This document shows, piece by piece, positions 1-64,000 of a stretch of DNA of 64,000 nt. The notes beneath the pieces were generated by a model. It was not told the origin of the DNA. It worked only from the letters and a program-made list of their open reading frames with translations, and did no database searches. A program made the position numbers and the translations under genes. Source of the stretch: Gammaproteobacteria bacterium (GTDB taxonomy: Bacteria; Pseudomonadota; Gammaproteobacteria; Steroidobacterales; PWYM01); the NCBI GenBank assembly GCA_003567475.1, contig PWZL01000080.1, forward strand, positions 1 through 64,000. The letters are read 5' to 3'. Position 1 is the stretch's first letter. Each line of letters starts with the position of its first letter.

Positions 1-1
1 C

Positions 2-817
2 CCGCAACAGCTGTACTGGCTGATCGCCGCCCTGGCCCTGGCCGGGCTGCTGGCCGGGCTGCTCGCAGGCCTGCTCGGCGTGGGTGGCGGCCTGGTGATC
101 GTCCCGGTCGTCTACCAGGTCCTGCTCACCACTGGGGCCTCCCAGGACCACCTGATGCAGGTCGCGGTTGGCACCTCGCTTGCGCTGATCGTCCCGACAT
201 CCCTGCGCTCGGCACTCGGCCATCACAGCCGCGGCGCGGTCCTCAGCTGGCTGCTCCGCCGCTGGTCCGTGGCCCTGGTCTTCGGGGTGGCCGCCGGTGT
301 CGGGGTCGCGCACACACTGAGCAGCGGTGCACTCGCGCTGGTGTTCGCGACGCTGGTGCTTGCCATGGCCGGCTGGCTCGCCTGGGCACCCGAGAGCTTC
401 CGCCTGGGCACAGACTTGCCCCGGGGTCCGGGTGCGCATGTCATCCCGGCGAGCATCGGCGGCTTCTCGGCGCTCATGGGGATCGGCGGCGGGTCACTCT
501 CCGTGCCGATCATGACAGCCTACGGGATTCCTCTGCTTCAGGCCGTCGGCACCTCTGCCGCGTTGGGCCTGATGATCGCACTCCCGGGCGCAGCGGGGTT
601 CATGATCGCCGGCTGGCAGGTCCCCGGGCTCCCGCCCTACTCGCTCGGCTACATCAACCTGCTGACGGCCGCCTGCGTCCTGCCCAGCATGCTGCTGGCC
701 GTTCCGTGGGGCGTGCGCCTTGCCCACCACGTGTCGGGGCGCACCCTACGGTTGGCCTTCGCACTGTTCCTCGTGATCACGGGCGTGCGCATGGCGTGGG
801 CGGGGCTCTCGGGATAG
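2..817 (+). CDS. TauE/SafE-family membrane permease (5' end outside window)
   Basis: The reading frame is open to the left edge, so the N-terminus is missing. The visible 271 residues are almost entirely hydrophobic and contain two copies of the glycine-rich motif typical of TauE/SafE transporters: GLLGVGGGLVIVP near the start, and LMGIGGGSLSVPIM about 130 residues later. This duplicated half-barrel plan is characteristic of the family, which exports sulfite or organosulfonates or carries other anions across the inner membrane. The substrate cannot be told from the sequence. A GTG at 80 is in frame but lies inside the first conserved motif and is not the likely start. The gene ends 13 bp from the convergent ferredoxin gene. 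Confidence 0.85.
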   Translation, partial: PQQLYWLIAALALAGLLAGLLAGLLGVGGGLVIVPVVYQVLLTTGASQDHLMQVAVGTSLALIVPTSLRSALGHHSRGAVLSWLLRRWSVALVFGVAAGVGVAHTLSSGALALVFATLVLAMAGWLAWAPESFRLGTDLPRGPGAHVIPASIGGFSALMGIGGGSLSVPIMTAYGIPLLQAVGTSAALGLMIALPGAAGFMIAGWQVPGLPPYSLGYINLLTAACVLPSMLLAVPWGVRLAHHVSGRTLRLAFALFLVITGVRMAWAGLSG

Positions 818-830
818 GCCCACTGCGAAC

Positions 831-1151
831 TCAATGCTCGTTCTGGGCGACGTGCACAATCAAACCGTCGAGCGACTCCGTCACTTCGATCTGGCAGGTC
901 AGTCGACTGGCGTCGTTGCGCTCGTACGCGGCATCCAGCATGCAGTCTTCCATGTCGTCCATCCGCGGCAAGCGCTCCAGCCAGGCCTCATCGATGTAGG
1001 CGTGACACGTCGCGCAGGCGCAGGCCCCACCGCATTCCGCAACAATCCCGTCCACATCGTTATTGACTGCGCCCTCCATGACCGTCAACCCGACCTCAAC
1101 CTCGATCTCACGCCGGCTGCCGTCCGGCTGAACGTAAATCACTTTGGGCAT
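831..1151 (-). CDS. adrenodoxin-type [2Fe-2S] ferredoxin
   Basis: A 106-residue soluble electron carrier. The cluster ligands follow the adrenodoxin/putidaredoxin spacing C-x5-C-x2-C-x36-C: from the ATG at 1151, Cys40, Cys46, Cys49 and Cys86, with the core ECGGACACATCHAY. This type usually serves P450s, dioxygenases or Fe-S assembly; no such partner lies next to it, so its client is unknown. An in-frame GTG nine bases upstream would add MSS; ATG gives the usual MPKV start. It is monocistronic, with its own promoter candidate upstream and the terminator of the Ton operon separating it from its neighbour. Confidence 0.9.
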   Translation of the reverse strand: MPKVIYVQPDGSRREIEVEVGLTVMEGAVNNDVDGIVAECGGACACATCHAYIDEAWLERLPRMDDMEDCMLDAAYERNDASRLTCQIEVTESLDGLIVHVAQNEH

Positions 1152-1184
1152 GCTACTCACTTAAGGATTAGGAAAAACCGCGCG

Positions 1185-1213
1185 ATTCTAGGGACTGTAG
1201 CGTTCACGCGCAA
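1185..1213 (-). promoter_or_regulatory. candidate sigma-70 promoter of the ferredoxin gene
   Basis: On the minus strand TTGCGC (4/6 to the -35 consensus) is followed by a 17-bp spacer and TAGAAT (5/6 to the -10 consensus). Initiation near 1178 would leave an untranslated leader of about 27 nt before the ATG at 1151. The call rests on pattern match and position only. Confidence 0.5.
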
Positions 1214-1255
1214 ACCGCGCCGCAACCGCGTCCACAGACCGGCTGATCTGAGCAC

Positions 1256-1285
1256 AAAAAAAAGGCCTGCCGATTTCGGCAGGCC
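1256..1285 (-). terminator. intrinsic terminator of the DUF3450-exbB-exbB-exbD-tonB-TPR operon
   Basis: On the minus strand GGCCTGCCGA and TCGGCAGGCC form a perfect 10-bp stem followed directly by eight T residues. It lies 22 bp beyond the stop of the TPR gene and before the ferredoxin promoter, so it ends the Ton operon. It is one of the clearest terminators in the window. Confidence 0.95.
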
Positions 1286-1307
1286 CGTTTCTCACAGGGA
1301 GCGGTGG

Positions 1308-2630
1308 TCAGCTGCGCGCGAGCTGGCGCTGGAGATCCTGCCGGCGCGACACCTCCCGCTCGATGAATTCGATCCACTGATTTGCCGTACGGCGGCTCCG
1401 ATCATCAGCGCGAGCAGCCCGAAACGCCGTCTTGGCAGGCTCGTATTGCTGCAGTTCGTACAGGCACATCCCGAGCACCACATTCGCGGTGTCGGTTCGC
1501 CGCAGTCCGCCGCGGCTGAGTCCAGCGCGGGCGGCCTCGACGCATTCCTGATGCTGATCGAGATTCAGGAAGGACTGCGCGAGCTGCAGATACAGCTGGC
1601 CATCCCCCGAGCGGCGCGCGGCCTCCTGCAGTGGCGGGATTGCGCGGCGATCGTCCTGCGCCATCATCCATGCCTGCGACAGCAGCCGGTAGTTGCGTTC
1701 ATTACGCTCGACAATACCTTCAGACATGCCCCGGTCGAGAATCCTGGCGCCCTTGTAGGGTCCACCGGACTGCATGTAGAGCTGAGCGAGCTGAACGATC
1801 TCATTTTCGCGATCCATGAGCCCGTCTTCGTAAATGGCCTCCAGCACGGCCACCTGGCGCCGCTGCAACCCAAGCTCGCCGTACACGGCTGACAGATGAG
1901 TCCAGTATTCCTTTTTCGGCCAACGGGTCACCAGCAACTCGAGCACTTCTCTGAGGCGGGCGGTATCCTCGAGCTGGAAATAGCCCGCACGGAGCAGGCC
2001 ATACCACTCCTCGCGTGCGCCGCCGTCCCGATCCCGTTCCGCGATCTCGATCGCGCGGTTCAGATACTCCACCGACTGCCGGTACTGCTCAAGCTGATAA
2101 TGCGCGACGGCAAGCAGGTAGAAAGGATCCCCTCCCGGGTTCTCGGCAGAGGCCAACCAACGGTTGCCGTACTCCAGCGCCTTCTGGTACTGCTCGGTTG
2201 CCATTGCCAGCTGCACCAGCGTCCACAGGGTGTCGTTCATGAACCCCTGCGGCAGATCCGGAAGCGCCACCACCTCTTCAAAGGCCCGCACCGCCGCCGT
2301 CAGATTCTCCTGCTGGTAATCGATCAAACCGGTGAAATAGAGGATCTGCCCTCGCTCGTAGCTGTTGAGATCCTGAATGGTCCTGATGCGGTCGAGCTCG
2401 CGGCGCGCCCCGGCATAGTCGTCCTCTTCAAGGCGCTCCTGGGCCGCAGACAGCCCCTGAAACACGCGTTCCCGCAGGGCCTGGACCTGCCGCGTTTCCT
2501 CCTCCTGAGCCACCGCACTGGTCACCGGCGAGAACTCGCCCGGTCCGGCAACGAACCACATCGCGAGGGCTGCAGCCGCCGCGGCGGCTACCGGTCCCCG
2601 GCGGGTCCGGGGGGTTGCTGAAGTCTCCAT
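1308..2630 (-). CDS. TPR-repeat protein of a TonB2-type system
   Basis: A 440-residue protein with an N-terminal hydrophobic segment (about residues 10-30, Ala-rich, then an AVAQ-like cleavage region), so probably exported to or anchored facing the periplasm. It is followed by many degenerate tetratricopeptide helices over most of its length (for example YLLAVAHYQLEQYRQSVEYLNRA in two halves). The start at 2630 has a strong GAGGAGG Shine-Dalgarno eight bases upstream. An alternative ATG at 2660 overlaps the tonB stop as TGATG and would add ten residues. It is last in a six-gene operon. In Vibrio-type TonB2 clusters a TPR protein occupies this position; its exact role is unknown, probably a scaffold for the Ton complex or its receptors. 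Confidence 0.8.
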   Translation of the reverse strand: METSATPRTRRGPVAAAAAAALAMWFVAGPGEFSPVTSAVAQEEETRQVQALRERVFQGLSAAQERLEEDDYAGARRELDRIRTIQDLNSYERGQILYFTGLIDYQQENLTAAVRAFEEVVALPDLPQGFMNDTLWTLVQLAMATEQYQKALEYGNRWLASAENPGGDPFYLLAVAHYQLEQYRQSVEYLNRAIEIAERDRDGGAREEWYGLLRAGYFQLEDTARLREVLELLVTRWPKKEYWTHLSAVYGELGLQRRQVAVLEAIYEDGLMDRENEIVQLAQLYMQSGGPYKGARILDRGMSEGIVERNERNYRLLSQAWMMAQDDRRAIPPLQEAARRSGDGQLYLQLAQSFLNLDQHQECVEAARAGLSRGGLRRTDTANVVLGMCLYELQQYEPAKTAFRAARADDRSRRTANQWIEFIEREVSRRQDLQRQLARS

Positions 2631-2659
2631 TTCTGCCGCCTCCTCTCGCACCACTGCCA

Positions 2660-3259
2660 TCAATCCTCCAGCCGGAAGGTGATACGGAATCTGACCCCAG
2701 GGACGTCAACGGGTTCACCGTCGATCACTCTCGGGCGGTAGCGAAACCGCATCACGGCATCGATGGCTGCACTGTCAAAGATGGAATTTGAGGATTCCAC
2801 CACAAAGGGATCGCGCACTGTACCCTGCCGCGTCACCGTGAACTCGAGCGTCACCCAGCCCTCAAGGCCACGCATCTGCGCCCGACGGGGGTAATTAGGC
2901 GCGACCTGCACGATCGGCATGTACTCGCCATCACTGAAAAAGCCATCTCGACCGATGTCCATGTCGTGGGAAACGGAAGGCGCCGTGACACCAATGCCCG
3001 CGCCGGCCGCCATATCCATGTCATCCATCTGCCGATCCGGCTGATCCGGGGGCGGCGCATCCGGCTCGGGCGGCCGCTCTGGCCGGTCCTCGCGCGTTTC
3101 GGTCTGCTCTTCGCGCTGGACACGCACGAAGTCGACAAACCTGAACGTGCGCTCGTCGGTCAGCGCAGGGACACCCATGACGATCAGGTACTGCATCACC
3201 CACAGCAGCGTAAAGGTGACGAACGTACCCACCACCACGGAGATCAGGATCCTCACCAT
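2660..3259 (-). CDS. tonB: energy transducer TonB
   Basis: A 199-residue periplasm-spanning protein. Residues 4-30 form a single inner-membrane anchor, about 55-80 are rich in Pro, Glu and Asp (PPEPDAPPPDQPD), and the C-terminal 85 residues match the TonB C-terminal domain (YPRRAQMRGLEGWVTLEFTV, then AIDAVMRFRYRP). It passes proton-motive energy from ExbB/ExbD to outer-membrane receptors. The short linker resembles TonB2-class proteins rather than the long Pro/Lys linker of E. coli TonB. A GGAGG box lies eight bases before the ATG. The gene follows exbD by 79 bp and is translationally coupled to the TPR gene. Confidence 0.93.
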   Translation of the reverse strand: MVRILISVVVGTFVTFTLLWVMQYLIVMGVPALTDERTFRFVDFVRVQREEQTETREDRPERPPEPDAPPPDQPDRQMDDMDMAAGAGIGVTAPSVSHDMDIGRDGFFSDGEYMPIVQVAPNYPRRAQMRGLEGWVTLEFTVTRQGTVRDPFVVESSNSIFDSAAIDAVMRFRYRPRVIDGEPVDVPGVRFRITFRLED

Positions 3260-3338
3260 GTTTCAATCCTCCTGCACGATACCCGCCAAGCGACTGGCGA
3301 ATGGCTCATCGACCCTGCCATTCTGCCCACGGCAACCA

Positions 3339-3749
3339 TCAGGTCTCCTGCGCCGCGATGGACACATTGAAGACACCTGCCTGGCGGGCCGCGTCCATCA
3401 CCTGGATGAGGGTCTCGGTCACCGCCTTCTTGTCCGCCTGAATCACCACCGAACCCTCGGGGTTCTCGGCGTGCAGCCGCTCGATGTTGGCCCGCAGCGC
3501 GCGGGGATCCACCTGACGACGGTCGATCCAGATCTCGTTGTTCTCGGAGATCGCAATCAAGATGTTGGCCCGCTCCTGCCGCACAGCCGTCTGTGCATCA
3601 GGACGGTTCACATCAATACCGGCTTCCTTGACGAACGACGCCGTCACGATGAAGAAGATCAGCATGATGAACACCACGTCGAGCATCGGCGTGATGTTGA
3701 TTTCGTTCTCTTCCTCTTCGCTCGCAGCTCCAGCGAAATTCCTGCGCAT
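3339..3749 (-). CDS. exbD: biopolymer transport protein ExbD
   Basis: A 136-residue ExbD/TolR protein: a short acidic cytoplasmic N-terminus, one transmembrane helix at about residues 22-41 and a periplasmic domain. Asp24 in the motif NITPMLDVVFIML is the protonatable residue conserved in the family and essential for coupling to proton flow. It partners the two ExbB-type proteins encoded just upstream, 11 bp away. Together they energise TonB. Confidence 0.94.
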   Translation of the reverse strand: MRRNFAGAASEEEENEINITPMLDVVFIMLIFFIVTASFVKEAGIDVNRPDAQTAVRQERANILIAISENNEIWIDRRQVDPRALRANIERLHAENPEGSVVIQADKKAVTETLIQVMDAARQAGVFNVSIAAQET

Positions 3750-3760
3750 GGCTTGATCCC

Positions 3761-4288
3761 TCAGTGATCCATCGTGAGCTCGTCTTCGAGCAGTTCAACT
3801 TCACGGTTGGCGCGGTTGGTCAGAATGGTGGCGAACAGCACCCCTGAGAGCGCGCCCACCATGCCTGCCATCGTGGGGATCGTGGCTTTCGACACCCCTG
3901 AGGCCATGGCACGCGCGTTGCCCGTGCCGGTGACCGCCATCACGTCGAAGACCTCGACCATCCCGGTGACCGTGCCCAACAGGCCCAGTAGCGGACATAG
4001 TGCCACGAGGGTCTTGATCATCGGCAGGCCGGCATTCGCCGACAGCCTGACCTCTGACACCAGCGCCTGGCGAATGTTGGCGGCTTCCCAGGATTTGCGT
4101 TCAGGACGCGCCTCCCACCGGCGGAACACCTCGCGGCTCTGCTTCTTCAGTGCTGTGTTGAAGTAGATGAACCGCTCAAGGATCAGCACCCACATGAAGA
4201 AGATGGTCCACCCGATTATGACCAGTACGTCCCCTCCAAGTTCAAGGAAGTCGCGTATCGGTTCCCACATATCAATCAGCAGTTGCAT
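3761..4288 (-). CDS. exbB: biopolymer transport protein ExbB (short form)
   Basis: A 175-residue MotA/TolQ/ExbB proton channel subunit. It has three hydrophobic segments: about residues 20-40, then the family core LCPLLGLLGTVTGMVEVF near 95-115, and a third near 135-160. It forms the membrane stator with ExbD. This is the second ExbB-type gene in the operon; the longer one directly upstream is a TtpC-like protein. Such a pair, followed by exbD and tonB, is the arrangement of the Vibrio TonB2 system. Confidence 0.93.
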   Translation of the reverse strand: MQLLIDMWEPIRDFLELGGDVLVIIGWTIFFMWVLILERFIYFNTALKKQSREVFRRWEARPERKSWEAANIRQALVSEVRLSANAGLPMIKTLVALCPLLGLLGTVTGMVEVFDVMAVTGTGNARAMASGVSKATIPTMAGMVGALSGVLFATILTNRANREVELLEDELTMDH

Positions 4289-4330
4289 GGACTACCTCTC
4301 GCGTCGCGTCGGCAAAGGGTGACGACGGCC

Positions 4331-5719
4331 TCAGGCCGTCGCCCCCTTCTTCTCTGCTTCCGAGTGCTGGGCCACGATGCCGGCGCTCTGCTCATTGAGA
4401 ATGTGCAGGATGCGCTTGCTGCGACCACTGACGATGGTGTGCAGCAGCACGATCGGAATGGCAACCACCAGTCCGAGCACCGTCGTCACCAGGGCCTGCG
4501 AGATACCGCCCGCCATCAGCGTGGGGTCACCGGTACCGAACAGCGTGATGGCCTGGAAGGTCTGGATCATACCCGTCACCGTACCGAGCAGACCCATCAA
4601 CGGTGCCACCACCGAAATGATCTTCAGGAACAGCAGGAAGCGCTGCAGACGCGGCGTCTCCTTGATGATCGCCTCACCCAGCTTGAGTTCGAGCGTCTCG
4701 GTGTCGACCCCCTTGTTGGCGTGGTAGACCTTCAGCACACGACCCAGCGGATTGTCTTCCCGGGCTTCACTGGATTTCAGCTGACGGCTCACCTTGCTGC
4801 TCGTCATCCCCAGAGTCACCAGACGTTCAGCGGCCAGCAACAGACCGAGGAGACCGAGCGCGATGATGACGTAACCCACCTCGGCGCCCTGCTGAATGCG
4901 TTCCACCATCGAAGGATACTCGATGAGCAGCGCCAGCAGCTGACCACGCGTCGGGTCGAGGGCGAACGGCGTAAAACCATCACTGGCGTTGACCAGCCGC
5001 GAGGTGCTGGTGATGAACCGTCGCTGATCGGGCTGGCGCGCGATTTCACTGACGGTCCCGGTGGCCGGTTGGTAGGCGAGATAGGCGCCATCGGAGATCA
5101 GGTTGAACGCACCAACACGCACCACGTTGCGAGTCTCGCGATCCCCGTCGGCCGACACCACCTCCATCGGCATCCGGGCCACGCGTCCAAGCTCGGTGGC
5201 TTCACGCTGCAGCTCGAACCAGAGGCGTTCGATCTCCTCGACCGATGCGATCCGCGCCGTCTGTCCCATGCGCTCGGCAAGCCGCAGCAGGAACTCGCGA
5301 CGATCAGGGTACTGAATTGCGGTCAGTGAGTTGTCGAACTGACTGGCCGCGTCGCCGGCCACCAGCTGAACCACGCCGAACAACTCGCGCAACTCGCCAA
5401 GGCTCTCATTGAGCTCGGCGTTGAGCCGCGCGAGTTCCCGCTCGTTCTCACCGAAAGTACCTTCCAGCGTCTCGCTGCGGCGCTCTTCACGGGTCTGGCG
5501 CTGCCGGGCTTCGCGCAGCAGGCGCTCCTGCTCGCCCCGCTGCGCCTCGAACTCACGCTCCCGCTGCCGGGCTTCTTCGGAATCCCGGGCGCGACCCTGC
5601 TCCACCAGCCGGAGGAGCTCTTCCAGGCTGCGGGCCTGAGCATTGGCATCGGCAGGCGCAAGCGTACCGAGCCCGAACATGACGGCGACTACCGCCGTCA
5701 GCAAGAATTTGACTCTCAT
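4331..5719 (-). CDS. TtpC-like long ExbB (MotA/TolQ/ExbB domain with periplasmic coiled coil)
   Basis: A 462-residue protein in three parts: a signal sequence (cleavage expected after Ala27), a highly charged Glu/Arg coiled coil from about 30 to 115 with a further extracytoplasmic region to about 270, and a C-terminal ExbB domain from about 275 to 440 ending with the motif VVAPLMGLLGTVTGMIQTF. This matches TtpC, the extra component required by Vibrio TonB2 systems. The long N-terminal arm is presumed to reach into the periplasm. It follows the DUF3450 gene by two bases and precedes the short exbB by 42 bp. Confidence 0.88.
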   Translation of the reverse strand: MRVKFLLTAVVAVMFGLGTLAPADANAQARSLEELLRLVEQGRARDSEEARQREREFEAQRGEQERLLREARQRQTREERRSETLEGTFGENERELARLNAELNESLGELRELFGVVQLVAGDAASQFDNSLTAIQYPDRREFLLRLAERMGQTARIASVEEIERLWFELQREATELGRVARMPMEVVSADGDRETRNVVRVGAFNLISDGAYLAYQPATGTVSEIARQPDQRRFITSTSRLVNASDGFTPFALDPTRGQLLALLIEYPSMVERIQQGAEVGYVIIALGLLGLLLAAERLVTLGMTSSKVSRQLKSSEAREDNPLGRVLKVYHANKGVDTETLELKLGEAIIKETPRLQRFLLFLKIISVVAPLMGLLGTVTGMIQTFQAITLFGTGDPTLMAGGISQALVTTVLGLVVAIPIVLLHTIVSGRSKRILHILNEQSAGIVAQHSEAEKKGATA

Positions 5720-5721
5720 TG

Positions 5722-6498
5722 TCAGATATCCTCCGGCGCGGCGATCGGCATCATCAGCAACTCAGGCGCGATCTGGCGACGCGCAACCCTCAGCCCCTGT
5801 CGGATCCGATTGCGGTAGTCACTGCCGAGCTCGACCCACTGGCCGGCCCGCTGGTCCCAGACCCCCTGACGCTGTCCGTCCGCGGTCTGGTAGACCAGAG
5901 CGATTCTTCCAACACGCAGGAAGTCGACCTGCCGTTCGACGCCGCCCACCTCAAGCATGCCGGTGTAGTACTCGATGGTCCGGCCGTATTCGTTCTCGAT
6001 CTGGTAGGACTCCATGACGCGGCGGAACTTTTCAGCCACGGTCACGTCCTGCCGCTCGAGAATGTTGCGCAGATCCTCGACCCTGTCGCGCCGTTCTTCG
6101 GCGAGAAATGGCACGTCCAGAGAAACGAACTGATCCAGGCCCTCGATCATGCGATCCATCAGCGGCACCACCTGGCGCTGGATGACCGTCACCTGCTCGA
6201 TCGAGTTCTGGATCTCCTGTTTCTGGTTCTCCTGTCGCTCGACCTGGCGCTCCAGCAGCGCGTTGTACACCTCCAGGCCTTCGATCTCGCGCGAGACCTG
6301 CCGGAATTGGTCGGTGAGACTACGGGTCTGGTTGACGATATTGTCGACCCGCTGCTGCGACTCCTGGGCGATCGTGATTCGACGTTCCCCCTGAGTGAGC
6401 ACCTGATCCAGGTTCTGCGCGGACACGGCGGTAACCAGCAAGCTTCCCGCCGCGCCAGCGCAGACGGCGGCGAGCACGCTCCTACGCTTGGGTTTCAT
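5722..6498 (-). CDS. DUF3450 periplasmic coiled-coil protein of the TonB2-type operon
   Basis: A 258-residue exported protein. Residues 1-27 are a Sec signal (cleavage at VSA-QN); about 40-120 form a long coiled coil, and the rest is the DUF3450 fold. Family members sit at the head of TtpC-ExbB-ExbD-TonB clusters. Its biochemical role is unproven; a periplasmic partner for the coiled-coil arm of the long ExbB is a reasonable inference. It is the first gene of the operon, with a GGAGAG box seven bases before the ATG. No clear Fur box is visible upstream. Confidence 0.85.
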   Translation of the reverse strand: MKPKRRSVLAAVCAGAAGSLLVTAVSAQNLDQVLTQGERRITIAQESQQRVDNIVNQTRSLTDQFRQVSREIEGLEVYNALLERQVERQENQKQEIQNSIEQVTVIQRQVVPLMDRMIEGLDQFVSLDVPFLAEERRDRVEDLRNILERQDVTVAEKFRRVMESYQIENEYGRTIEYYTGMLEVGGVERQVDFLRVGRIALVYQTADGQRQGVWDQRAGQWVELGSDYRNRIRQGLRVARRQIAPELLMMPIAAPEDI

Positions 6499-6809
6499 TG
6501 ACTCTCCTCGGTCCGGTCATCTCTATCGGATTCTGGAATGGACTGCTACAAAAAGAAAAATTGAGGATATGGGGAACCCCATTCCGGACGAACCCGGCTT
6601 CCCTGCCCCTCGCCTGTGCTGACACTTTGTCCGGTCAGCATCCCCCTACTAAAACGGCTTGGCGGCGCCAAGTCAATCCCGCCAGCACATCACTGGAACC
6701 ATAATCCACCTCCCGAGTGGATCTGTTCGCTGCACTGAAGCGGCAGGACAAAAGCACACCGGGTGCCCGCCCCTCCGCATGCGAACTGTATACAAGGTCA
6801 GCCACTTGA
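6499..6809. other. intergenic region with three small inverted repeats
   Basis: No gene is apparent in these 311 bases. Inverted repeats are ATGGGG-AA-CCCCAT (6569-6582), TGCTGAC/GTCAGCA with a 10-base loop (6617-6640) and CTTGGCG/CGCCAAG with a one-base centre (6658-6672). On the minus strand the first is followed nine bases later by an interrupted T run, so it could weakly terminate the acyl-CoA dehydrogenase transcript before the Ton operon starts. The promoter of the DUF3450 operon must lie here, but I see no convincing -35/-10 pair and no Fur-type operator. Confidence 0.5.
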
Positions 6810-8039
6810 TCACAAGCCCCGAGCCGCATCCACAGGCGCGCGACGACCGATTTCCACGCGCCCGACCGTACGCAGATGAACTTCGTCCGGGCCGTCGGCA
6901 ATCCGCAACGTGCGCGCCTGTGCCCAGAACCAGGCCAGCGGAAAATCCTGACTCACGCCTGCACCGCCATGCCCCTGGATGGCCCGGTCGATGACGGCAA
7001 GCGCCATGCGGGGGGCCGCGACCTTGATCATGGCGATCTCGCTGCGCGCACGCCGATTGCCGTAACGGTCCATCATGTGCGCGGCTTTCAGGGTCAGCAG
7101 GCGTGCCTGCTCGATCTCCAGGCGACACTCGGCAATCCGTTCGACCATCACGCCGTGGCCCGCCAGGGGTTTCCCGAAAGCGGTCCGCGACCGCGCGCGG
7201 TCGACCAGCAACTCCAGCGCCCGCTCGGCCAGCCCGATCAGGCGCATGCAGTGATGGATCCGCCCCGGACCCAGTCGGCCCTGGGCAATCTCGAAACCCC
7301 GACCTTCGCCAAGCAACATGTTGCCAGCGGGCACGCGGGCACCCGCGAAACTGACCTCGGCATGCCCATGCGGGGCGTCGTCATAACCGAAGACCGTTAA
7401 AGGACGCTCGACGATGACACCCGGCGTGTCCATCGGGACGAGAATCATCGACTGCTGCCGGTGGCGATCGGCATCAGGCGTGCTACGACCCATGAAAATC
7501 ATGATCTGGCAGCGCGGATCCATGGCGCCGGACGTCCACCACTTGCGTCCGTCGAGCACATACTCGTCGCCCTCGCGGCGGATGGTGGCGGCGATATTGG
7601 TGGCATCGGAGGAGGCAACGGCGGGCTCGGTCATGGCGAACGCCGAGCGGATCTGGCCCTCGAGCAGCGGCACCAGCCACTCTCGTTTCTGGGCTTCCGT
7701 GCCATACCGCACCAGGACTTCCATGTTGCCGGTATCCGGCGCGCTGCAGTTGAACACCTCGGGAGCCAGGGGCGAGCGCCCCATGACTTCGCACAGTGGT
7801 GCGTATTCCAGATTGGTCAGACCCGCGCCGTATTCGCTGTCCGGCAGGAACAGGTTCCACAGCCCCTGGGCACGCGCCTTCGCCTTGAGCTTTTCCATCA
7901 CCGGCGGCACCGACCAGCGCGTATCGGCGGCAGCCAGTTCAGCCGCGTACACGGCTTCTGCCGGATAGACTTCCTCATCCATGAACGCTTCGAGCCGCGT
8001 CAGCAGCCGAGCGACTTTCGGGCTGTGCTCGAAATCCAT
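6810..8039 (-). CDS. acyl-CoA dehydrogenase, ACAD10/11-like
   Basis: A 409-residue flavoprotein expected to oxidise an acyl-CoA to the enoyl-CoA. It shows the family's FAD-binding signature [20 protein letters not shown] near residue 155-175 and the C-terminal helical domain with the glycine motif [13 protein letters not shown] well-placed GGAGGG precedes the ATG at 8039. The long N-terminal helix region and the segment [21 protein letters not shown] resemble ACAD10/11-type enzymes; the substrate is unknown. A close paralogue lies at 47520-48728. It is divergent from the SDR-MDR-phosphatase operon, which suggests shared fatty-acid or aromatic metabolism. Confidence 0.88.
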
Positions 8040-8200
8040 GCCATCCCTCCGCCCCCCCGGGCGCCTTCGCGGGCAATATACCATGCACTGCCCGACTCGC
8101 CGGCCAGCGGGCCAGGCCCCTGGACCGCCACGGGATCGCGGGGACAGGACGCAGACGCTAGACTGACGCTCCGGTCACAGCCGTTCCCAAGGACATTTGT

Positions 8201-8971
8201 ATGAGCCTGTTCGATCTCAGCGGTAGCGTCGCGATCGTCACCGGGTCCAGTCGCGGCATCGGCAAAGCCATTGCCGAGCAACTGGCGATGCACGGTGCCC
8301 GAGTCGTGATTTCCAGCCGCAGTGCGGAGAGTTGCGAACCCGTGGCAGAGGCCATTCGCCGGCGTGGCGGGGAGGCCTTGGTCGTGCCCTGTCACGTGGG
8401 CGCTGATGACGCTCTGGAGGCCCTGGTCAGCCGCACCCTCGCCGCCTGGGGCCGGGTTGACACCCTGGTGTGCAACGCGGCTGCCAATCCGGTCTACGGC
8501 TCGATGCAGGACGTCGATGACGCGGCGTTCGACAAGATCATGCGCGTCAACGTCCGCGCCAACATGAAACTGGCGCATGCCGTGCTGCCGCAGATGGCTG
8601 AACGCGGCGAGGGCAGCATCATCATCGTCTCCAGTATCGTCGGCCTGACCGGTACCCGGCTCATCGGCACCTATGCCATGTCGAAGGCTGCCGACTTCCA
8701 GCTGGCGCGCAATCTTGCCGTCGAATGGGGTGAGCGGGGCATCCGCGCAAACTGTATCGCGCCCGGCCTGATCCGCACGGACTTCGCCCGCGCCCTGTGG
8801 GAGGATGACCGCCAGCGCCGTCAACTCGAACGGGTCACGCCGCTTGGGCGCATTGGTGACCCTGATGATATTGCCGGCGTCGCCGTGTTCCTCGCCTCGG
8901 CGGCGGCGAGGTTCGTGACCGGACAGGCCATCGTTGCCGACGGCGGTCTGCTGATCCGCGAGAGTCTTTGA
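8201..8971 (+). CDS. short-chain dehydrogenase/reductase
   Basis: A 256-residue classical SDR. It has the nucleotide motif TGSSRGIGKAIA at about residues 15-26, the NAA motif (CNAAANP) near 91, and the catalytic Ser with Tyr-x3-Lys (SSIVGL..., then YAMSK near 158). The end VTGQAIVADGG is typical of SDR enzymes related to 3-oxoacyl-ACP reductases. The closest general type is a DHRS4-like or FabG-like ketone/alcohol reductase; the substrate cannot be assigned. AAGGA lies seven bases before the ATG. First of three tightly spaced genes. Confidence 0.87.
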   Translation: MSLFDLSGSVAIVTGSSRGIGKAIAEQLAMHGARVVISSRSAESCEPVAEAIRRRGGEALVVPCHVGADDALEALVSRTLAAWGRVDTLVCNAAANPVYGSMQDVDDAAFDKIMRVNVRANMKLAHAVLPQMAERGEGSIIIVSSIVGLTGTRLIGTYAMSKAADFQLARNLAVEWGERGIRANCIAPGLIRTDFARALWEDDRQRRQLERVTPLGRIGDPDDIAGVAVFLASAAARFVTGQAIVADGGLLIRESL

Positions 8972-8995
8972 GTCAAGTAAGGGAGTCCACGAACC

Positions 8996-9964
8996 ATGCG
9001 CGCCATGCTCTGCCATCAGCACGGGGGCGTCGAGAGCCTCGAGGCGGGCGAGTTGCCCGACCCGGTGCCCTCCGACCAGGAGGTCATCATCGAAATCCAC
9101 GCCTGCGGCCTGAACTTTCCCGACGTGCTGATGATCGCCGGCAAGTACCAGACCCAACCGCCGCTGCCCTTCGCCCCTGGCGCGGAGGTCGCCGGCGTCA
9201 TCACGGCCTGCGGGGCCGGCGTGCAGACGCTGTCGCCTGGCCAACGGGTCCTCGCCTACTGCGGTCACGGCGGTCTGGCCGAACAGGTCGCCGTCCCGGC
9301 GGCGCAGGTGCTGCCAATCCCAGAGCGGATGCCCTTTGAAGAGGCGGCTGCGTTCCTGCTCACCTTTGGCACCTCGTGGCATGCCTTGAAACAACGCGCG
9401 GCCCTGCGGGCAGGGGAAACACTGCTGGTGCTCGGCGCCGCCGGCGGCGTCGGTCTGGCAGCCGTGGAACTCGGCAAGCTGGTGGGCGCGCGGGTGCTCG
9501 CCATCGCCAGCAGCGAGGAGAAGCGTGACCTCGTTGCGGCCCACGGCGCGGATGCGGTGCGTGACTATGCCGATCTGCGCGCCAGTATCGGGGAGTTCAC
9601 CGGGGGACGCGGCATCGATGTGGTGTTCGATCCCGTCGGCGGCTCGATGTTCGAACAGGCGTTGCGCTCCTGCGCGTGGAACGGCCGGGCACTGGTGATC
9701 GGCTTTGCCGGCGGCGAGATCCCGCGCGTACCGATGAACCTCCCGCTGCTCAAAGGCGCCAGTATCGTCGGCGTCTTCTGGGGCAGTTTCGTCGCCCGTG
9801 AACCCGAGGTGGCACGGGCCAACCACCTCGAGCTGCTCGAGCACTACGCCGCGGGGCGCCTGCGGGTACACGTCGGCGCCACCTATCCGCTTGCCCAGTC
9901 TGCCGAGGCGCTGGCAGTGCTGGCCGGCCGCGGCGCCATGGGCAAGGTGGTGGTCACGCCGTGA
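8996..9964 (+). CDS. zinc-free medium-chain reductase, NADPH:quinone oxidoreductase family
   Basis: A 322-residue MDR-superfamily enzyme. The N-terminal GroES-like domain lacks the zinc ligands of alcohol dehydrogenases and carries the quinone-reductase motif ACGLNFPDVLMIAGKYQ. The Rossmann domain starts with LVLGAAGGVGLAAVELGKLVGARV at about residue 140. Human QOR-like and QORL-2-like proteins share this pattern; the substrate could be a quinone or an enoyl compound. It lies 24 bp after the SDR gene and overlaps the start of the next gene by four bases (GTGA), so the three are co-translated. Confidence 0.87.
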   Translation: MRAMLCHQHGGVESLEAGELPDPVPSDQEVIIEIHACGLNFPDVLMIAGKYQTQPPLPFAPGAEVAGVITACGAGVQTLSPGQRVLAYCGHGGLAEQVAVPAAQVLPIPERMPFEEAAAFLLTFGTSWHALKQRAALRAGETLLVLGAAGGVGLAAVELGKLVGARVLAIASSEEKRDLVAAHGADAVRDYADLRASIGEFTGGRGIDVVFDPVGGSMFEQALRSCAWNGRALVIGFAGGEIPRVPMNLPLLKGASIVGVFWGSFVAREPEVARANHLELLEHYAAGRLRVHVGATYPLAQSAEALAVLAGRGAMGKVVVTP

Positions 9965-10677
9965 GTCGCCTGTTGCTGGTCCGGCATGGCCAGGCATCGT
10001 TTTTCGGCGACGACTACGATCGGTTGTCCCCGCAGGGCCTGCTGCAGGCGCGCCGGCTTGGCCAGCATCTCGCGGACACGGGCGTCACCATCGACGTCAG
10101 CTATGTCGGTCCGCTGCGGCGCCACCGGGAAACCGCGGAGGCGGTCGCCACCAGCTACCGCGCCGCCCGCGGCGACTGGCCCGCCGAACAGTCGGTCGCG
10201 GCGCTCGCCGAGCATGAGGCCGCTGCGGTGATGAAGAGCGTCCTGGGGCTGGCGGAGGCCTCGGGAAACGGCGGGCTCTCGCAGGTCCCTTCAGAAGATC
10301 CCGCCGAACGCCGGCGCCTCATTCGCGACTACTTCCGGCGCTGGGAGCAGGTGTCGCGACGCTGGATCGACGGCGAGTTCACCGACCTGCCGCATGAACC
10401 CTGGCAGACTGCCCGCCAACGCGCAGCGGAGGCCCTGGCGCTGATGACCGCGCCCGGCCGCGCGGGCGACACCCGAATCGCCTTCTCCTCCGGCGGTCTG
10501 ATCTGCATGATTGTGGGCGAACTGCTCGGTCTGGACGACCAGCGGATCTTCGATCTGAGCCTGGTGTTCGGCAATTGTGCGATCACCGAAATCCGGTTTT
10601 CCGGACAGCGCCGAACCCTCGCCGGGTTCAACCTGACCCCGCACCTGGTGGCTGACGGACTGGCCACGATGGTCTGA
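9961..10677 (+). CDS. histidine phosphatase family protein
   Basis: A 238-residue member of the phosphoglycerate-mutase-like superfamily. The catalytic RHG motif (LLLVRHGQASFF) is at residues 5-15, with a second Arg in YVGPLRRHRETAE near 55 and a C-terminal His region that is less clear. Start is GTG, overlapping the stop of the reductase gene. The substrate is unknown. Co-transcription with SDR and MDR genes suggests a role in the same lipid or CoA pathway; small-molecule phosphatases of this type are often companions of such operons. Confidence 0.82.
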   Translation: MSRLLLVRHGQASFFGDDYDRLSPQGLLQARRLGQHLADTGVTIDVSYVGPLRRHRETAEAVATSYRAARGDWPAEQSVAALAEHEAAAVMKSVLGLAEASGNGGLSQVPSEDPAERRRLIRDYFRRWEQVSRRWIDGEFTDLPHEPWQTARQRAAEALALMTAPGRAGDTRIAFSSGGLICMIVGELLGLDDQRIFDLSLVFGNCAITEIRFSGQRRTLAGFNLTPHLVADGLATMV

Positions 10678-10705
10678 GCTGAGCTCCGGACCAGCAGACC
10701 GGGAG

Positions 10706-10734
10706 TTGACAGCCTCGGTTGTATACAACATGAT
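10706..10734 (+). promoter_or_regulatory. promoter of the leucine operon, with palindrome in the spacer
   Basis: A perfect consensus -35 box TTGACA (10706-10711) is followed by exactly 17 bp and CATGAT (10729-10734, 4/6 to the -10 consensus). The spacer contains the perfect palindrome TTGTATACAA (10719-10728), a shape common for GntR-type operators, so a repressor may act here as well as the attenuator. Initiation would fall at 10741-10742, at the A of the leader-peptide ATG. Confidence 0.7.
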
Positions 10735-10741
10735 CGGACTC

Positions 10742-10855
10742 ATGAACGTGGTTGCGCCCAGCCCCGCCTCGCGCCTCACAGGCTCGCTGCCTGTGCAGGG
10801 TGTCCTTGCCGGCCTTCTCCTTCTTAGCCGCTCGAGGTGCGGGCTGTCCGGCTGA
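10742..10855 (+). CDS. leucine leader peptide (attenuator control peptide)
   Basis: A 37-codon frame lies between the leucine promoter and the terminator ahead of the operon. It contains eight leucines, four of them consecutive (CTT CTC CTT CTT at 10814-10825). These are unusual choices in a genome that otherwise prefers CTG, as expected for a sensor of charged leucyl-tRNA. The stop (TGA, 10853-10855) lies downstream of the antiterminator strand. No Shine-Dalgarno is seen before the ATG, which coincides with the predicted transcript 5' end; translation may be leaderless, or start at the in-frame GTG at 10748. Confidence 0.8.
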   Translation: MNVVAPSPASRLTGSLPVQGVLAGLLLLSRSRCGLSG

Positions 10856-10888
10856 ACGCCACGTTTCGCTGAACACCAACCCCGCACC
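10836..10888 (+). promoter_or_regulatory. antiterminator of the leucine attenuator
   Basis: GGTGCGGG (10836-10843) is a perfect 8-bp complement of CCCGCACC (10881-10888), which contains the left arm of the terminator, so the two structures exclude each other. AGCCGC (10826-10831), directly after the Leu codons, can pair with GCGGGCT (10839-10845) to block the antiterminator. A ribosome stalled on the Leu codons covers the first strand and frees 10836-10843 (read-through). A ribosome at the stop codon covers that strand, and the terminator forms. Confidence 0.8.
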
Positions 10889-10913
10889 GGCAGACGATGC
10901 GGGGTTTTTTTTT
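10879..10913 (+). terminator. leucine attenuator terminator
   Basis: ACCCCGCA (10879-10886) and TGCGGGGT (10898-10905) form an 8-bp stem with an 11-base loop, followed by an uninterrupted run of nine T (10905-10913). It lies about 40 bp before the first structural gene and just after the leucine leader peptide: a classic attenuator terminator. Confidence 0.93.
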
Positions 10914-10953
10914 GTCGCCTCAGGGCGGCGAACCGAGGGAGTGACTGGCCATC

Positions 10954-12051
10954 ATGATCGATCAACGCCTGCCGGCCCAGCTGGCCGCGACCGACTGGGG
11001 TGCCGAGCCGGAGCAGCCGGAGTCCCCGGCGACTTTCACCGACATCGAAGCCGCCGCTGAGGTGATCGCCGCGTGGCTGCAACCAACCCCCCTCATCCGC
11101 CACCCATTGCTCAATCAGCGCGCCGGCTGCGATCTGTGGGTGAAACTCGAGAACGCCCAGCCGGTCGGTTCTTTCAAGATCCGCGGCACGCTGAGCCTGC
11201 TGGCTGCGCTGACCCCCGAACAACGCGCCGCGGGACTGGTTACGGCCACCCGCGGCAACTTCGGTCAGGCACTCGCACGCGCCGCAGCCCTCTACGGTGC
11301 CCGCTGCACGATCTTTGTGCCCATGGGTAATGCGCCTGGCAAGAACGCCGCCATGCGGGCCACCGGCGCCGAAGTCATCGAACGGGGCCACGACTTCGAC
11401 GCCGCCTGGGATGCCGCAGTGCGCCACGCGCGCCGCAGTGGTCAACCCTGCCTCCACCCCGCCCGTCACCGCGCACTGGTCGCGGGCCAGGGCACCGTGG
11501 CGCTGGAGATGCTGCGCCAGGTCTCCAAGCCGTTCGATGCGCTCATCGTGCCCGTTGGCGGCGGCAGCCTGGCAGCCGGCACCGCGCTGGCCGCCCGCAG
11601 GCTCAGCCCGGGAACCCGTCTCATCGCGGTCCAGGCCGAGAACGCACCGGCCTTCCACCATGCCTGGCACACTGGCGAGGATCGCGCATTTGCGACCGCG
11701 CCGACGATTGCCGATGGCCTGGCCAGCCGGATACCCGTCGCCTACACGATGTCGGTGCTGCGTGAGCACATCGACGAGTTCGTGACCGTCAGCGAGGCCG
11801 AGATCGCCGCAGCCATCCGGCTATACCTCGAGACCGTGCACCAGCTGGCCGAGGGCGGCGGCGCCGCGCCCCTCGCCGCAGCCTGCAAGCTCGCCGGCGA
11901 GCTCTCGGGCAGCCGTGTCGGCGTCGTGCTCAGCGGCGGCAACATCGATGTCAGCACCTTGCGCGCGGTGCTGGACGAGGCGCCGCCTCAGCACCACCCG
12001 CAAGCCATGGGGATCTACCCCATGTCTTCCCTGGACTACGGCAGCCGTTGA
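10954..12051 (+). CDS. threonine dehydratase-like PLP enzyme (catalytic domain only)
   Basis: A 365-residue fold-type II PLP enzyme. The Schiff-base lysine is Lys75 in PVGSFKIRG, the substrate/phosphate loop reads TATRGNFGQ (rather than the common SAGNHAQ), and the cofactor-phosphate loop is GGGSLAAG near 195. It is expected to deaminate threonine to 2-oxobutyrate, the isoleucine precursor, or serine to pyruvate. It has no C-terminal ACT-like regulatory domain, so it is shorter than biosynthetic IlvA (about 510). It is the first gene under the leucine attenuator, ahead of leuA and ilvE, which supports a branched-chain role and suggests control by expression rather than by isoleucine feedback. 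Confidence 0.82.
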   Translation: MIDQRLPAQLAATDWGAEPEQPESPATFTDIEAAAEVIAAWLQPTPLIRHPLLNQRAGCDLWVKLENAQPVGSFKIRGTLSLLAALTPEQRAAGLVTATRGNFGQALARAAALYGARCTIFVPMGNAPGKNAAMRATGAEVIERGHDFDAAWDAAVRHARRSGQPCLHPARHRALVAGQGTVALEMLRQVSKPFDALIVPVGGGSLAAGTALAARRLSPGTRLIAVQAENAPAFHHAWHTGEDRAFATAPTIADGLASRIPVAYTMSVLREHIDEFVTVSEAEIAAAIRLYLETVHQLAEGGGAAPLAAACKLAGELSGSRVGVVLSGGNIDVSTLRAVLDEAPPQHHPQAMGIYPMSSLDYGSR

Positions 12052-12118
12052 ACGGCACACCGGAAACACCGTATTGCAACGACCGGCCGGAAACACCGGC
12101 CCGACAGGAGCCGAGACC

Positions 12119-13687
12119 ATGACTTCAATGGCAGATGACAACCGCGTGAAGATCTTCGACACGACGCTGCGTGACGGCGAGCAGGCCCCGGGCTGCAGCA
12201 TGACTCTCCGGGAAAAGCTCCGTGTCGCCCAGGCGCTTGCCGACCTGCGAGTGGACATCATCGAGGCCGGTTTCCCAGCCGCGTCCCCAGGCGATTTCGA
12301 GGCCGTCCAAGCCATCGCCGGCACGGTCCGCGGCCCGGTGATCTGCGGTCTGGCGCGTTGCAACCCCGCCGACATCGAGCGCGCCTGGCACGCCCTGCGT
12401 GACGCCGAGCGCAAACGGATTCACGTGTTCGTTGCCACCAGCGCCATTCACCGCGAACACAAGCTGCAGATGGCCAAGGACGAGATCCTCAAGAGCGCGG
12501 TCGAAGGCGTCAAGCTGGCTCGCAGCTACTGTGACGACGTGGAATTCTCCCCTGAAGACGCCTCTCGCACTGAGCTCGAATACCTGGCCGAGGTCGTCGC
12601 TGCCGTCATCGAAGCCGGTGCCCGCACGATCAACATTCCAGACACCGTAGGCTACACGGTGCCGGGCGAATTCCACGAGGTTTTCCGCTATCTCAAGCAG
12701 CACGTGCCCGGCATCGACGATGTGGTGCTGTCGGTCCACTGTCATGATGATCTCGGGATGGCCGTGGCCAACAGCCTCGCTGCCGTGCAGGCCGGCGCGC
12801 GTCAGGTGGAGTGCACGATCAACGGCATCGGCGAGCGGGCCGGAAACTGCTCGCTCGAGGAAGTCGTCATGGCGCTGAAAACCCGGGAGGCCTACTTCGG
12901 GCTGCATACGGGGATCGATTCACGGCGCCTGTATCCGACCAGTCGGCTGGTCTCCTCGATCACCGGCATGCACGTCCCGCGCAACAAGGCGGTGGTTGGC
13001 GAAAACGCCTTCGCCCATGAAGCCGGTATCCATCAACACGGCATGCTGCGTCACCACGCCACCTACGAGATCATGCGCCCGGAAGATGTCGGGATCAGCC
13101 GATCCAACCTGGTGCTCGGCAAGCATAGCGGTCGGCATGCGTTCCGCGAGCGGGTCGAACAGCTCGGCTTCCGCCTGGATGATGCCGAACTCAAGCGCTG
13201 TTTCGATGAGTTCAAGAAGCTGGCCGATCGCAAGAAGGAGATGTTCGACGCCGATATCGAGGCGATTCTCATGAACGCCGAAACCGGCCAGGCGGGTTTC
13301 TGGCGCATGGAGGAACTCCACATCACCGCCGGCACCGGGACGATTGCCGCAGCAGCCGTCAAGCTCATCTCGGAGGAACACGATGAGGTCCAGGAAGCGG
13401 CCGTCGGCGACGGACCGGTGGCCGCGGCATTCCGTGCGCTCGAGCGTGCCACCGGCATCGAACTGGTGCTGAAGAACTTCGAATTGCGCAGCGTGACCCT
13501 CGGGAATGACGCTCAGGGTGAGGTGACCGTGACCGTCGAATATAATGGGCAGTCCTTCAGGGGTCAGGGCCTGTCCACGGATATTGTCGAGGCGGGTGCA
13601 CGCGCCTATCTGGAGGTCATCAACCGCATCCAGCGGCGACTGCGCAGCACTGCCGCCGAGCCCGCCGCGGCGGCGGCGAGCGCCTGA
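12119..13687 (+). CDS. leuA: 2-isopropylmalate synthase
   Basis: A 522-residue LeuA, close to the usual length. It condenses 2-oxoisovalerate with acetyl-CoA, the committed step of leucine synthesis. The TIM-barrel signature DTTLRDGEQ is at residues 14-22 and the metal-binding HCHDDLG motif near 207. The C-terminal regulatory domain, where leucine binds in the family, is present from about 390 to the end, so feedback inhibition adds to attenuation. GGAG lies eight bases before the ATG at 12119. Second gene of the operon. Confidence 0.96.
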   Translation: MTSMADDNRVKIFDTTLRDGEQAPGCSMTLREKLRVAQALADLRVDIIEAGFPAASPGDFEAVQAIAGTVRGPVICGLARCNPADIERAWHALRDAERKRIHVFVATSAIHREHKLQMAKDEILKSAVEGVKLARSYCDDVEFSPEDASRTELEYLAEVVAAVIEAGARTINIPDTVGYTVPGEFHEVFRYLKQHVPGIDDVVLSVHCHDDLGMAVANSLAAVQAGARQVECTINGIGERAGNCSLEEVVMALKTREAYFGLHTGIDSRRLYPTSRLVSSITGMHVPRNKAVVGENAFAHEAGIHQHGMLRHHATYEIMRPEDVGISRSNLVLGKHSGRHAFRERVEQLGFRLDDAELKRCFDEFKKLADRKKEMFDADIEAILMNAETGQAGFWRMEELHITAGTGTIAAAAVKLISEEHDEVQEAAVGDGPVAAAFRALERATGIELVLKNFELRSVTLGNDAQGEVTVTVEYNGQSFRGQGLSTDIVEAGARAYLEVINRIQRRLRSTAAEPAAAAASA

Positions 13688-13713
13688 ACACCAACGATTA
13701 CAAGGTACGCCCC

Positions 13714-14658
13714 ATGCCCATCCAAGCGAGTCGCTTCATCTGGTTCAACGGCAAACTCGTCCCCTGGGAGGACGCCAACGTTCACGTCCTCTCGCACGCG
13801 CTGCATTACGGTTCATCGGTGTTCGAGGGCATCCGCGTCTATCGCGGCCCCACAGGCAGCCAGATCTTCCGGCTCGAGGAACATCTTCAGCGACTGCACG
13901 ATTCGGCCAAGATCTACCGCTTTCCCATCCCCTATGACGTCCCCACCCTGGCGGCGGCCTGCAAGCAGGTCATCCGCGACAACGGACTGGAAAACGGCGC
14001 CTATATCCGACCGGTAGCGTTCCGTGGCTATGGTGAGATCGGGCTTGCAGCCAAACCCGATCATCGCGTTGACACGGCCATCGCCGCATGGGAATGGGGC
14101 GCCTACCTCGGCGCCGAGGGCATGGAAAAAGGGGTTGATGTCTGCATTTCCTCCTGGCAGCGGGTCGCCCCCAACACCCTGCCCGCGCTGGCCAAAGCCG
14201 GTGGCAATTATCTCTCAAGCCAGCTGATCAGCATGGAGGCACGCAGGCTCGGCTTCGCCGAGGGGATTGCGCTGACCACCCGCGGCACGGTCAGCGAAGG
14301 CGCGGGTGAAAACGTGTTCGTGGTCAAGAACGGGCGGATTTTTACCCCGACGGCGACCGATTCGATCCTCACCGGCATCACCCGCGACACCATCATCACG
14401 CTCGCACGGGAGGCCGGGCTCGAAGTGATCGAAAAGGAACTGCCCCGCGAGATGCTGTATCTCGCCGACGAGATTTTCCTGACCGGTACCGCTGCGGAAA
14501 TCACCCCCGTGCGCTCGGTGGATCGTCTGGAGGTCGGCGCCGGCCGCCGGGGTCCCGTGACAGAGATGCTGCAGTCGCGGTTCTTCGGTCTGTTCGACGG
14601 TTCGACCCCGGACCGCTGGGGATGGCTTGACCCGGTCGAAGACAGCACAGCGGCCTGA
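13714..14658 (+). CDS. ilvE: branched-chain amino-acid aminotransferase
   Basis: A 314-residue fold-type IV PLP aminotransferase interconverting Leu/Ile/Val and their 2-oxo acids with glutamate. The PLP lysine is Lys161 in the family motif LAKAGGNYLSSQ, and the N-terminal HALHYGSSVFEGIR matches IlvE exactly. It sits inside the leu operon between leuA and leuC, so the last shared step is made with the pathway enzymes. Confidence 0.95.
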   Translation: MPIQASRFIWFNGKLVPWEDANVHVLSHALHYGSSVFEGIRVYRGPTGSQIFRLEEHLQRLHDSAKIYRFPIPYDVPTLAAACKQVIRDNGLENGAYIRPVAFRGYGEIGLAAKPDHRVDTAIAAWEWGAYLGAEGMEKGVDVCISSWQRVAPNTLPALAKAGGNYLSSQLISMEARRLGFAEGIALTTRGTVSEGAGENVFVVKNGRIFTPTATDSILTGITRDTIITLAREAGLEVIEKELPREMLYLADEIFLTGTAAEITPVRSVDRLEVGAGRRGPVTEMLQSRFFGLFDGSTPDRWGWLDPVEDSTAA

Positions 14659-14712
14659 TTTACAGCCGGGCGCCCGGGCCCGGCCCAAATAAACCTCGAG
14701 ATAGGGAGTGTC

Positions 14713-16119
14713 ATGAGCGCCAAATCGCTTTTCGCCAAGGTATGGGACGACCACATCGTCGTGCCTGAATCCGACGACCATCCGGCCGTCCTGTACATCG
14801 ACCTGCACCTGACCCACGAAGTGACTTCACCGCAGGCGTTTTCGGTATTGCGGGAACGCGGGCTGCCGGTGCGGCGCACCGACCTGACGCTGGCGACCAT
14901 GGATCACTCCACGCCGACGCTGCCGGTCCGCAGCTTCAAGGATCTCGAGGTGGTGGCTGAACCCAAGGCAGCCGCACAGATCGTGAAACTCGACAAGAAC
15001 TGCGCGGAGTTCGGGGTCAAGCTGCACGGTTTCGACAGTGAATACCGGGGTATCGTCCATGTCATCGGCCCGGAACTCGGCGCCACCCAGCCGGGCAAGA
15101 CGATTGTCTGCGGCGACAGCCATACGTCGACACACGGCGCCTTCGGCGCGCTTGCCTTCGGCATCGGCACGACGGAAGTCGGCCACGTCATGGCGACCCA
15201 GTGTCTGTTGCAGCGCCGGCCGAAGACCTTCGCGGTCAACTTCGAGGGACAGCTTCCGCACGGCGTGACCGCCAAGGACATGATCCTCGCGCTGATCGGG
15301 CAGATCGGCGTCGATGGCGGTGTCGGGCACGTATTCGAGTACCGGGGCAGCACGATCGCCGGGCTCGACATGGAACAGCGGATGACCATCTGCAACATGT
15401 CAATCGAGGCCGGCGCCCGCGCCGGCATGATCGCGCCCGACGACACCACTATCGAGTACCTGGCCGGGAGGCCGCTGGTGCCCCAGGGTCAGGCCTGGGA
15501 GGCGGCCGTTGCCCGCTGGCGCAGCCTCCCCTCGGATCCCGATGCACGCTTCGACCGGGAAGTGACCCTGGACGTCTCCGCACTGCGCCCGATGGTCACG
15601 TTTGGCACCAATCCGGGCATGGTGGTGGCGATCGACGACGCCATCCCCGAGCGCAGCGACGCGAATTTCCGCAAGGCGCTGGAGTATATGGGTGTGACGG
15701 CCGGACGCCCGCTGGCCGGACATCCGGTGGATATCGTGTTCGTCGGCAGCTGCACCAATTCCCGGCTCTCCGACCTTGAACAGGCGGCTGCCGTGATGAA
15801 GGGCCGGCATGTGGCGAAGGGCGTGCGCATGCTGGTCGTGCCGGGCTCTCAACAGGTCAAGAAGGCCGCCGAGGCCCGGGGACTCGACCGGGTATTCACC
15901 GAGGCCGGCGCGGAGTGGCGGGAGTCCGGCTGCTCGATGTGCCTCGGCATGAACGGTGACACCGTGCCTTCCGGGCAGCTCGCCGTCAGCACCAGCAACC
16001 GCAACTTCGAGGGTCGCCAGGGCAAGGGGGCACGCACCGTACTGGCCAGCCCCGCCACGGCGGCTGCCAGCGCACTTGCCGGCAGCGTGGCCGACCCCCG
16101 CCCCTACCTCGCGAACTGA
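14713..16119 (+). CDS. leuC: 3-isopropylmalate dehydratase large subunit
   Basis: A 468-residue aconitase-family subunit that isomerises 2- to 3-isopropylmalate together with LeuD. The three [4Fe-4S] ligands are Cys347 (GSCTNSR), Cys407 and Cys410 (CSMCLGMN), and [13 protein letters not shown] near 135 contributes active-site residues. AGGGAG precedes the ATG. It is 11 bp upstream of leuD. Length and every motif are canonical. Confidence 0.97.
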
Positions 16120-16130
16120 GAGAGACTGCC

Positions 16131-16715
16131 ATGGAACCCATCAGCGTCATCCGCTCGCGCACGGTCGTTCTGCCCTACGACGATGTCGACACCGACCAGA
16201 TCATCCCTGCGCGCTACCTGACCACCACCACCCGCGAGGGCCTTGGCGAAGCCGCCTTCGCCGACTGGCGTTACGACGCGCAGGGCGAGCCTCGCGCCGA
16301 CTTCGAACTCAATCGCCCGGAGGCGGCGGGCTGCCGGGTGCTGGTGGCCGGCCACAACTTCGGCTGCGGTTCCTCACGTGAACACGCGCCCTGGGCCCTG
16401 CTCGACTACGGCATTCTGGCTGTGATCAGCACCGAAATCGCCGATATCTTTCGCAGCAATTCCCTCAAGAACGGGCTGCTGCCAGTGGTGGTGGATCAAC
16501 AGGCCCACGCCTGGCTGCTGGCCAACCCCGGCGCCGAAGTCAGCATCGACCTGGGGGCACGCAAGGTCAGCCTGCCGGATGGCCGAGAGGTGGCATTCCC
16601 CATCGACGGATTCTCGCGGTATTGCCTCATGAACGGTATCGATCAGCTGGGTTTCCTGCTGCAGCAGGAAGCCCAGATCGTCAGCTTCGAGCAGAACCGC
16701 CCATGGCAGCCCTGA
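16131..16715 (+). CDS. leuD: 3-isopropylmalate dehydratase small subunit
   Basis: A 194-residue aconitase swivel domain that completes the LeuCD enzyme. Recognisable motifs are [15 protein letters not shown] near residue 20 and [17 protein letters not shown] near 75. It is slightly shorter than the E. coli protein (201), the difference being at the C-terminus. Its last 13 bases overlap the start of leuB, pointing to translational coupling. Confidence 0.96.
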
Positions 16716-17758
16716 TTGCCGTCCTGCCCGGGGACGGCATCGGGCCGGAGGTGACCGCGGAGGCGGTGCGGGTGCTCGAGGCCGCCAGCGAGCGTCACGG
16801 CCTGCAACTCGAATTCCGGGAAGGCCTCATTGGCGGCGCGGCCCTGGATGCCGGTGAGCCCCCGCTGCCGGTGAAAACGGCGCAACTGTGTGGCGGCGCC
16901 TCGGCCGTACTGCTTGGCGCCGTGGGCGGGCCGAAATGGTCCGACCCAGGGGCGGCCTACCGCCCGGAGCAGGGCCTGCTCGATCTGCGCGCCACGCTGG
17001 GCGTGTACGCCAACCTCCGTCCCGTGAAACCCCATCCGGCGCTGCTGGCCGCCTCGCCACTGCGGCCTGAGCTGCTGGCTGGGGTGGACATCATGGTGGT
17101 CCGTGAGCTCACCGGCGGCATCTACTTCGGGCGCAAGACCCGCAGCGAGTCGGTCGCCACCGACGAGTGCCGCTACACCGTCGAGGAAATCGAACGTATC
17201 GTCCGGATGGCGGGGCAGCTGGCCCGGGGACGGCAGCGGCGGATCGTGTCGGTCGACAAGGCCAATGTGCTCGAGACCTCCCGGCTCTGGCGGGCGGTCA
17301 CGGCCCAGGTGCTGGCAGAGGAATTCCCGGATGTCGACCTCGAACATATGCTGGTCGACGCCGCCGCGATGCACCTGCTGAGCCGTCCGGCCAGTTTCGA
17401 TGTCATCGTCACCGAAAACATGTTCGGTGACATCCTGACCGACGAGGCCTCCATGCTCGCCGGCTCGCTGGGTTTGCTCCCATCAGCCTCGCTCGGCGAG
17501 GGCGGCCGTGGCCTCTACGAACCGATCCACGGCTCTGCCCCCGACATCGCCGGCCAGGGCATCGCCAACCCCTGTGCCACGCTGCTCAGTGCCGCGCTGT
17601 TGCTGCGCCACTCGCTGGACTGCGAACCCGCAGCACGCGAGATCGAGGCTGCCGTCTCCGCGGTCCTCGACGAGGGCGTCCGCACGGCTGATCTGGCGCG
17701 CGGGGGGACGAGCGTTGGCACGCGGGCTTTTGGCGACGCCGTGCTGGCGAAACTCTGA
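16703..17758 (+). CDS. leuB: 3-isopropylmalate dehydrogenase
   Basis: A 351-residue NAD-dependent beta-decarboxylating dehydrogenase that produces 2-oxoisocaproate. The start [17 protein letters not shown] overlaps leuD. Family motifs include [12 protein letters not shown] near 133, the metal-site [14 protein letters not shown] near 235, and the NAD-adenine loop [18 protein letters not shown] near 272. Last gene of the leucine operon, followed by a large stem-loop. Confidence 0.96.
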
Positions 17759-17765
17759 CAACACG

Positions 17766-17817
17766 CTGCGGGGGCAGGCGCTGGCGGCAACGACTTGCCG
17801 CCAGAACCGCCCCGCAG
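17766..17817 (+). terminator. nested stem-loops after leuB (probable terminator without T run)
   Basis: An inner perfect 10-bp stem CTGGCGGCAA/TTGCCGCCAG with a four-base loop (17781-17804) is enclosed by an outer 8-bp stem CTGCGGGG/CCCCGCAG (17766-17773 with 17810-17817). It begins eight bases after the leuB stop. No T tract follows, so it may act with Rho or stabilise the 3' end of the leu transcript rather than terminate alone. Confidence 0.55.
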
Positions 17818-17909
17818 GCGCCATGATCCCGACGGCACCGGCTGCTGACCGCCCGGAGATATCAGCCCAAAGACACAAAAAAACAATGAGTTGAACTATT
17901 TTCCTAATT

Positions 17910-17925
17910 TGGCACGATCATTGCT
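17910..17925 (+). promoter_or_regulatory. sigma-54 (RpoN) promoter of the diguanylate cyclase gene
   Basis: TGGCACGATCATTGCT matches the -24/-12 consensus TGGCAC-N5-TTGC(A/T) at every conserved base, with the correct spacing of the GG and GC doublets. It lies in an AT-rich patch 31 bp before the cyclase start codon. Transcription from about 17936 would leave a 20-nt leader containing the GGAG ribosome-binding site. An enhancer-binding activator would be required. Confidence 0.82.
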
Positions 17926-17955
17926 TTGCACTGTGTGGACACATGGAGCTTGAAG

Positions 17956-18849
17956 ATGACCGTCGCCGACACCCTGACACCACGCGCACCCACGACACGC
18001 CCGGCCTGGCTGGGCACTGCCGTGTCGCCACCACTGGATCATTTCGCGCTGCTGTGGGCACTCCAGCAATCGCTTGATCCGGTCGAGCTGCTCGCACTGT
18101 TCTCGCGCTGTCTCGCCCGGCATGTCCCCATCGAGGGACTGGGCCTCACTTACCCGGAGGGCGCCGCTCAGACGGGCGATGGCGGTGTGCATGTCAGTGA
18201 CTGGCCGCTGGTGACTCGCGGCGCCGAGGTGGCGGTGCTCCATGTCCACAGCGGTCTGCCCCTGACACGCCCGGAACTTGCCGTACTGCGGGAGGCGACG
18301 GCCCTGCTCGCGCAGCCGATCAACAATGCGCTGAGTTGCGAGCGCCTGCGCCGCCACGCACAGGAGGATGCCCTGACCGGGTTGTTCAATCGGGCGACGC
18401 TCATGAAAATGTTGCCCCGCGAGATGGCTCTGGCCGAGCGCGAAGGCACCCCTCTGGCCGTACTGATGCTCGATCTCGATCATTTCAAGGTCATTAACGA
18501 CACCCATGGCCATGGTCAGGGTGATCGCGCCCTCGCCTTGCTCGGCTCGGTCCTGCACACCACCCTGCGCCGCTCCGATCTGGCCTTTCGCTACGGGGGC
18601 GAGGAATTCGTTGTCGTGCTGCCCGACACCCATGTAGAGGGGGCAACACTCGCCGCGCGCCGCATCGCCGCCAGGCTGCGTGAACAGGCCGAGCGCGAAC
18701 TCGGGTTCGCGATCACCGCGAGCATCGGCATTGCCGCCATGCCAGTGCCCGGAGAGCGGGCCTGCGACGCCGAGCGCCTGATGACCCGCGCCGATCGCGC
18801 CCTTTACCTGGCCAAGAGCCAGGGACGCGACCGGACCCTGGTCGCCTGA
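17956..18849 (+). CDS. diguanylate cyclase (GGDEF domain, GAF-like sensor region)
   Basis: A 297-residue protein making cyclic di-GMP from GTP. The C-terminal domain starts near residue 137 (EDALTGLFNRATL) and carries the active-site loop GGEEF at 214-218. A product-inhibition I-site RxxD (RRSD, 205-208) lies exactly five residues before it, so it should be active and feedback-inhibited. Residues about 30-130 look like a small GAF-type sensory domain with no transmembrane helix; the ligand is unknown. GGAG is seven bases before the ATG at 17956. A sigma-54 promoter directly upstream suggests control by nitrogen, motility or attachment cues. It converges with metX nine bases away. Confidence 0.9.
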   Translation: MTVADTLTPRAPTTRPAWLGTAVSPPLDHFALLWALQQSLDPVELLALFSRCLARHVPIEGLGLTYPEGAAQTGDGGVHVSDWPLVTRGAEVAVLHVHSGLPLTRPELAVLREATALLAQPINNALSCERLRRHAQEDALTGLFNRATLMKMLPREMALAEREGTPLAVLMLDLDHFKVINDTHGHGQGDRALALLGSVLHTTLRRSDLAFRYGGEEFVVVLPDTHVEGATLAARRIAARLREQAERELGFAITASIGIAAMPVPGERACDAERLMTRADRALYLAKSQGRDRTLVA

Positions 18850-18858
18850 AGCTCCGGT

Positions 18859-21308
<2,450 letters not shown>

Positions 21309-21364
21309 TTAATGTGTTGAGTGGGGGATGGCGGGCCGGGGCGCTCCCGGCAGCGCCGACGAGG

Positions 21365-22537
21365 TCAGACGCGCGCCTGCACGGCCAGTGCGCGATCGAG
21401 AGCAGCCAGCAGATCCGCCACCAGGTCCTCCCCCGCTTCCGCACCGAGCGAGAGCCGGACCAGCCGGTCGGAAATGCCGGCCGTACGCCGGGCGGCAGGA
21501 TCCATTGCCGCATGCGTCATGGTGGCGGGGTGGCATACCAGGCTCTCCACGCCACCCAGTGACTCGGCCAGCGAAAACAGCGACAGCCCTTCGAGGACAC
21601 AGCGCAGCGCGCGCTCATCCCCGGCCACCTCGAAGCTCACCATCCCGCCGAAGCCTCGCTGCTGGCGACACGCCAGCGCATGGCCCGGGTGGCTTGCGAG
21701 GCCGGGATAGTAGACCGCCTGGACCGCGGGATGACCGATCAGCGCACCAGCGACCTGGTTGGCGTTGGCCTCGTGCTGGCGCATCCTGGGAAACAGCGTG
21801 CGGACGCCACGCAGGGTGAGATAGCTGTCGAACGCCCCGCCGCTCAAGCCTAGCGTGTTGGCCCAGTCGGCAAGTGTGCCGTGCACTTCGGCATCCGCAC
21901 TGATGACCGCCCCGCCGATCACGTCACTGTGTCCGTTGAGGTACTTGGTCGTCGAATGCACCACGATGTCGGCCCCCAGCGCCAGTGGGGTCTGCAGCGC
22001 GGGTGACAGGAAGGTGTTGTCAGCGGCCAGCAAGGCGCCGGCCGCATGCGCCGCATCGGCCAGGGCGGCGATGTCGACGATCCTCAGCAGCGGGTTACTC
22101 GGCGTCTCCACCCAGACCAGGCGCGGCCGCTCCGCCAGGGCCTCGGCCACTGCCTGCGAATCGTTCTGATCGATAAAACGCACCCGAAACTGCCCACGTG
22201 CCGAGAGACTCTCGAACAGGCGGTAGGAACCGCCGTAGCAATCGTGCGGCGCGATCAGCAGGTCACTCGGGTCGAGCAACTGGCAGACCAGCAGGATCCC
22301 GGCCATGCCTGAGGCCGTGACGACGCAGCCCGCCCCGCCCTCGAGTTCCGCCAGGGCACCGGCGAGCGCGTCACGGGTCGGATTGCCGCTGCGGCTGTAA
22401 TCGTACACCCGCTTCTCTTTGAACCCGGAGAAGGTGTAGTTGGTCGACAGGTGCACCGGTGGCACGACCGCGCCATGCTGCGTGTCCGACTCGAGTGCAC
22501 TGCGCACTGCGACGGTCTGAGGATCGGGCTTTGCCAT
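21365..22537 (-). CDS. metB: cystathionine gamma-synthase-like PLP enzyme
   Basis: A 390-residue trans-sulfuration enzyme, first structural gene behind the SAM-I riboswitch. The PLP lysine is in VVHSTTKYLNGHSDVIGG near residue 198, and YDYSRSGNPTRDAL near the N-terminus binds the cofactor of the neighbouring subunit. The motif set fits cystathionine gamma-synthase, which joins an activated homoserine with cysteine. Related sulfhydrylases of this length exist, so the specificity is probable rather than certain. The ATG at 22537 has GGAG 11 bases upstream; an in-frame GTG at 22573 has GGAGGG too close to serve it. Confidence 0.85.
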   Translation of the reverse strand: MAKPDPQTVAVRSALESDTQHGAVVPPVHLSTNYTFSGFKEKRVYDYSRSGNPTRDALAGALAELEGGAGCVVTASGMAGILLVCQLLDPSDLLIAPHDCYGGSYRLFESLSARGQFRVRFIDQNDSQAVAEALAERPRLVWVETPSNPLLRIVDIAALADAAHAAGALLAADNTFLSPALQTPLALGADIVVHSTTKYLNGHSDVIGGAVISADAEVHGTLADWANTLGLSGGAFDSYLTLRGVRTLFPRMRQHEANANQVAGALIGHPAVQAVYYPGLASHPGHALACRQQRGFGGMVSFEVAGDERALRCVLEGLSLFSLAESLGGVESLVCHPATMTHAAMDPAARRTAGISDRLVRLSLGAEAGEDLVADLLAALDRALAVQARV

Positions 22538-22678
22538 CTTCGCTGACGCTCCACGGGCCTGACTGATGACCACACCCTCCGGGGTGCGGCGCTCTGCCCA
22601 TCGAAGCAGCCGACAGTCGCTGCCGGCGGGAGGACGTCATGCGCCTGCCTGGCCTGGTCGGCCAGTCGTCGCTCGACC

Positions 22679-22798
22679 CTCATCTGTCGCAGTGCGCCTG
22701 ATCGGCGTCCCGCGCAGGAGTTGGCACCTTGTCGAGGTGGTGAGCCCCGATGGTTGCCCCGGCGTCACTGGGCCTGTCCCTCAGCCGGTCTCGATGAG
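22679..22798 (-). ncRNA. SAM-I (S-box) riboswitch
   Basis: Read on the minus strand, the aptamer shows all conserved S-box blocks in order: P1 strand CTCATC with GAG, then GAGGGACAGGCCCAGTGA, CCGGGGCAACC, AAGGTGCCAACTCC, and the closing GACAGATGAG. P1 pairs CTCATC (22798-22793) with GATGAG (22684-22679). It lies upstream of metB-metY-metX. No poly-U terminator follows. A CACCC-CGGA-GGGTG hairpin that buries a GGAGG sequence (about 22570-22586) suggests control of translation, though the expression platform is an inference. Confidence 0.95.
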
Positions 22799-22806
22799 CG
22801 CTGAGG

Positions 22807-22836
22807 AGTCTATTGCGCAGGGGCCGGAAGCGTCAA
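22807..22836 (-). promoter_or_regulatory. promoter of the SAM-riboswitch met operon
   Basis: On the minus strand TTGACG (5/6, 22836-22831), an 18-bp spacer and TAGACT (4/6, 22812-22807) would start transcription at about 22800, immediately before the first paired base of the riboswitch. Position and match both support it. Confidence 0.65.
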
Positions 22837-22884
22837 GCCGAGGACACCCGGCCAGCGGGCCTTGTGCAGTGCGGCAAAATGTAT

Positions 22885-22902
22885 TAATGTGCTAGTACAT
22901 TA
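22885..22902 (+). promoter_or_regulatory. CTAG-centred palindrome, candidate operator of the TrpR-family regulator
   Basis: TAATGTGCTAGTACATTA is an 18-bp palindrome with eight of nine symmetric pairs, centred on CTAG, the core of TrpR half-sites. It ends 16 bp before the start codon of the TrpR-family gene and overlaps the likely -10 region (TATTAA, 22882-22887), as expected for an autoregulated his-operon repressor site. It is one of the few AT-rich patches nearby. Confidence 0.7.
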
Positions 22903-22918
22903 CTACGACAGTCGCCCA

Positions 22919-23248
22919 ATGAAAGATCGCCGCTCGACCACGCCTGAACAGGACGCCGCCGCCGAACAGGCGCTGTATGCTGCCATCCTGTCATTGCGTG
23001 ACGCCGAAGAATGCCGCCGTTTCTTCAGAGACCTGCTGACCCCGGCAGAGCTGCAGGCCATGGCCGACCGCTGGTCGGTCGTGCCTCTGCTGGCTGCCGG
23101 CCTGTCTTACCGGCGGATCAGCGAGATCACCGGCGTCAGCCTCACCACCATCGGCCGCATCGCCAGATTCCTCGCCGACGGCCATGGGGGTTATGCCCTC
23201 GCCCTGTCCAGAACGCCTGCGCCCCCCAAGGAAGACCCCGCACCATGA
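22919..23248 (+). CDS. TrpR-family (YerC/YecD-like) transcriptional regulator heading the his operon
   Basis: A 109-residue all-helical DNA-binding protein of the Trp repressor superfamily. The region FFRDLLTPAELQAMADRW followed by SYRRISEITGVSLTTIGRIARFL (about residues 35-90) carries the helix-turn-helix. Its stop overlaps the hisG start (ATGA), so it is cotranslated with the his genes. TrpR-family proteins in this position have been proposed as histidine-responsive repressors from comparative genomics. The palindrome just upstream is the likely operator. The effector has not been shown here. Confidence 0.85.
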   Translation: MKDRRSTTPEQDAAAEQALYAAILSLRDAEECRRFFRDLLTPAELQAMADRWSVVPLLAAGLSYRRISEITGVSLTTIGRIARFLADGHGGYALALSRTPAPPKEDPAP

Positions 23249-24150
23249 GCCCCCAGAACCCCGACCGTATCAAGATCGCCGTACAGAAGTCCGGGCGCCT
23301 CACCGAGCACTCGCTGGAGCTCCTGTCGCGCTGCGGCCTGAAGTACAGCAAAGGCCGCGATCAGCTGATCTGCTATGGCGAGAACCTGCCGATCGACGTG
23401 CTGCTGGTCAGGGATGACGACATTCCGGACCTGGTGCGAGAAGACGTGTGTGATCTCGGGATCGTCGGCGCCAACGTCCTTGAAGAGAAACGCCTGGCGT
23501 TTGCCGCGGCCGGTGACGAGGCGCCCTTCACCGTCGTTCGGAAACTCGACTTCGGGCATTGCCGGCTGTCATTTGCAGTGCCCGAAGAGGCGACCTGGAC
23601 CGGCCCGGAGGATCTCGAGGGCAGCCGCATTGCGACCAGTTATCCGCACATCGTCGGCGATTTCCTGCGTCGCCAGGGCATCACGGCCAGCGTCGTGGAA
23701 TTTTCCGGTGCGGTGGAGATCGCACCTAAACTCGGCCGTGCCGAGGTGATCTGTGACCTGGTGTCCACGGGCGGCACGCTGCGAGCCAATCACCTGCGCG
23801 AGGTGGACACCATTCTCGAGAGTGTCTCGTCATTGATCCAGACGCCCAAGGCGGTCCCTGCTGGCAAGGCCGAATGGATGGAACGACTCAAGAAGCGTAT
23901 CGATGGCGTCATTCAGGTCAGCGAAAGCAAGTACATCATGTTGCATGCCCCACGCTCGGCCCTGGCCGAGATCACGCGGCTGCTGCCGGGCTCGGAAGCG
24001 CCTACCGTCATGCCGCTCGAGGGCCGCGAAGACAAAGTGGCGATCCATGCCGTCTGCCGGGAGAATGTGTTCTGGGAAACGCTGGAAGAACTCAAGCAGG
24101 CAGGTGCAAGCTCGATGCTCGTCCTGCCCGTCGAGAAGATGTTGTACTGA
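23245..24150 (+). CDS. hisG: ATP phosphoribosyltransferase, long form
   Basis: A 301-residue first enzyme of histidine synthesis, joining ATP and PRPP. The catalytic domain (IKIAVQKSGRLTEHSLELL at the start; the PRPP-loop region EVICDLVSTGGTLRANHL near 170) is followed by a C-terminal domain from about 220 that binds histidine in the long-form family. It therefore needs no HisZ partner. It overlaps the TrpR-family gene by four bases. Confidence 0.96.
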   Translation: MSPQNPDRIKIAVQKSGRLTEHSLELLSRCGLKYSKGRDQLICYGENLPIDVLLVRDDDIPDLVREDVCDLGIVGANVLEEKRLAFAAAGDEAPFTVVRKLDFGHCRLSFAVPEEATWTGPEDLEGSRIATSYPHIVGDFLRRQGITASVVEFSGAVEIAPKLGRAEVICDLVSTGGTLRANHLREVDTILESVSSLIQTPKAVPAGKAEWMERLKKRIDGVIQVSESKYIMLHAPRSALAEITRLLPGSEAPTVMPLEGREDKVAIHAVCRENVFWETLEELKQAGASSMLVLPVEKMLY

Positions 24151-24157
24151 GGTCACG

Positions 24158-25471
24158 ATGAAGATTACCCACTGGAAACACCTGTCGGAGCGCGCACGAG
24201 ATGCCCTGCTCGAGCGCCCCACAAACCGGATCTCCGGCGAACTGCGCAGTCAGGTCGACGACATCATCGCGCGGGTCCGCGAGCACGGCGATGCAGCGCT
24301 GCGTGAGTTCACCGCGCGATTCGACCACGTTGAACTCGACGCGCTGAAGGTCGACGACGCCGAACTCGCCGCTGCAGAGTCAAAGCTGCCGACAGACGCC
24401 CTGGCGGCCATCGACCGCGCGATCGACAACGTGCGTACGTTCCACGCCGCCCAGCGCCCGGCCGAGATCGATCTCGAAACCTCGCCAGGCGTGCGTTGCC
24501 AGCGCCTCAACCGTGCGCTGGCCGCAGTGGGTCTGTATGTACCCGCCGGCAGTGCTCCCTTGCCCTCCACGGCCATCATGCTGGCCGTGCCCGCGGCCTT
24601 GGCCGGCTGCCCGACGCGTGTGATCTGCACCCCGCCGGATCGCCACGGGCGCGCCGATACCGCGGTGCTGGCCGTTGCCCGTCGCTGCGGCATTGACCAG
24701 GTCTTCAAGGTCGGCGGTGCCCAGGCGATTGCCGCGATGGCCTTTGGTACCGAAACAGTGCCCAAAGTCGACAAGATTTTCGGCCCCGGGAATGCCTGGG
24801 TGACGGCTGCCAAGACTGCGGTCGCCGAGGATCCGCGCGGCGCCGCGCTGGATATGCCGGCCGGACCTTCCGAAGTGCTGGTCATTGCCGACGAAACCGC
24901 AGACCCGGTGTTCGTGGCCTCCGACCTGCTGTCGCAGGCGGAGCACGGTCCGGACTCTCAGGTGATCCTGCTGGCCACCCGCGAGTCGATCGCCGAGCGC
25001 GTCGCCGGCGAGGTGAGGCGACAGCTCGAACAGCTGGACCGCCGCGAGACCGCCGGCAAGGCCCTCGAAAACAGCGCCCTGATCGTCGTCGATTCGGTTG
25101 CCCAGGCGATCGCCGTGAGCAACCGCTATGCGCCTGAGCACCTGATCATCCAGGTCGATCAGCCGCGACGCTGGCTTGACGCCATCAGCCACGCCGGCTC
25201 GGTGTTCCTCGGTCCGTGGACGCCCGAGTCCATTGGCGACTACTGCAGCGGCACCAACCACGTCCTCCCCACCTACGGCTTCGCGCGCACCTATAGCGGC
25301 CTGTCACTGACCGCCTTCCTGCGCCAGATGACGGTCCAGGAGCTGACGCCTGAAGGCCTGGCGGATATCGGCCCGGTCGGTCGCCGGCTCGCCGAGCTGG
25401 AGGGTCTCCACGCCCATGGTGAAGCCATCAGCCTGCGGCTGGCGGCCCTGCGCAGACGGACGGTGGCATGA
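24158..25471 (+). CDS. hisD: histidinol dehydrogenase
   Basis: A 437-residue zinc enzyme oxidising L-histidinol to histidine in two NAD-dependent steps. Characteristic stretches are GLYVPAGSAPLPSTAIML near 128, KIFGPGNAWVTAAK near 205, the DMPAGPSEVLVIAD loop near 230, and SVFLGPWTPESIGDYCSGTNHVLP in two halves near 350. It starts eight bases after hisG and overlaps hisC by four bases. Confidence 0.96.
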   Translation: MKITHWKHLSERARDALLERPTNRISGELRSQVDDIIARVREHGDAALREFTARFDHVELDALKVDDAELAAAESKLPTDALAAIDRAIDNVRTFHAAQRPAEIDLETSPGVRCQRLNRALAAVGLYVPAGSAPLPSTAIMLAVPAALAGCPTRVICTPPDRHGRADTAVLAVARRCGIDQVFKVGGAQAIAAMAFGTETVPKVDKIFGPGNAWVTAAKTAVAEDPRGAALDMPAGPSEVLVIADETADPVFVASDLLSQAEHGPDSQVILLATRESIAERVAGEVRRQLEQLDRRETAGKALENSALIVVDSVAQAIAVSNRYAPEHLIIQVDQPRRWLDAISHAGSVFLGPWTPESIGDYCSGTNHVLPTYGFARTYSGLSLTAFLRQMTVQELTPEGLADIGPVGRRLAELEGLHAHGEAISLRLAALRRRTVA

Positions 25472-26553
25472 CGACCGATTTCCTGGCCCTTGCGCGCCCT
25501 GAACTGCGGACGCTGGAGGCCTATCGGCCCGCCGGCTACGAGCCTGACTGCATTCGTCTCAACGCCAACGAGGCCCCCTGGCGCGCCCCGAATGACGACT
25601 CGGAGCGCGGCCTCAACATCTATCCGCCCCCTCGCCCCTGGGCGCTGACCGAGCGGCTTGCAAGCCACTACGGCGTCACCCCTGACAGCCTGCTCGTGAC
25701 CCGCGGCAGCAGCGAGGCCATCGATCTGCTGGTGCGCGGGTTCTGTGTCCCGGGCCAGGACGACATCCTGATCTGTCCACCCACTTTCGGGATGTATCAG
25801 GTCTATGCCGCCATCCAGGGCGCCGCCGTGCGCCGCGTGCCGCTGCAACGCGACCAGGGCTTCGCCCTCGATGCCAGCGGGGTGATTGCCGCGCTGGCCG
25901 CCGCCGCCGTCAAACTTGTGTTCCTGTGCTCGCCGAACAATCCCACTGGCAGCCTGCTCGAGCGCCAGGCCATCGAGCGCGTCTGCGAAGCGATGACCGG
26001 TCGGGGCCTGATCGTGCTGGACGAGGCTTACGTGGATTTTGTCGATGACGGGGGACTGCTCGAGCTGCGCGGCCACTATCCACATCTGGTGATCCTGCGC
26101 ACCCTGAGCAAGGCGCACGGACTGGCCGGCGCGCGCTGCGGCAGCCTGATCGCAGAACCTGTCGTGGTCGAGCTGCTCACGCGCATGCTGCCGCCCTACG
26201 GGCTGCCAACACCGACGCTTGAAGCCGCGCTGGCCAGCCTTGAAGGTGACACCGTGGCGTTGATGCGGGAACGCATCGAGGGCCTGCGGCAAGAGCGCAC
26301 CCGCGTCGCAACCGCCCTGAGTGGCCATCCACAGGTGATCCGGGTGCATCCTTCGGAAGCGAATTTCCTGCTCATCGAGACCCGCACACCAGGGCCACTG
26401 GTGGCTGCCGCACGCGCCCATGGGATCTTGATCCGCGACTTCTCCGCAGACCCTGATCTGCCAGCAGGGAGTCTGCGCATCAGTATCGGCACGCCGGAGC
26501 AGAACGACCGCCTGCTTGCGGCCCTGGCCACGGAGCGCCGAGCTCATGGCTGA
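25468..26553 (+). CDS. hisC: histidinol-phosphate aminotransferase
   Basis: A 361-residue fold-type I PLP aminotransferase converting imidazole-acetol phosphate to histidinol phosphate. It has the substrate-side NANEAPW near residue 33, LCSPNNPTG near 153-161, and Lys215 in LRTLSKAHGLAGARCG as the Schiff-base lysine. It overlaps hisD by four bases and hisB by eight. Confidence 0.95.
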   Translation: MTTDFLALARPELRTLEAYRPAGYEPDCIRLNANEAPWRAPNDDSERGLNIYPPPRPWALTERLASHYGVTPDSLLVTRGSSEAIDLLVRGFCVPGQDDILICPPTFGMYQVYAAIQGAAVRRVPLQRDQGFALDASGVIAALAAAAVKLVFLCSPNNPTGSLLERQAIERVCEAMTGRGLIVLDEAYVDFVDDGGLLELRGHYPHLVILRTLSKAHGLAGARCGSLIAEPVVVELLTRMLPPYGLPTPTLEAALASLEGDTVALMRERIEGLRQERTRVATALSGHPQVIRVHPSEANFLLIETRTPGPLVAAARAHGILIRDFSADPDLPAGSLRISIGTPEQNDRLLAALATERRAHG

Positions 26554-27544
26554 GCCACGCCAGGTCTGGGTACAGCGGGACGGCACGCTGTTGCGCACCC
26601 AAAGCCCCCCACTGGATCTCAGCGCCCTGTTGCCGCAACCCGGCGCCCTGCCCGCGCTGCTCAGCCTGCGGGCGGCGGGCTACCAGCCGGTCGTCTTTGG
26701 CGGTGGCGAGGCCCTGCCGCCCGCGGTCAGCGCGTGGTTCGGCGAATGGCTGGCGGCACATGGCCTCGAGGATGTTGCGCTGATCGATGGCGCCGACACG
26801 CCCGCCATGCTGTTGATGGGCGCGGTCGCCCGAGCGCGATTCGACCGGGACTACTCGGTTGTGCTCGCCGACGACCGGCTGGCCGATGTGGCACAGACCC
26901 TGGGCCTGAACCGGCTGGGCATCGACGCCAGCCGGCCCTGGTCACGGCTCGTCCGCGACCTCACAGGCCAGGCGCGGCGCGCCCGCGTGACACGCCGCAC
27001 CCGCGAAACCGCCATCGAGGTCGAGGTCGACCTTGATGCCGAAGGGCCTCAGATAATTTCAACAGGCATAGGGTTTTATGATCATATGCTCGAGCAAATT
27101 GCCAAGCATGGTGGCTTCGCGCTCAACCTCAGCTGCCAGGGCGATCTGCACATTGACGAGCACCATACGGTGGAAGACTGTGCACTCGCGCTGGGCAGTG
27201 CCCTGGACCGCGCGCTCGGTGAGCGCCGCGGGATAGGCCGCTACGGTTTCCTGCTCCCGATGGACGAGACCCGCGCCGAGATTGCCATCGATCTCGGTGG
27301 GCGACCCTACGCGGTCTTCGAAGGGGTTTTTCCCCGTGACGAAGTCGGCGGGCTGTCGACCGAGATGGTGCCGCATTTTTTCCGTTCTCTGGCCGAGACG
27401 CTGCGCGCGGCCATCCATGTCCGCGTCTCGGGCGAGAACACGCACCATATGGTCGAGGCGTCCTTCAAGGGTGTCGGCCGCGCGCTGCGCCAGGCGTTCA
27501 CCCGCTCCGGTAGCGAGCTGCCGAGTACCAAGGGGGTACTCTGA
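26546..27544 (+). CDS. hisB: imidazoleglycerol-phosphate dehydratase with degenerate N-terminal HAD domain
   Basis: A 332-residue protein with the two-domain plan of E. coli bifunctional HisB. The C-terminal dehydratase (about 143-332) is intact: GIGFYDHMLEQI at 174-185, the metal-binding DEHHTVED at 204-211, and FFRSL, HHMVEASFK and STKGVL near the end. The N-terminal phosphatase domain is not. Its DxDGT motif reads VQRDGT, with the nucleophile Asp replaced by Gln10. The TNQDG motif has become FGGGEA, the Cys/His zinc loop is absent, and the acidic loop is altered. It probably no longer dephosphorylates histidinol phosphate. The frame is continuous, so the domain is kept as structure. It overlaps hisC by eight bases and hisH by one (TGATG). 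Confidence 0.93.
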   Translation: MAEPRQVWVQRDGTLLRTQSPPLDLSALLPQPGALPALLSLRAAGYQPVVFGGGEALPPAVSAWFGEWLAAHGLEDVALIDGADTPAMLLMGAVARARFDRDYSVVLADDRLADVAQTLGLNRLGIDASRPWSRLVRDLTGQARRARVTRRTRETAIEVEVDLDAEGPQIISTGIGFYDHMLEQIAKHGGFALNLSCQGDLHIDEHHTVEDCALALGSALDRALGERRGIGRYGFLLPMDETRAEIAIDLGGRPYAVFEGVFPRDEVGGLSTEMVPHFFRSLAETLRAAIHVRVSGENTHHMVEASFKGVGRALRQAFTRSGSELPSTKGVL

Positions 27545-28143
27545 TGGCTTCGGGTCCTGTGGCACTGGTGGATGCCGGCGGCGCCAATATCGCCTCGCTG
27601 AAGTTCGCCCTGGCCCGGCTGGGGCGCGAGAGCCTGTTTACCCGGGACGAGACCATCATCCGAGGGGCCACCCATGTCATCATCCCGGGGGTCGGCGCGG
27701 CGGCCGACGCGATGGCCCGGCTGGAAGCCACCGGGCTGGACCGACTCATCCCGACCCTGCGCCAACCGGTCCTGGGCATCTGCCTGGGCATGCAGCTGCT
27801 GTTCGAGGGCTCCGACGAAGACCATGCGCGCTGCCTTGGCCTCCTGTCCGGCCAGGCCCGGCGGTTCATTCCCGCCCCTGGACGGCCCGTCCCGCAGATG
27901 GGCTGGAACGCCCTGCACCCGCGTGAACCCCATCCGCTGCTCGCAGGGGTTGGCGACCAGGCCTACGTCTACTTCGTACACAGCTACGCGCTGCCCGTGT
28001 GTGCGCACACGCTCGCCTGCGCCGACTACGGCGGAGAATTCGCCGCTCTCGTGGCCCGCGAAAACTTTCATGGCGCTCAGTTCCACCCGGAACGCTCCGG
28101 GCCAGTCGGCGAACGCATACTCAAAAATTTTCTGGATTTATAA
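27544..28143 (+). CDS. hisH: imidazole glycerol phosphate synthase, glutamine amidotransferase subunit
   Basis: A 199-residue class I glutaminase that feeds ammonia to HisF. The nucleophile is Cys80 in LGICLGMQLLFEGS, with the His-x-Glu pair in FHGAQFHPERSG near 180. VDAGGANIASLKFAL opens the protein as in the family. It is translationally coupled to hisB and ends four bases before hisA. Confidence 0.95.
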   Translation: MASGPVALVDAGGANIASLKFALARLGRESLFTRDETIIRGATHVIIPGVGAAADAMARLEATGLDRLIPTLRQPVLGICLGMQLLFEGSDEDHARCLGLLSGQARRFIPAPGRPVPQMGWNALHPREPHPLLAGVGDQAYVYFVHSYALPVCAHTLACADYGGEFAALVARENFHGAQFHPERSGPVGERILKNFLDL

Positions 28144-28147
28144 CTAG

Positions 28148-28924
28148 ATGGAACTCATACCTGCAATCGATCTGAGTGACGGGCACTGCGTCAGACTCTA
28201 CCAGGGGCGCTTTGACAAAGTGACCCATTACCCGGTCGCGCCTGCCGAGCTCGCGGGCCGCTACCGGGACGCAGGCGCCCGCTGGCTGCACGTGGTCGAC
28301 CTTGACGGGGCGCGGCGCGGCACGCCGGCCAATACCGCGACCATCGCGGCCATCCTGGCAGCCAGTGACATCCGTGTGCAGGTCGGCGGCGGATTACGCG
28401 ACCTGGCGGCCGTGGAAGCGCAGCTCGCCGCCGGTGCCGAGCGGGTGGTGATCGGCAGCCTCGCCGTGCGTGAGCCCGCAACAGTCACCACGTGGCTGCA
28501 GCAGCTGGGCCCGGAGCGTATCGTCTTGGCGCTGGATGTGCGCCTGGCCGAAGGCGTACCCATGACGCTCACCCATGGCTGGACGGAGGCCTCCGCCTCG
28601 ACCCTGTGGGAGGTCATCGAGGGCTTCCTGCCCCATGGCCTGCGGCATGTCCTGTGCACTGATGTCGAACTCGACGGCGCCATGCAGGGACCGAACCTGA
28701 CCCTGTACCGGGAGTGCTGCAACAGGTATCCGACACTTGCGGTCCAGGCTTCGGGGGGCGTACGCGACGCCGCCGACCTGGCGGCGCTGGCCGGCACCGG
28801 TGCGGCCGGGGCGATTTCCGGGCGGGCGCTGCTGGAGGGGACGCTGCCCCTCGACGGCCTGGAGGCCTTTTTGCCCGATCATGGCTTGGCCCCGCTGCCC
28901 GCCAGCGGCGACTCTGCATGCTGA
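28148..28924 (+). CDS. hisA: ProFAR isomerase
   Basis: A 258-residue TIM barrel that opens the ribose ring of ProFAR to give [21 protein letters not shown] carries the first catalytic Asp at residue 8, LHVVDLDGA and VQVGGGLR follow, and [15 protein letters not shown] carries the second catalytic Asp near 175. Sister fold of HisF; its last seven bases overlap the hisF start. Confidence 0.95.
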
Positions 28925-29706
28925 CCCGTCGCATCATTCCCTGCCTGGATGTGCGGGAAGGCCGGGTCGTCAAGGGCGTACAGTTTCGTAATCACGAGGA
29001 TGTCGGTGGCATCCTGGAACTTGCGCGGCGCTACCGCGAACGCGGCGCCGACGAGCTGGTGTTCTACGACATCACCGCAAGCCCTGAGGGTCGTCAGGTC
29101 GATCGCAGCTGGGTCAACCGTGTGGCCGAGGTGCTCGACCTCCCCTTCTGCGTCGCCGGCGGCATTCGCTCGGTCGCCGACGCCGAGGAAGTGCTCAACC
29201 TGGGCGCCGACAAGATTTCCATCAACTCCCCGGCCTTGGCCGATCCGGGTCTGATCGACCGGCTGTCGCGTCGTTTCGGCGCGCAGTGTGTGGTGATCGG
29301 TATCGACAGCCTGGCCATGGACGACGACTGGCAGGTCTATCAGTACACCGGCGACCCTGATCGTACACAGGCCGCGCGACGACGCACACTCGACTGGGTG
29401 CGGGAGGTCCAGGACCGGGGTGCCGGAGAGATCGTGCTGAACTGCATGAACTCCGATGGTGTGCGGCAAGGCTACGATATCGACCAGCTCGTGCGCGTGC
29501 GCGAGTGCTGCACTGTACCGCTGATCGCCTCGGGCGGTGCGGGCACCGAGCGCCACTTCCTCGACGTCTTCGAACAGGCGGATGTCGACGGCGCGCTGGC
29601 GGCCAGTGTGTTTCACAAGGGCCTGATCGATATTCTGGCACTGAAACGCTGGCTCGCCGAACGTGGTGTGGCCATCCGCCTGCTGGAGGACCCTGCTGAT
29701 GGCTGA
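28918..29706 (+). CDS. hisF: imidazole glycerol phosphate synthase, cyclase subunit
   Basis: A 262-residue TIM barrel that uses ammonia from HisH to make imidazole-glycerol phosphate and AICAR. It has catalytic Asp11 in [18 protein letters not shown] and the second catalytic Asp in [13 protein letters not shown] near 181. Phosphate-binding glycines occur at [11 protein letters not shown] and [11 protein letters not shown]. It overlaps hisE by eight bases. Confidence 0.96.
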
Positions 29707-29995
29707 TGATCACGCCTTCCTTGCGGAGCTGGAAGCCCTGCTCGACCAGCGCCTGCGTGATCGCCCGGAGGGCAGCTATGTCACCCGCCTGACCGACCGG
29801 GGGGCGCGCCGTGTGGCGCAGAAAGTCGGTGAGGAAGGCCTCGAATGCGCGCTGGCCGTGGCGACCGGCGATCGCGAGGAGGCCCGCGAGGAGGCCGCCG
29901 ATCTCCTGTTCCACCTCATGCTCGCCCTGCGCCAGGTGGACCTGCGGCTGGCGGATATCGTCGCGGTGCTGGCGCAGCGGCATCGGGATCGCTGA
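29699..29995 (+). CDS. hisE: phosphoribosyl-ATP pyrophosphatase
   Basis: A 98-residue all-alpha MazG-like pyrophosphohydrolase. The conserved metal and substrate motif is spread over [22 protein letters not shown] and the acidic stretch [16 protein letters not shown]. Only the HisE activity is encoded: no PR-AMP cyclohydrolase (HisI) domain is fused to it or encoded elsewhere in the operon. Last his gene. Confidence 0.94.
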
Positions 29996-30042
29996 GTGCA
30001 GCCCGCCATGTGTGCCGCTGCCACCTCGAGGTTCAGGACGAC

Positions 30043-30864
30043 ATGACCCCCGAGCGCTTCTTTGAGCAGTTGTGGACCGACTACATCGGCATTGCGCCCG
30101 CCGCCGGCCGGCTCCACGGCCTCGTCGAAGCCCGCGGCGAGACCATCGTCAACGATCATGTCGCCTTCCGGACCTTCGATCTCGACCCCATCCGGCTGGA
30201 ACGCCTCGAACCCCATCTGCTGGCACTCGGGTATCAGCACTTCGAGCCGTACACGTTCGCCGACAAAGGCCTGCGCGCCTGGGGCTATGTCCATCCTGAG
30301 GGGCATCCGCGGATTTTTCTGAGCGAGCTCGAGACGCGACACTTCAGTCGTCAGCTACAGGATATCGTGGCGGGTCTCTGCGACCAGGTGCCGGTCGCCG
30401 CGCTCAACCAGCCCTCGATCTTCTGGGCGGGCCGGCTGTGGACGCCCGTCAGCCATACCACCTGGACCACGCTGCGGGAAGAAAGTGAATACGCCGCCTG
30501 GGTGGCGGCACTCGGGCTGCGACCGAACCACTTCACCCTCAGTGTCAACGCCCTGCAGAGCTTCCGTGACCTGCCCGCGTTGCTGGCGTTCATCGAGGGC
30601 CACGGATTCGCACTGAACGAGGCTGGTGGACGGATCAAGGGTGGACCCGACGTCCTGCTGGAACAGGCCTCGACCCTGGCCGACCGCGTCGCCGTGGAAT
30701 TCGCCGAGGGCGAGCGCCACCTTGTCCCGACCTGCTACTACGAGTTCGCCCGGCGCTATCCCACCGCCGAGGGCCGGCTCTACGACGGTTTCGTCGCCGC
30801 CAGCGCCGATCGCATTTTCGAATCTACCGACAGCCAGCCGCGGAAGGACGCGCCCGCCGGCTAG
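30043..30864 (+). CDS. DUF1338 protein, putative 2-oxoadipate dioxygenase/decarboxylase-like enzyme
   Basis: A 273-residue member of the DUF1338 family. Larger relatives (HglS) turn 2-oxoadipate into D-2-hydroxyglutarate in lysine breakdown. Candidate metal ligands are His39 (NDHVAFRTF), His163 (NHFTLSVN) and Glu234 (CYYEFARR), the His-His-Glu pattern of the family. It is only about 60 percent as long as HglS, so the substrate may differ. It follows hisE by 47 bp but is not a histidine gene. Its TAG stop shares the palindrome CTAG with the convergent PH-domain gene. Confidence 0.72.
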   Translation: MTPERFFEQLWTDYIGIAPAAGRLHGLVEARGETIVNDHVAFRTFDLDPIRLERLEPHLLALGYQHFEPYTFADKGLRAWGYVHPEGHPRIFLSELETRHFSRQLQDIVAGLCDQVPVAALNQPSIFWAGRLWTPVSHTTWTTLREESEYAAWVAALGLRPNHFTLSVNALQSFRDLPALLAFIEGHGFALNEAGGRIKGGPDVLLEQASTLADRVAVEFAEGERHLVPTCYYEFARRYPTAEGRLYDGFVAASADRIFESTDSQPRKDAPAG

Positions 30865-32393
30865 ACGCGATGGCGCCTGGCCGTCTCCGCGGCGAACAAT
30901 GCCTGGTTGGCCAGGGCCGCTGCCCGGTCCTCGGACAGAAACGGCAACTGTACGAGACCCTGGGGCAGCACCAGCACCAGCCTCACCAGTCCGTGACGGC
31001 GCAGATAAGGACTGCTGCGCAGCTGGACCTGCTGCACCTGGGCAAGCTCGAAAGCCTCAAGGCGCTGACCGAACAGACCCCTGCGCACCCAGATCACTGT
31101 GCGGTCCAGCCACCAGCCCCAGTGGCGCCAGCGCAGCCACACCAAGGGCGGCAGCAACACCAGCAGAAGGGTCAAGGGGAGGACTGCGCCGTGCTCGCGA
31201 CCGGAGGTGGCCAGCAACAGGCCCAGCAGGCCTGTAACGACGAGAAAGCCCCGCACCAGCCACCAGCTGCGATACCTCGGGTGAATGGGCTCAAACCTGG
31301 CCGGCACGGCAGCGCCCGGATACAGCAAGCCGACCAGCCCCAGGTCCTCGGCGCGAAGCCCGGGCACCAGAAAGCTGTGTTGACCGACATCGCCACCGCG
31401 GCCGTCGCTGCGGGTCTGCAGCCCGGCCAGTACCCAGCAGCCCAGCAGCCGGCCAACGGGTGACTGCTGGAGCACCGCGCCGGTGAGCTTGTCTCGTCGC
31501 AAGGTCTGCTCGCGACGCTCGAGCAGCCCGCCACTGCCGACCAGTCGCTCGCCGTGATCGTGCAAACGGTAGGGATGAAACCGCAGCAGAGCAGCGCTCC
31601 CGCCAGCGGCGAGCAATCCGGCCAGCACCGCCCCAACCAGCGGCAGAAGCGTAGACCAACCCGCAGAAAACTGCGCCTCGAGCCAACTCACCAGTTGGGT
31701 CATGGCCAGCGAGTCTGCCGTCTGACGGAAGACCAGATCGAGGACGTAGAGCACCACGCCGGCGACAACCCAGACCTGGTTGCTGCTCAGGCCGTGCACG
31801 AAAACTCGCACGCGCCCTGGCGCATGCAGCAGCGCGGGCGGACTGCCGATGTCACGCGCCGACGACCCTGCGGCCGGTTCGGCCTGCTCATCGCCAGGCG
31901 TGGCCGCGGCACCCGCTGCCGCACGCGCGCCGACGATCCGATCACGAATCTCTTCAGCCAGCCGGCGCGGGATACCCGGCAGCTCGACTTCACGCTCTGC
32001 GGCCCCCGGCGTCTCGAGGCTGAACTGCACGAGACCAAAGGGGCGCAGGTACAGCGGCTCGCCGAGCTGCACGTTCTGAACGCGGCTGAAGCGCACCCGG
32101 AGTTCCTTGCGCTCGAGCACACCGCGCCGAACGCGCACCGCATCGTCCTCGACGAGGAAACGGAACCGCCGATGGTAGATGATCGCGCCGGCCACGACGA
32201 TCAACACCACCAGGCTGGCGCCAAGCAGCACTTCGCGCACACCCAGGCGTTCCACGAACGCCACGCCGGCGCCGGCGCCCAGGAAGACCACGAGATTCTC
32301 ACGAACGAACTTCTGCAGCGCCCTCACGACCAGGAAGACGAGGGCTATTGGCGGCAGGCGCTGCCAGGCGTCCGACGGATCAGTCGTCGGCAC
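30861..32393 (-). CDS. bacterial PH-domain membrane protein, YdbT-like
   Basis: A 510-residue inner-membrane protein with three YdbS/YdbT-type bacterial PH (bPH2) segments: about 65-135, 285-375 and 425-500. Each follows a pair of hydrophobic helices. The repeated signature is R-RF/RVQN-VQL (for example VRFSRVQNVQLGEPLYLRPFGL and FELAQVQQVQLRSSPYLRR). Function in Proteobacteria is unknown. The start is GTG at 32393 with GAGG nine bases upstream, overlapping the YdbS-like gene by 14 bases. The two are a conserved pair. Confidence 0.85.
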   Translation of the reverse strand: MPTTDPSDAWQRLPPIALVFLVVRALQKFVRENLVVFLGAGAGVAFVERLGVREVLLGASLVVLIVVAGAIIYHRRFRFLVEDDAVRVRRGVLERKELRVRFSRVQNVQLGEPLYLRPFGLVQFSLETPGAAEREVELPGIPRRLAEEIRDRIVGARAAAGAAATPGDEQAEPAAGSSARDIGSPPALLHAPGRVRVFVHGLSSNQVWVVAGVVLYVLDLVFRQTADSLAMTQLVSWLEAQFSAGWSTLLPLVGAVLAGLLAAGGSAALLRFHPYRLHDHGERLVGSGGLLERREQTLRRDKLTGAVLQQSPVGRLLGCWVLAGLQTRSDGRGGDVGQHSFLVPGLRAEDLGLVGLLYPGAAVPARFEPIHPRYRSWWLVRGFLVVTGLLGLLLATSGREHGAVLPLTLLLVLLPPLVWLRWRHWGWWLDRTVIWVRRGLFGQRLEAFELAQVQQVQLRSSPYLRRHGLVRLVLVLPQGLVQLPFLSEDRAAALANQALFAAETARRHRV

Positions 32394-32985
32394 CGTTGGG
32401 CGCCTCGTGCGGACCGGACACCGCCGCTCCATCGTCCTCGCCATCGCGGATACGCTCGAGCAGAAACTGCCTGACCCGTCGCGCTGTCTCGAGATCCAGT
32501 CCCGCCACGGTCAGGTCACCCCCCGAACCGCCCGCGGTGAAACACTTCAGCCGGGTGAGGCCGAATCTGCGCTCAAGCGGCCCGGACACCGTCTCGACAT
32601 GCTGGATCCGTGCGAACGGCACGATCACACTCCGCCGCCACAGCACGCCTGACCGATAGATCAGGTCATGCTCGCGCAGCGCCCACGCCCGTCGCCGGGC
32701 ATCGACGGCCGCGAATACGGCGTTGATCATCGCGATCACCAGCAGCGCCCCGAAACCGACCGGCGCCAGAGCGCCCAACGCTGCGGGGACCAGTCCCGCC
32801 GCGGCGGCAGCCCACGCGATGAGTACCGCGCCCAGCGGTACCAGCCAGCCCAGCACGGCGGCTGTCACTGCGTAAGGCCGATATGCCGGGGCGACGGGCT
32901 GGAGCACCACGGCCCGGAAATCCGGCAGCGAGTCTGCCGCGAGCACCGCGTTGGCGAAGGTCTCCTCAGGCGCGCGCGAGGTCAT
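32380..32985 (-). CDS. bacterial PH-domain membrane protein, YdbS-like
   Basis: A 201-residue protein with two transmembrane helices (about 38-62 and 70-92) followed by one bPH2 domain. The signature IVPFARIQHVETVSGPLERRFGL near 122-145 is the same as in its larger partner downstream. YdbS/YdbT pairs are widespread but unassigned. It overlaps the lysC-lysA gene by four bases and the YdbT-like gene by 14, so all three share a transcript. Confidence 0.86.
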   Translation of the reverse strand: MTSRAPEETFANAVLAADSLPDFRAVVLQPVAPAYRPYAVTAAVLGWLVPLGAVLIAWAAAAAGLVPAALGALAPVGFGALLVIAMINAVFAAVDARRRAWALREHDLIYRSGVLWRRSVIVPFARIQHVETVSGPLERRFGLTRLKCFTAGGSGGDLTVAGLDLETARRVRQFLLERIRDGEDDGAAVSGPHEAPNGADD

Positions 32986-35621
32986 GACTCCGCGGGAAGT
33001 GCGATCTCGCGTGCAGGCCGCCGAAGATTGTAGTGCGAACTCATCACGTAACCATAGGCACCGGCATTGGCAATGAGCACGACATCCCCCTCGTACGAGG
33101 GCGGCATCAGGCGATCTGTCCCCAGTTTGTCGCCGCTTTCGCAGTTCGGCCCCACGATGCTGACGATCTCGGTCGCCGGCTCGCCCAGCCGACTCAGGTT
33201 GACGATCTCGTGGAAAGCGCCGTAGAGGGCAGGTCGGATGAGCGAGTTCATTCCCGTGGCGATACCCACGTACTGCACATCGCCCTTACCCTTGATCTGC
33301 GTGACCTCACTGACCAGTACGCCAGCAGCGGCCACGAGGTAGCGCCCCGGCTCCAGCCAGAGCGCGTAATCCGGATGCGCCTCGCGAATCGCAGCCAGGG
33401 ACTCGTCCAGCGCAGCCAGGTCGAGCGGACGATCGCCAGGACGTTCCGGGACACCGAGCCCCCCGCCCAGGTCAAGATACCGCACATGCGGAAACCGACC
33501 GGCCAGCTCGCTCAGCAGTGCGCCGGTCTGCTGCCAGTTCTCGGGCGTGAGGATCCCGCTGCCAGTATGGGCATGCAGGCCGACGATTCGGCAACCGGCC
33601 GCCGCGGCCAGCGATTCCAGCTCCGTCAGCTCGAACACCGGCACCCCGAACTTCGAGTGGGCACCCGCCGTGCGCACATGCTCGTGATGCCCGCGACCCT
33701 TGCCGGGATCAATACGCACGAACACCTCACGGTCTGCAAACAGCTCCGGCCAGGCGCGCAGTGGATGCAGGTTGTCCAGCGTCACCCAGACCCCCTGATC
33801 AAGCGCCTGCGCATACTCGCTGCGAGGGGCAAAGTTCGGTGTGAACAGGATGCGCTGGCGATCCAGATCAGGAAACAGCTCCAGGACGCGAGCGATCTCG
33901 CCCGGCGAGACACACTCGAAGTTGAGCCCCTCGGCATACAGACATCGCAGCACTTCGGGGTTCGAGTTCGCCTTCATGGCGAAAAACACTGCATCCAGGT
34001 GCCGCAGCCCGCGTAACCCGCGGGCGTTCCGGGCGATCTGGCCGAGATCGTAGACGTATGCGGAGGATTCATGTCTGGCAATCTCGATCAGCGCATCGCG
34101 GCGGCGCTCCCACCAGGGGACCTCGGTGCCGACCACCGGCGCATGCCGAATGCCCTGCAGCTGCTCCCAGGTCGGACCGAATACCGGGCTCTGTCCCACC
34201 CGCCGCATCAGCAGGTGATGGAGCTGCTGGACCAGACGGTACGCCTGGTCCTCATCGACCACAACCGTCAGGTTCAGGTCATTGGCCGCCTGGGTCAGCA
34301 TGTGGATGCGGTGCTCATCGAAAACGGCCAGTGCGGGCCCGAGCTCGTGCAGGATCCCACGGATATTCCGTCCCACCAGGCTCACTGCGGCGCAGTCGTT
34401 GATCACCCGAACGCGACAGATCTGTTCAAGGTCTGCCACCAACGCCTGCAGCACGGCCGGGTCGAGGGCGTTGGCCTGATGGTCGACAGAAACGGTCACG
34501 TTGGCCTCTGACGTCGAGACCAGATCGACGGACAGCCCGGCAGCGGCGATGCGCTCGAAGGCACGTGCCAGGAACCCGACCTCCTGCCACATACTCTGGG
34601 TTTCCATCGAGATCAGGGTGATCCCGGCGCGCGAGGAAATCGCCTTGAGCTGGGCGCTGTCCTCACCCTGCTCTGCAGAGATGACCGTGCCACCCCACTC
34701 CGGCTGTTCGGTGCTGAAGACGTAAAGCGGAATGCCACTGCGCCGCACTGGCGGGATGCACCGCGGATGCAGCACCTTGCTGCCCATGGAGGAGATCTCC
34801 TGGGCTTCGAAATAATGCAGCGAACGCAGCAGACGTGCTGAGGGCACGGCGCGCGGGTTGGCGGAAAACATCCCCGGCACATCCGTCCAGATCTCGAGAC
34901 GGCGCGCCGAGAGTCCAGCCGCGAAGTAGGCCGCGGAGGTGTCGGAGCCCCCACGACCGAGCAGCACGGTGTCGTCGTCGCGATTGCGCGCAATGAAACC
35001 CTGAGTCAGGACGATGCTGGACAGCCCCTCGAGTCGTGCCACCAGGGCGGGATCAGCGCCAGACTCACAGCTCGCGGACAGGAACCGCGCACGCTCATGA
35101 CTGGAGGGCTCGTCGCGGGACTGCAGCAGTTCGCGAGCATCGGCCCAGCTCACCGCAAATCCCCTCGACTCCAGCCAGGCCGCACCAAGTGTCGTCGCCA
35201 GCAGCTCGCCGGTCGCCATGACACGAGCGTGGACTCGCGGGCTGACCTCGCCCACCAGTTCGATCCCGGCGGCGAGTTGCCGAAGTTCAGCGAAATAGGC
35301 CTCGAGCCGCGGTTCGACATCGATCGCAAGCGCGGTCGCCAGTGCCCGGTGACGCGCGATGATCTCGTCGATCACCCCGCCCTGGCCGCCGCGAGCAGCC
35401 ACAGCGAGCAGATCTTCCAGCCGATTGGATATTCCCGACAGCGCCGAGTGCACCACCAGAACGCGGCGACCCTCGGCCAGGCGCGCCTCCAGCAACCGGG
35501 CAATACGCTGCCAGTTCTCGGCTGTGGAAACGCTGGTACCGCCGAACTTGAGCACCACCCACGGGGAGTCCGGGAAGGCGCAGAGTCTCGGATCAAACGC
35601 CTCTGCGTCAGCGGCGTTCAT
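32982..35621 (-). CDS. bifunctional aspartate kinase / diaminopimelate decarboxylase
   Basis: An 879-residue fusion of the first and last enzymes of lysine synthesis. The kinase (about 15-305, KFGGTS with Lys25) is followed by two ACT-type regulatory repeats to about 470 and then a linker. A fold-type III PLP decarboxylase runs from about 510 to the end, with the PLP lysine Lys550 in FFAMKANSNPEVLR, HTGSG near 690 and the substrate-site motif CESGDKLG near 830. Such fusions are known from Xanthomonadales. The ATG at 35621 lies nine bases after the ilvD stop; an in-frame TTG at 35633 is less likely. No lysine riboswitch is seen. Confidence 0.94.
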   Translation of the reverse strand: MNAADAEAFDPRLCAFPDSPWVVLKFGGTSVSTAENWQRIARLLEARLAEGRRVLVVHSALSGISNRLEDLLAVAARGGQGGVIDEIIARHRALATALAIDVEPRLEAYFAELRQLAAGIELVGEVSPRVHARVMATGELLATTLGAAWLESRGFAVSWADARELLQSRDEPSSHERARFLSASCESGADPALVARLEGLSSIVLTQGFIARNRDDDTVLLGRGGSDTSAAYFAAGLSARRLEIWTDVPGMFSANPRAVPSARLLRSLHYFEAQEISSMGSKVLHPRCIPPVRRSGIPLYVFSTEQPEWGGTVISAEQGEDSAQLKAISSRAGITLISMETQSMWQEVGFLARAFERIAAAGLSVDLVSTSEANVTVSVDHQANALDPAVLQALVADLEQICRVRVINDCAAVSLVGRNIRGILHELGPALAVFDEHRIHMLTQAANDLNLTVVVDEDQAYRLVQQLHHLLMRRVGQSPVFGPTWEQLQGIRHAPVVGTEVPWWERRRDALIEIARHESSAYVYDLGQIARNARGLRGLRHLDAVFFAMKANSNPEVLRCLYAEGLNFECVSPGEIARVLELFPDLDRQRILFTPNFAPRSEYAQALDQGVWVTLDNLHPLRAWPELFADREVFVRIDPGKGRGHHEHVRTAGAHSKFGVPVFELTELESLAAAAGCRIVGLHAHTGSGILTPENWQQTGALLSELAGRFPHVRYLDLGGGLGVPERPGDRPLDLAALDESLAAIREAHPDYALWLEPGRYLVAAAGVLVSEVTQIKGKGDVQYVGIATGMNSLIRPALYGAFHEIVNLSRLGEPATEIVSIVGPNCESGDKLGTDRLMPPSYEGDVVLIANAGAYGYVMSSHYNLRRPAREIALPAES

Positions 35622-35629
35622 CGACGGGC

Positions 35630-37336
35630 TCAATCTCCACCCTGGAGGTTGCGATCGGTCACGGCGCCAGTCGAGGCCGAGCTGACCAGATACGCGTACT
35701 TGGCCAGCACGCCACGGGTGGCGGTCGGTGCGGGGGCGCGCCAGGCCGCGCGCCGGCGGGCGAGTTCCGCCGCGTCCAGCGCCACATCGATACTCTGGGT
35801 TTCGGCGTCGATGGTGATGCGATCACCATTCTCGAGCAGGGCGATCGGCCCGCCCGTCGCGGCCTCGGGCGTCACATGCCCGACCACGAACCCATGGCTG
35901 CCGCCGGAAAAGCGCCCGTCCGTAATCAGCGCCACCTTGTCACCCAGGCCTTTGCCCATGATCGCGCCGGTCGGGCTGAGCATCTCGCGCATCCCCGGCC
36001 CCCCTCGAGGGCCCTCGTAGCGAATCACCACCACGTCGCCGGGTTGGACTGCGTCATCGAGAATGCCGCGCAAGGCCTCCTCCTCCGAGCCGAACACACG
36101 CGCCGGGCCGGTAAATGACAGCCCCTCCTTCCCTGAGATCTTGGCCACGGCACCCTCTGGCGCGAGGTTGCCATAGAGGATCGCCAGATGGCTGTCTTTC
36201 TTGATGGGCCGCTCCAGGGGCCGGACGATATCCTGACCCTCCGGGTAAGGCGCGACCTCGGCCAGGTTCTCTGCCAGCGTACGGCCGGTGACTGTCAGCA
36301 GGCCACCGTGCAGCAGGCCGGCATCCAGTAGCATCTTCATCAGCGGCTGAATCCCGCCGATATGAATCAGCTCGGACATCATGTAGCGGCCACTGGGCCG
36401 CAGATCCCCCAGCACAGGCACACGTTGGCCGATGCGGGTGAAGTCATCCAGCGACAGCTCGACCCCGGCCTCGTGCGCCATGGCCAGCAGGTGCAGTACC
36501 GCGTTGGTCGAGCCCCCCAGGGCAATGACCACGGTGATCGCATTCTCGAAGGCCTCACGGCAGAGAATGTCCGAGGGCCGGATACCCCGACGCAGCAGCT
36601 CGACGACCTGCCGTCCCGCCCGCCGACAGTCCTCGATCTTACTGCGCGAGACCGCCTCCTGTGCCGAGCTGTTGGCCAGACTCAGACCCAGCGCCTCGAT
36701 CGCCGAGGCCATGGTATTGGCGGTGTACATCCCCGCGCAGGAGCCGGGTCCGGGGATCGCGGTGCGCTCGACCTCCAGCAGCTCGGCTTCGCTGACGGTG
36801 CCGGCCGCGCGGCCGCCAACGGCTTCGAACACCGCGACGATATCGCGATGTTTGGGGCCCGGCTGGATGGTGCCGCCATAGACGAACACCGAGGGGCGAT
36901 CGAGCCGGGCCATCGCCATGACACACCCCGGCATGTTCTTGTCACAGCCCCCGATGGTAACGAACCCATCGAAGCCCTGGCCGGCGACCACCGTCTCGAT
37001 CGAATCGGCAATGACCTCGCGCGACACCAGCGAGTAGCGCATCCCCGGCGTGCCCATCGAGATGCCATCGGAAATGGTGATGGTGTTGAAGATGATGCTC
37101 TTGCCACCTGCCTCATCGGCCCCACGGCCGGCCTCCTCGGCCAGCGTGTTGATGTGCATATTGCACGGCGTGACCATGCTCCAGGTGGAGGCGATGCCCA
37201 CCTGGGGCTTGCGGAAGTCCTCGTCGCTGAAACCGACCGCCCGCAGCATGGCGCGACTTGGCGTGTGCTCGACGCCATCGACCACCACGCGGGAGTACCG
37301 GCGCATATCGGTCTTGTTCTCAGAATCCTTGCTCAT
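35630..37336 (-). CDS. ilvD: dihydroxy-acid dehydratase
   Basis: A 568-residue Fe-S dehydratase giving the 2-oxo acids of valine and isoleucine. The cluster-binding cysteines lie in [12 protein letters not shown] near 57, [11 protein letters not shown] near 125 and [12 protein letters not shown] near 195. The C-terminal swivel domain ends with a motif containing [23 protein letters not shown] precedes the ATG. It is the first gene of a leftward transcript that continues into lysC-lysA. Confidence 0.95.
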
Positions 37337-37424
37337 GTGCTCTCCGGGGTTGCCGCCACCCGCCGTTCATGCTGCTGGCTGCCAGCCCTGGGGTCGGTCG
37401 GCTCAGGGTGTTCTGGCCGGGCCT

Positions 37425-38276
37425 TCAGGCGGCCGCAATCTGGGCCGGCCGGGGTACCTTGAGGTCGGAGACCAAGCCGAGTTTTTCCAGCAGCCGCAGC
37501 ACGATCCAGGTCAGGTCGAATTGCCACCACTGGAGGCCGTGACGCGCGGAGCCGGCGAAACGGTGGTGGTTGTTATGCCATCCCTCGCCGAGGGCGAGAA
37601 TCGCCACCAGCCAGTTGTTGGTGCTGTCATCCCCGGCATGATACGGCGCGCGGCCCCAGCGATGACACACGGAGTTGACCATGAAGGTCGAATGCCACAG
37701 GACCACGGTGCTCAGGAAGTACCCCCAGACCAGCATCTGCAGGCCACTGGTGCCAAGCTGCGGCCACACTGCGGCCAGCAGAGCGCCCAAGGCGTAGAAA
37801 AACACGATCTGCCCGATGACGATCCAGGCGTAGTGGCGCTGCAGTGCCTTGATCTCGGGATAGCGGTGCAGATCCTTCACGTTCGCCCCGGTGGTCTGGA
37901 AGCACTTGGCACTCATCATCCAGCCCATGTGCGCGTGCCATAGCCCGTAGATCCGGGGCGAGTGCATGTCCCGCTCACTCTCCGTATAGCGATGGTGGTC
38001 ACGGTGGTGAGAGACCCACCACAGCACCCCACCCTGCGTGGCGAGACTGCCTGCAAAACCCAGCAGAAACTGCATGACGCGACCGGTACGGAAGGACTTG
38101 TGGGCGAAGTAGCGGTGGAAGCCGGCCGTGACCCCGAGCCCCCTGATCAGATACATCACCAAGGCCACGATGACGGCCACTGCGCTGGCACCGGTGTAGA
38201 ACACCAGCAGGGCCGCGACGTGAAACACGACAAACCCTGCCACTACAGCAGCGGCTTGTTTCTGGGAACGGGTCAT
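37425..38276 (-). CDS. acyl-CoA/acyl-lipid delta-9 desaturase
   Basis: A 283-residue integral-membrane di-iron desaturase. The three histidine boxes are HRYFAH near 54-59, HRDHH near 91-95 and HNNHH near 230-234, with paired transmembrane helices before the first and after the second box. This is the soluble-box pattern of DesC/Ole1-type enzymes that introduce a cis double bond into saturated acyl chains, often in response to cold. Monocistronic between ilvD and the FAD oxidase. Confidence 0.92.
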   Translation of the reverse strand: MTRSQKQAAAVVAGFVVFHVAALLVFYTGASAVAVIVALVMYLIRGLGVTAGFHRYFAHKSFRTGRVMQFLLGFAGSLATQGGVLWWVSHHRDHHRYTESERDMHSPRIYGLWHAHMGWMMSAKCFQTTGANVKDLHRYPEIKALQRHYAWIVIGQIVFFYALGALLAAVWPQLGTSGLQMLVWGYFLSTVVLWHSTFMVNSVCHRWGRAPYHAGDDSTNNWLVAILALGEGWHNNHHRFAGSARHGLQWWQFDLTWIVLRLLEKLGLVSDLKVPRPAQIAAA

Positions 38277-38407
38277 GAAAGCACGCTATCCTCAATGGGG
38301 CGCAAATGCGCGACCGCGCCGCATTCTAGCCCATTCGCCGCGGTGCACCAATGCTGCTTGCCGTCACTTCCGGCGTGGGGGCACAGACCCCACCCTGACG
38401 CGCACGA

Positions 38408-39826
38408 TCAGCTGCCGAAAAGCTTACCCGGGTTGAGAATCCCGCGGGGATCGAGCAACTGCTTGAGCCCGCGCATCAGTTCGAGTTCCAGACCGCCACG
38501 CAACCGCGCCAGCTCGTGCACCTTGAGCTGACCGATGCCGTGCTCGGCGCTGGGGGTGCCACCATGCGCCACCACCAGGTCGTGGATCGCTTCGGCAACC
38601 TCTGCCCAGCGGGCGAGAAACGCCTGGCCCTCCATCTCCGGCGGACACCCCACGTTGAAATGCACGTTGCCATCGCCGACATGGCCGAAAGCGAGCACCC
38701 GGCAGCCCGGCACCAGCCGAACCGCCAGCGCAGTCGCCTCGTCGATGAACCCGGCCATGGCGGACAGCGGGACGGCGACATCATGCTTGATACTCGGGCC
38801 GGCGTGCTTCTGCGCGGCCGACAGCTCGTCACGCAATGCCCACAATTCGCGGGCCTGGGCCAGCGTCCCGGCCACCACGGCATCGGCGACCAGGCCTGTC
38901 GCCATGGCGTCTGCGAGCGGCTGCGTCAGCGCATCGCCACCGGTCATGTCACCGGACGATTCGGTCTCCATGAGGACATACCAGGGATACGGCTCTGCCA
39001 GCGGGTCGCGGGCGCCCGCGCGATAGTCGAGCACCAGCTCCAGACCGTGTCGCGGCATGAGTTCGAAGGCCGACAGGGCATTGCCGAGCTGTTGGCGCAG
39101 CCTCCCGAGCAGGGCGAGTGCGGCGGTGGGATCAGGCAGCGCCACCAGCGCTGTCTGCAGCTGCCGGGGCAACGGGTAGAGCCTGGCACAGACCCGGGTG
39201 ATGATCCCCAGGGTGCCCTCTGCGCCGATGAACCATTGTTTGAGGTCATAGCCGGCCGTGTCCTTGCGCAGGCTGCGCAACAGGTCGAGGACGCGGCCAT
39301 CGGCGAGCACCACCTCCAGACCCAGCACCTGTTCCCGCGCGGTGCCGTAGCGCAGCACGTTGGTCCCGCCGGCATTGGTCGACACGCAGCCGCCAATCTG
39401 GGCGCTGCCCTCCGATGCCAGACTGAGCCCGAACAGCCGACCTGCTTCGTTCGCAGCCGCCTGCACCGTGGCGAGAACACAGCCCGCCTCCACCGTGATG
39501 CTGCCCCCCTCGGGATCCACTGCCAACACCCGGTCGAGCCGTTCAAGCCCCAACAGCAGTTGCCGACCGCTGTCGTCGGGCACAGCGCCACCACACAGGC
39601 CGGTATTCCCGCCCTGCGGCACCACCGGGATCCGCGCGTCATGACAGATTGCGAGCACCGCAGCGAGCTCCGCGGTCGAGGCTGGGCGCACCCACAGCGG
39701 CGTACGCCCCTGGAACCGGCCACGCCATTCACGCAACCGCGGTGCAATGATCTCCGGATCGTCGGTGGCGCCGGCCGGGCCAAGCCGCTCACGAATGGCC
39801 GCCAGCGCGGCATCCCGGCTAAGCAT
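38408..39826 (-). CDS. FAD-linked D-2-hydroxyacid dehydrogenase (D-2-hydroxyglutarate / D-lactate type)
   Basis: A 472-residue GlcD/DLD-family flavoprotein. The N-terminal FAD domain shows VVPQGGNTGLCGGAVP near 70-84 and GGCVSTNAGGTNVLRYG near 142-158. The C-terminal cap carries HVGDGNVHFN near 375 and the metal/active-site motif SAEHGIGQLK near 425. The overall motif set is closest to D-2-hydroxyglutarate dehydrogenases, although D-lactate remains possible. It overlaps the dehydratase gene upstream by eight bases. It lies 8 kb from a DUF1338 gene whose relatives make D-2-hydroxyglutarate. Confidence 0.84.
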   Translation of the reverse strand: MLSRDAALAAIRERLGPAGATDDPEIIAPRLREWRGRFQGRTPLWVRPASTAELAAVLAICHDARIPVVPQGGNTGLCGGAVPDDSGRQLLLGLERLDRVLAVDPEGGSITVEAGCVLATVQAAANEAGRLFGLSLASEGSAQIGGCVSTNAGGTNVLRYGTAREQVLGLEVVLADGRVLDLLRSLRKDTAGYDLKQWFIGAEGTLGIITRVCARLYPLPRQLQTALVALPDPTAALALLGRLRQQLGNALSAFELMPRHGLELVLDYRAGARDPLAEPYPWYVLMETESSGDMTGGDALTQPLADAMATGLVADAVVAGTLAQARELWALRDELSAAQKHAGPSIKHDVAVPLSAMAGFIDEATALAVRLVPGCRVLAFGHVGDGNVHFNVGCPPEMEGQAFLARWAEVAEAIHDLVVAHGGTPSAEHGIGQLKVHELARLRGGLELELMRGLKQLLDPRGILNPGKLFGS

Positions 39827-40802
39827 GCGCTCCGCTCCCGGTCAGCAGGGCGTGGTAGCCCGCGAGATCGATATTGCTGCCACAGAACACCAGCCCGACA
39901 CGCTGGCCCTCGAGCCGGCCGGCCAGCGGACCCAACATGGCCGCGGTTGTGGCGGCGCATGCAGGCTCGACTGCCAGAGCCAATGAGGCATGGATCAGGC
40001 GCATAGCCTCCCGAAGCGCCTGGTCGCTGACCAGCACCAGTTCATCCACATGTTGCTGACAGAGCTCGAAGGACACCGGCAAGGCGAAGGGTGCGCCGAG
40101 ACTGTCGGCGATGGTGGCGACCCGCTCGATGCCCTGCGGACAGCCCGCGGCAAAGCTCCGGTGCATCGTATCCGCCCCGGCAGGTTCGACACCGATCACG
40201 CGGCACCCGGGCGCCTGCAGTTTGACGGCCGCAGCCACCCCGGCACACAGGCCACCCCCGCCGATGGGAACGACCACCACATCCAGCCCAGGCACCTGGG
40301 CCATGAACTCCTCACCCAGCGTGGCGGTGCCGGCGGCCACTTCCAGCCCTTCGAAGGGATGGATCAAGGCCCGACCCTGGTCGGCTTCGATTTCCGCGAC
40401 ACGGGCAAAGGCGGCATGCACATCCGGCGCGAGTTCCACCTGCGCGCCCAGGGCTCGACAGGCCTCGATACGCTTGGGACTGGAGTGCGCCAGCATGACC
40501 ACATGGGCGTGGCAGCCGGCAACCCGCGCCGCGTAGGCCGTGGCGATGGCATGATTGCCGGCACTGACCGCCACGACCCCGGCGGCCCGCCGTGCCGCGG
40601 GTAACGCCAGCACGCTGTTCAGCGCGCCTCGCGCCTTGAACGTGCCCGTGCGCTGCCAGAGTTCCAGTTTGATCCACACCTCGCCAGCCACGGGCCAGTC
40701 ACACCCACCGGGATCGCGCCAGTGCCAGACGGGCGTCTTGAGCACGTGGGCGGCAATCCGCTCGCGGGCCTGGGTGATGAGAGTCTGGGTCAAACCGGTC
40801 AT
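39819..40802 (-). CDS. threonine/serine dehydratase family PLP enzyme
   Basis: A 327-residue fold-type II PLP enzyme. The Schiff-base lysine is in QRTGTFKARGALN near residue 56, the substrate loop is SAGNHAIATAYAA near 82, and the cofactor-phosphate loop is GGGGLCAG near 182. Length and lack of an ACT domain fit catabolic threonine dehydratases or serine dehydratase/racemase relatives. The ATG at 40802 has AAGG six bases upstream. It is cotranscribed with the D-2-hydroxyacid dehydrogenase. It differs from the paralogue at 10954, which has TRGNFGQ in the substrate loop. Confidence 0.82.
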   Translation of the reverse strand: MTGLTQTLITQARERIAAHVLKTPVWHWRDPGGCDWPVAGEVWIKLELWQRTGTFKARGALNSVLALPAARRAAGVVAVSAGNHAIATAYAARVAGCHAHVVMLAHSSPKRIEACRALGAQVELAPDVHAAFARVAEIEADQGRALIHPFEGLEVAAGTATLGEEFMAQVPGLDVVVVPIGGGGLCAGVAAAVKLQAPGCRVIGVEPAGADTMHRSFAAGCPQGIERVATIADSLGAPFALPVSFELCQQHVDELVLVSDQALREAMRLIHASLALAVEPACAATTAAMLGPLAGRLEGQRVGLVFCGSNIDLAGYHALLTGSGAHA

Positions 40803-40853
40803 GCCGCACCTTGCCTTGGACTTTCGCACGCGCCGGGACCTGACTCGACGCCG

Positions 40854-40882
40854 TGCTAGTATTGCACGCTGTGGTGACCACA
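40854..40882 (+). promoter_or_regulatory. extended -10 promoter and palindromic operator candidate of the cyclase-like gene
   Basis: TGCTAGTAT (40854-40862) is an extended -10 (TGn followed by a 4/6 hexamer) without a good -35. The 13-bp perfect palindrome TGTGGT-G-ACCACA (40870-40882) begins where transcription would start, a typical repressor position. The gene starts 55 bp further on. Confidence 0.45.
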
Positions 40883-40937
40883 CGTTCGGTCGCCCGGAAG
40901 ACTGGCCAAGCGCTGGCCAAGGGGTGGGGCCCAGCGA

Positions 40938-42260
40938 ATGAGCGTGCGCGAGGTACACGGAACAGACACCGCCGGTCCAACCTGGCATGGGGTGAGCGGC
41001 GAGCTGTTTTCACTGCTCAGTGATGACATGCCACTCGCCGAGCGCAGCAATCTGCTGATGCTGGATCGCCGGCTGCACGCCGCCTGGGGGCTTGGCGCCA
41101 ACGTGGTGCTGTCCTGGACGCTGGCCGAGGCTGGCGTGGATATTCTGATCGTGCCGCATTACGCGGTCGCCGAGTTCGCGGATGGCGCGGCCAACGGCCA
41201 GGCGGGGGTGTCGACCAATTTCCTGCGCACCCTGATCAGTGGCAGACGTGAGCTCTCGGCCTCACAGTTCGACAAAGTCGCCCGGCTGCTCGATATTGAA
41301 CCCCGTCATCTGCCCATCGGCCACCGGTTGACCGGTTCGGCCCGAGAACGCCAGTTGATCGAGCGGCTGGTGAAGCGCTACAGCATCAGCTACGTCGCCA
41401 GCCGGGCGGTTGCATTGTTCGACATCGTAGGCTTCAGCCTGCTGTCACCGTTCGAGCAGATGACCCAGCTCAACAGCCTGTCCTATTCCATCAACGCCGC
41501 CCAGAGTCGGATGCTCGAGCGCCAGATCGGGATCGACTTCGCCCGCTCCTGCACCGGCGACGGCTTTTACATCTGGAATCGCGAGGAGGGTCTGGAGGCC
41601 AACACGAACCTCTACCACTTCATGCATCTGGTGCTGGCGGATAATGCGATTGCGCGCGGCAAGGCCCGTTCCAACGCCGTCCCGTTGCTGCGCGCAGGGT
41701 TTCACATTGGTGACTGCTACGAGTTCCACCAGGCTGAAGGGCTGAACCCAAGTCTGTACAACTACATCGTCGGCGACGTCACGATCGAACTTGCCCGTAT
41801 GATCGACCGCGCGCTGCCAGGACAGATCATGGTTGGCGAGTTTCATGCGCGGTTCAACGCCAGTGAGGCTGTCGACGGTCGACCGGACACCCTCGATGCG
41901 GTGCGCTTCATGCGTCTGGCGCAGCAGAATCTCGCCCGTCTGAACGGCTTGGAACTGGCGGGCGAGCGCATCGAGGCGATCAAGTGCTATCTCACCGGAG
42001 AGCTGACCGCCGAGGGTGAGTACGACATCCGCCGCCTTACCATCGCCGACAAACACGGGCTGTCCCGGAATGTGTTCAATGCCAAGGTGAACATCTATCG
42101 ACGCCAGGCCGCGCCCATTCTGCTGGGGCTTGAAGACCGGGTCATCGCGACCAGCGCTCTGGCCAGCCAGTCAAGTCATCTGAGGGCGGCCGGCACGGCG
42201 AACTCGTTCCTCGAAGCCTCGCCGGTGGCCGAAACAGAGACCGAGCCACAACTCGGTTGA
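40938..42260 (+). CDS. divergent class III adenylate/guanylate cyclase-like protein
   Basis: A 440-residue soluble protein. From about 155 to 335 it reads like a class III nucleotidyl cyclase: Asp162 in ALFDIVGFSLLSPF and Asp208 in SCTGDGFYIW match the two metal-binding aspartates at normal spacing, RAGFHIGDCYEF matches the family's R-x-GIHxG strand, and GDVTIELARMIDRALPGQIMVG its conserved last helix. In that helix the Asn of the usual N-x3-R pair is Ile, while the Arg is kept. The N-terminal 150 residues (including a 'SGRRELSASQFDKVARLL' segment) and C-terminal 100 match nothing I recognise. It may make cAMP/cGMP or be an inactive nucleotide sensor. It is tail-to-tail with the FHA gene, 44 bp apart. 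Confidence 0.62.
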   Translation: MSVREVHGTDTAGPTWHGVSGELFSLLSDDMPLAERSNLLMLDRRLHAAWGLGANVVLSWTLAEAGVDILIVPHYAVAEFADGAANGQAGVSTNFLRTLISGRRELSASQFDKVARLLDIEPRHLPIGHRLTGSARERQLIERLVKRYSISYVASRAVALFDIVGFSLLSPFEQMTQLNSLSYSINAAQSRMLERQIGIDFARSCTGDGFYIWNREEGLEANTNLYHFMHLVLADNAIARGKARSNAVPLLRAGFHIGDCYEFHQAEGLNPSLYNYIVGDVTIELARMIDRALPGQIMVGEFHARFNASEAVDGRPDTLDAVRFMRLAQQNLARLNGLELAGERIEAIKCYLTGELTAEGEYDIRRLTIADKHGLSRNVFNAKVNIYRRQAAPILLGLEDRVIATSALASQSSHLRAAGTANSFLEASPVAETETEPQLG

Positions 42261-42304
42261 CCCGCACCCCAAAGGCTGTCGCGAGACCCATCCCGGGACA
42301 GGCC

Positions 42305-43621
42305 TCAGCCGCGCGGCGCCTCCGGACGCCGAATGGCTGTTGCATCCTCCCCCGCCTCGAGATCCCGGCGTCGTGCGACCAGAAATTCGGTGCTCAGATA
42401 GTCCTCTGACGCATCTGCCGCCGACTCTGCCTCGTCCACGCTGTCGGCCACAAATCGGATCCGGTGGCGGCCGATGGAGATGACATCGCCATGACGCAAC
42501 AGGTGCTCTCTGATCCGCCGACCGTTGACGAAAGTGCCGTTCGTGCTACCCAGATCCAGCACATACCAGCCTCGCCGCGTCTGCATGAACAGGCACTGAA
42601 ACCGGCTGATGAATCGGCTGTCCAGCGAGATGTCACAGTCGCCATCCCGACCCATGACCATGCGAGGCTGCAGCAGTTCGACCTCATGTGTCACCTCGGC
42701 CCCGGCAGAAAACACCAGGGTGGCCTGCTCGGGCTCGGCCACGGCGTCGGAAGACCCGGACTCGGCCGTCACGGTCTCGGAGCGCAGTTCCAGGTTCAGC
42801 CGGGCCGCGGCTGCTTCAACATGACGCTGTCGCACCACCAGGCTGCCTGCCTGATCATCGGCGGCCGCCATGTCCAGCGCCCCAAGCATCAGTCGATCGA
42901 TGACCGTCACCTCACCATCGGCGTACGCGCCGACCAACCTGCACAGCTCCATTCCGATCAGTTCGCCAGGATGACGCGCGCCAGCAATTTTCAGCCGACT
43001 GTGGATGTAGTATTCGCTCTCGGATGGCAGCAGTCCCGGGGCGCGATGATGCGCCAGCCCTCGCGCTTCGGCCATTTCCGGGGTGCCACCGCGCAGACAT
43101 TCCGGCAGCTGGCCCGCCGGCTCGCCAAACAGCAGAAAGCGCACGGTATGCCGGCCATCGAACCGAAGGCCCGCCAGCCAGGTGATCAGCTCGCCTATCG
43201 CCGTGACCGGCTCGCGGTCTGCCGGCAGCGCCACATACGCGACATGGCCCTTGCGCGACTGATGACCGATGAAGAGTTCGAGCAGCGCCTTGAGATCCTC
43301 ACGCATGCCCTCCTCTATCTCCAGACCCCAGCCGCTGAGCAGCGCCTGCAGGAACGCCGGGGCGTCCTGCGGGTACTCGTCGAACCAGGCCGTCATGTCG
43401 CCATCGCGCGCAAGGCGCTCGAGCAGCGCGACAAGAATCGGGCGATACCCGGCATCCCGCGGACTGCTGACGAGCACAGTGCTCACCTGACCCGCCTTGA
43501 GCTCGCGCAGGCAGTCGGACACTCGGGTTGCGTACGCGCCCGTCAAGGCCGCCGGCGGCGGCACACCCCCGAACGGCAGACGCGTCAGCCCAAGACGGGC
43601 CAGAACATCGGCGAGACTCAT
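42305..43621 (-). CDS. FHA-domain protein with degenerate ExeA-like ATPase region
   Basis: A 438-residue protein. Residues about 318-392 are a canonical forkhead-associated domain (MGRDGDCDISLDSRFISRFQ, then LDLGSTNGTFVNGRRI), expected to bind phosphothreonine. Residues 1-275 have the order and feel of an ExeA/TniB-type AAA ATPase, including the late helix ESEYYIHSRLKIAGA. But the Walker A position reads VSSPRDAGYR (51-60, no GKT) and the Walker B position VAYVALPADREP (no DE), so it cannot bind ATP normally. GGAG lies seven bases before the ATG. A partner kinase is not in the window. Confidence 0.78.
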   Translation of the reverse strand: MSLADVLARLGLTRLPFGGVPPPAALTGAYATRVSDCLRELKAGQVSTVLVSSPRDAGYRPILVALLERLARDGDMTAWFDEYPQDAPAFLQALLSGWGLEIEEGMREDLKALLELFIGHQSRKGHVAYVALPADREPVTAIGELITWLAGLRFDGRHTVRFLLFGEPAGQLPECLRGGTPEMAEARGLAHHRAPGLLPSESEYYIHSRLKIAGARHPGELIGMELCRLVGAYADGEVTVIDRLMLGALDMAAADDQAGSLVVRQRHVEAAAARLNLELRSETVTAESGSSDAVAEPEQATLVFSAGAEVTHEVELLQPRMVMGRDGDCDISLDSRFISRFQCLFMQTRRGWYVLDLGSTNGTFVNGRRIREHLLRHGDVISIGRHRIRFVADSVDEAESAADASEDYLSTEFLVARRRDLEAGEDATAIRRPEAPRG

Positions 43622-43723
43622 CCACAGACTCCAACGACAGTGAGCGGGGCCTCGCGCACGGTTCGATCGACCCCGCAATCACGGGATAGTTTAGCACCCT
43701 GCCGGATCGACGGTGCCGATGGC

Positions 43724-45226
43724 TCAGCTGAGCATGGGCAGCGACAGCCTGGCGAGCAGGCTCGCGAGCCCGGCGGCCAGCAGCGCGCTCGCCGGCACGG
43801 TGACCAGCCATGCGGAGACGATGGTGACCAGATGCGAGCGGCGGACCAGATAGCGTCTGCGCTGCTTCTCGAACGTGGCGCTCGCGTCCGCCGGCATCGG
43901 GACACTCAGGCCGGTGTCGGCTGCGGTCGGCCGCGCGAGCAACGCCGTGGGGCGGTTGGCAAGGAACTCGCGCAGAAAGCCCACACCGAAAAGGGCCCCA
44001 ATGGCAATGTGGGTCGAACTCACCGGCAGCCCCAGCGCCGAGGCGAAAATCACCGTGATCGCCGCTGAGAGCGTCACGCAGAACGCCCGAACCCGGTTCA
44101 ACTTGGTGATTTTCGACCCGACCGTCCGGATCAGCTTGGGCCCGAACAGCGCGAGGCCGGTCGCGATACCAAAACCGCCGATGAGCAGAATCCAGAAGGG
44201 AATCTCGGCCTGCGCCGTCAGCTCACCCTGGCTGACAGTGGTGTAGATCGCCGCCAGCGGCCCGATGGCATTGGCCACGTCATTGGCCCCGTGGGCAAAC
44301 GAGAGCAGCGCCGCCCCGAAGATGACCGGAATCGTGAACAACTCACCGACCGAGTGTCGCCGGGTCTGCATGTCCGCCACACGCCGGGCCACTGCCGGAC
44401 GGACCAGCCACCAGGTCAACAGCCACGCCAGGCCGCCCAGCGCCAGCGCCGTCGCCGGCGCAACGCTCACGACCCGGGAAAGCCCCTTCATCATCAGGTA
44501 GGTGGCGAATGCACCCGCCATCACCCCGACCAGCAGCGGTACGCGCCGTCTCGCCTGCTCCAGCTGATCCGGCACATCGGTGATGGTGAACTTGATGTAG
44601 GCGAGAACGCCGGCGGCGATCGCGCCGCCGAGAACGGGCGACACCACCCAACTCGCCACGATCCGTCCGACCACACTCCAGTCGGCGGCACCCACACCCG
44701 CCATGGCGATCCCGCCACCGAGCACACCGCCCACGACAGAATGGGTGGTGGATACCGGCGCCCCGATCCAGGTCGCAAGATTGATCCACAGCGCGGCGGC
44801 AAACAGCGCGGCCAGCATCGCCGTCGTAAACGCCTCTGGGCCGGGCATCAGCTCCGGGTTGATGATGCCCGAGGAGACGGTAGCCACCACGTCGCCACCG
44901 GCGATCAGGGCGCCGGCGGCCTCGCAGACAGCGGCGATCGCCACCGCGACCCCGATCTTCAGCGCTCGACTGCCCACGGCGGGCGACATGTTGTTGGCGA
45001 CATCATTGGCACCGATGTTCAGCGCCATGTAGCCGCCGATGACACTCGCTGCGACAATCAGGGCCCAGCCGCCACCGAACCCGACCACCGAAGCCGACGC
45101 CAGCGCCACGAGCACCAGGAATACCAGCGCGAGGCTCAACGGCACGAGCCCCCGACCGGTATCGCGGGTCACCTGCTCGAGCTTGACGAGCTTTTTGAGG
45201 TCTTTGTCGAGGGTGGGCTTGGCCAT
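43724..45226 (-). CDS. pit: inorganic phosphate transporter, PiT family
   Basis: A 500-residue membrane protein with about ten to twelve helices and the two inverted signature motifs of PiT symporters: GGYMALNIGANDVANNMSPAVG near 65 and FAHGANDVANAIGPLAAIY near 310. Paired GAPVSTTHSVVGGVLG and GLPVSSTHIAIGALFG stretches also occur. It moves phosphate with protons or sodium. A cytoplasmic loop of about 60 residues lies in the middle. Start chosen at the ATG 45226 because a regulatory-looking repeat covers the alternative ATG at 45271. Divergent from the DUF2189 gene. Confidence 0.92.
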   Translation of the reverse strand: MAKPTLDKDLKKLVKLEQVTRDTGRGLVPLSLALVFLVLVALASASVVGFGGGWALIVAASVIGGYMALNIGANDVANNMSPAVGSRALKIGVAVAIAAVCEAAGALIAGGDVVATVSSGIINPELMPGPEAFTTAMLAALFAAALWINLATWIGAPVSTTHSVVGGVLGGGIAMAGVGAADWSVVGRIVASWVVSPVLGGAIAAGVLAYIKFTITDVPDQLEQARRRVPLLVGVMAGAFATYLMMKGLSRVVSVAPATALALGGLAWLLTWWLVRPAVARRVADMQTRRHSVGELFTIPVIFGAALLSFAHGANDVANAIGPLAAIYTTVSQGELTAQAEIPFWILLIGGFGIATGLALFGPKLIRTVGSKITKLNRVRAFCVTLSAAITVIFASALGLPVSSTHIAIGALFGVGFLREFLANRPTALLARPTAADTGLSVPMPADASATFEKQRRRYLVRRSHLVTIVSAWLVTVPASALLAAGLASLLARLSLPMLS

Positions 45227-45262
45227 GGATACCGTCGCCGTGGCGGTATCGCCCCGGTCCAG

Positions 45263-45282
45263 CCGTAACATTTCCGTAACAG
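45263..45282 (-). promoter_or_regulatory. Pho-box-like direct repeat upstream of pit
   Basis: Read toward pit the sequence is CTGTTACGGAAATGTTACGG: two 7-base units (CTGTTAC, ATGTTAC) separated by four bases, the architecture of a PhoB box (CTGTCAT-N4-CTGTCAT). It ends 36 bp before the pit start codon. A 16-of-20 match occurs upstream of the polyphosphate kinase gene. Assignment to PhoB is an inference. Confidence 0.5.
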
Positions 45283-45427
45283 GGCGCGATGGTACCGAAT
45301 TCCCATCGCCGGACAAGGCCGGGGGTCGGCACCACCTCGGCGGACCCGGCGGTATACGGGAAAATATCGACTTGATTACCGGTGCACGTCGCGTACCCTG
45401 CTGCCGATCACCTGGGGAGAATCGATC

Positions 45428-46252
45428 ATGGCCAGCGCAGACACGCCGCACCCGGATGACCGGGTTGCCATAGCACCCATTCCCGTCAGCCGCGTCGGCT
45501 CGGAGCGTCCCTGGCGTTGGATTGCAGCTGGCGCGGCCGATTTGCGCCGCGCGGCAGGCGTCAGCCTCACTTACGGCGCGATCTGGGTCATCCTGAGCTT
45601 CGTGCTGTCTGCGGGTCTGTATTCCGCCGGCCTGTTCTACTGGCTGTTACCGATGGCTGCGGGCTTCATGTTCCTCGGTCCGCTGGTCGCGGTCGGCACC
45701 TACGCGATCAGCCGGGATCTGGCCGCCGGCGAGACTCCAACACTCGCGCGGGCCTTTGCCTCATGGCGCGAAAACACGATGCAGATTGCCCTGATGGGCG
45801 TCGCGCTGATGATCTTCATGATCGCCTGGCTGCGGCTTGCGACGATTCTGTTTGCGCTGTTTTTCGGCATGGAGACGCCGAACCCGCAGGACCTCTACAG
45901 CTCCATGCTGCTGACCCCTAACGGATTGGGCATGATCGCCGTTGGCACAGCCATCGGTGCGGTGCTGGCGTTCGGGGCCTTCACGATCTCTGTGGTGTCC
46001 ATTCCACTGCTGCTCGACCGCGAGGTCAGTGTTCTTGAGGCCATCGAGGCCAGCGTGCGCTGCGTGGCGCTCAACGTCCGCCCCATGGTGCTGTGGGCAG
46101 TGATCTTGACCGTATTCATCCTCATCGGCATGTTCACGTTCTATATCGGCTTGGTTCTGGTACTGCCGCTGCTCGGGCATGCCAGCTGGCACGCTTATCG
46201 GGATCTTGTGCCTGCGCCAGAGAACCCACCGGCGGCAGCGACCAGCGACTGA
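45428..46252 (+). CDS. DUF2189 membrane protein
   Basis: A 274-residue inner-membrane protein of the DUF2189 family, with about six hydrophobic helices (roughly 45-70, 72-95, 115-145, 165-195, 215-240 and 240-255) and short polar ends. GERPWRWIAAGAADLRRA-like start and TYAISRDLAAGETPTLARA loop are typical. The function is unknown; relatives in Proteobacteria sometimes accompany cytochrome c oxidase genes, but none is here. GGGGAG is eight bases before the ATG. Confidence 0.82.
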   Translation: MASADTPHPDDRVAIAPIPVSRVGSERPWRWIAAGAADLRRAAGVSLTYGAIWVILSFVLSAGLYSAGLFYWLLPMAAGFMFLGPLVAVGTYAISRDLAAGETPTLARAFASWRENTMQIALMGVALMIFMIAWLRLATILFALFFGMETPNPQDLYSSMLLTPNGLGMIAVGTAIGAVLAFGAFTISVVSIPLLLDREVSVLEAIEASVRCVALNVRPMVLWAVILTVFILIGMFTFYIGLVLVLPLLGHASWHAYRDLVPAPENPPAAATSD

Positions 46253-46264
46253 GCGGTCCTCCTG

Positions 46265-47440
46265 TCAGGACTGGCGGGGCGTGATGACCGCGCTCGCCCG
46301 CCCGACGATCAACGGATCGATCTCGCCGACACGTTTGAGATCTCGACGCTGGTAGGGCAACGTGTGCAGCACGTGACGCATGGCATTCAGCCGAGCGCGT
46401 TTCTTGCAGTCGGACTTCACCACGACCCAGGGCGCATGTGGCGTGTCGGTATGCGCGAACATCGCCTCTTTCGCCTCGGTGTAAACCTCCCACTTGTCCA
46501 GTGAGGCCTGGTCGACCGGGCTCAGTTTCCACTGCTTGAGCGGGTGTGCCTCTCGCTCGCGGAACCGCCGGTACTGTTCCTGCCGACTGACGGAAAACCA
46601 GAACTTGAACACATGAATGCCGGAGGAGACGAGATTGCGTTCGAAAACCGGCGCCTGCTCGATGAAGTCGTGGTATTCCTCCTCGCTGCAAAATCCCATC
46701 ACCCGCTCGACACCGGCGCGGTTGTACCAGGAACGGTCGAACAGCACGATCTCGCCAGCCGTTGGCAGGTGCTGGATATATCGCTGGAAGTACCACTGCC
46801 CGCGCTCGATCTCATTGGGCTTCTCAAGCGCCACAACCCTGGCACCACGCGGGTTGAGATGTTCCATGAAGCGCTTGATCGTGCCGCCCTTGCCGGCCGC
46901 GTCGCGGCCCTCGAACAGGATGACCACGCGCGACCCCGTCTCCTTGACCCAGCGCTGCAGTTTGAGCAGTTCGACTTGCAGGTCGTACTTGCGTCGCTCG
47001 TAGACTTTTCGGCGTAGCCGATCCTTGTAGGGGTATTCACCGTCTCGCCAGTTGGCCGCGAGCAGACCGTCCATCCGCGAGGATGCCGCGGCCTGTTCTT
47101 CACGAAACAGGGCGTGACGCAACTGGGCGAGATCGTCAGGCGAAGCCCCCTCCAGGATTGCCGCGAGACCGGCAGCCAGCCGGGCCACCTCTTCCTGACT
47201 GGGCCCCGCTTCCAGGCTCTCCATGGCTCGCGTCGAGATCTCACGCAAGGTGCACTCGAGTCTCGTGCGGGCATCCTCACCGCCCGCGCGGGTGACGTAC
47301 TCGCGAATCAGCGCTTCGCTCAGCCCAGGTGCGGTATCGCCGCGCCGGATCTCCAGCCGGTCGTCAACTCCGGCAGGCCCGGCAACGCTGTCACCAGACT
47401 TGCGGCTGCGCTTTTTCCCTGCGGTTTTACCATTCCCCAT
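46265..47440 (-). CDS. ppk2: polyphosphate kinase 2
   Basis: A 391-residue PPK2-family kinase that transfers phosphate between polyphosphate and nucleotides. The C-terminal 250 residues contain the Walker A motif FEGRDAAGKGGTIKRFMEHLNPR near 175 and the Walker B/lid motif LFDRSWYNRAGVERVMGF near 232. The N-terminal 120 residues are a less conserved helical region. Single-domain PPK2 of this type usually favours GDP/ADP phosphorylation, but the subclass is not certain. It is convergent with DUF2189 and lies one gene from the phosphate permease. Confidence 0.93.
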   Translation of the reverse strand: MGNGKTAGKKRSRKSGDSVAGPAGVDDRLEIRRGDTAPGLSEALIREYVTRAGGEDARTRLECTLREISTRAMESLEAGPSQEEVARLAAGLAAILEGASPDDLAQLRHALFREEQAAASSRMDGLLAANWRDGEYPYKDRLRRKVYERRKYDLQVELLKLQRWVKETGSRVVILFEGRDAAGKGGTIKRFMEHLNPRGARVVALEKPNEIERGQWYFQRYIQHLPTAGEIVLFDRSWYNRAGVERVMGFCSEEEYHDFIEQAPVFERNLVSSGIHVFKFWFSVSRQEQYRRFREREAHPLKQWKLSPVDQASLDKWEVYTEAKEAMFAHTDTPHAPWVVVKSDCKKRARLNAMRHVLHTLPYQRRDLKRVGEIDPLIVGRASAVITPRQS

Positions 47441-47459
47441 CTCGCGGATACCCTTGCCA

Positions 47460-47479
47460 TCATTACGGTAATGTTACGG
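47460..47479 (+). promoter_or_regulatory. repeat upstream of ppk2 matching the pit motif
   Basis: TCATTACGGTAATGTTACGG lies 20 bp before the ppk2 start and matches the pit upstream motif at 16 of 20 bases, but in the opposite orientation relative to the gene. It contains the perfect inverted repeat CATTAC-G-GTAATG (47461-47473). Probably a binding site for the same regulator. Confidence 0.5.
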
Positions 47480-47519
47480 ACGGGGTCGGCATGATGACGC
47501 CGTGGAAAACCGAGACGGC

Positions 47520-48728
47520 TCAGGGAGTCTCGTAGCGACGCAGCTCCAAGCGGGCGATCTGATTGCGATGAACCTCGTCGGGCCCGTCGGCAAGGCGCAG
47601 CAGCCGCGCCGTCGCATACGCGACCGCAAGACCAAAATCGTTGCCGGTGCCGCCGCCGCCATGCGCCTGGATCGCCCAGTCGATGATCTGCTGGGCCATA
47701 TTCGGCGCAGCCACCTTGATCATGGCGATTTCGGCCCGGGCGGCCTTGTTGCCCACCGTGTCCATCATCCAGGCGGCCTTCAGCGTCAACAGGCGGGTCT
47801 GTTCGATGAGAATGCGCGCCTCGGCGATACGCTCCATCGTCACGCCCTGCGCCGAGATCCGCTTGCCAAACGCCACCCGCGACAGACTCCGCCGACACAT
47901 TTTCTCCAGACACCGCTCGGCGAGTCCGATCAGGCGCATGCAGTGGTGCATGCGCCCCGGGCCCAGGCGGCCCTGGGCGATCTCGAACCCTCGGCCCTCG
48001 CCGAGGAGCATATGGTCCACGGGCACACGCACGTTCTCGAACATGACTTCAGCGGCACGATCGGGCACACCGTAATAGCCGAACACCGGCAGGGCTCGCA
48101 GCACCTGAACACCCGGCGCATCCATCGGCACGAGGATCATGGATTGCTGGCGGTGTCGGTCCGGGTCCTCCGGGGCGGTCTTGCCCATGAAGATCGCGAC
48201 CCGACAGCGAGGGTCGGTCGCCCCGGTAGTGTACCACTTGTGGCCATTGATGACGTAGTGATCGCCCTCGCGAACGATGGAACTTTCGATATTGGTGGCG
48301 TCGCTGGACGCCACCCCAGGCTCGGTCATTGCAAAGCAGGAGCGGATCTCACCCGCGAGCAGCGGCACCAGCCAGCGCGCCCGCTGTTCGGCTGTCCCGT
48401 ATCGCCAGAGCACCTCCATGTTGCCGGTGTCCGGCGCCGAGCAGTTGAAGACCTCGGGCGCCAGCGGCGAGCGACCCATGAGTTCGCAAATCGGGGCGTA
48501 CTCGAGATTCCCCAGACCCGCCCCGTGCTCCGGGTCCGGGAGGAACAGGTTCCACAGCCCGGCCTGTCGCGCCAGCGGCTTCAGTTCCTCGACGACCGGG
48601 AGCACCTCCCAGGGGCCCAGGCGCTCGGCCTCTTCGAAATGACGCTGTTCGTTCGGATAGATGTGCGCCGCCATGAAGGCCTGCACTCTGGCCTGTAACT
48701 CGCGGCTGCGGCCGGAGAACTCGAACAT
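47520..48728 (-). CDS. acyl-CoA dehydrogenase, ACAD10/11-like (paralogue of 6810-8039)
   Basis: A 402-residue flavoprotein with the FAD-binding motif [20 protein letters not shown] near 152-171 and the C-terminal [16 protein letters not shown] near 360. It shares long identical stretches with the enzyme at 6810-8039, for example [20 protein letters not shown] and [17 protein letters not shown], so the two are recent or strongly constrained paralogues. Substrate unknown. AGGA lies seven bases before the ATG at 48728. Confidence 0.88.
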
Positions 48729-48781
48729 GTCGGCGTCCTGACAGCTGGGGTGCGCGCATGCTATCACGCCCCCGTTGGCCA

Positions 48782-48967
48782 TCAGGGCGCGGCGTCGCGC
48801 AACGCATCGAGCACGCGGGTGACCACATCTTCCAGATCGGGAATCCAGCGCAGCACGATCACCAATTCATGCGTCTCGTCCACGTAGACGAAATTGCCGC
48901 CAAACCCGGCCGCCCAGTAGGCTGATTCCGGTGCCGCTGCCGCAGGTGATGCCAGCTGACCTCTCGG
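48782..48967 (-). pseudogene. C-terminal remnant of a beta-lactamase-family serine hydrolase
   Basis: A 61-codon open frame, preceded directly by a TAA, reads ...ESAYWAAGFGGNFVYVDETH, then [20 protein letters not shown] before its stop. This resembles the last strands of class C beta-lactamase/CubicO-type hydrolases (G-GGN-hYVDPEHDLVVVLRW). No catalytic SxxK or YxN motif is present in any frame here. A signal-peptide-like stretch in another frame further upstream (48859-49125) may be a shifted N-terminal relic. The gene is clearly not intact. Confidence 0.5.
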
Positions 48968-49136
48968 TTATGCCGCCCCTGAAAATGCGGGGTCTGAACC
49001 AGTTCACCCACGGGACCATGCAGATCGGCAATCAACCCATCGCCCGCAGCAGGGAGTGCGAGCAATAGAGCTATCATCGCAAGACCTGCCTGGCGCAGCA
49101 CCGGCGGGCTGGGGGCCGGCGCCACAACTGTATCGG

Positions 49137-50354
49137 CTACCAGTGTACCGCCATGTTCACGGCGAACCGATTTTCAAGGCTGCTGACATCGTCACGGGTG
49201 CGGGCCTGTGACCAATCCCAGCGCATCGCCATAATGGGCGTGAGATCCGGCAACAGGCCACGCGCCCAGTTGGAAAAGTCGATCTCGAGCCCGAAGTGCT
49301 CGCGACGGTTACCGCGCTCGGGCGTAAACCACAGCGGGTCCGCGCCGCTGACCCAGATGGCGGATAGGGCCACATGCTGAAGCCGGCGTGTCACCGTGGT
49401 ATCGCTGGTCCAGAATGCGTCGCGGCCTGGCGCCGTGCGCGCCCCCGCCTCGTGGTCCTGCCAGATCGGCGTCTGGCGAAGCGTCACGCGTGCCTCCGCC
49501 TTCCAGTGGCCCGCATCGATCGCATGACTCAAGCCGAATTCGTAGCTCGCGACGTTACCGGCGCCGTCAAGCGCCTCCCCCCAGAGGGGCGTGATCCTGG
49601 CGACCCGGACGCGACTGGCCTGCGAAGCACGTTCCCAAGCGTAGGCCAGCCCCCAGTTCTGTGCCGCCAGGCTGCCATAACGACTGTTGGCCGCCCGGAC
49701 CGTGCAGTCGTTGCCGAACAGGCTCACTGAGTGGCGTCCTGCCCGTTCATGGCTGGCGACTGGCACGCGCAGCGTACCTCGCATGTTGCAGTCGAGTGCG
49801 GTCGCTGTCCCCAGAGCGATTCCGGTGTCGGACCAGTGCAGGTCGAGCTGTGCGAGCGACGAGGACCAGCGCAGCTCAGCGCGCTCGCGTTGACTCTGGG
49901 CAAACCCGGTCGTCGTCCAGTGGCGCTCGAGAGCTGTCGACAGTCCGATGGCCACCGGAGCACCTGCCAGTGGCGGCGAGCGCAGGGTCATCTGCTGGTC
50001 GATGCGCTGGTGGCCCAGCCCCTTTGGCGCTTCGGTCACGTCAGTGCCGATCTTCGAAAGAACATCTCCGGGCGCAAACGTGAAATTCGCCTGGTAGCGC
50101 AGCGGCTGGGCATCATCACCCACGTTGACATTGCCACGCAGCAACGCGTCAGCGGAGCCCGGCCGCGGCGCCGCGCCACCGAGCTGCAGATCCACAGCAC
50201 CGAGCACCGCTGCGGGTGTCTCGGCCTGCAGATCAATGAATGCGTGGTCCAGCTGGTCTGCCGAGCGCGCACGGGGCTCAGGACCTGCACACCCGGCGAT
50301 GGCCAATGCCAGTGGCACGAGCATCCAGGGACACCTTTCCCTGTTAGCGATCAC
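49137..50354 (-). CDS. lipoprotein, possibly beta-barrel-like, of unknown function
   Basis: A 405-residue exported protein. The N-terminus has charged residues, a hydrophobic core and the lipobox LAIAGC (Cys22), so a lipoprotein signal is likely from the GTG at 50354. The ATG at 50324 has a better-placed AAGG but leaves almost no positive n-region. The mature part alternates hydrophobic and polar residues, is rich in Trp, Arg and Thr, and ends in a short pattern ending with aromatic residue (ENRFAVNMAVHW), all hints of outer-membrane strands. I recognise no family. An AT-rich spacer of about 200 bp separates it from tRNA-Pro. Confidence 0.6.
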   Translation of the reverse strand: MIANRERCPWMLVPLALAIAGCAGPEPRARSADQLDHAFIDLQAETPAAVLGAVDLQLGGAAPRPGSADALLRGNVNVGDDAQPLRYQANFTFAPGDVLSKIGTDVTEAPKGLGHQRIDQQMTLRSPPLAGAPVAIGLSTALERHWTTTGFAQSQRERAELRWSSSLAQLDLHWSDTGIALGTATALDCNMRGTLRVPVASHERAGRHSVSLFGNDCTVRAANSRYGSLAAQNWGLAYAWERASQASRVRVARITPLWGEALDGAGNVASYEFGLSHAIDAGHWKAEARVTLRQTPIWQDHEAGARTAPGRDAFWTSDTTVTRRLQHVALSAIWVSGADPLWFTPERGNRREHFGLEIDFSNWARGLLPDLTPIMAMRWDWSQARTRDDVSSLENRFAVNMAVHW

Positions 50355-50564
50355 GGTTTGAACCCATTCCCCTGACTGTCTCTGCTCGCTGACGCAGACT
50401 GCGCAACGTCGCCATTTGAACGCTCAGGCCACCGCGATGCCGTGCTCTACGTCACGCTGCATATAGGGCTTCACGCGTCACAGGGATAAGGTAAATTATG
50501 TGAAACAGAATGTAAATGGCTGTGTTTGCTTGGTTTGTTCGTCAATCGCCGTGCGACTTAATAT

Positions 50565-50641
50565 TGGTCGGAGCGAGAGGATTCGAACCTCCGACCCCTT
50601 GCACCCCATGCAAGTGCGCTACCAGGCTGCGCCACGCTCCG
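50565..50641 (-). tRNA. tRNA-Pro (anticodon GGG)
   Basis: A 77-base cloverleaf on the minus strand with acceptor CGGAGCG/CGCTCCG, D-arm GCGCAGCCTGGTAGCGC, anticodon stem CTTGC/GCAAG around the loop ATGGGGT (anticodon GGG), T-loop GGTTCGAATCC and encoded CCA. It lies downstream of the merR-like gene at the end of the infC-pheST-ihfA block, a common arrangement. Confidence 0.97.
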
Positions 50642-50735
50642 ACCGGAAAATCTTCAGCGAGGCCAAGGCCTCGCAAGAGCGGCATTGCACCGCTCGGGGG
50701 AATGATACGCGATGAGGGCGGGGCGTGAAACCGCT

Positions 50736-51092
50736 CTAGCGACGAAGCAAACGGGCAATTTCTTCGAGTTCGGTCCGCAACTGGCGAACGATCTGCTGGC
50801 TCTGGCTGACGTCGCTACGCGCTTCTTCGCCCTGCAGACGCTGCCGGGCACCACCAATCGTAAACCCCTCCTCGTACAGCAGGCTGCGAATCTGGCGGAT
50901 CACCATGACATCCTGACGCTGGTAATAGCGACGGTTGCCCCGCCGCTTGACCGGCTTGAGCTGAGGAAATTCCTGCTCCCAGTACCTCAGCACATGCGGC
51001 TTCACGCCACACAGGTCGCTGACTTCACCGATGGTGAAATACCGCTTACCGGGGATCGGCGGGAGGTCGGAATTATTCCCGGGTTCCAGCAT
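50736..51092 (-). CDS. MerR-family transcriptional regulator
   Basis: A 118-residue small MerR protein: winged helix-turn-helix [30 protein letters not shown] at about 18-47, [13 protein letters not shown], then the dimerisation helix from 65 and a C-terminal coiled coil. It has no cysteine-rich metal or drug-binding domain, so it is a minimal regulator of the type found directly after ihfA in many gammaproteobacteria. It overlaps ihfA by 20 bases. Confidence 0.92.
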
Positions 51093-51372
51093 ACGCCTCT
51101 ACCCTGGCCTTGAGCTTCTGGCCCGGCCGAAAAGTCACCACCCGACGGGCGGTGATCGGGATTTCCTCACCGGTCTTGGGATTACGTCCCGGCCGTTGAT
51201 TCTTGTCACGCAAGTCGAAGTTGCCAAAACCCGACAACTTGATCTGCTCACCGTTGGCCAGCGCGTTGCGCATATCCTCGAAAAACGCATCGACCAGCTC
51301 GCGAGCCTCGCGCTTGTTCAGCCCGAGCTCGTTGAACAGTGACTCTGCCATTTCGGCCTTCGTGAGTGCCAT
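51073..51372 (-). CDS. ihfA: integration host factor alpha subunit
   Basis: A 99-residue DNA-bending HU/IHF-fold protein. [22 protein letters not shown] begins the helical part and [22 protein letters not shown] is the beta-arm with the intercalating proline region. Heterodimer partner of the ihfB product encoded at 62916-63218. It lies two bases after pheT, the standard position. Confidence 0.96.
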
Positions 51373-51374
51373 GT

Positions 51375-53756
51375 CTAGTCTCTTATTCTGGCGCCCAGCT
51401 CAGACCCGAGCCGATCGATCACCGAACCGACGACGCCTTCCACGTCAGCGTCAGTTAGCGTGCGCGATGGTGCCTGTAAAATCAAGCTCAAGGCTATGCT
51501 TTTTCGACCTTTATCGATGCGCTCGCCACGGTAAATGTCAAAGATCTCGACACTCTGCAACCAAGGTCCCGCCGCCAGGCGCACCTCGTCGAGGAGCCGA
51601 TCTGCGTGGAGCTCTTCGTCGACCACCACGGCCAGGTCCCGATGGACAGCGGGATAACGGGAGACCCTGTGGTAGGCCGGGACCCGCGACCCGAGAGCGC
51701 CGGCCACGTCAACCGAGAACAGGAAAGTATCCCGAGGCAACTCCAATGCGTCAGCGAGGCGCGGATGCAACGCGCCGATATGGCCGGCCGTCTCTCCGTC
51801 GCGCAACACCACGGCACATTGCCCCGGATGCAGCGCCGCGTGCTCGCCGGGCACGAATGACCAGCGCTCCGCGCCGTTACCCAGCGTCAACAGGGCTTCC
51901 AGATCACCCTTGACATCGAAAAAATCGACTCGACGGTCGCTTGAATCCCAATGCAGCGGGCCTGCCGGCCCCAGGGCCAGACCGGCGATCACCTGGCATT
52001 CATTCACACTGTCGTTATCGCCTTGCTCGAATTGCGTACCCAGCTCGAACAGTCGGATCCGGGCCTGCTGCCGGCTAAGGTTGTCGCGTGCCACCGCCGC
52101 CAGTCCGGGCCAGGGCGAGCGACGCATGACATTCATCTGTGCGGCGATCGGGTTGGCCAGCCGGATGGGGACCACGCCAGGGAAAAACTGCGCCTGCACG
52201 CGTTCATCGATAAAACTGTAGGTGACAGCTTCCTGATAGCCACGATCGACCAGCAGCTGTCTCGCACGCTCCTCCGGTGTCCGTGACTCGGTGGACGTGC
52301 GGATGCCGAGCCTCGCCTGCTCGGCCAGCCTCGGAATGCGGTCGTAGCCGTAGATCCGGGCAACTTCCTCGATCAGGTCGACCTCGAGCTGGATGTCGTA
52401 GCGTTGGGACGGTGGGGTCACCGACCAGCCCTCATCCGTGGGCTCGGCTACAAGCCCCAGGCGGGTAAAGATTCGTGCGACTTCCCCGGCGTCGATTTTC
52501 GTGCCCAGCACAGCCTGCAAGCGATCCGCGCGCAACGCCACCGCCGGGCGCCGCGGCAGATGCTCCGGCGCTTCAACCATCTGAACCGGACCGGGTTCTC
52601 CGCCGCAGATCTCCAGTAGCAGCGTCGTCGCGCGCTCGATCGCCTGCTCCGGCAACGCGAAATCCACGCCTCGCTCGAAGCGGACGGAGGCATCGGTGTG
52701 CAGCCCCAACCGCCGAGCGCGTCCGGCGATCACCTCGGGGGCAAACCAGGCCGCCTCGAGAAATACGTCCGTCGTCGCCTCGTTCACCGCTGTGGACTCG
52801 CCGCCCATCACGCCGGCCAACCCGACCGGCGCATGCTCGTCAGCGATGACCAGCATATCGGGGGCGAGCGTCACTTCGCGCCCGTCCAGCAGCACCAGCG
52901 GTTCATCGCTGGTCGCAAACCGCACGGTGATACCGCCCGAGAGTCGCGACAGGTCATAGCCGTGCAGCGGTTGACCGAGCTCCAGCATGACGTAGTTGGT
53001 GACGTCCACCACGGGATGGATCGCGCGGATACCGGCGCGACGAAGCCGCTCGACCAGCCAGGTGGGCGAGCGTCTGCCCGGCTCGATATGACGGATGATC
53101 CGGCCCGCGAACCGCGCACAGGCGGCTGGCGCCACGAGGCTGACCGGGAACACCGACTCGTGCCTCGGCGCCACGCCGGCGAACACCGGCCCGGTCAAGG
53201 CACTGTCGTTCAGCGCGGCGAGCTCGCGAGCCACACCCCGCACACTGAAGCAGTCTCCGCGATTCGGGGTCAGATCGACGTCGATCACGGTATCGTCCAG
53301 ACCGAGCCAGTCGCCCAGGTCGCGGCCCACGGGGGCCTCCGCCGGGAGTTCCAGAATGCCTGCGGTATCGTCGTCGAGCCCGAGCTCGGCGGCGGAGCAG
53401 AGCATGCCCTCCGAGGCAACCCCTCGCAGCTTGGCCTTGCGGATACGCATCCCGCCCGGCAATTCGCCGCCAACGGTCGCCAGCGCCGAGACCATGCCCG
53501 CACGGGCGTTGGGTGCGCCGCACACCACCTGACGAAAGACCCCGTCACCCAGGTCGACCTGAGCGACCCTGAGCTTGTCGGCGTCAGGATGGGGCGCGAG
53601 TTCCGCGATCCGAGCCACCACCACGCCCTTGAATTCCGGTGCCAGCGCCGTGACCGCATCGACCTCCAGCCCGGCCATGGTCAGCTGCTCGGCCAGCGCG
53701 TCCCCGCCATGCGACAGGTTCACCCAGTCGGCCAGCCAGGATTGAGAAATCTTCAC
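51375..53756 (-). CDS. pheT: phenylalanine-tRNA ligase beta subunit
   Basis: A 793-residue subunit with the N-terminal OB-fold tRNA-binding domain (about 40-150), the B3/B4 editing region (around 200-400) and a C-terminal FDX-ACB domain (about 700-793). Start is GTG with GAGGA eight bases upstream. Full length; forms the heterotetramer with PheS, whose gene precedes it by 11 bp. Confidence 0.96.
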
Positions 53757-53767
53757 TGGCCCAGTCC

Positions 53768-55148
<1,381 letters not shown>

Positions 55149-55163
55149 GGTTCCTGACCTCCG

Positions 55164-55361
55164 TTAACTGTAGGGCAGCATGCGCCGGATCGACTTCACG
55201 TCGCTCTCCGCCACCTGCTCCATGGAGCGCAGCTGCCGCTTACGCTTCGGGGATTTTTTGGTCAGGATATGATTGAGGTGGGACTGGCCGCGTTTGAAGC
55301 CCCCCTTCCCCGTCCTGCGGAACCGCTTGGCGGCCCCACGATTGCTTTTCAGCTTGGGCAT
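55164..55361 (-). CDS. rpmI: ribosomal protein bL35
   Basis: A 65-residue basic 50S protein beginning [20 protein letters not shown] and carrying the typical [11 protein letters not shown] segment. The ATG is at 55361; upstream frame extension is not coding. It lies between infC (104 bp upstream) and rplT. Confidence 0.96.
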
Positions 55362-55465
55362 GTCTCGACTCTCCGTTTTCTGGCCTGCCCCATACGCCGC
55401 GGTGGCGCTGGATCCAGGCGGCCGGGGCACGACGCCGGCGGCACTTGTGTTTTGCAGGTCGTGGT

Positions 55466-55984
55466 TCAGCGCTTTTTGGGCGACATCACCATCACCATCT
55501 GGCGGCCCTCCAACTGAGGCCGCTGTTCTACCGTCGCAAGCTCCTCGAGATCCTTCTCGACGCGTTGCAACAACTGCAGGCCCAATTCCTGGTGGGCCAT
55601 TTCTCGGCCGCGGAACCGCAGGGTCACCTTGGCCTTGTCTCCACCCGTAAGGAAGCGGACCAGGTTTCTCAGCTTGACCTGATAGTCACCCTCGTCTGTT
55701 CCCGGACGAAATTTCACTTCCTTGACCTGGATCTGCTTGGTCTTCTTGCGTGCCGTCGACGCCTTCTTGTTCAGTTCGAACACGAACTTGCCGAAGTCCA
55801 TGACCCGACAGACCGGTGGCTCCGCCTGAGGCGCCACCTCGACCAGATCGAGGCCGGCCTCGCGGGCGAGATCCATCGCCTGGATGGTCGGCATGATGCC
55901 TATCTGCTCTCCTTCGGCACCAATCACCCGAACCCTCGGGGCGGAAATCTCATCGTTCCGCCTCGCACGCTTTGACTGCGAAAT
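55466..55984 (-). CDS. infC: translation initiation factor IF-3 with AUU start codon
   Basis: A 172-residue IF-3: N-terminal domain to about 75, a lysine-rich linker, and the C-terminal domain with [19 protein letters not shown] and [10 protein letters not shown]. The frame has no ATG, GTG or TTG at the right place. GGAGG at 55993-55997 is followed eight bases later by ATT at 55984, giving the expected [13 protein letters not shown] start. AUU at infC is a known autoregulatory device: IF-3 itself discriminates against it. thrS, usually next upstream, is replaced here by tRNA-Val and uvrB. Confidence 0.95.
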
Positions 55985-56205
55985 AAGTCGTTCCTCCAAA
56001 CAGATTGCCGGCCGCAGCCGGAGTATCGCAGGCTGTGGGCCGGAGACCACGACAGCCCGCCCAGCGCCTCGCGTAAACCCTAAATTCTACGCGCTGCGCT
56101 GGCCCCACTCAAGAGAGCGCGTCCGAATCTCCGTCCCCAGACGCGGGCGCGCCGCAAACGACTCGGGGCCGGACGCGAACGCCCGGCCCCGCAACTCATT
56201 GAAAT

Positions 56206-56280
56206 TGGTAGGCGCGAGTGGGATCGAACCACCGACCACCACCATGTCAAGGTGGTGCTCTACCACTGAGCTACGCGCCT
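56206..56280 (-). tRNA. tRNA-Val (anticodon GAC)
   Basis: A 75-base cloverleaf on the minus strand: acceptor AGGCGCG/CGCGCCT, D-arm AGCTCAGTGGTAGAGC, anticodon stem CCACC/GGTGG around TTGACAT (anticodon GAC), T-loop GGTTCGATCCC and encoded CCA. It sits between uvrB and infC. Confidence 0.97.
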
Positions 56281-56382
56281 GAAGAGCCGCAAAGAGTACT
56301 AAACCTTCTCGTCACAGCGCAAGCCATATTGCGCCCGCGGCGACCCTTCGCGGTGCGGCCCCCGGGCACCCCGATTGGCGGC

Positions 56383-58404
56383 TCAGCTGGCCAGCTCTTC
56401 GGGCAGGCCCAGGCCCGCGCTGCGGATGCGGTGGATTTCGTCGCGAACGCGGGCCGCATCTTCGAATTCGAGATCCCGGGCGTGCTGGTACATCTGCTTT
56501 TCCAGCTTGCGGATCCGTTGCATGAGCTGCTCGGGAGACATCTGGGCATACAGGGCATCCTCCTGGCGCCTGGCGCCGGCCGGGACGCGTCCGCGCTGAT
56601 TGTCGCCGTGCGCCTGCATCACGTCTGCGACCGCCTTGCGAATCGACTGCGGCGTGATGCCGTGCGCGGCGTTGAAGGCCTCCTGCTTCGCCCGCCGGCG
56701 ATCGGTCTCCTCGATCGCCCGGCGCATCGAATCGGTCAGCTTGTCGGCGTAGAGAATCGCCTTGCCCCGGACATTGCGTGCGGCACGCCCGATAGTCTGA
56801 ATCAGTGAACCCTCCGAGCGCAGGAAACCCTCCTTGTCAGCGTCGAAAATGGCCACCAGCGAGACCTCGGGCATGTCGAGGCCCTCGCGCAGCAGGTTGA
56901 TACCCACCAGCACATCGAACTCTCCCAGCCGCAGATCACGGATGATCTCGCTGCGCTCGACCGTGTCGATATCGGAGTGCAGATAGCGCACCCGGACATC
57001 GTGTTCGTGCAGATAATCGGTCAGATCCTCGGCCATGCGCTTGGTCAGGGTGGTGATCAGCACCCGCTCCCCGGCCGCCACCCGCAGGCTGATCTCGGAG
57101 AGCACATCGTCCACCTGCGTGCCCGCGGGCCGGATTTCCACCTCAGGATCGAGCAATCCGGTCGGACGGACCACCTGTTCGACCACCTTGCCGGACATTT
57201 CGTACTCGTACGCCCGCGGAGTCGCGGAGACGAACACGGCCTGCGGCGCCATGGCGGAATACTCATCGAATCTCAGCGGACGGTTGTCGAGCGCCGAGGG
57301 AAGCCGGAAACCATATTCGACCAGTGTCTCCTTCCGGCTCCGATCGCCCCGATACATTCCGCCCAACTGCGGAATCGTCACGTGGCTTTCATCGACGAAC
57401 AGCAGCGCGTCGGTGGGCAGATAGTCGAACAGGCAGGGCGGCGGTTCGCCTGCCGCCCTGCCTGACAGATACCGCGAGTAATTCTCGATGCCGTTGCAGT
57501 ACCCCAGCTCCCTGATCATTTCGAGGTCGAACTGAGTCCGCTGTTCGAGCCGCTGGGCCTCCAGCAGCCGGCCGTTGTCGCGCAATTGCGTGAGCCGCTC
57601 ACCCAGCTCCAGCTTGATCTCGTCAATCGCAGCCAGCAGCCGCTCGCGTGGCGTGACGTAATGGGTCTTGGGATAAATCGTCAGACGGGGCACCCGGCGC
57701 AGCACCTCGCCGGTGAGCGGATCGAAATACGCCAGCGACTCCACCTCATCGTCAAACAGTTCGATGCGCACGGCCTCGCGCTCGTTCTCTGCGGGAAAAA
57801 CATCAATGATCTCGCCGCGAACGCGGTAAGTGCCCTGGCGCAGATCGACCTCGTTGCGCTTGTACTGGAGTTCGGCGAGACGGCGCAGGATCGCCCGCTG
57901 GTTGACGCGCTCGCCCCGCGACAGATGCAGCACCATCGCGAAGTAGGCCTCGGGGTCGCCGAGGCCATAAATGCAGGATACCGTCGCGACCAGGATGGTG
58001 TCGCGGCGCTCCAGCAGGGCCTTGGTCGCCGACAAGCGCATCTGCTCGATGTGGTCATTGATCGAGGCGTCTTTCTCGATGAAGGTGTCGCTCGAGGGGA
58101 CGTAGGCTTCCGGCTGGTAGTAATCGTAGTAAGAGACGAAATATTCGACGGCGTTACCCGGGAAAAACTCCCGCATCTCACCGTAGAGCTGGGCGGCCAG
58201 GGTCTTGTTCGGCGCCAGGATCAGCGTGGGCCGCTGCAGCGTGGCGATGATGTTGGCCATCGTGAAGGTCTTGCCGGAACCGGTCACCCCGAGCAGCGTC
58301 TGTGCGGCAAGACCGTCGCGGAGACCTTCCACCAGGGCGGCGATCGCTGCCGGCTGATCCCCGGCAGGCTGGTATCCGGAGACGAGTTTGAAGGTGTCGG
58401 TCAT
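56383..58404 (-). CDS. uvrB: excinuclease ABC subunit B
   Basis: A 673-residue DNA-damage recognition helicase, the same length as in E. coli. Walker A is [14 protein letters not shown] near 38-51, the beta-hairpin region [15 protein letters not shown] near 92-106, DESHVTIPQ near 338, and the C-terminal UvrC-binding UVR motif lies in the last 40 residues ([21 protein letters not shown]). The ATG at 58404 has ACGGA six bases upstream; one at 58410 lacks spacing. No LexA box was seen in the short gap to the divergent aminotransferase. Confidence 0.96.
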
Positions 58405-58498
58405 GGGCATTCCGTCAGCAAGCCGATGGATCGCGCGACGGCGATCCCCTAAACTGTTCTGGCCTTTCCGGCACTCGAAAGTCACCGTAGGACCCGAT

Positions 58499-59683
58499 GT
58501 GAGTCTACAAGTTTCCGCTCGCGTGCAGCGAGTCAAGCCTTCCCCAACCATGGCCGTGACGCAGATGGCCGCCGAACTCAAGGCCTCCGGCCAGGACGTG
58601 ATCGGCTTAGGCGCCGGCGAACCCGATTTCGACACGCCCACGCACATCTGCGAGGCGGCGATTGCCGCGATCCGCGCCGGTGACACCCGGTACACCGCCG
58701 TGGACGGCACAGTCACCCTGAAAGACGCCATCATCGCCAAGTTCAAGCGTGATAACCAACTGGCTTACGGCAGAGACGAGATTCTGGTTTCTTCCGGGGC
58801 GAAGCAGACCTGCTTCAACCTGGCTGCCGCTGTGTTGAACCCAGGCGATGAGGCGGTGATCCCGGCGCCCTACTGGGTGTCCTACCCCGACATGGTCCTG
58901 CTGGCCGACGGCGAGCCGGTCATCATCCCCACCGGCCCCGAGACAGGCTACAAGCTCACCCCGCAGCAGCTTGAAGCGGGACTGACCGCGCGCACGCGGC
59001 TCATGTTCCTCAACAGTCCGAGCAACCCCACCGGGGCGGCCTATACCCGCGCTGAGCTGCAGGCCTTGGGCGAGGTACTGGCCGCCTACCCGGATGTGGT
59101 GATCGGCACCGACGACATGTATGAGCATATCTATTGGGCGGAGGAGCCGTTCTGCAGCCTGGCCACCGCCTGCCCTGGGCTCCATGAGCGTACCGTCACC
59201 ATCAACGGCGTCTCCAAAGCCTACGCAATGACGGGCTGGCGAATCGGCTATTGCGGCGGGCCGAAGCCGATTATCGCAGCCATGCGAAAAATCCAGAGTC
59301 AGAGCACGTCCAACCCGACGAGCATCTCGCAGGCCGCCTCGGTGGCCGCGCTTGAGGGTGATCAGGCCTGTGTGGCGGAAATGGTTGAAGCGTTCAAGGC
59401 TCGCCATGACTACATCGTGGCGGCGCTGAACCGGATTCCAGGCATGCGCTGCCTCGAAGGCGCAGGCACGTTCTATGCTTTCCCGGACTGCCGCGAACTC
59501 ATCGAACAACGCGGCTTCGCGGACGACACCGCACTCGCCGAGTGTCTGCTCAAGGAGGCGGGTGTCGCGGCGGTGCCAGGCAGCGCCTTCGGCGCGCCCG
59601 GGCATATCCGGCTATCGTTCGCCTGTTCGCTCGAGACGCTGGAAGACGCAGCGGGTCGCATGCACCGCGTACTCGCTCACTGA
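58499..59683 (+). CDS. class I aminotransferase, aspartate aminotransferase type
   Basis: A 394-residue fold-type I PLP enzyme of the aspartate/prephenate aminotransferase subgroup (AspC/AatA of many non-enteric bacteria). Motifs are [15 protein letters not shown] near 34-48, [20 protein letters not shown] near 170-180, the PLP lysine in [17 protein letters not shown] near 235, and the C-terminal substrate Arg in HIRLSFACS. Start is GTG at 58499 with AGGA six bases upstream. Divergent from uvrB. Confidence 0.88.
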
Positions 59684-59783
59684 GGGCCGGTCCGCCGTGC
59701 TGATCCGCCGACCGTTACCTTGACCCAGCCGGCAGCTTACTCCAAAATGCGCGGCCTTGATTGAGGGCCTGCGGCCTCATTCT

Positions 59784-59858
<75 letters not shown>

Positions 59859-59869
59859 CTTGAAAAGAC

Positions 59870-59906
59870 AACCGGCTCGAGCACCAACGCTCAGCCGGTT
59901 TTTTTT
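59870..59906 (+). terminator. intrinsic terminator of tRNA-Asn
   Basis: AACCGGCT (59870-59877) pairs with AGCCGGTT (59893-59900), extended by GAGC/GCTC inside, and is followed by a T run (59899-59906). It also faces the end of galU, but lacks a T run on that strand. Confidence 0.9.
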
Positions 59907-59911
59907 GCGTG

Positions 59912-60802
59912 TCAGCTGGACGACGCACCGCGCCCGACCAACTCACGCAGGTAGCTGGCGAACTCCGGGCCGAGCGAGGGATGCTGCAGGCCCAGTTCGA
60001 CCGTCGCCTTGAGGTAACCGAGCTTGCTGCCACAGTCATATCGGATCCCCTGGAAGGGATATGCCGCGACCGGATGACTCTCGAGCAGATCGGCGATGGC
60101 ATCGGTGAGCTGAATTTCACCACCGGCACCCCGGCCCGTGTGCTCCAACCGGTCGAAGATCTCCGGCGGCAACAGGTAGCGACCCACCACGGCCAGGTTG
60201 GAGGGCGCGTTCTCAGGTTTCGGCTTCTCGACGATTTGCCGAATGAGATGGTGTCCCTCGCCAGTGGTCTCGACCGCGACGATCCCGTAACTCGCGCTAT
60301 GTTCGACGGGAATGGTCTCGACCCCCAGCACACCACAGCCATGGGCCTCGTATTGTCTGCGCATTTGCAGCAGTACCGGCTCATCTGCGTCGATGAGGTC
60401 ATCGGCAAGGTGTACGAAGAACGGCTCCTTACCGACTACCGCGCGAGCACACAGCACCGCGTGTCCCAGACCTAGGGGCTCGCCCTGCCGAATGTAGATA
60501 CAGGTCACCGAAGACGGAACGATATCGCGCACGATCTTCAGAAGCTCGTCCTTGCCCGCCGCGGCAAGTGCGGCCTCGAGTCCCGCGTCGGTATCGAAAT
60601 GGTCTTCGATCGCACGCTTGGAACTCCCCGTCACGAACACCAGGCGCGTGGCGCCCGCGCGAATGGCCTCCTCGACCGCATACTGAATCAGCGGCTTGTC
60701 GACCACCGGCAGCATTTCCTTGGGGCTCGCCTTGGTGGCGGGAAGAAATCGGGTGCCGCGACCGGCAACGGGAAACACGGCGGTGGTGATCGGGGCAGGC
60801 AA
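59912..60802 (-). CDS. galU: UTP-glucose-1-phosphate uridylyltransferase
   Basis: A 296-residue nucleotidyltransferase making UDP-glucose for envelope sugars. The nucleotide signature [22 protein letters not shown] is near 10-31 and the sugar-binding [20 protein letters not shown] near 192. No ATG fits: the start is TTG at 60802, seven bases after GGAG, giving the conserved [11 protein letters not shown]-terminus. Convergent with tRNA-Asn. Confidence 0.94.
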
Positions 60803-60888
60803 GGCAACTCTCCATCAAGACCTGAACAAACCTTGATGATACCCGAGCACCCAGGGGACCGCCGTACCGAAAGGTTCACGGAACCCGA

Positions 60889-60930
60889 GCCCCGAAGGCT
60901 GGCGGCTCGACTGCGGCCAGCCTTCGGGGC
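60889..60930 (-). terminator. 15-bp inverted repeat between comEA and galU
   Basis: GCCCCGAAGGCTGGC (60889-60903) is perfectly complementary to GCCAGCCTTCGGGGC (60916-60930) across a 12-base loop. It begins seven bases after the comEA stop (60937), so it would end that transcript, but no T run follows. It may be a Rho-linked terminator or a processing stem. Confidence 0.55.
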
Positions 60931-60936
60931 CGGGAG

Positions 60937-61209
60937 TTACTCCTCGTCGCTCAGGCGGATGTCTGCGCGGTTCATGTCGAGCACTCGAGGTCCGATGCCA
61001 CTGACCTCCAGCAGATCGTCGATGGTCTCGAACGGCCCGTGGGTTTCACGATACTCGACGATCGCCTGCGCCCGGACCATGCCGATGCCACTGAGCTCTG
61101 CGGCAATGGTCTCGGCATCTGCCGTGTTGACGTTTACGGGCCCGGCCAGGGCGACCCCCCCAAGCACCAGCGCCACGCTGGCGATAAAAACACGGATGAT
61201 CTGGTTCAT
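60937..61209 (-). CDS. ComEA-like helix-hairpin-helix protein
   Basis: A 90-residue exported DNA-binding protein. Residues 1-22 form a signal sequence (ALVLGGVALA-GP), followed by the ComEA repeat VNVNTADAETIAAELSGIGMVRAQAIVEYR and a second hairpin FETIDDLLEVSGIGPRVLD. ComEA binds incoming DNA in the periplasm during natural transformation; small versions of this type are common in gammaproteobacteria and do not by themselves prove competence. AAGGAG precedes the ATG. Confidence 0.92.
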   Translation of the reverse strand: MNQIIRVFIASVALVLGGVALAGPVNVNTADAETIAAELSGIGMVRAQAIVEYRETHGPFETIDDLLEVSGIGPRVLDMNRADIRLSDEE

Positions 61210-61347
61210 GCTCCACTCCTTGCGATATACGCCATCGCCGGCCCTCTGCCGGCAAACATCAGGCTAGGCGCAGACCATCGGCTGCGCGAGTGGGCATTCT
61301 GGGCAATCGGCGCGAAATGACCGGCCGCTCGACCCACACCGTTGGCC

Positions 61348-62550
61348 TCACTGGCGTGGGGACGTCTCCAGCACGGTGTCCAGCGGTAACGTGGCAGCCG
61401 CCCGGGTGGTGTCCCAGCTGCGACAGCCCGGGCACTGCCAACTCATCCGCTGACTGCGGTGTCCGCAGCTGCCGCATTGGTAACGCGGGCCACGATGCAC
61501 CAGTCTGCGCAGTCCGCCAGACATGCGCTCGAGCAACTGACGGCGCGCCTCGCCGCTGGCCTGCGCCAGCGCAGGCGCATCCACCAGGCTGGCCAGGGTA
61601 TCGTCGCCGGTCAGCAGCCCGATCAGCGCCTCCTCCAGCACGGGCGGATCGAGCAGATCGCAGGTGATCGCAGCATAGGCCACGCCCGGTGCCTCCCGGG
61701 TCGTTAGCAGCGGTCGCAACAAGGCATCCAGCCCGGCAAGATCCTCTCGCCGGGAAGCCAAACGGTGCAGGTCCGGCAGGACCTCGGGCAGCAGCGCGGG
61801 AGAACCTCGGACAACTTCCGACAGCAGCCGCCAGGCCAGCGCGCTGTCACCCTCATGTTCGGCGAGCCGCGCCCGCAGGATCGCCCCGCGAGGCAGGGCC
61901 CGCCTGGCGCGCTGCGCCTTTTTCAGCCAGCCTCGTGCGACCCGTGATTCGCCATTGCCCAGCGCGCGCTCAGCCAGCTCACAATAATAGTGCGCCACCG
62001 GGACATCCTGGCGTTCGCCCGACACTTTCTCCAACTCATGTCGCACGATGATGGCCTGCTCCCACTCACCGAGGCTCTCGAGAATACCGACCAGCCGCCC
62101 CAACGCCGGCTCCGGGTCCTCTGCCTGCTCGGCGACCTGCCGGAACAGACTCTCCGCTCGATCCATGAGCCCGGCCCGCAGGTAGTCCTCCCCGAGCGCG
62201 AACAGCGCCGTGTGTCGCTGCACGCTGGAGAGGTCGGGCCGGGCAAGAATGTTCTGATGAATGCGGATCGCGCGATCGAGCTCCCCGCGGCGTCGGAACA
62301 GGCTCCCCAGCGCGAAGTGGGTATCCAGCGCTTCATCATCCGTGGCAATCATGCGCACGAACATCTCCAGCGCCTTGTCGGTCTCGTCATCCAGCAGCAG
62401 GTTCAGCCCGCGGAGATACCCCTGGCTCAGCGGTGGCTCGTCTTCCTGACTATCGCGGTCCCGCCGGTCCAGAAACCGCGCATAGGCCCACCCTGCGGCA
62501 GCCGCCACCATGAACAGCGCGAATAAGAGAAACGTTGATTCAGTGGGCAT
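61348..62550 (-). CDS. lapB: LPS assembly protein LapB (YciM)
   Basis: A 400-residue inner-membrane-anchored TPR protein. One transmembrane helix at about 6-24 is followed by TPR repeats over 45-350 and a rubredoxin-like metal site at the C-terminus with CGSCGH and CPGC pairs near 358-380. In E. coli it directs FtsH to LpxC and coordinates LPS assembly. The ATG at 62550 overlaps lapA by 11 bases. Confidence 0.94.
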   Translation of the reverse strand: MPTESTFLLFALFMVAAAAGWAYARFLDRRDRDSQEDEPPLSQGYLRGLNLLLDDETDKALEMFVRMIATDDEALDTHFALGSLFRRRGELDRAIRIHQNILARPDLSSVQRHTALFALGEDYLRAGLMDRAESLFRQVAEQAEDPEPALGRLVGILESLGEWEQAIIVRHELEKVSGERQDVPVAHYYCELAERALGNGESRVARGWLKKAQRARRALPRGAILRARLAEHEGDSALAWRLLSEVVRGSPALLPEVLPDLHRLASRREDLAGLDALLRPLLTTREAPGVAYAAITCDLLDPPVLEEALIGLLTGDDTLASLVDAPALAQASGEARRQLLERMSGGLRRLVHRGPRYQCGSCGHRSQRMSWQCPGCRSWDTTRAAATLPLDTVLETSPRQ

Positions 62551-62839
62551 CTTGCATGGGCAGGCTGCGCAGGCTGCTGATCTCGGCCTCCGAGGCCGCA
62601 AGCTTGCGGCGCAGCCGGCGCCGCTGGTGTGTCACGCGCAGCAGGGCGAAGCTGCAGCACACCAGACCGAATGCCCAGCCCAGGGCAAAGGTGACGATGA
62701 ACGCCACCGAGATGCGAGCATCCACCAGTTCGAACGCACCGAGATCCAGCGTGACAACGCCGGGGTTCTGCGCCGCGAACACGGCCGCGGCCAGTGCGAC
62801 GACCACGACCAGGATGATGGTCAACAGCGTACGGATCAT
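62540..62839 (-). CDS. lapA: LPS assembly protein LapA (DUF1049)
   Basis: A 99-residue membrane protein with two helices (about 4-24 and 44-66), the family segment AAQNPGVVTLDLGAFE between them, and a basic coiled-coil tail. Partner of LapB; the pair is downstream of ihfB as in other gammaproteobacteria. Confidence 0.93.
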   Translation of the reverse strand: MIRTLLTIILVVVVALAAAVFAAQNPGVVTLDLGAFELVDARISVAFIVTFALGWAFGLVCCSFALLRVTHQRRRLRRKLAASEAEISSLRSLPMQDAH

Positions 62840-62915
62840 GCAGACGTCTCCTGGCAGACCCACTTCAGGGGTCAGAGTGCCCGAGACTGCATTGTAAAGG
62901 AAGGCGGCTTGGCGA

Positions 62916-63218
62916 TCAGTCCTTGATCGACAGGTGCTTGCCGGCGTTGACGCGTTCCCGAAGATCCTTGCCCGGCTTGAAATGGGGCACATGCTTTCCC
63001 GAGAGCGCCACGGCCTCGCCAGTCTTCGGATTCCGGCCCATACGGGGCGGGCGGAAATGCAGGGAGAAGCTGCCAAAGCCACGTATCTCGATCCGCTCGC
63101 CATTGGCCAACGCATCGCTCATCAGCTCGAGCAGGTGTTTGACCGCCAACTCCACATCTTTGGCCGGCAGGTGGGCCTGCTTGCGGGCGATCAGTTCAAT
63201 CAGCTCGGATTTTGTCAT
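62916..63218 (-). CDS. ihfB: integration host factor beta subunit
   Basis: A 100-residue HU/IHF-fold protein beginning [20 protein letters not shown] and with the DNA-arm [22 protein letters not shown]. Forms IHF with the ihfA product. It lies after rpsA, from which it is separated by a long hairpin. Confidence 0.96.
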
Positions 63219-63244
63219 CGGGTCCCCACCCTGCCAATCGGAAT

Positions 63245-63270
63245 CCGGCCCGCGACGTATCGCGGGCCGG
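63245..63270 (-). terminator. 11-bp perfect hairpin between rpsA and ihfB
   Basis: CCGGCCCGCGA and TCGCGGGCCGG (63245-63255, 63260-63270) form a perfect stem with a four-base loop 23 bp after the rpsA stop. There is no T run. It probably lowers read-through from rpsA into ihfB or marks an RNA processing site. Confidence 0.5.
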
Positions 63271-63293
63271 TCCGGTATTCACCCCTGGCCGTC

Positions 63294-63998
63294 TCAATCG
63301 TTGTCGCGGTTGGAGATCTGCTCACGCAACAGGTCACCCAGACTCGTCCCACTGCTGCTGCTGCCCGCGTCGGACTTGTAGTTCTGCATGACCTCAGCCT
63401 CTTCATGGGCCTCTTTCGCCTTGATCGACAAGGAGACCATCCGGCTCTTGCGATCGACCCCCGTGAATTTGGCGTCGATCTCGTCGCCCACCTTGAGCAC
63501 GGTCCGCGCATCTTCGACGCGATCACGCGAGAGCTCCGAGGCTCGCAACTGACCCTGGAGACCACCCGGCAGGTCCAGGATGGCGCCGCGAGCGTCCACC
63601 TCGGTCACCACGCCCCGGATGACAGAGCCCTTGGGATGCTCAGCCAGGAACCCGGACATCGGATCGCGATCCATCTGCTTCATCCCAAGCGAGATGCGTT
63701 CGCGTTCCGGATCGATGGCCAGCACCATGGCTTCCACATCGTCGCCCTTCTGGAAGTTGCGAACCGCCTCTTCGCCGGCGATGTCCCAGGAGATATCGGA
63801 GAGGTGAACGAGGCCATCGATGCCCCCGTCGAGCCCGATGAAAATACCGAAGTCGGTGATCGACTTGATCTGGCCGGACACCCGGTCGCCCTTGTTGAAG
63901 TTCGCTGCGAATTCCGACCAAGGGTTGGCCTGGCACTGCTTGATGCCAAGCGAGATCCGGCGACGGTCCTCGTCGATATCCAGCACCATCACTTCGAC
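63294..63998 (-). CDS. rpsA: ribosomal protein bS1, C-terminal part (5' end outside window)
   Basis: The last 234 residues of S1 contain two and a half S1 RNA-binding repeats ([43 protein letters not shown]) and the acidic, Ser-rich tail. The frame runs off the right edge. S1 delivers mRNA to the 30S subunit. Position before ihfB-lapA-lapB is standard. Confidence 0.96.
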
Positions 63999-64000
63999 TT

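Follow-up and report, generated by a model that had tools for sequence, protein, structure and literature searches.

A putative leucine attenuator with a predicted leaderless leader frame ahead of a dehydratase-leuA-ilvE-leuCDB operon, and related leaders across its order

Genes at the locus

In the stretch of DNA analysed here, 64,000 nucleotides long and referred to below as the window, a leader region (10706-10913) lies between a phosphoglycerate-mutase-like gene, which ends at 10677, and a mixed ilv-leu operon on the plus strand. The first gene of the operon is not leuA, but encodes an IlvA/TdcB-like threonine (or possibly serine) dehydratase (10954-12051); leuA, for 2-isopropylmalate synthase (12119-13687), ilvE, for a branched-chain aminotransferase (13714-14658), leuC (14713-16119), leuD (16131-16715) and leuB (16694-17758) follow. 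NCBIfam and Pfam assignments confirm this order, which an initial annotation, made from the letters alone, had already proposed.

The dehydratase scores just over the cut-off of the NCBIfam model NF004771, 'threonine dehydratase' (321.5 bits, cut-off 317), and features in Pfam the PALP fold only, without the C-terminal regulatory domain Thr_dehydrat_C. A separate canonical IlvA of 505 aa, endowed with a C-terminal regulatory domain, is encoded at another locus of the same genome. The operon enzyme may have a role other than that of IlvA, threonine and serine being indistinguishable as its substrate at the sequence level.

Other genes of the pathway are found elsewhere in this genome. ilvC lies beside a divergent gene of the LysR family, in a layout resembling ilvY-ilvC (L069, on contig G000:C56, 1462-3503), and its product shares about 55% identity with the IlvC encoded in the operon of a related genome, G001. 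At a further locus (L053, on G000:C46), ilvB, for the large subunit of acetolactate synthase (1501-3225, minus strand), is transcribed divergently from an ACT-domain-like ORF (3401-3964, plus strand) resembling the regulatory subunit of the same enzyme; the covariance model of the leader described below, R1, has no match near this acetolactate synthase gene. Within the window, a SAM-I riboswitch (RF00162, 77.5 bits) is found at 22677-22800 on the minus strand, directly upstream of minus-strand genes (22573 to 18859) resembling those of methionine/cysteine biosynthesis.

Promoter and leader reading frame

A consensus scan identifies a sigma-70-type promoter on the plus strand at 10706-10734, composed of a -35 hexamer TTGACA (10706-10711), a 17-nt spacer and a -10 hexamer CATGAT (10729-10734), with 10 of 12 consensus matches; in shuffled versions of an 8.2-kb region, 0.6 promoter-like sites are expected on average. 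The promoter is conserved in the leaders of the genus, all six of which carry TTGACA followed by a 17-nt spacer, the -10 hexamer being CATGAT, GATGAT or CAGTAT.

The spacer contains a palindrome, TTGTATACAA (10719-10728), not mentioned in the initial annotation, and all genomes of the genus have it in the spacer of their leu promoter. Three copies are found in the 3.06-Mb genome, as against 0.26 expected from base composition: one is that in the leu promoter, while the other two (L073, 1393-1402; L074, 1501-1510) belong to the region upstream of gltB and to a divergent promoter at an HMG-CoA-lyase/CaiB cluster. This cluster encodes a GntR-FCD protein, whose gene (L123, 3663-4526, minus strand) is about 6 kb from the copy of TTGTATACAA belonging to the cluster. 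The GntR/FadR operator consensus has been given as NyGTM-N0-1-KACNy (PMC4494728), and TTGTATACAA, located as it is within a promoter, fits its palindromic form. The palindrome is thus a candidate operator of a GntR/FCD-type repressor, and we infer the GntR-FCD protein of this cluster to be the putative binder of the three sites. No such palindrome was seen in the leaders read from other families, and a literature search found no paper describing an operator of this kind among those listed.

Seven nucleotides past the -10 box, an ATG at 10742 opens a reading frame of 37 codons, MNVVAPSPASRLTGSLPVQGVLAGLLLLSRSRCGLSG, which ends with a TGA at 10855 (10742-10855, plus strand) and contains the run CTT CTC CTT CTT (10814-10825). 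Considering both strands of the 64-kb window, this is the only ORF of 15-60 aa to contain four Leu codons in a row. CTT accounts for 5.7% of the Leu codons in ten neighbouring genes, versus four out of eight in the leader.

The short distance between the -10 box and the ATG is a common feature of these leaders. Among 55 leaders from the genus (g1) and families f6, f15 and f3, 46 have an in-frame ATG 6-8 nt past the -10 hexamer, whereas other distances are seldom seen, and a search upstream of these starts revealed no Shine-Dalgarno-like motif; the leader transcript is therefore predicted to begin at its own start codon, so that the leader ORF would be leaderless in the genus and in the three families. 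In the leaders of family f5, the ATG is located about 28 nt from the -10 box.

RNA segments and their folding

Four segments may be recognized in the leader RNA. Segment 1, the protector, is predicted by folding of 10742-10850 in the AGCCCCGCCTCG region (10759-10770) and pairs with segment 2 around 10762-10768; this helix had not been noticed in the initial annotation. Segment 2 (10836-10843), the 5' arm of the antiterminator, is GGTGCGGG, the exact complement of CCCGCACC at 10881-10888, and contains a GCGGG core found in 25 out of 25 aligned leaders. Segment 3 (10880-10888) supplies both the 3' arm of the antiterminator (10881-10888) and, overlapping it, the 5' arm of the terminator (CCCCGCA, 10880-10886). 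Segment 4 (TGCGGGG, 10898-10904) closes the terminator stem and is followed by nine T (10905-10913). The antiterminator overlaps the end of the leader ORF, and the intrinsic terminator sits between the leader ORF and the first gene. The promoter, the 37-codon leader with its four consecutive Leu codons, and an 8-bp antiterminator excluding a nine-T terminator, all put forward in the initial annotation, are thus present in the sequence, and the two RNA structures are mutually exclusive on paper.

The region 10706-10913 folds better than all of 200 shuffled sequences (z = -3.3). For RNA from 10836 to 10895, as would be free with the polymerase just past segment 3, the antiterminator has the lowest energy (-26.8 kcal/mol), while from 10866 to 10913 the terminator alone forms (-19.0 kcal/mol). 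In the ribosome-free leader RNA the best predicted structure combines protector and terminator. After synthesis of segment 4, and also when a ribosome is stalled on the leader, the terminator is predicted to be the more stable of the two structures (-32.3 versus -29.4 for the antiterminator): given this slight advantage in the full transcript, the switch would depend on the order of folding, as in known attenuators.

Conservation within the genus

Three further genomes of the genus carry a matching leader ahead of the same dehydratase. In all four genomes with this dehydratase-first operon, the one containing the window included, the run of four Leu codons is kept, in a peptide whose N-terminal part differs between them. 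The spacing of the elements is also constant in 4 out of 4 genomes: 13 nt separate the last Leu codon from GCGGG, and the stop codon ends at a distance of 17 nt from GCGGG. The initial annotation had named leader codons not conserved as Leu in relatives as an outcome that would speak against attenuation; the opposite is observed.

In a fifth species of the genus, G001, the cassette precedes an ilvC-dehydratase-leuA operon and has the same two upstream neighbours as in the window, ADH and PGM; on a LeuA tree, the dehydratase-first operons of the window's genus group beside G001. Judged from this gene order, it is most likely that ilvC was lost from the front of the operon, leaving the dehydratase in first place. 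Two contigs of G001, L045 and L046, contain nearly the same leader-ilvC-dehydratase-leuA region, and are probably strain variants within one metagenome bin.

An order-wide family of leaders

A covariance model, R1, built from the 3' part of 25 leaders, finds matches at E <= 1e-4 in 288 of the 396 genomes that represent the order, a tally that takes in weak matches within the order. At 80 further loci, scoring about 53 bits or more, ilvC, leuA or ilvB genes follow in every case, and the commonest layout, ilvC-leuA-(ilvE)-leuCDB, lacks a dehydratase. Across a sample of genomes from the class, R1 matches 67 out of 369 in all, mostly at less than 40 bits, the matches being fewer and weaker outside the order; those outside the order falling below about 40 bits may represent ordinary terminators. 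The usual arrangement within the order is ilvC-leuA lacking a dehydratase, ilvB-ilvM and the dehydratase varying among lineages, and the notion that long ilvC-ilvB-ilvM operons are ancestral and were shortened by stepwise loss was rejected on the wider sample.

The GCGGG:CCCGC core hardly varies among the 25 aligned leaders, and terminator positions pair in 94% of the cells. No compensatory changes were found in the antiterminator/terminator core of these leaders, and covariation of the two stems, which the initial annotation had suggested as a check, lends no support: the core pairs do not vary, so that covariation argues neither for nor against the switch. A test in which segments 2 and 3 were cross-paired between families is significant (p = 0.00065) only if sequences are counted as independent; with families as the units, own pairs come 18th out of 120, which is not significant. 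An automatic search of a wide region for the best partner of segment 2 produced spurious GC-rich duplexes and uneven p-values, and was dropped. At one locus, L047, the GCGGG core is kept although it lies outside the ORF, which indicates conservation as RNA.

Control codons and operon content

Codons were counted in the 20 residues preceding segment 2; at the 80 further loci, Leu/Ile/Val content decided which frame was taken, apparently wrongly in at least two cases (L189 and L196). Leaders of operons containing ilvB (n = 12) hold on average 2.8 Ile and 6.4 Ile+Val codons, as compared to 0.56 and 2.2, respectively, in operons without it (n = 93), while Leu codons are equally frequent in both groups (6.3 and 6.3). 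For Ile codons the Mann-Whitney test gives p ~1e-8, a value computed on non-independent rows; the ilvB-containing class needs at least two changes on the LeuA tree. Ile and Val control codons thus go with the presence of ilvB(-ilvM) in the operon, a pattern that a sensing role of these codons would predict, and leaders are otherwise dominated by Leu. One exception was found, G032, in which an Ile-Leu-Val-rich leader stands directly ahead of the dehydratase, ilvB-ilvC being located elsewhere.

G032 (L034/L077, L113) thereby provides a second, independent instance of an attenuator placed directly ahead of the dehydratase. At L204 (G153), a leader with Leu, Ile and Val codons is found ahead of a long operon containing ilvC-ilvB-ilvM-leuA-leuC-leuD-ilvA, separated from ilvC by a gap of about 1.7 kb, which holds one or more genes.

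Discussion

The elements described above are those of a ribosome-mediated transcription attenuator sensing charged tRNA-Leu, and we put the probability that region 10706-10913 works in this way at about 0.93. The mechanism is a classical one, a stalled-ribosome leucine switch, in which the transcription start, ribosome stalling, termination and the response within the cell are what we infer from the layout. RNA polymerase would start at or beside A10742, and the leader mRNA would probably open with its own AUG. With ample leucine, the ribosome would read through CTT CTC CTT CTT as far as the stop codon at 10855 and cover segment 2, allowing segments 3 and 4 to pair, and transcription would end in the nine T near 10910. 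With leucine in short supply, the ribosome would stall within the run of control codons, and its leading edge would reach no further than about 10835; taking the usual value for the ribosome footprint, an A site in any of the four Leu codons would place this edge one base short of segment 2. Segments 2 and 3 would then pair, and the polymerase would continue into dehydratase-leuA-ilvE-leuCDB. When translation is absent, segment 1 would hold segment 2, and the terminator would form.

Other readings may account for parts of this architecture. The hairpin lies about 200 nt downstream of the phosphoglycerate-mutase-like gene, and terminators are common in such gaps: it might be only the 3' terminator of that gene, and the Leu-rich ORF a product of chance. 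A promoter and a conserved leader with four Leu residues, however, stand between the gene and the hairpin, the same cassette is found ahead of ilvC/leuA-type operons in other families, and the short ORF is the sole one of its kind in 64 kb; given these features we rejected the idea, which has hardly any chance of being correct. T-boxes and riboswitches also use terminator/antiterminator switches, so that a ligand- or tRNA-binding element, rather than translation, might be thought to control the terminator. In the leader region, however, no Rfam match reaches its cut-off, and a permissive scan returned weak matches only, Trp_leader and Leu_leader among them, the best at 20 bits versus a cut-off of 39; furthermore, what is conserved ahead of segment 2 is the run of codons rather than a folded domain. 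This very improbable alternative was discarded on the results of the Rfam scans.

A trans-acting small peptide and sRNA, peTrpL/rnTrpL, have been reported in S. meliloti (PMC7298713), where trpL has the very layout predicted here, a leaderless ORF and a terminated RNA. That our leader acts mainly as such a peptide or sRNA, attenuation being secondary, is nonetheless improbable, as the N-terminus of the peptide varies from species to species within the genus, and conservation is found in the parts that attenuation needs. We also regard it as rather unlikely that leucine control is mainly exerted at initiation, by a GntR/FCD protein acting through TTGTATACAA, with the attenuator as a minor fine-tuner. 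The presence of the palindrome in the promoter spacer throughout the genus, and again at gltB and at the cluster encoding a GntR-FCD protein, favours a role of this kind; yet TTGTATACAA is confined to the genus among the leaders read, whereas the attenuator is order-wide, the link between regulator and site is itself putative, and a GntR layer and an attenuator can coexist.

Taken as an attenuator, the locus resembles leuL, the leader of the E. coli and Salmonella leuABCD operon: both have a short leader ORF in which four Leu codons, including uncommon ones, follow one another, the protector/antiterminator/terminator logic and leuABCD-type genes downstream. In contrast to leuL, the leader ORF is predicted to be leaderless, the first gene encodes a dehydratase, ilvE is part of the operon, and the Rfam model RF00512 (Leu_leader) scores 13.7 bits, below its cut-off of 50.

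A Leu-responsive attenuator on a mixed operon, through which leucine affects other branched-chain pathways, is already known from the ilv-leu operon of S. aureus, whose leader also holds three Ile codons (PMC5794164); that system, however, belongs to a Firmicute, has CodY as a second layer and is unrelated in sequence. In Xanthomonas campestris, an ilvCGM-threonine dehydratase-leuA operon has been shown to be co-transcribed (PMC12575087), and here too a threonine dehydratase gene directly precedes leuA in a mixed ilv-leu operon, but the operon starts with ilvC-ilvG-ilvM, and an attenuator is not mentioned in that report. Attenuator leader ORFs whose transcript starts at the start codon are represented by Streptomyces leuL1, MRFGLLLLSCRGEGL, a leaderless Leu leader peptide without a typical terminator (PMC8079986), and by S. 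meliloti trpL, where the start was measured (PMC7298713). These systems, found in other phyla or classes, have shorter peptides, and their leaderless state is a measured one, while ours is predicted.

By sequence comparison, the family of leaders is order-wide, absent from Rfam and not so far named. The comparative work on proteobacterial attenuators by Vitreschak et al. 2004 may already list related cases. We give about even odds to the broader picture in which order-wide leucine attenuators have leaderless ORFs in several families and codons that track operon content, with a GntR-type operator layer added in the genus.

As to the physiology of the operon, leucine attenuation, as proposed in the initial annotation, is borne out, but its further suggestion, that leucine supply would set the expression of a step feeding isoleucine, is weakened by the full-length IlvA encoded elsewhere and by the missing regulatory domain of the operon enzyme. 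This corrects the idea that a dehydratase-first operon puts the entry into isoleucine synthesis solely under leucine control. About 100 natural versions of one attenuator, in operons that have gained or lost ilv genes, may reveal how sensing codons follow the pathway, and the same family lets one ask if attenuation works without a 5' UTR on the leader mRNA.

Follow-up and report, generated by a model that had tools for sequence, protein, structure and literature searches.

In a member of the Steroidobacterales and throughout its genus, the N-terminal half of the fused histidine-biosynthesis protein HisB would be a catalytically dead phosphatase of the HAD type, retained in folded form on the dehydratase to which it is joined, while a separately acquired, inositol-monophosphatase (IMPase)-type enzyme, here termed a-type HisN, would dephosphorylate histidinol phosphate in its place. 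We consider this whole account probable, at roughly 0.85.

The fused hisB gene and its degenerate N-terminal domain

The window, a stretch of 64,000 nucleotides, carries a histidine operon in the order yerC/yecD-like - hisG - hisD - hisC - hisB - hisH - hisA - hisF - hisE, with the following features.

22862..23248, + strand: YerC/YecD family TrpR-related protein, upstream of hisG (TIGR02531)
23269..24150, + strand: hisG, start approximate (TIGR00070)
24254..25471, + strand: hisD, span of the family-model match, the true start lying slightly upstream (TIGR00069)
25468..26553, + strand: hisC, aminotransferase class I/II, 8-base overlap with hisB
26546..27544, + strand: hisB, fused putative pseudo-HAD phosphatase and imidazoleglycerol-phosphate dehydratase, 332 aa (frame, PF00475 and TIGR01261 searches)
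26546..26971, + strand: degenerate HAD histidinol-phosphatase domain of HisB, residues 1-142, predicted fold intact (motif alignments, AlphaFold2)
26570..26584, + strand: VQRDG, residues 9-13, substituting for xDRDG, the nucleophile motif, and unchanged across five congeners (alignment)
26699..26713, + strand: GGGEA, residues 52-56, in place of TNQDG, HAD motif II (alignment)
26777..26797, + strand: approximate deletion site of the Cys/His zinc loop and the RKP lysine, about residues 78-84 (alignment)
26867..26887, + strand: ADDRLAD, residues 108-114, altered acidic loop (GDRxxD / GDxxxD, HAD motif IV) (alignment)
26972..27541, + strand: canonical imidazoleglycerol-phosphate dehydratase domain, residues 143-332 (PF00475, 201.7 bits)
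27544..28143, + strand: hisH (TIGR01855)
28148..28924, + strand: hisA (TIGR00007)
28918..29706, + strand: hisF (TIGR00735)
29699..29995, + strand: hisE alone, without the hisI half (TIGR03188)

The hisB frame runs unbroken on the + strand from an ATG at 26546, its first 8 bases shared with the end of hisC, to a stop codon at 27542-27544, with a coding-type GC3 of 0.84 within the N-domain; PF00475 matches the C-terminal half over its full length (model positions 1-144 of 144, 201.7 bits, above cut-off). The original prediction of an intact frame and a canonical dehydratase domain thus stands. At the end of the operon, hisE (29699-29995) corresponds to no more than the C-terminal half of HisIE, no hisI turned up in a simple motif search of the 64-kb window, and the spacing at the lone hisE is the same in several relatives.

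HAD chemistry requires, across the superfamily, a nucleophilic Asp, a motif II Thr/Ser, a motif III Lys and an acidic loop. We compared the window HisB at these positions with its E. coli counterpart and with about 145 HisBs from Gammaproteobacteria; PDB alignments confirm the relationship to the E. coli protein independently. The nucleophile (D8 in E. coli) is Q10 in the window protein and in all five congeneric genomes, and the second Asp of the DxD pair is kept (D10 in E. coli, D12 here). The motif II Thr/Ser (T/S-N-Q) is absent, residues 52-54 reading GGG, and the Cys/His zinc loop has been deleted together with the motif III Lys (RKP) near residue 81. TIGR01261 gives the HAD half 11.8 bits, the cut-off being 140, and finds zero candidates in the host genome (G000), and Pfam does not recognise this half either; phmmer links the N-terminal half to E. 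coli HisB-N (2fpr, E 3e-4). Taken together, these changes lead us to infer that the N-terminal half is a catalytically dead histidinol-phosphate phosphatase of the HAD type. The original prediction had listed the exchange of Asp for Gln10, the loss of TNQDG and of the zinc loop, and the changed acidic loop; all are seen in the alignment, but loss of the zinc loop is not diagnostic on its own and was rejected as a sign of a dead domain, as it also occurs in otherwise intact proteins. The zinc-loop Cys ligands are likewise missing from at least 17 HisBs whose catalytic set is complete. In L025, L029, L049, L053, L046, L023, L034, L082, L059, L032, L077, L071, L079 and L105 these ligands are missing and every catalytic HAD residue is kept, several such proteins coming from Wenzhouxiangella, and the zinc site of the domain seems dispensable.

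VQRDG replaces (F/L)xDRDG in all five genomes of the host's genus (G000-G004), where the rest of the active site is gone as well, and the HAD domain scores above the TIGR01261 cut-off (191-221 bits) in 13 of 15 outgroup genomes from the same order, the other two having no detectable hisB. On the simplest reading of this alignment, by which the original prediction had proposed to date the event, catalysis would have been lost in the stem of the genus, before its species split.

Prediction of the N-domain with AlphaFold2 recovered the HAD fold with 36 homologues (pLDDT 93) and also from the five degenerate sequences only (pLDDT 86, pTM 0.81), and the top PDB matches of both models were E. coli HisB-N (2fpr/2fps), answering a question of fold that the original prediction had raised. 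Pairwise dN/dS values (NG86) within the genus range from 0.27 to 0.58 in the N-domain, against 0.04-0.17 in the C-domain; the N-to-C ratio is 3.4-8.4 and its bootstrap intervals exceed 1. The same ratio comes to 2.3-5.7 for pairs involving G294, a genome discussed below, and to 1.1-1.4 where both relatives of a pair have intact domains. For the N-domain, the three closest congeners give values of 0.27-0.37 (95% intervals between 0.16 and 0.55). Selection is thus relaxed on the N-terminal half alone, yet not absent, as would be expected where catalysis is lost and the fold, as modelled, is kept. The motifs are lost genus-wide while the frame, the predicted fold and the dehydratase half are preserved, in agreement with the proposal of a pseudo-enzyme retained within its fusion.

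A candidate replacement phosphatase and its distribution in the order

Four IMPase-family genes occur in the host genome (SuhB-like, CysQ-like, b-type HisN-like and a-type HisN), the last two as follows.

Contig C4, 1287-2042: a-type HisN (IMPase-type, TIGR02067), 276.5-277.1 bits against a cut-off of 275.15
Contig C70, 49390-50124: b-type HisN-like gene (L137), motif 5 RGYGDFLHY, 238-239 bits, below the TIGR02067 cut-off

Motif 5 has been described as decisive for histidinol-phosphatase activity (PMC5516325), and by the criteria of that study the a-type protein has the expected Arg, Gly, Asp191 and aromatic residues in its motif 5, RFGGDCYSY; it also carries the IMPase motif WLIDPIDGT. The HisN proteins of Dietzia (RFGGDCYAY) and Zymomonas (LLGGDCYNY) have been confirmed by complementation (PMC5516325). 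All five congeners encode the a-type gene, with a motif 5 of R(F/Y)GGDCYSY and scores of 272.7-291.5 bits against the cut-off of 275.15, G002 falling just below it at 272.7. The best solved relatives are 5eq7 (Medicago) and 4n81 (Zymomonas). The former we take to be the plant histidinol-phosphate phosphatase of Medicago, and the latter we assume to be the HisN structure that PMC5516325 discusses. In two congeners the a-type gene is not near the his genes, and it adjoins an acyl-CoA-ligase-like/GNAT gene (ATP-grasp_5, Succ_CoA_lig, acetyltransferase), at 2089-4836 (-) for L132 and 1996-4722 (+) for L135. Two other kinds of phosphatase were considered as replacements and rejected: no PHP-type HisJ was found in the 20 genomes searched, and no PA0335-like HAD-IB protein (TIGR01490) in any of the five congeners. 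Of the two kinds of phosphatase for which the original prediction had suggested a search, a HisN/IMPase type is therefore present, on C4, and a PHP type was not found.

Across 296 genomes of the host's order, a-type HisN is present in 24, a HAD N-domain above cut-off in 241 and the dehydratase (IGPD) domain in 251. Ten genomes have an IGPD domain and no such HAD domain: the five congeners, G048, G082, and the contig-end cases G122, G159 and G191. With G278, these last three appeared as non-carriers of a-type HisN in which the HAD domain was weak or absent, and were rejected as such, their HisBs being cut by contig ends; G012, G019 and G242, without detectable hisB, are uninformative for the contrast between carriage and decay. 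Several order genomes estimated as 94-96% complete, G012, G019 and G025 among them, have no detectable IGPD domain, and possibly represent histidine auxotrophs; G012 and G019 do carry b-type HisN-like genes.

Direct inspection of the catalytic residues covered 20 carriers of a-type HisN and 119 non-carriers. A dead or deleted HAD domain was found in 10 of the 20 inspected carriers (the five congeners, G082, G063, G107, G294 and G048) and in none of the 119 inspected non-carriers. The Fisher p value for this link is about 3e-10, as computed with 121 non-carriers and over genomes that are related and not independent; on the IGPD tree the dead state needs five changes, and a phylogeny-corrected pairwise sign test has low power, with only two supported independent pairs. 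The remaining ten inspected carriers (G022, G035, G045, G057, G232, G222, G169, G200, G230 and G280) have intact domains, so possession of a-type HisN does not by itself bring about decay.

The affected domains form a graded series. In G107 (L224, C68) the sole catalytic change is D10G, at the second Asp of DxD (DRGG), which suggests an inactivation that is possibly very recent; this is a draft genome, 82% complete. Several substitutions are found in G294 (V8, K to E, D129A), whose congeners G230 and G280 are intact, and in G063 (GxEG, R129), and decay is heavy in G082 (GxEG, TNR, SC). The domain is remodelled, with a loop deletion, in the host's genus, and is deleted altogether in G048. In this last genome, complete at 3,467,246 bases, the hisC frame (L221, C1:1690500-1692600, -) is open into the IGPD domain, giving a 593-aa open frame, an arrangement that suggests either a HisC-dehydratase fusion or translational coupling via an in-frame GTG.

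In the HisN tree, the a-type proteins of the genus group with those of family f5 (SH-aLRT 90), amid proteins mostly from other classes, and of 110 strong a-type matches sampled across the phylum, 104 lie in other classes. The tree topology suggests several separate entries of a-type HisN into the order. With a HisN above cut-off in the same genome, and with dead domains confined, among the genomes inspected, to a-type carriers, the step of dephosphorylation has apparently passed to the separately encoded a-type enzyme, in keeping with the earlier expectation that it must be done elsewhere.

Proposed history and alternative readings

The ancestor of the genus would have acquired a-type HisN, as suggested by the patchy occurrence of this gene among genomes of the order and by how common it is in other classes. 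The presence of two enzymes for one step would then have made the HAD active site redundant and relaxed selection on it, consistent with the dN/dS raised in this domain only, and the catalytic residues would have been lost before the genus radiated, VQRDG being common to all its members. The domain would have escaped deletion due to its in-frame fusion to an essential enzyme, whose folding or packing probably requires it, a reason for retention that is suggested by dN/dS values below 1, the lack of frameshifts in five lineages and the preserved predicted fold. The direction of transfer, the activity of HisN and the inactivity of the HAD domain are each deduced here.

An artefact of assembly or sequencing is virtually excluded as a source of these changes: the host assembly, a draft, is split into 102 contigs, but identical substitutions occur in five separately assembled congeners, which refute this explanation, and the frame is open with a GC3 of 0.84. 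The genus-wide VQRDG argues equally against sequencing error and against chance, and disposes of the proviso in the original prediction that an error might hide an Asp at codon 10. It is also highly improbable that an altered mechanism still lets the HAD domain dephosphorylate histidinol phosphate: D12 and the predicted fold remain, but Q10, G52, the missing Lys and the modified loop strike every catalytic element that the chemistry needs. Somewhat less remote, though still improbable, is the assignment of the step to another phosphatase, most likely the b-type protein on C70, with a-type HisN acting on a different substrate. The b-type gene is encoded in the genome, has the motif 5 RGYGDFLHY and resembles M. 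tuberculosis HisN (5yht, E 7e-40), but it falls below the TIGR02067 cut-off. It is widespread in the order, and in the host it could act in this step alongside a-type HisN. Its motif 5 is RGYGDF[YL]HY across the orthologues L140-L151, many of whose host genomes also have an intact HAD phosphatase, and at least 7 genomes of the order carry the b-type gene with an intact HAD domain and without a-type HisN; the b-type gene therefore does not track decay, which follows the a-type only.

The least remote of the alternatives, while still unlikely, is that the dead domain has been selected for a new task, Q10 and the conserved core holding a ligand-binding or packing function on which the dehydratase now depends, such that the remaining pocket binds a ligand (e.g. 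histidinol, histidinol phosphate or histidine) and regulates or stabilises its partner. If true, catalytic decay would have left, in place of a bifunctional enzyme, a monofunctional one that is regulated or scaffolded. An N-domain dN/dS well below 1, a retained predicted fold, and the invariance of V-Q-R-D-G and of core positions in lineages with only 34-37% N-domain identity to the window protein all fit such a role; however, the dN/dS raised over that of the other half, the loop deletion and the variation among congeners elsewhere in the pocket (GGGE / GDPE / KPGD) resemble relaxation rather than the emergence of a conserved site, and G048 does without the whole domain at no evident penalty. 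We thus favor the reading in which an inert, folded HAD domain persists beside a-type HisN.

Relation to known systems

The bifunctional HisB fusion was already known (PMC1963479), and the window protein resembles the E. coli enzyme, His(NB) (2fpr/2fps), in its his-operon position, order of fusion, predicted HAD fold and canonical dehydratase half; it differs in having neither nucleophile, motif II, Lys nor zinc loop, and in falling below TIGR01261 (11.8 against 140 bits). Genomes annotated as encoding a "bifunctional HisB" can hence be without the phosphatase. The a-type protein is like the IMPase-type HisN (TIGR02067) of C. glutamicum, Zymomonas, Dietzia and plants (PMC5516325) in scoring above cut-off and in its RFGGDCYSY and WLIDPIDGT motifs; in the host it lies outside the his operon, and its likeness to HisN enzymes is one of sequence. 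In the openly available literature that was searched, we found no description of a degenerate HAD domain inside HisB, and a graded series of decay within one order appears to be new.

The case itself is one of non-orthologous gene displacement and not a new kind of system. Its value lies in a single order in which, after the takeover by an unrelated enzyme, the states of the same HisB domain run from intact, through inactivation by a single substitution, decay and remodelling, to outright deletion. The role of HisN where a bifunctional HisB co-occurs has been called "less evident" (PMC5516325), and becomes testable here: a-type HisN is tied to HAD decay and the b-type is not, which predicts different results in complementation. 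In the Sinobacteraceae, Thiotrichaceae and Ectothiorhodospiraceae, HisN is present and no bifunctional HAD HisB was detected (PMC5516325); such HisN-only gammaproteobacterial families would be the end point of the same displacement, from which the host's order differs in showing the intermediates of decay inside a HisB that is still fused.
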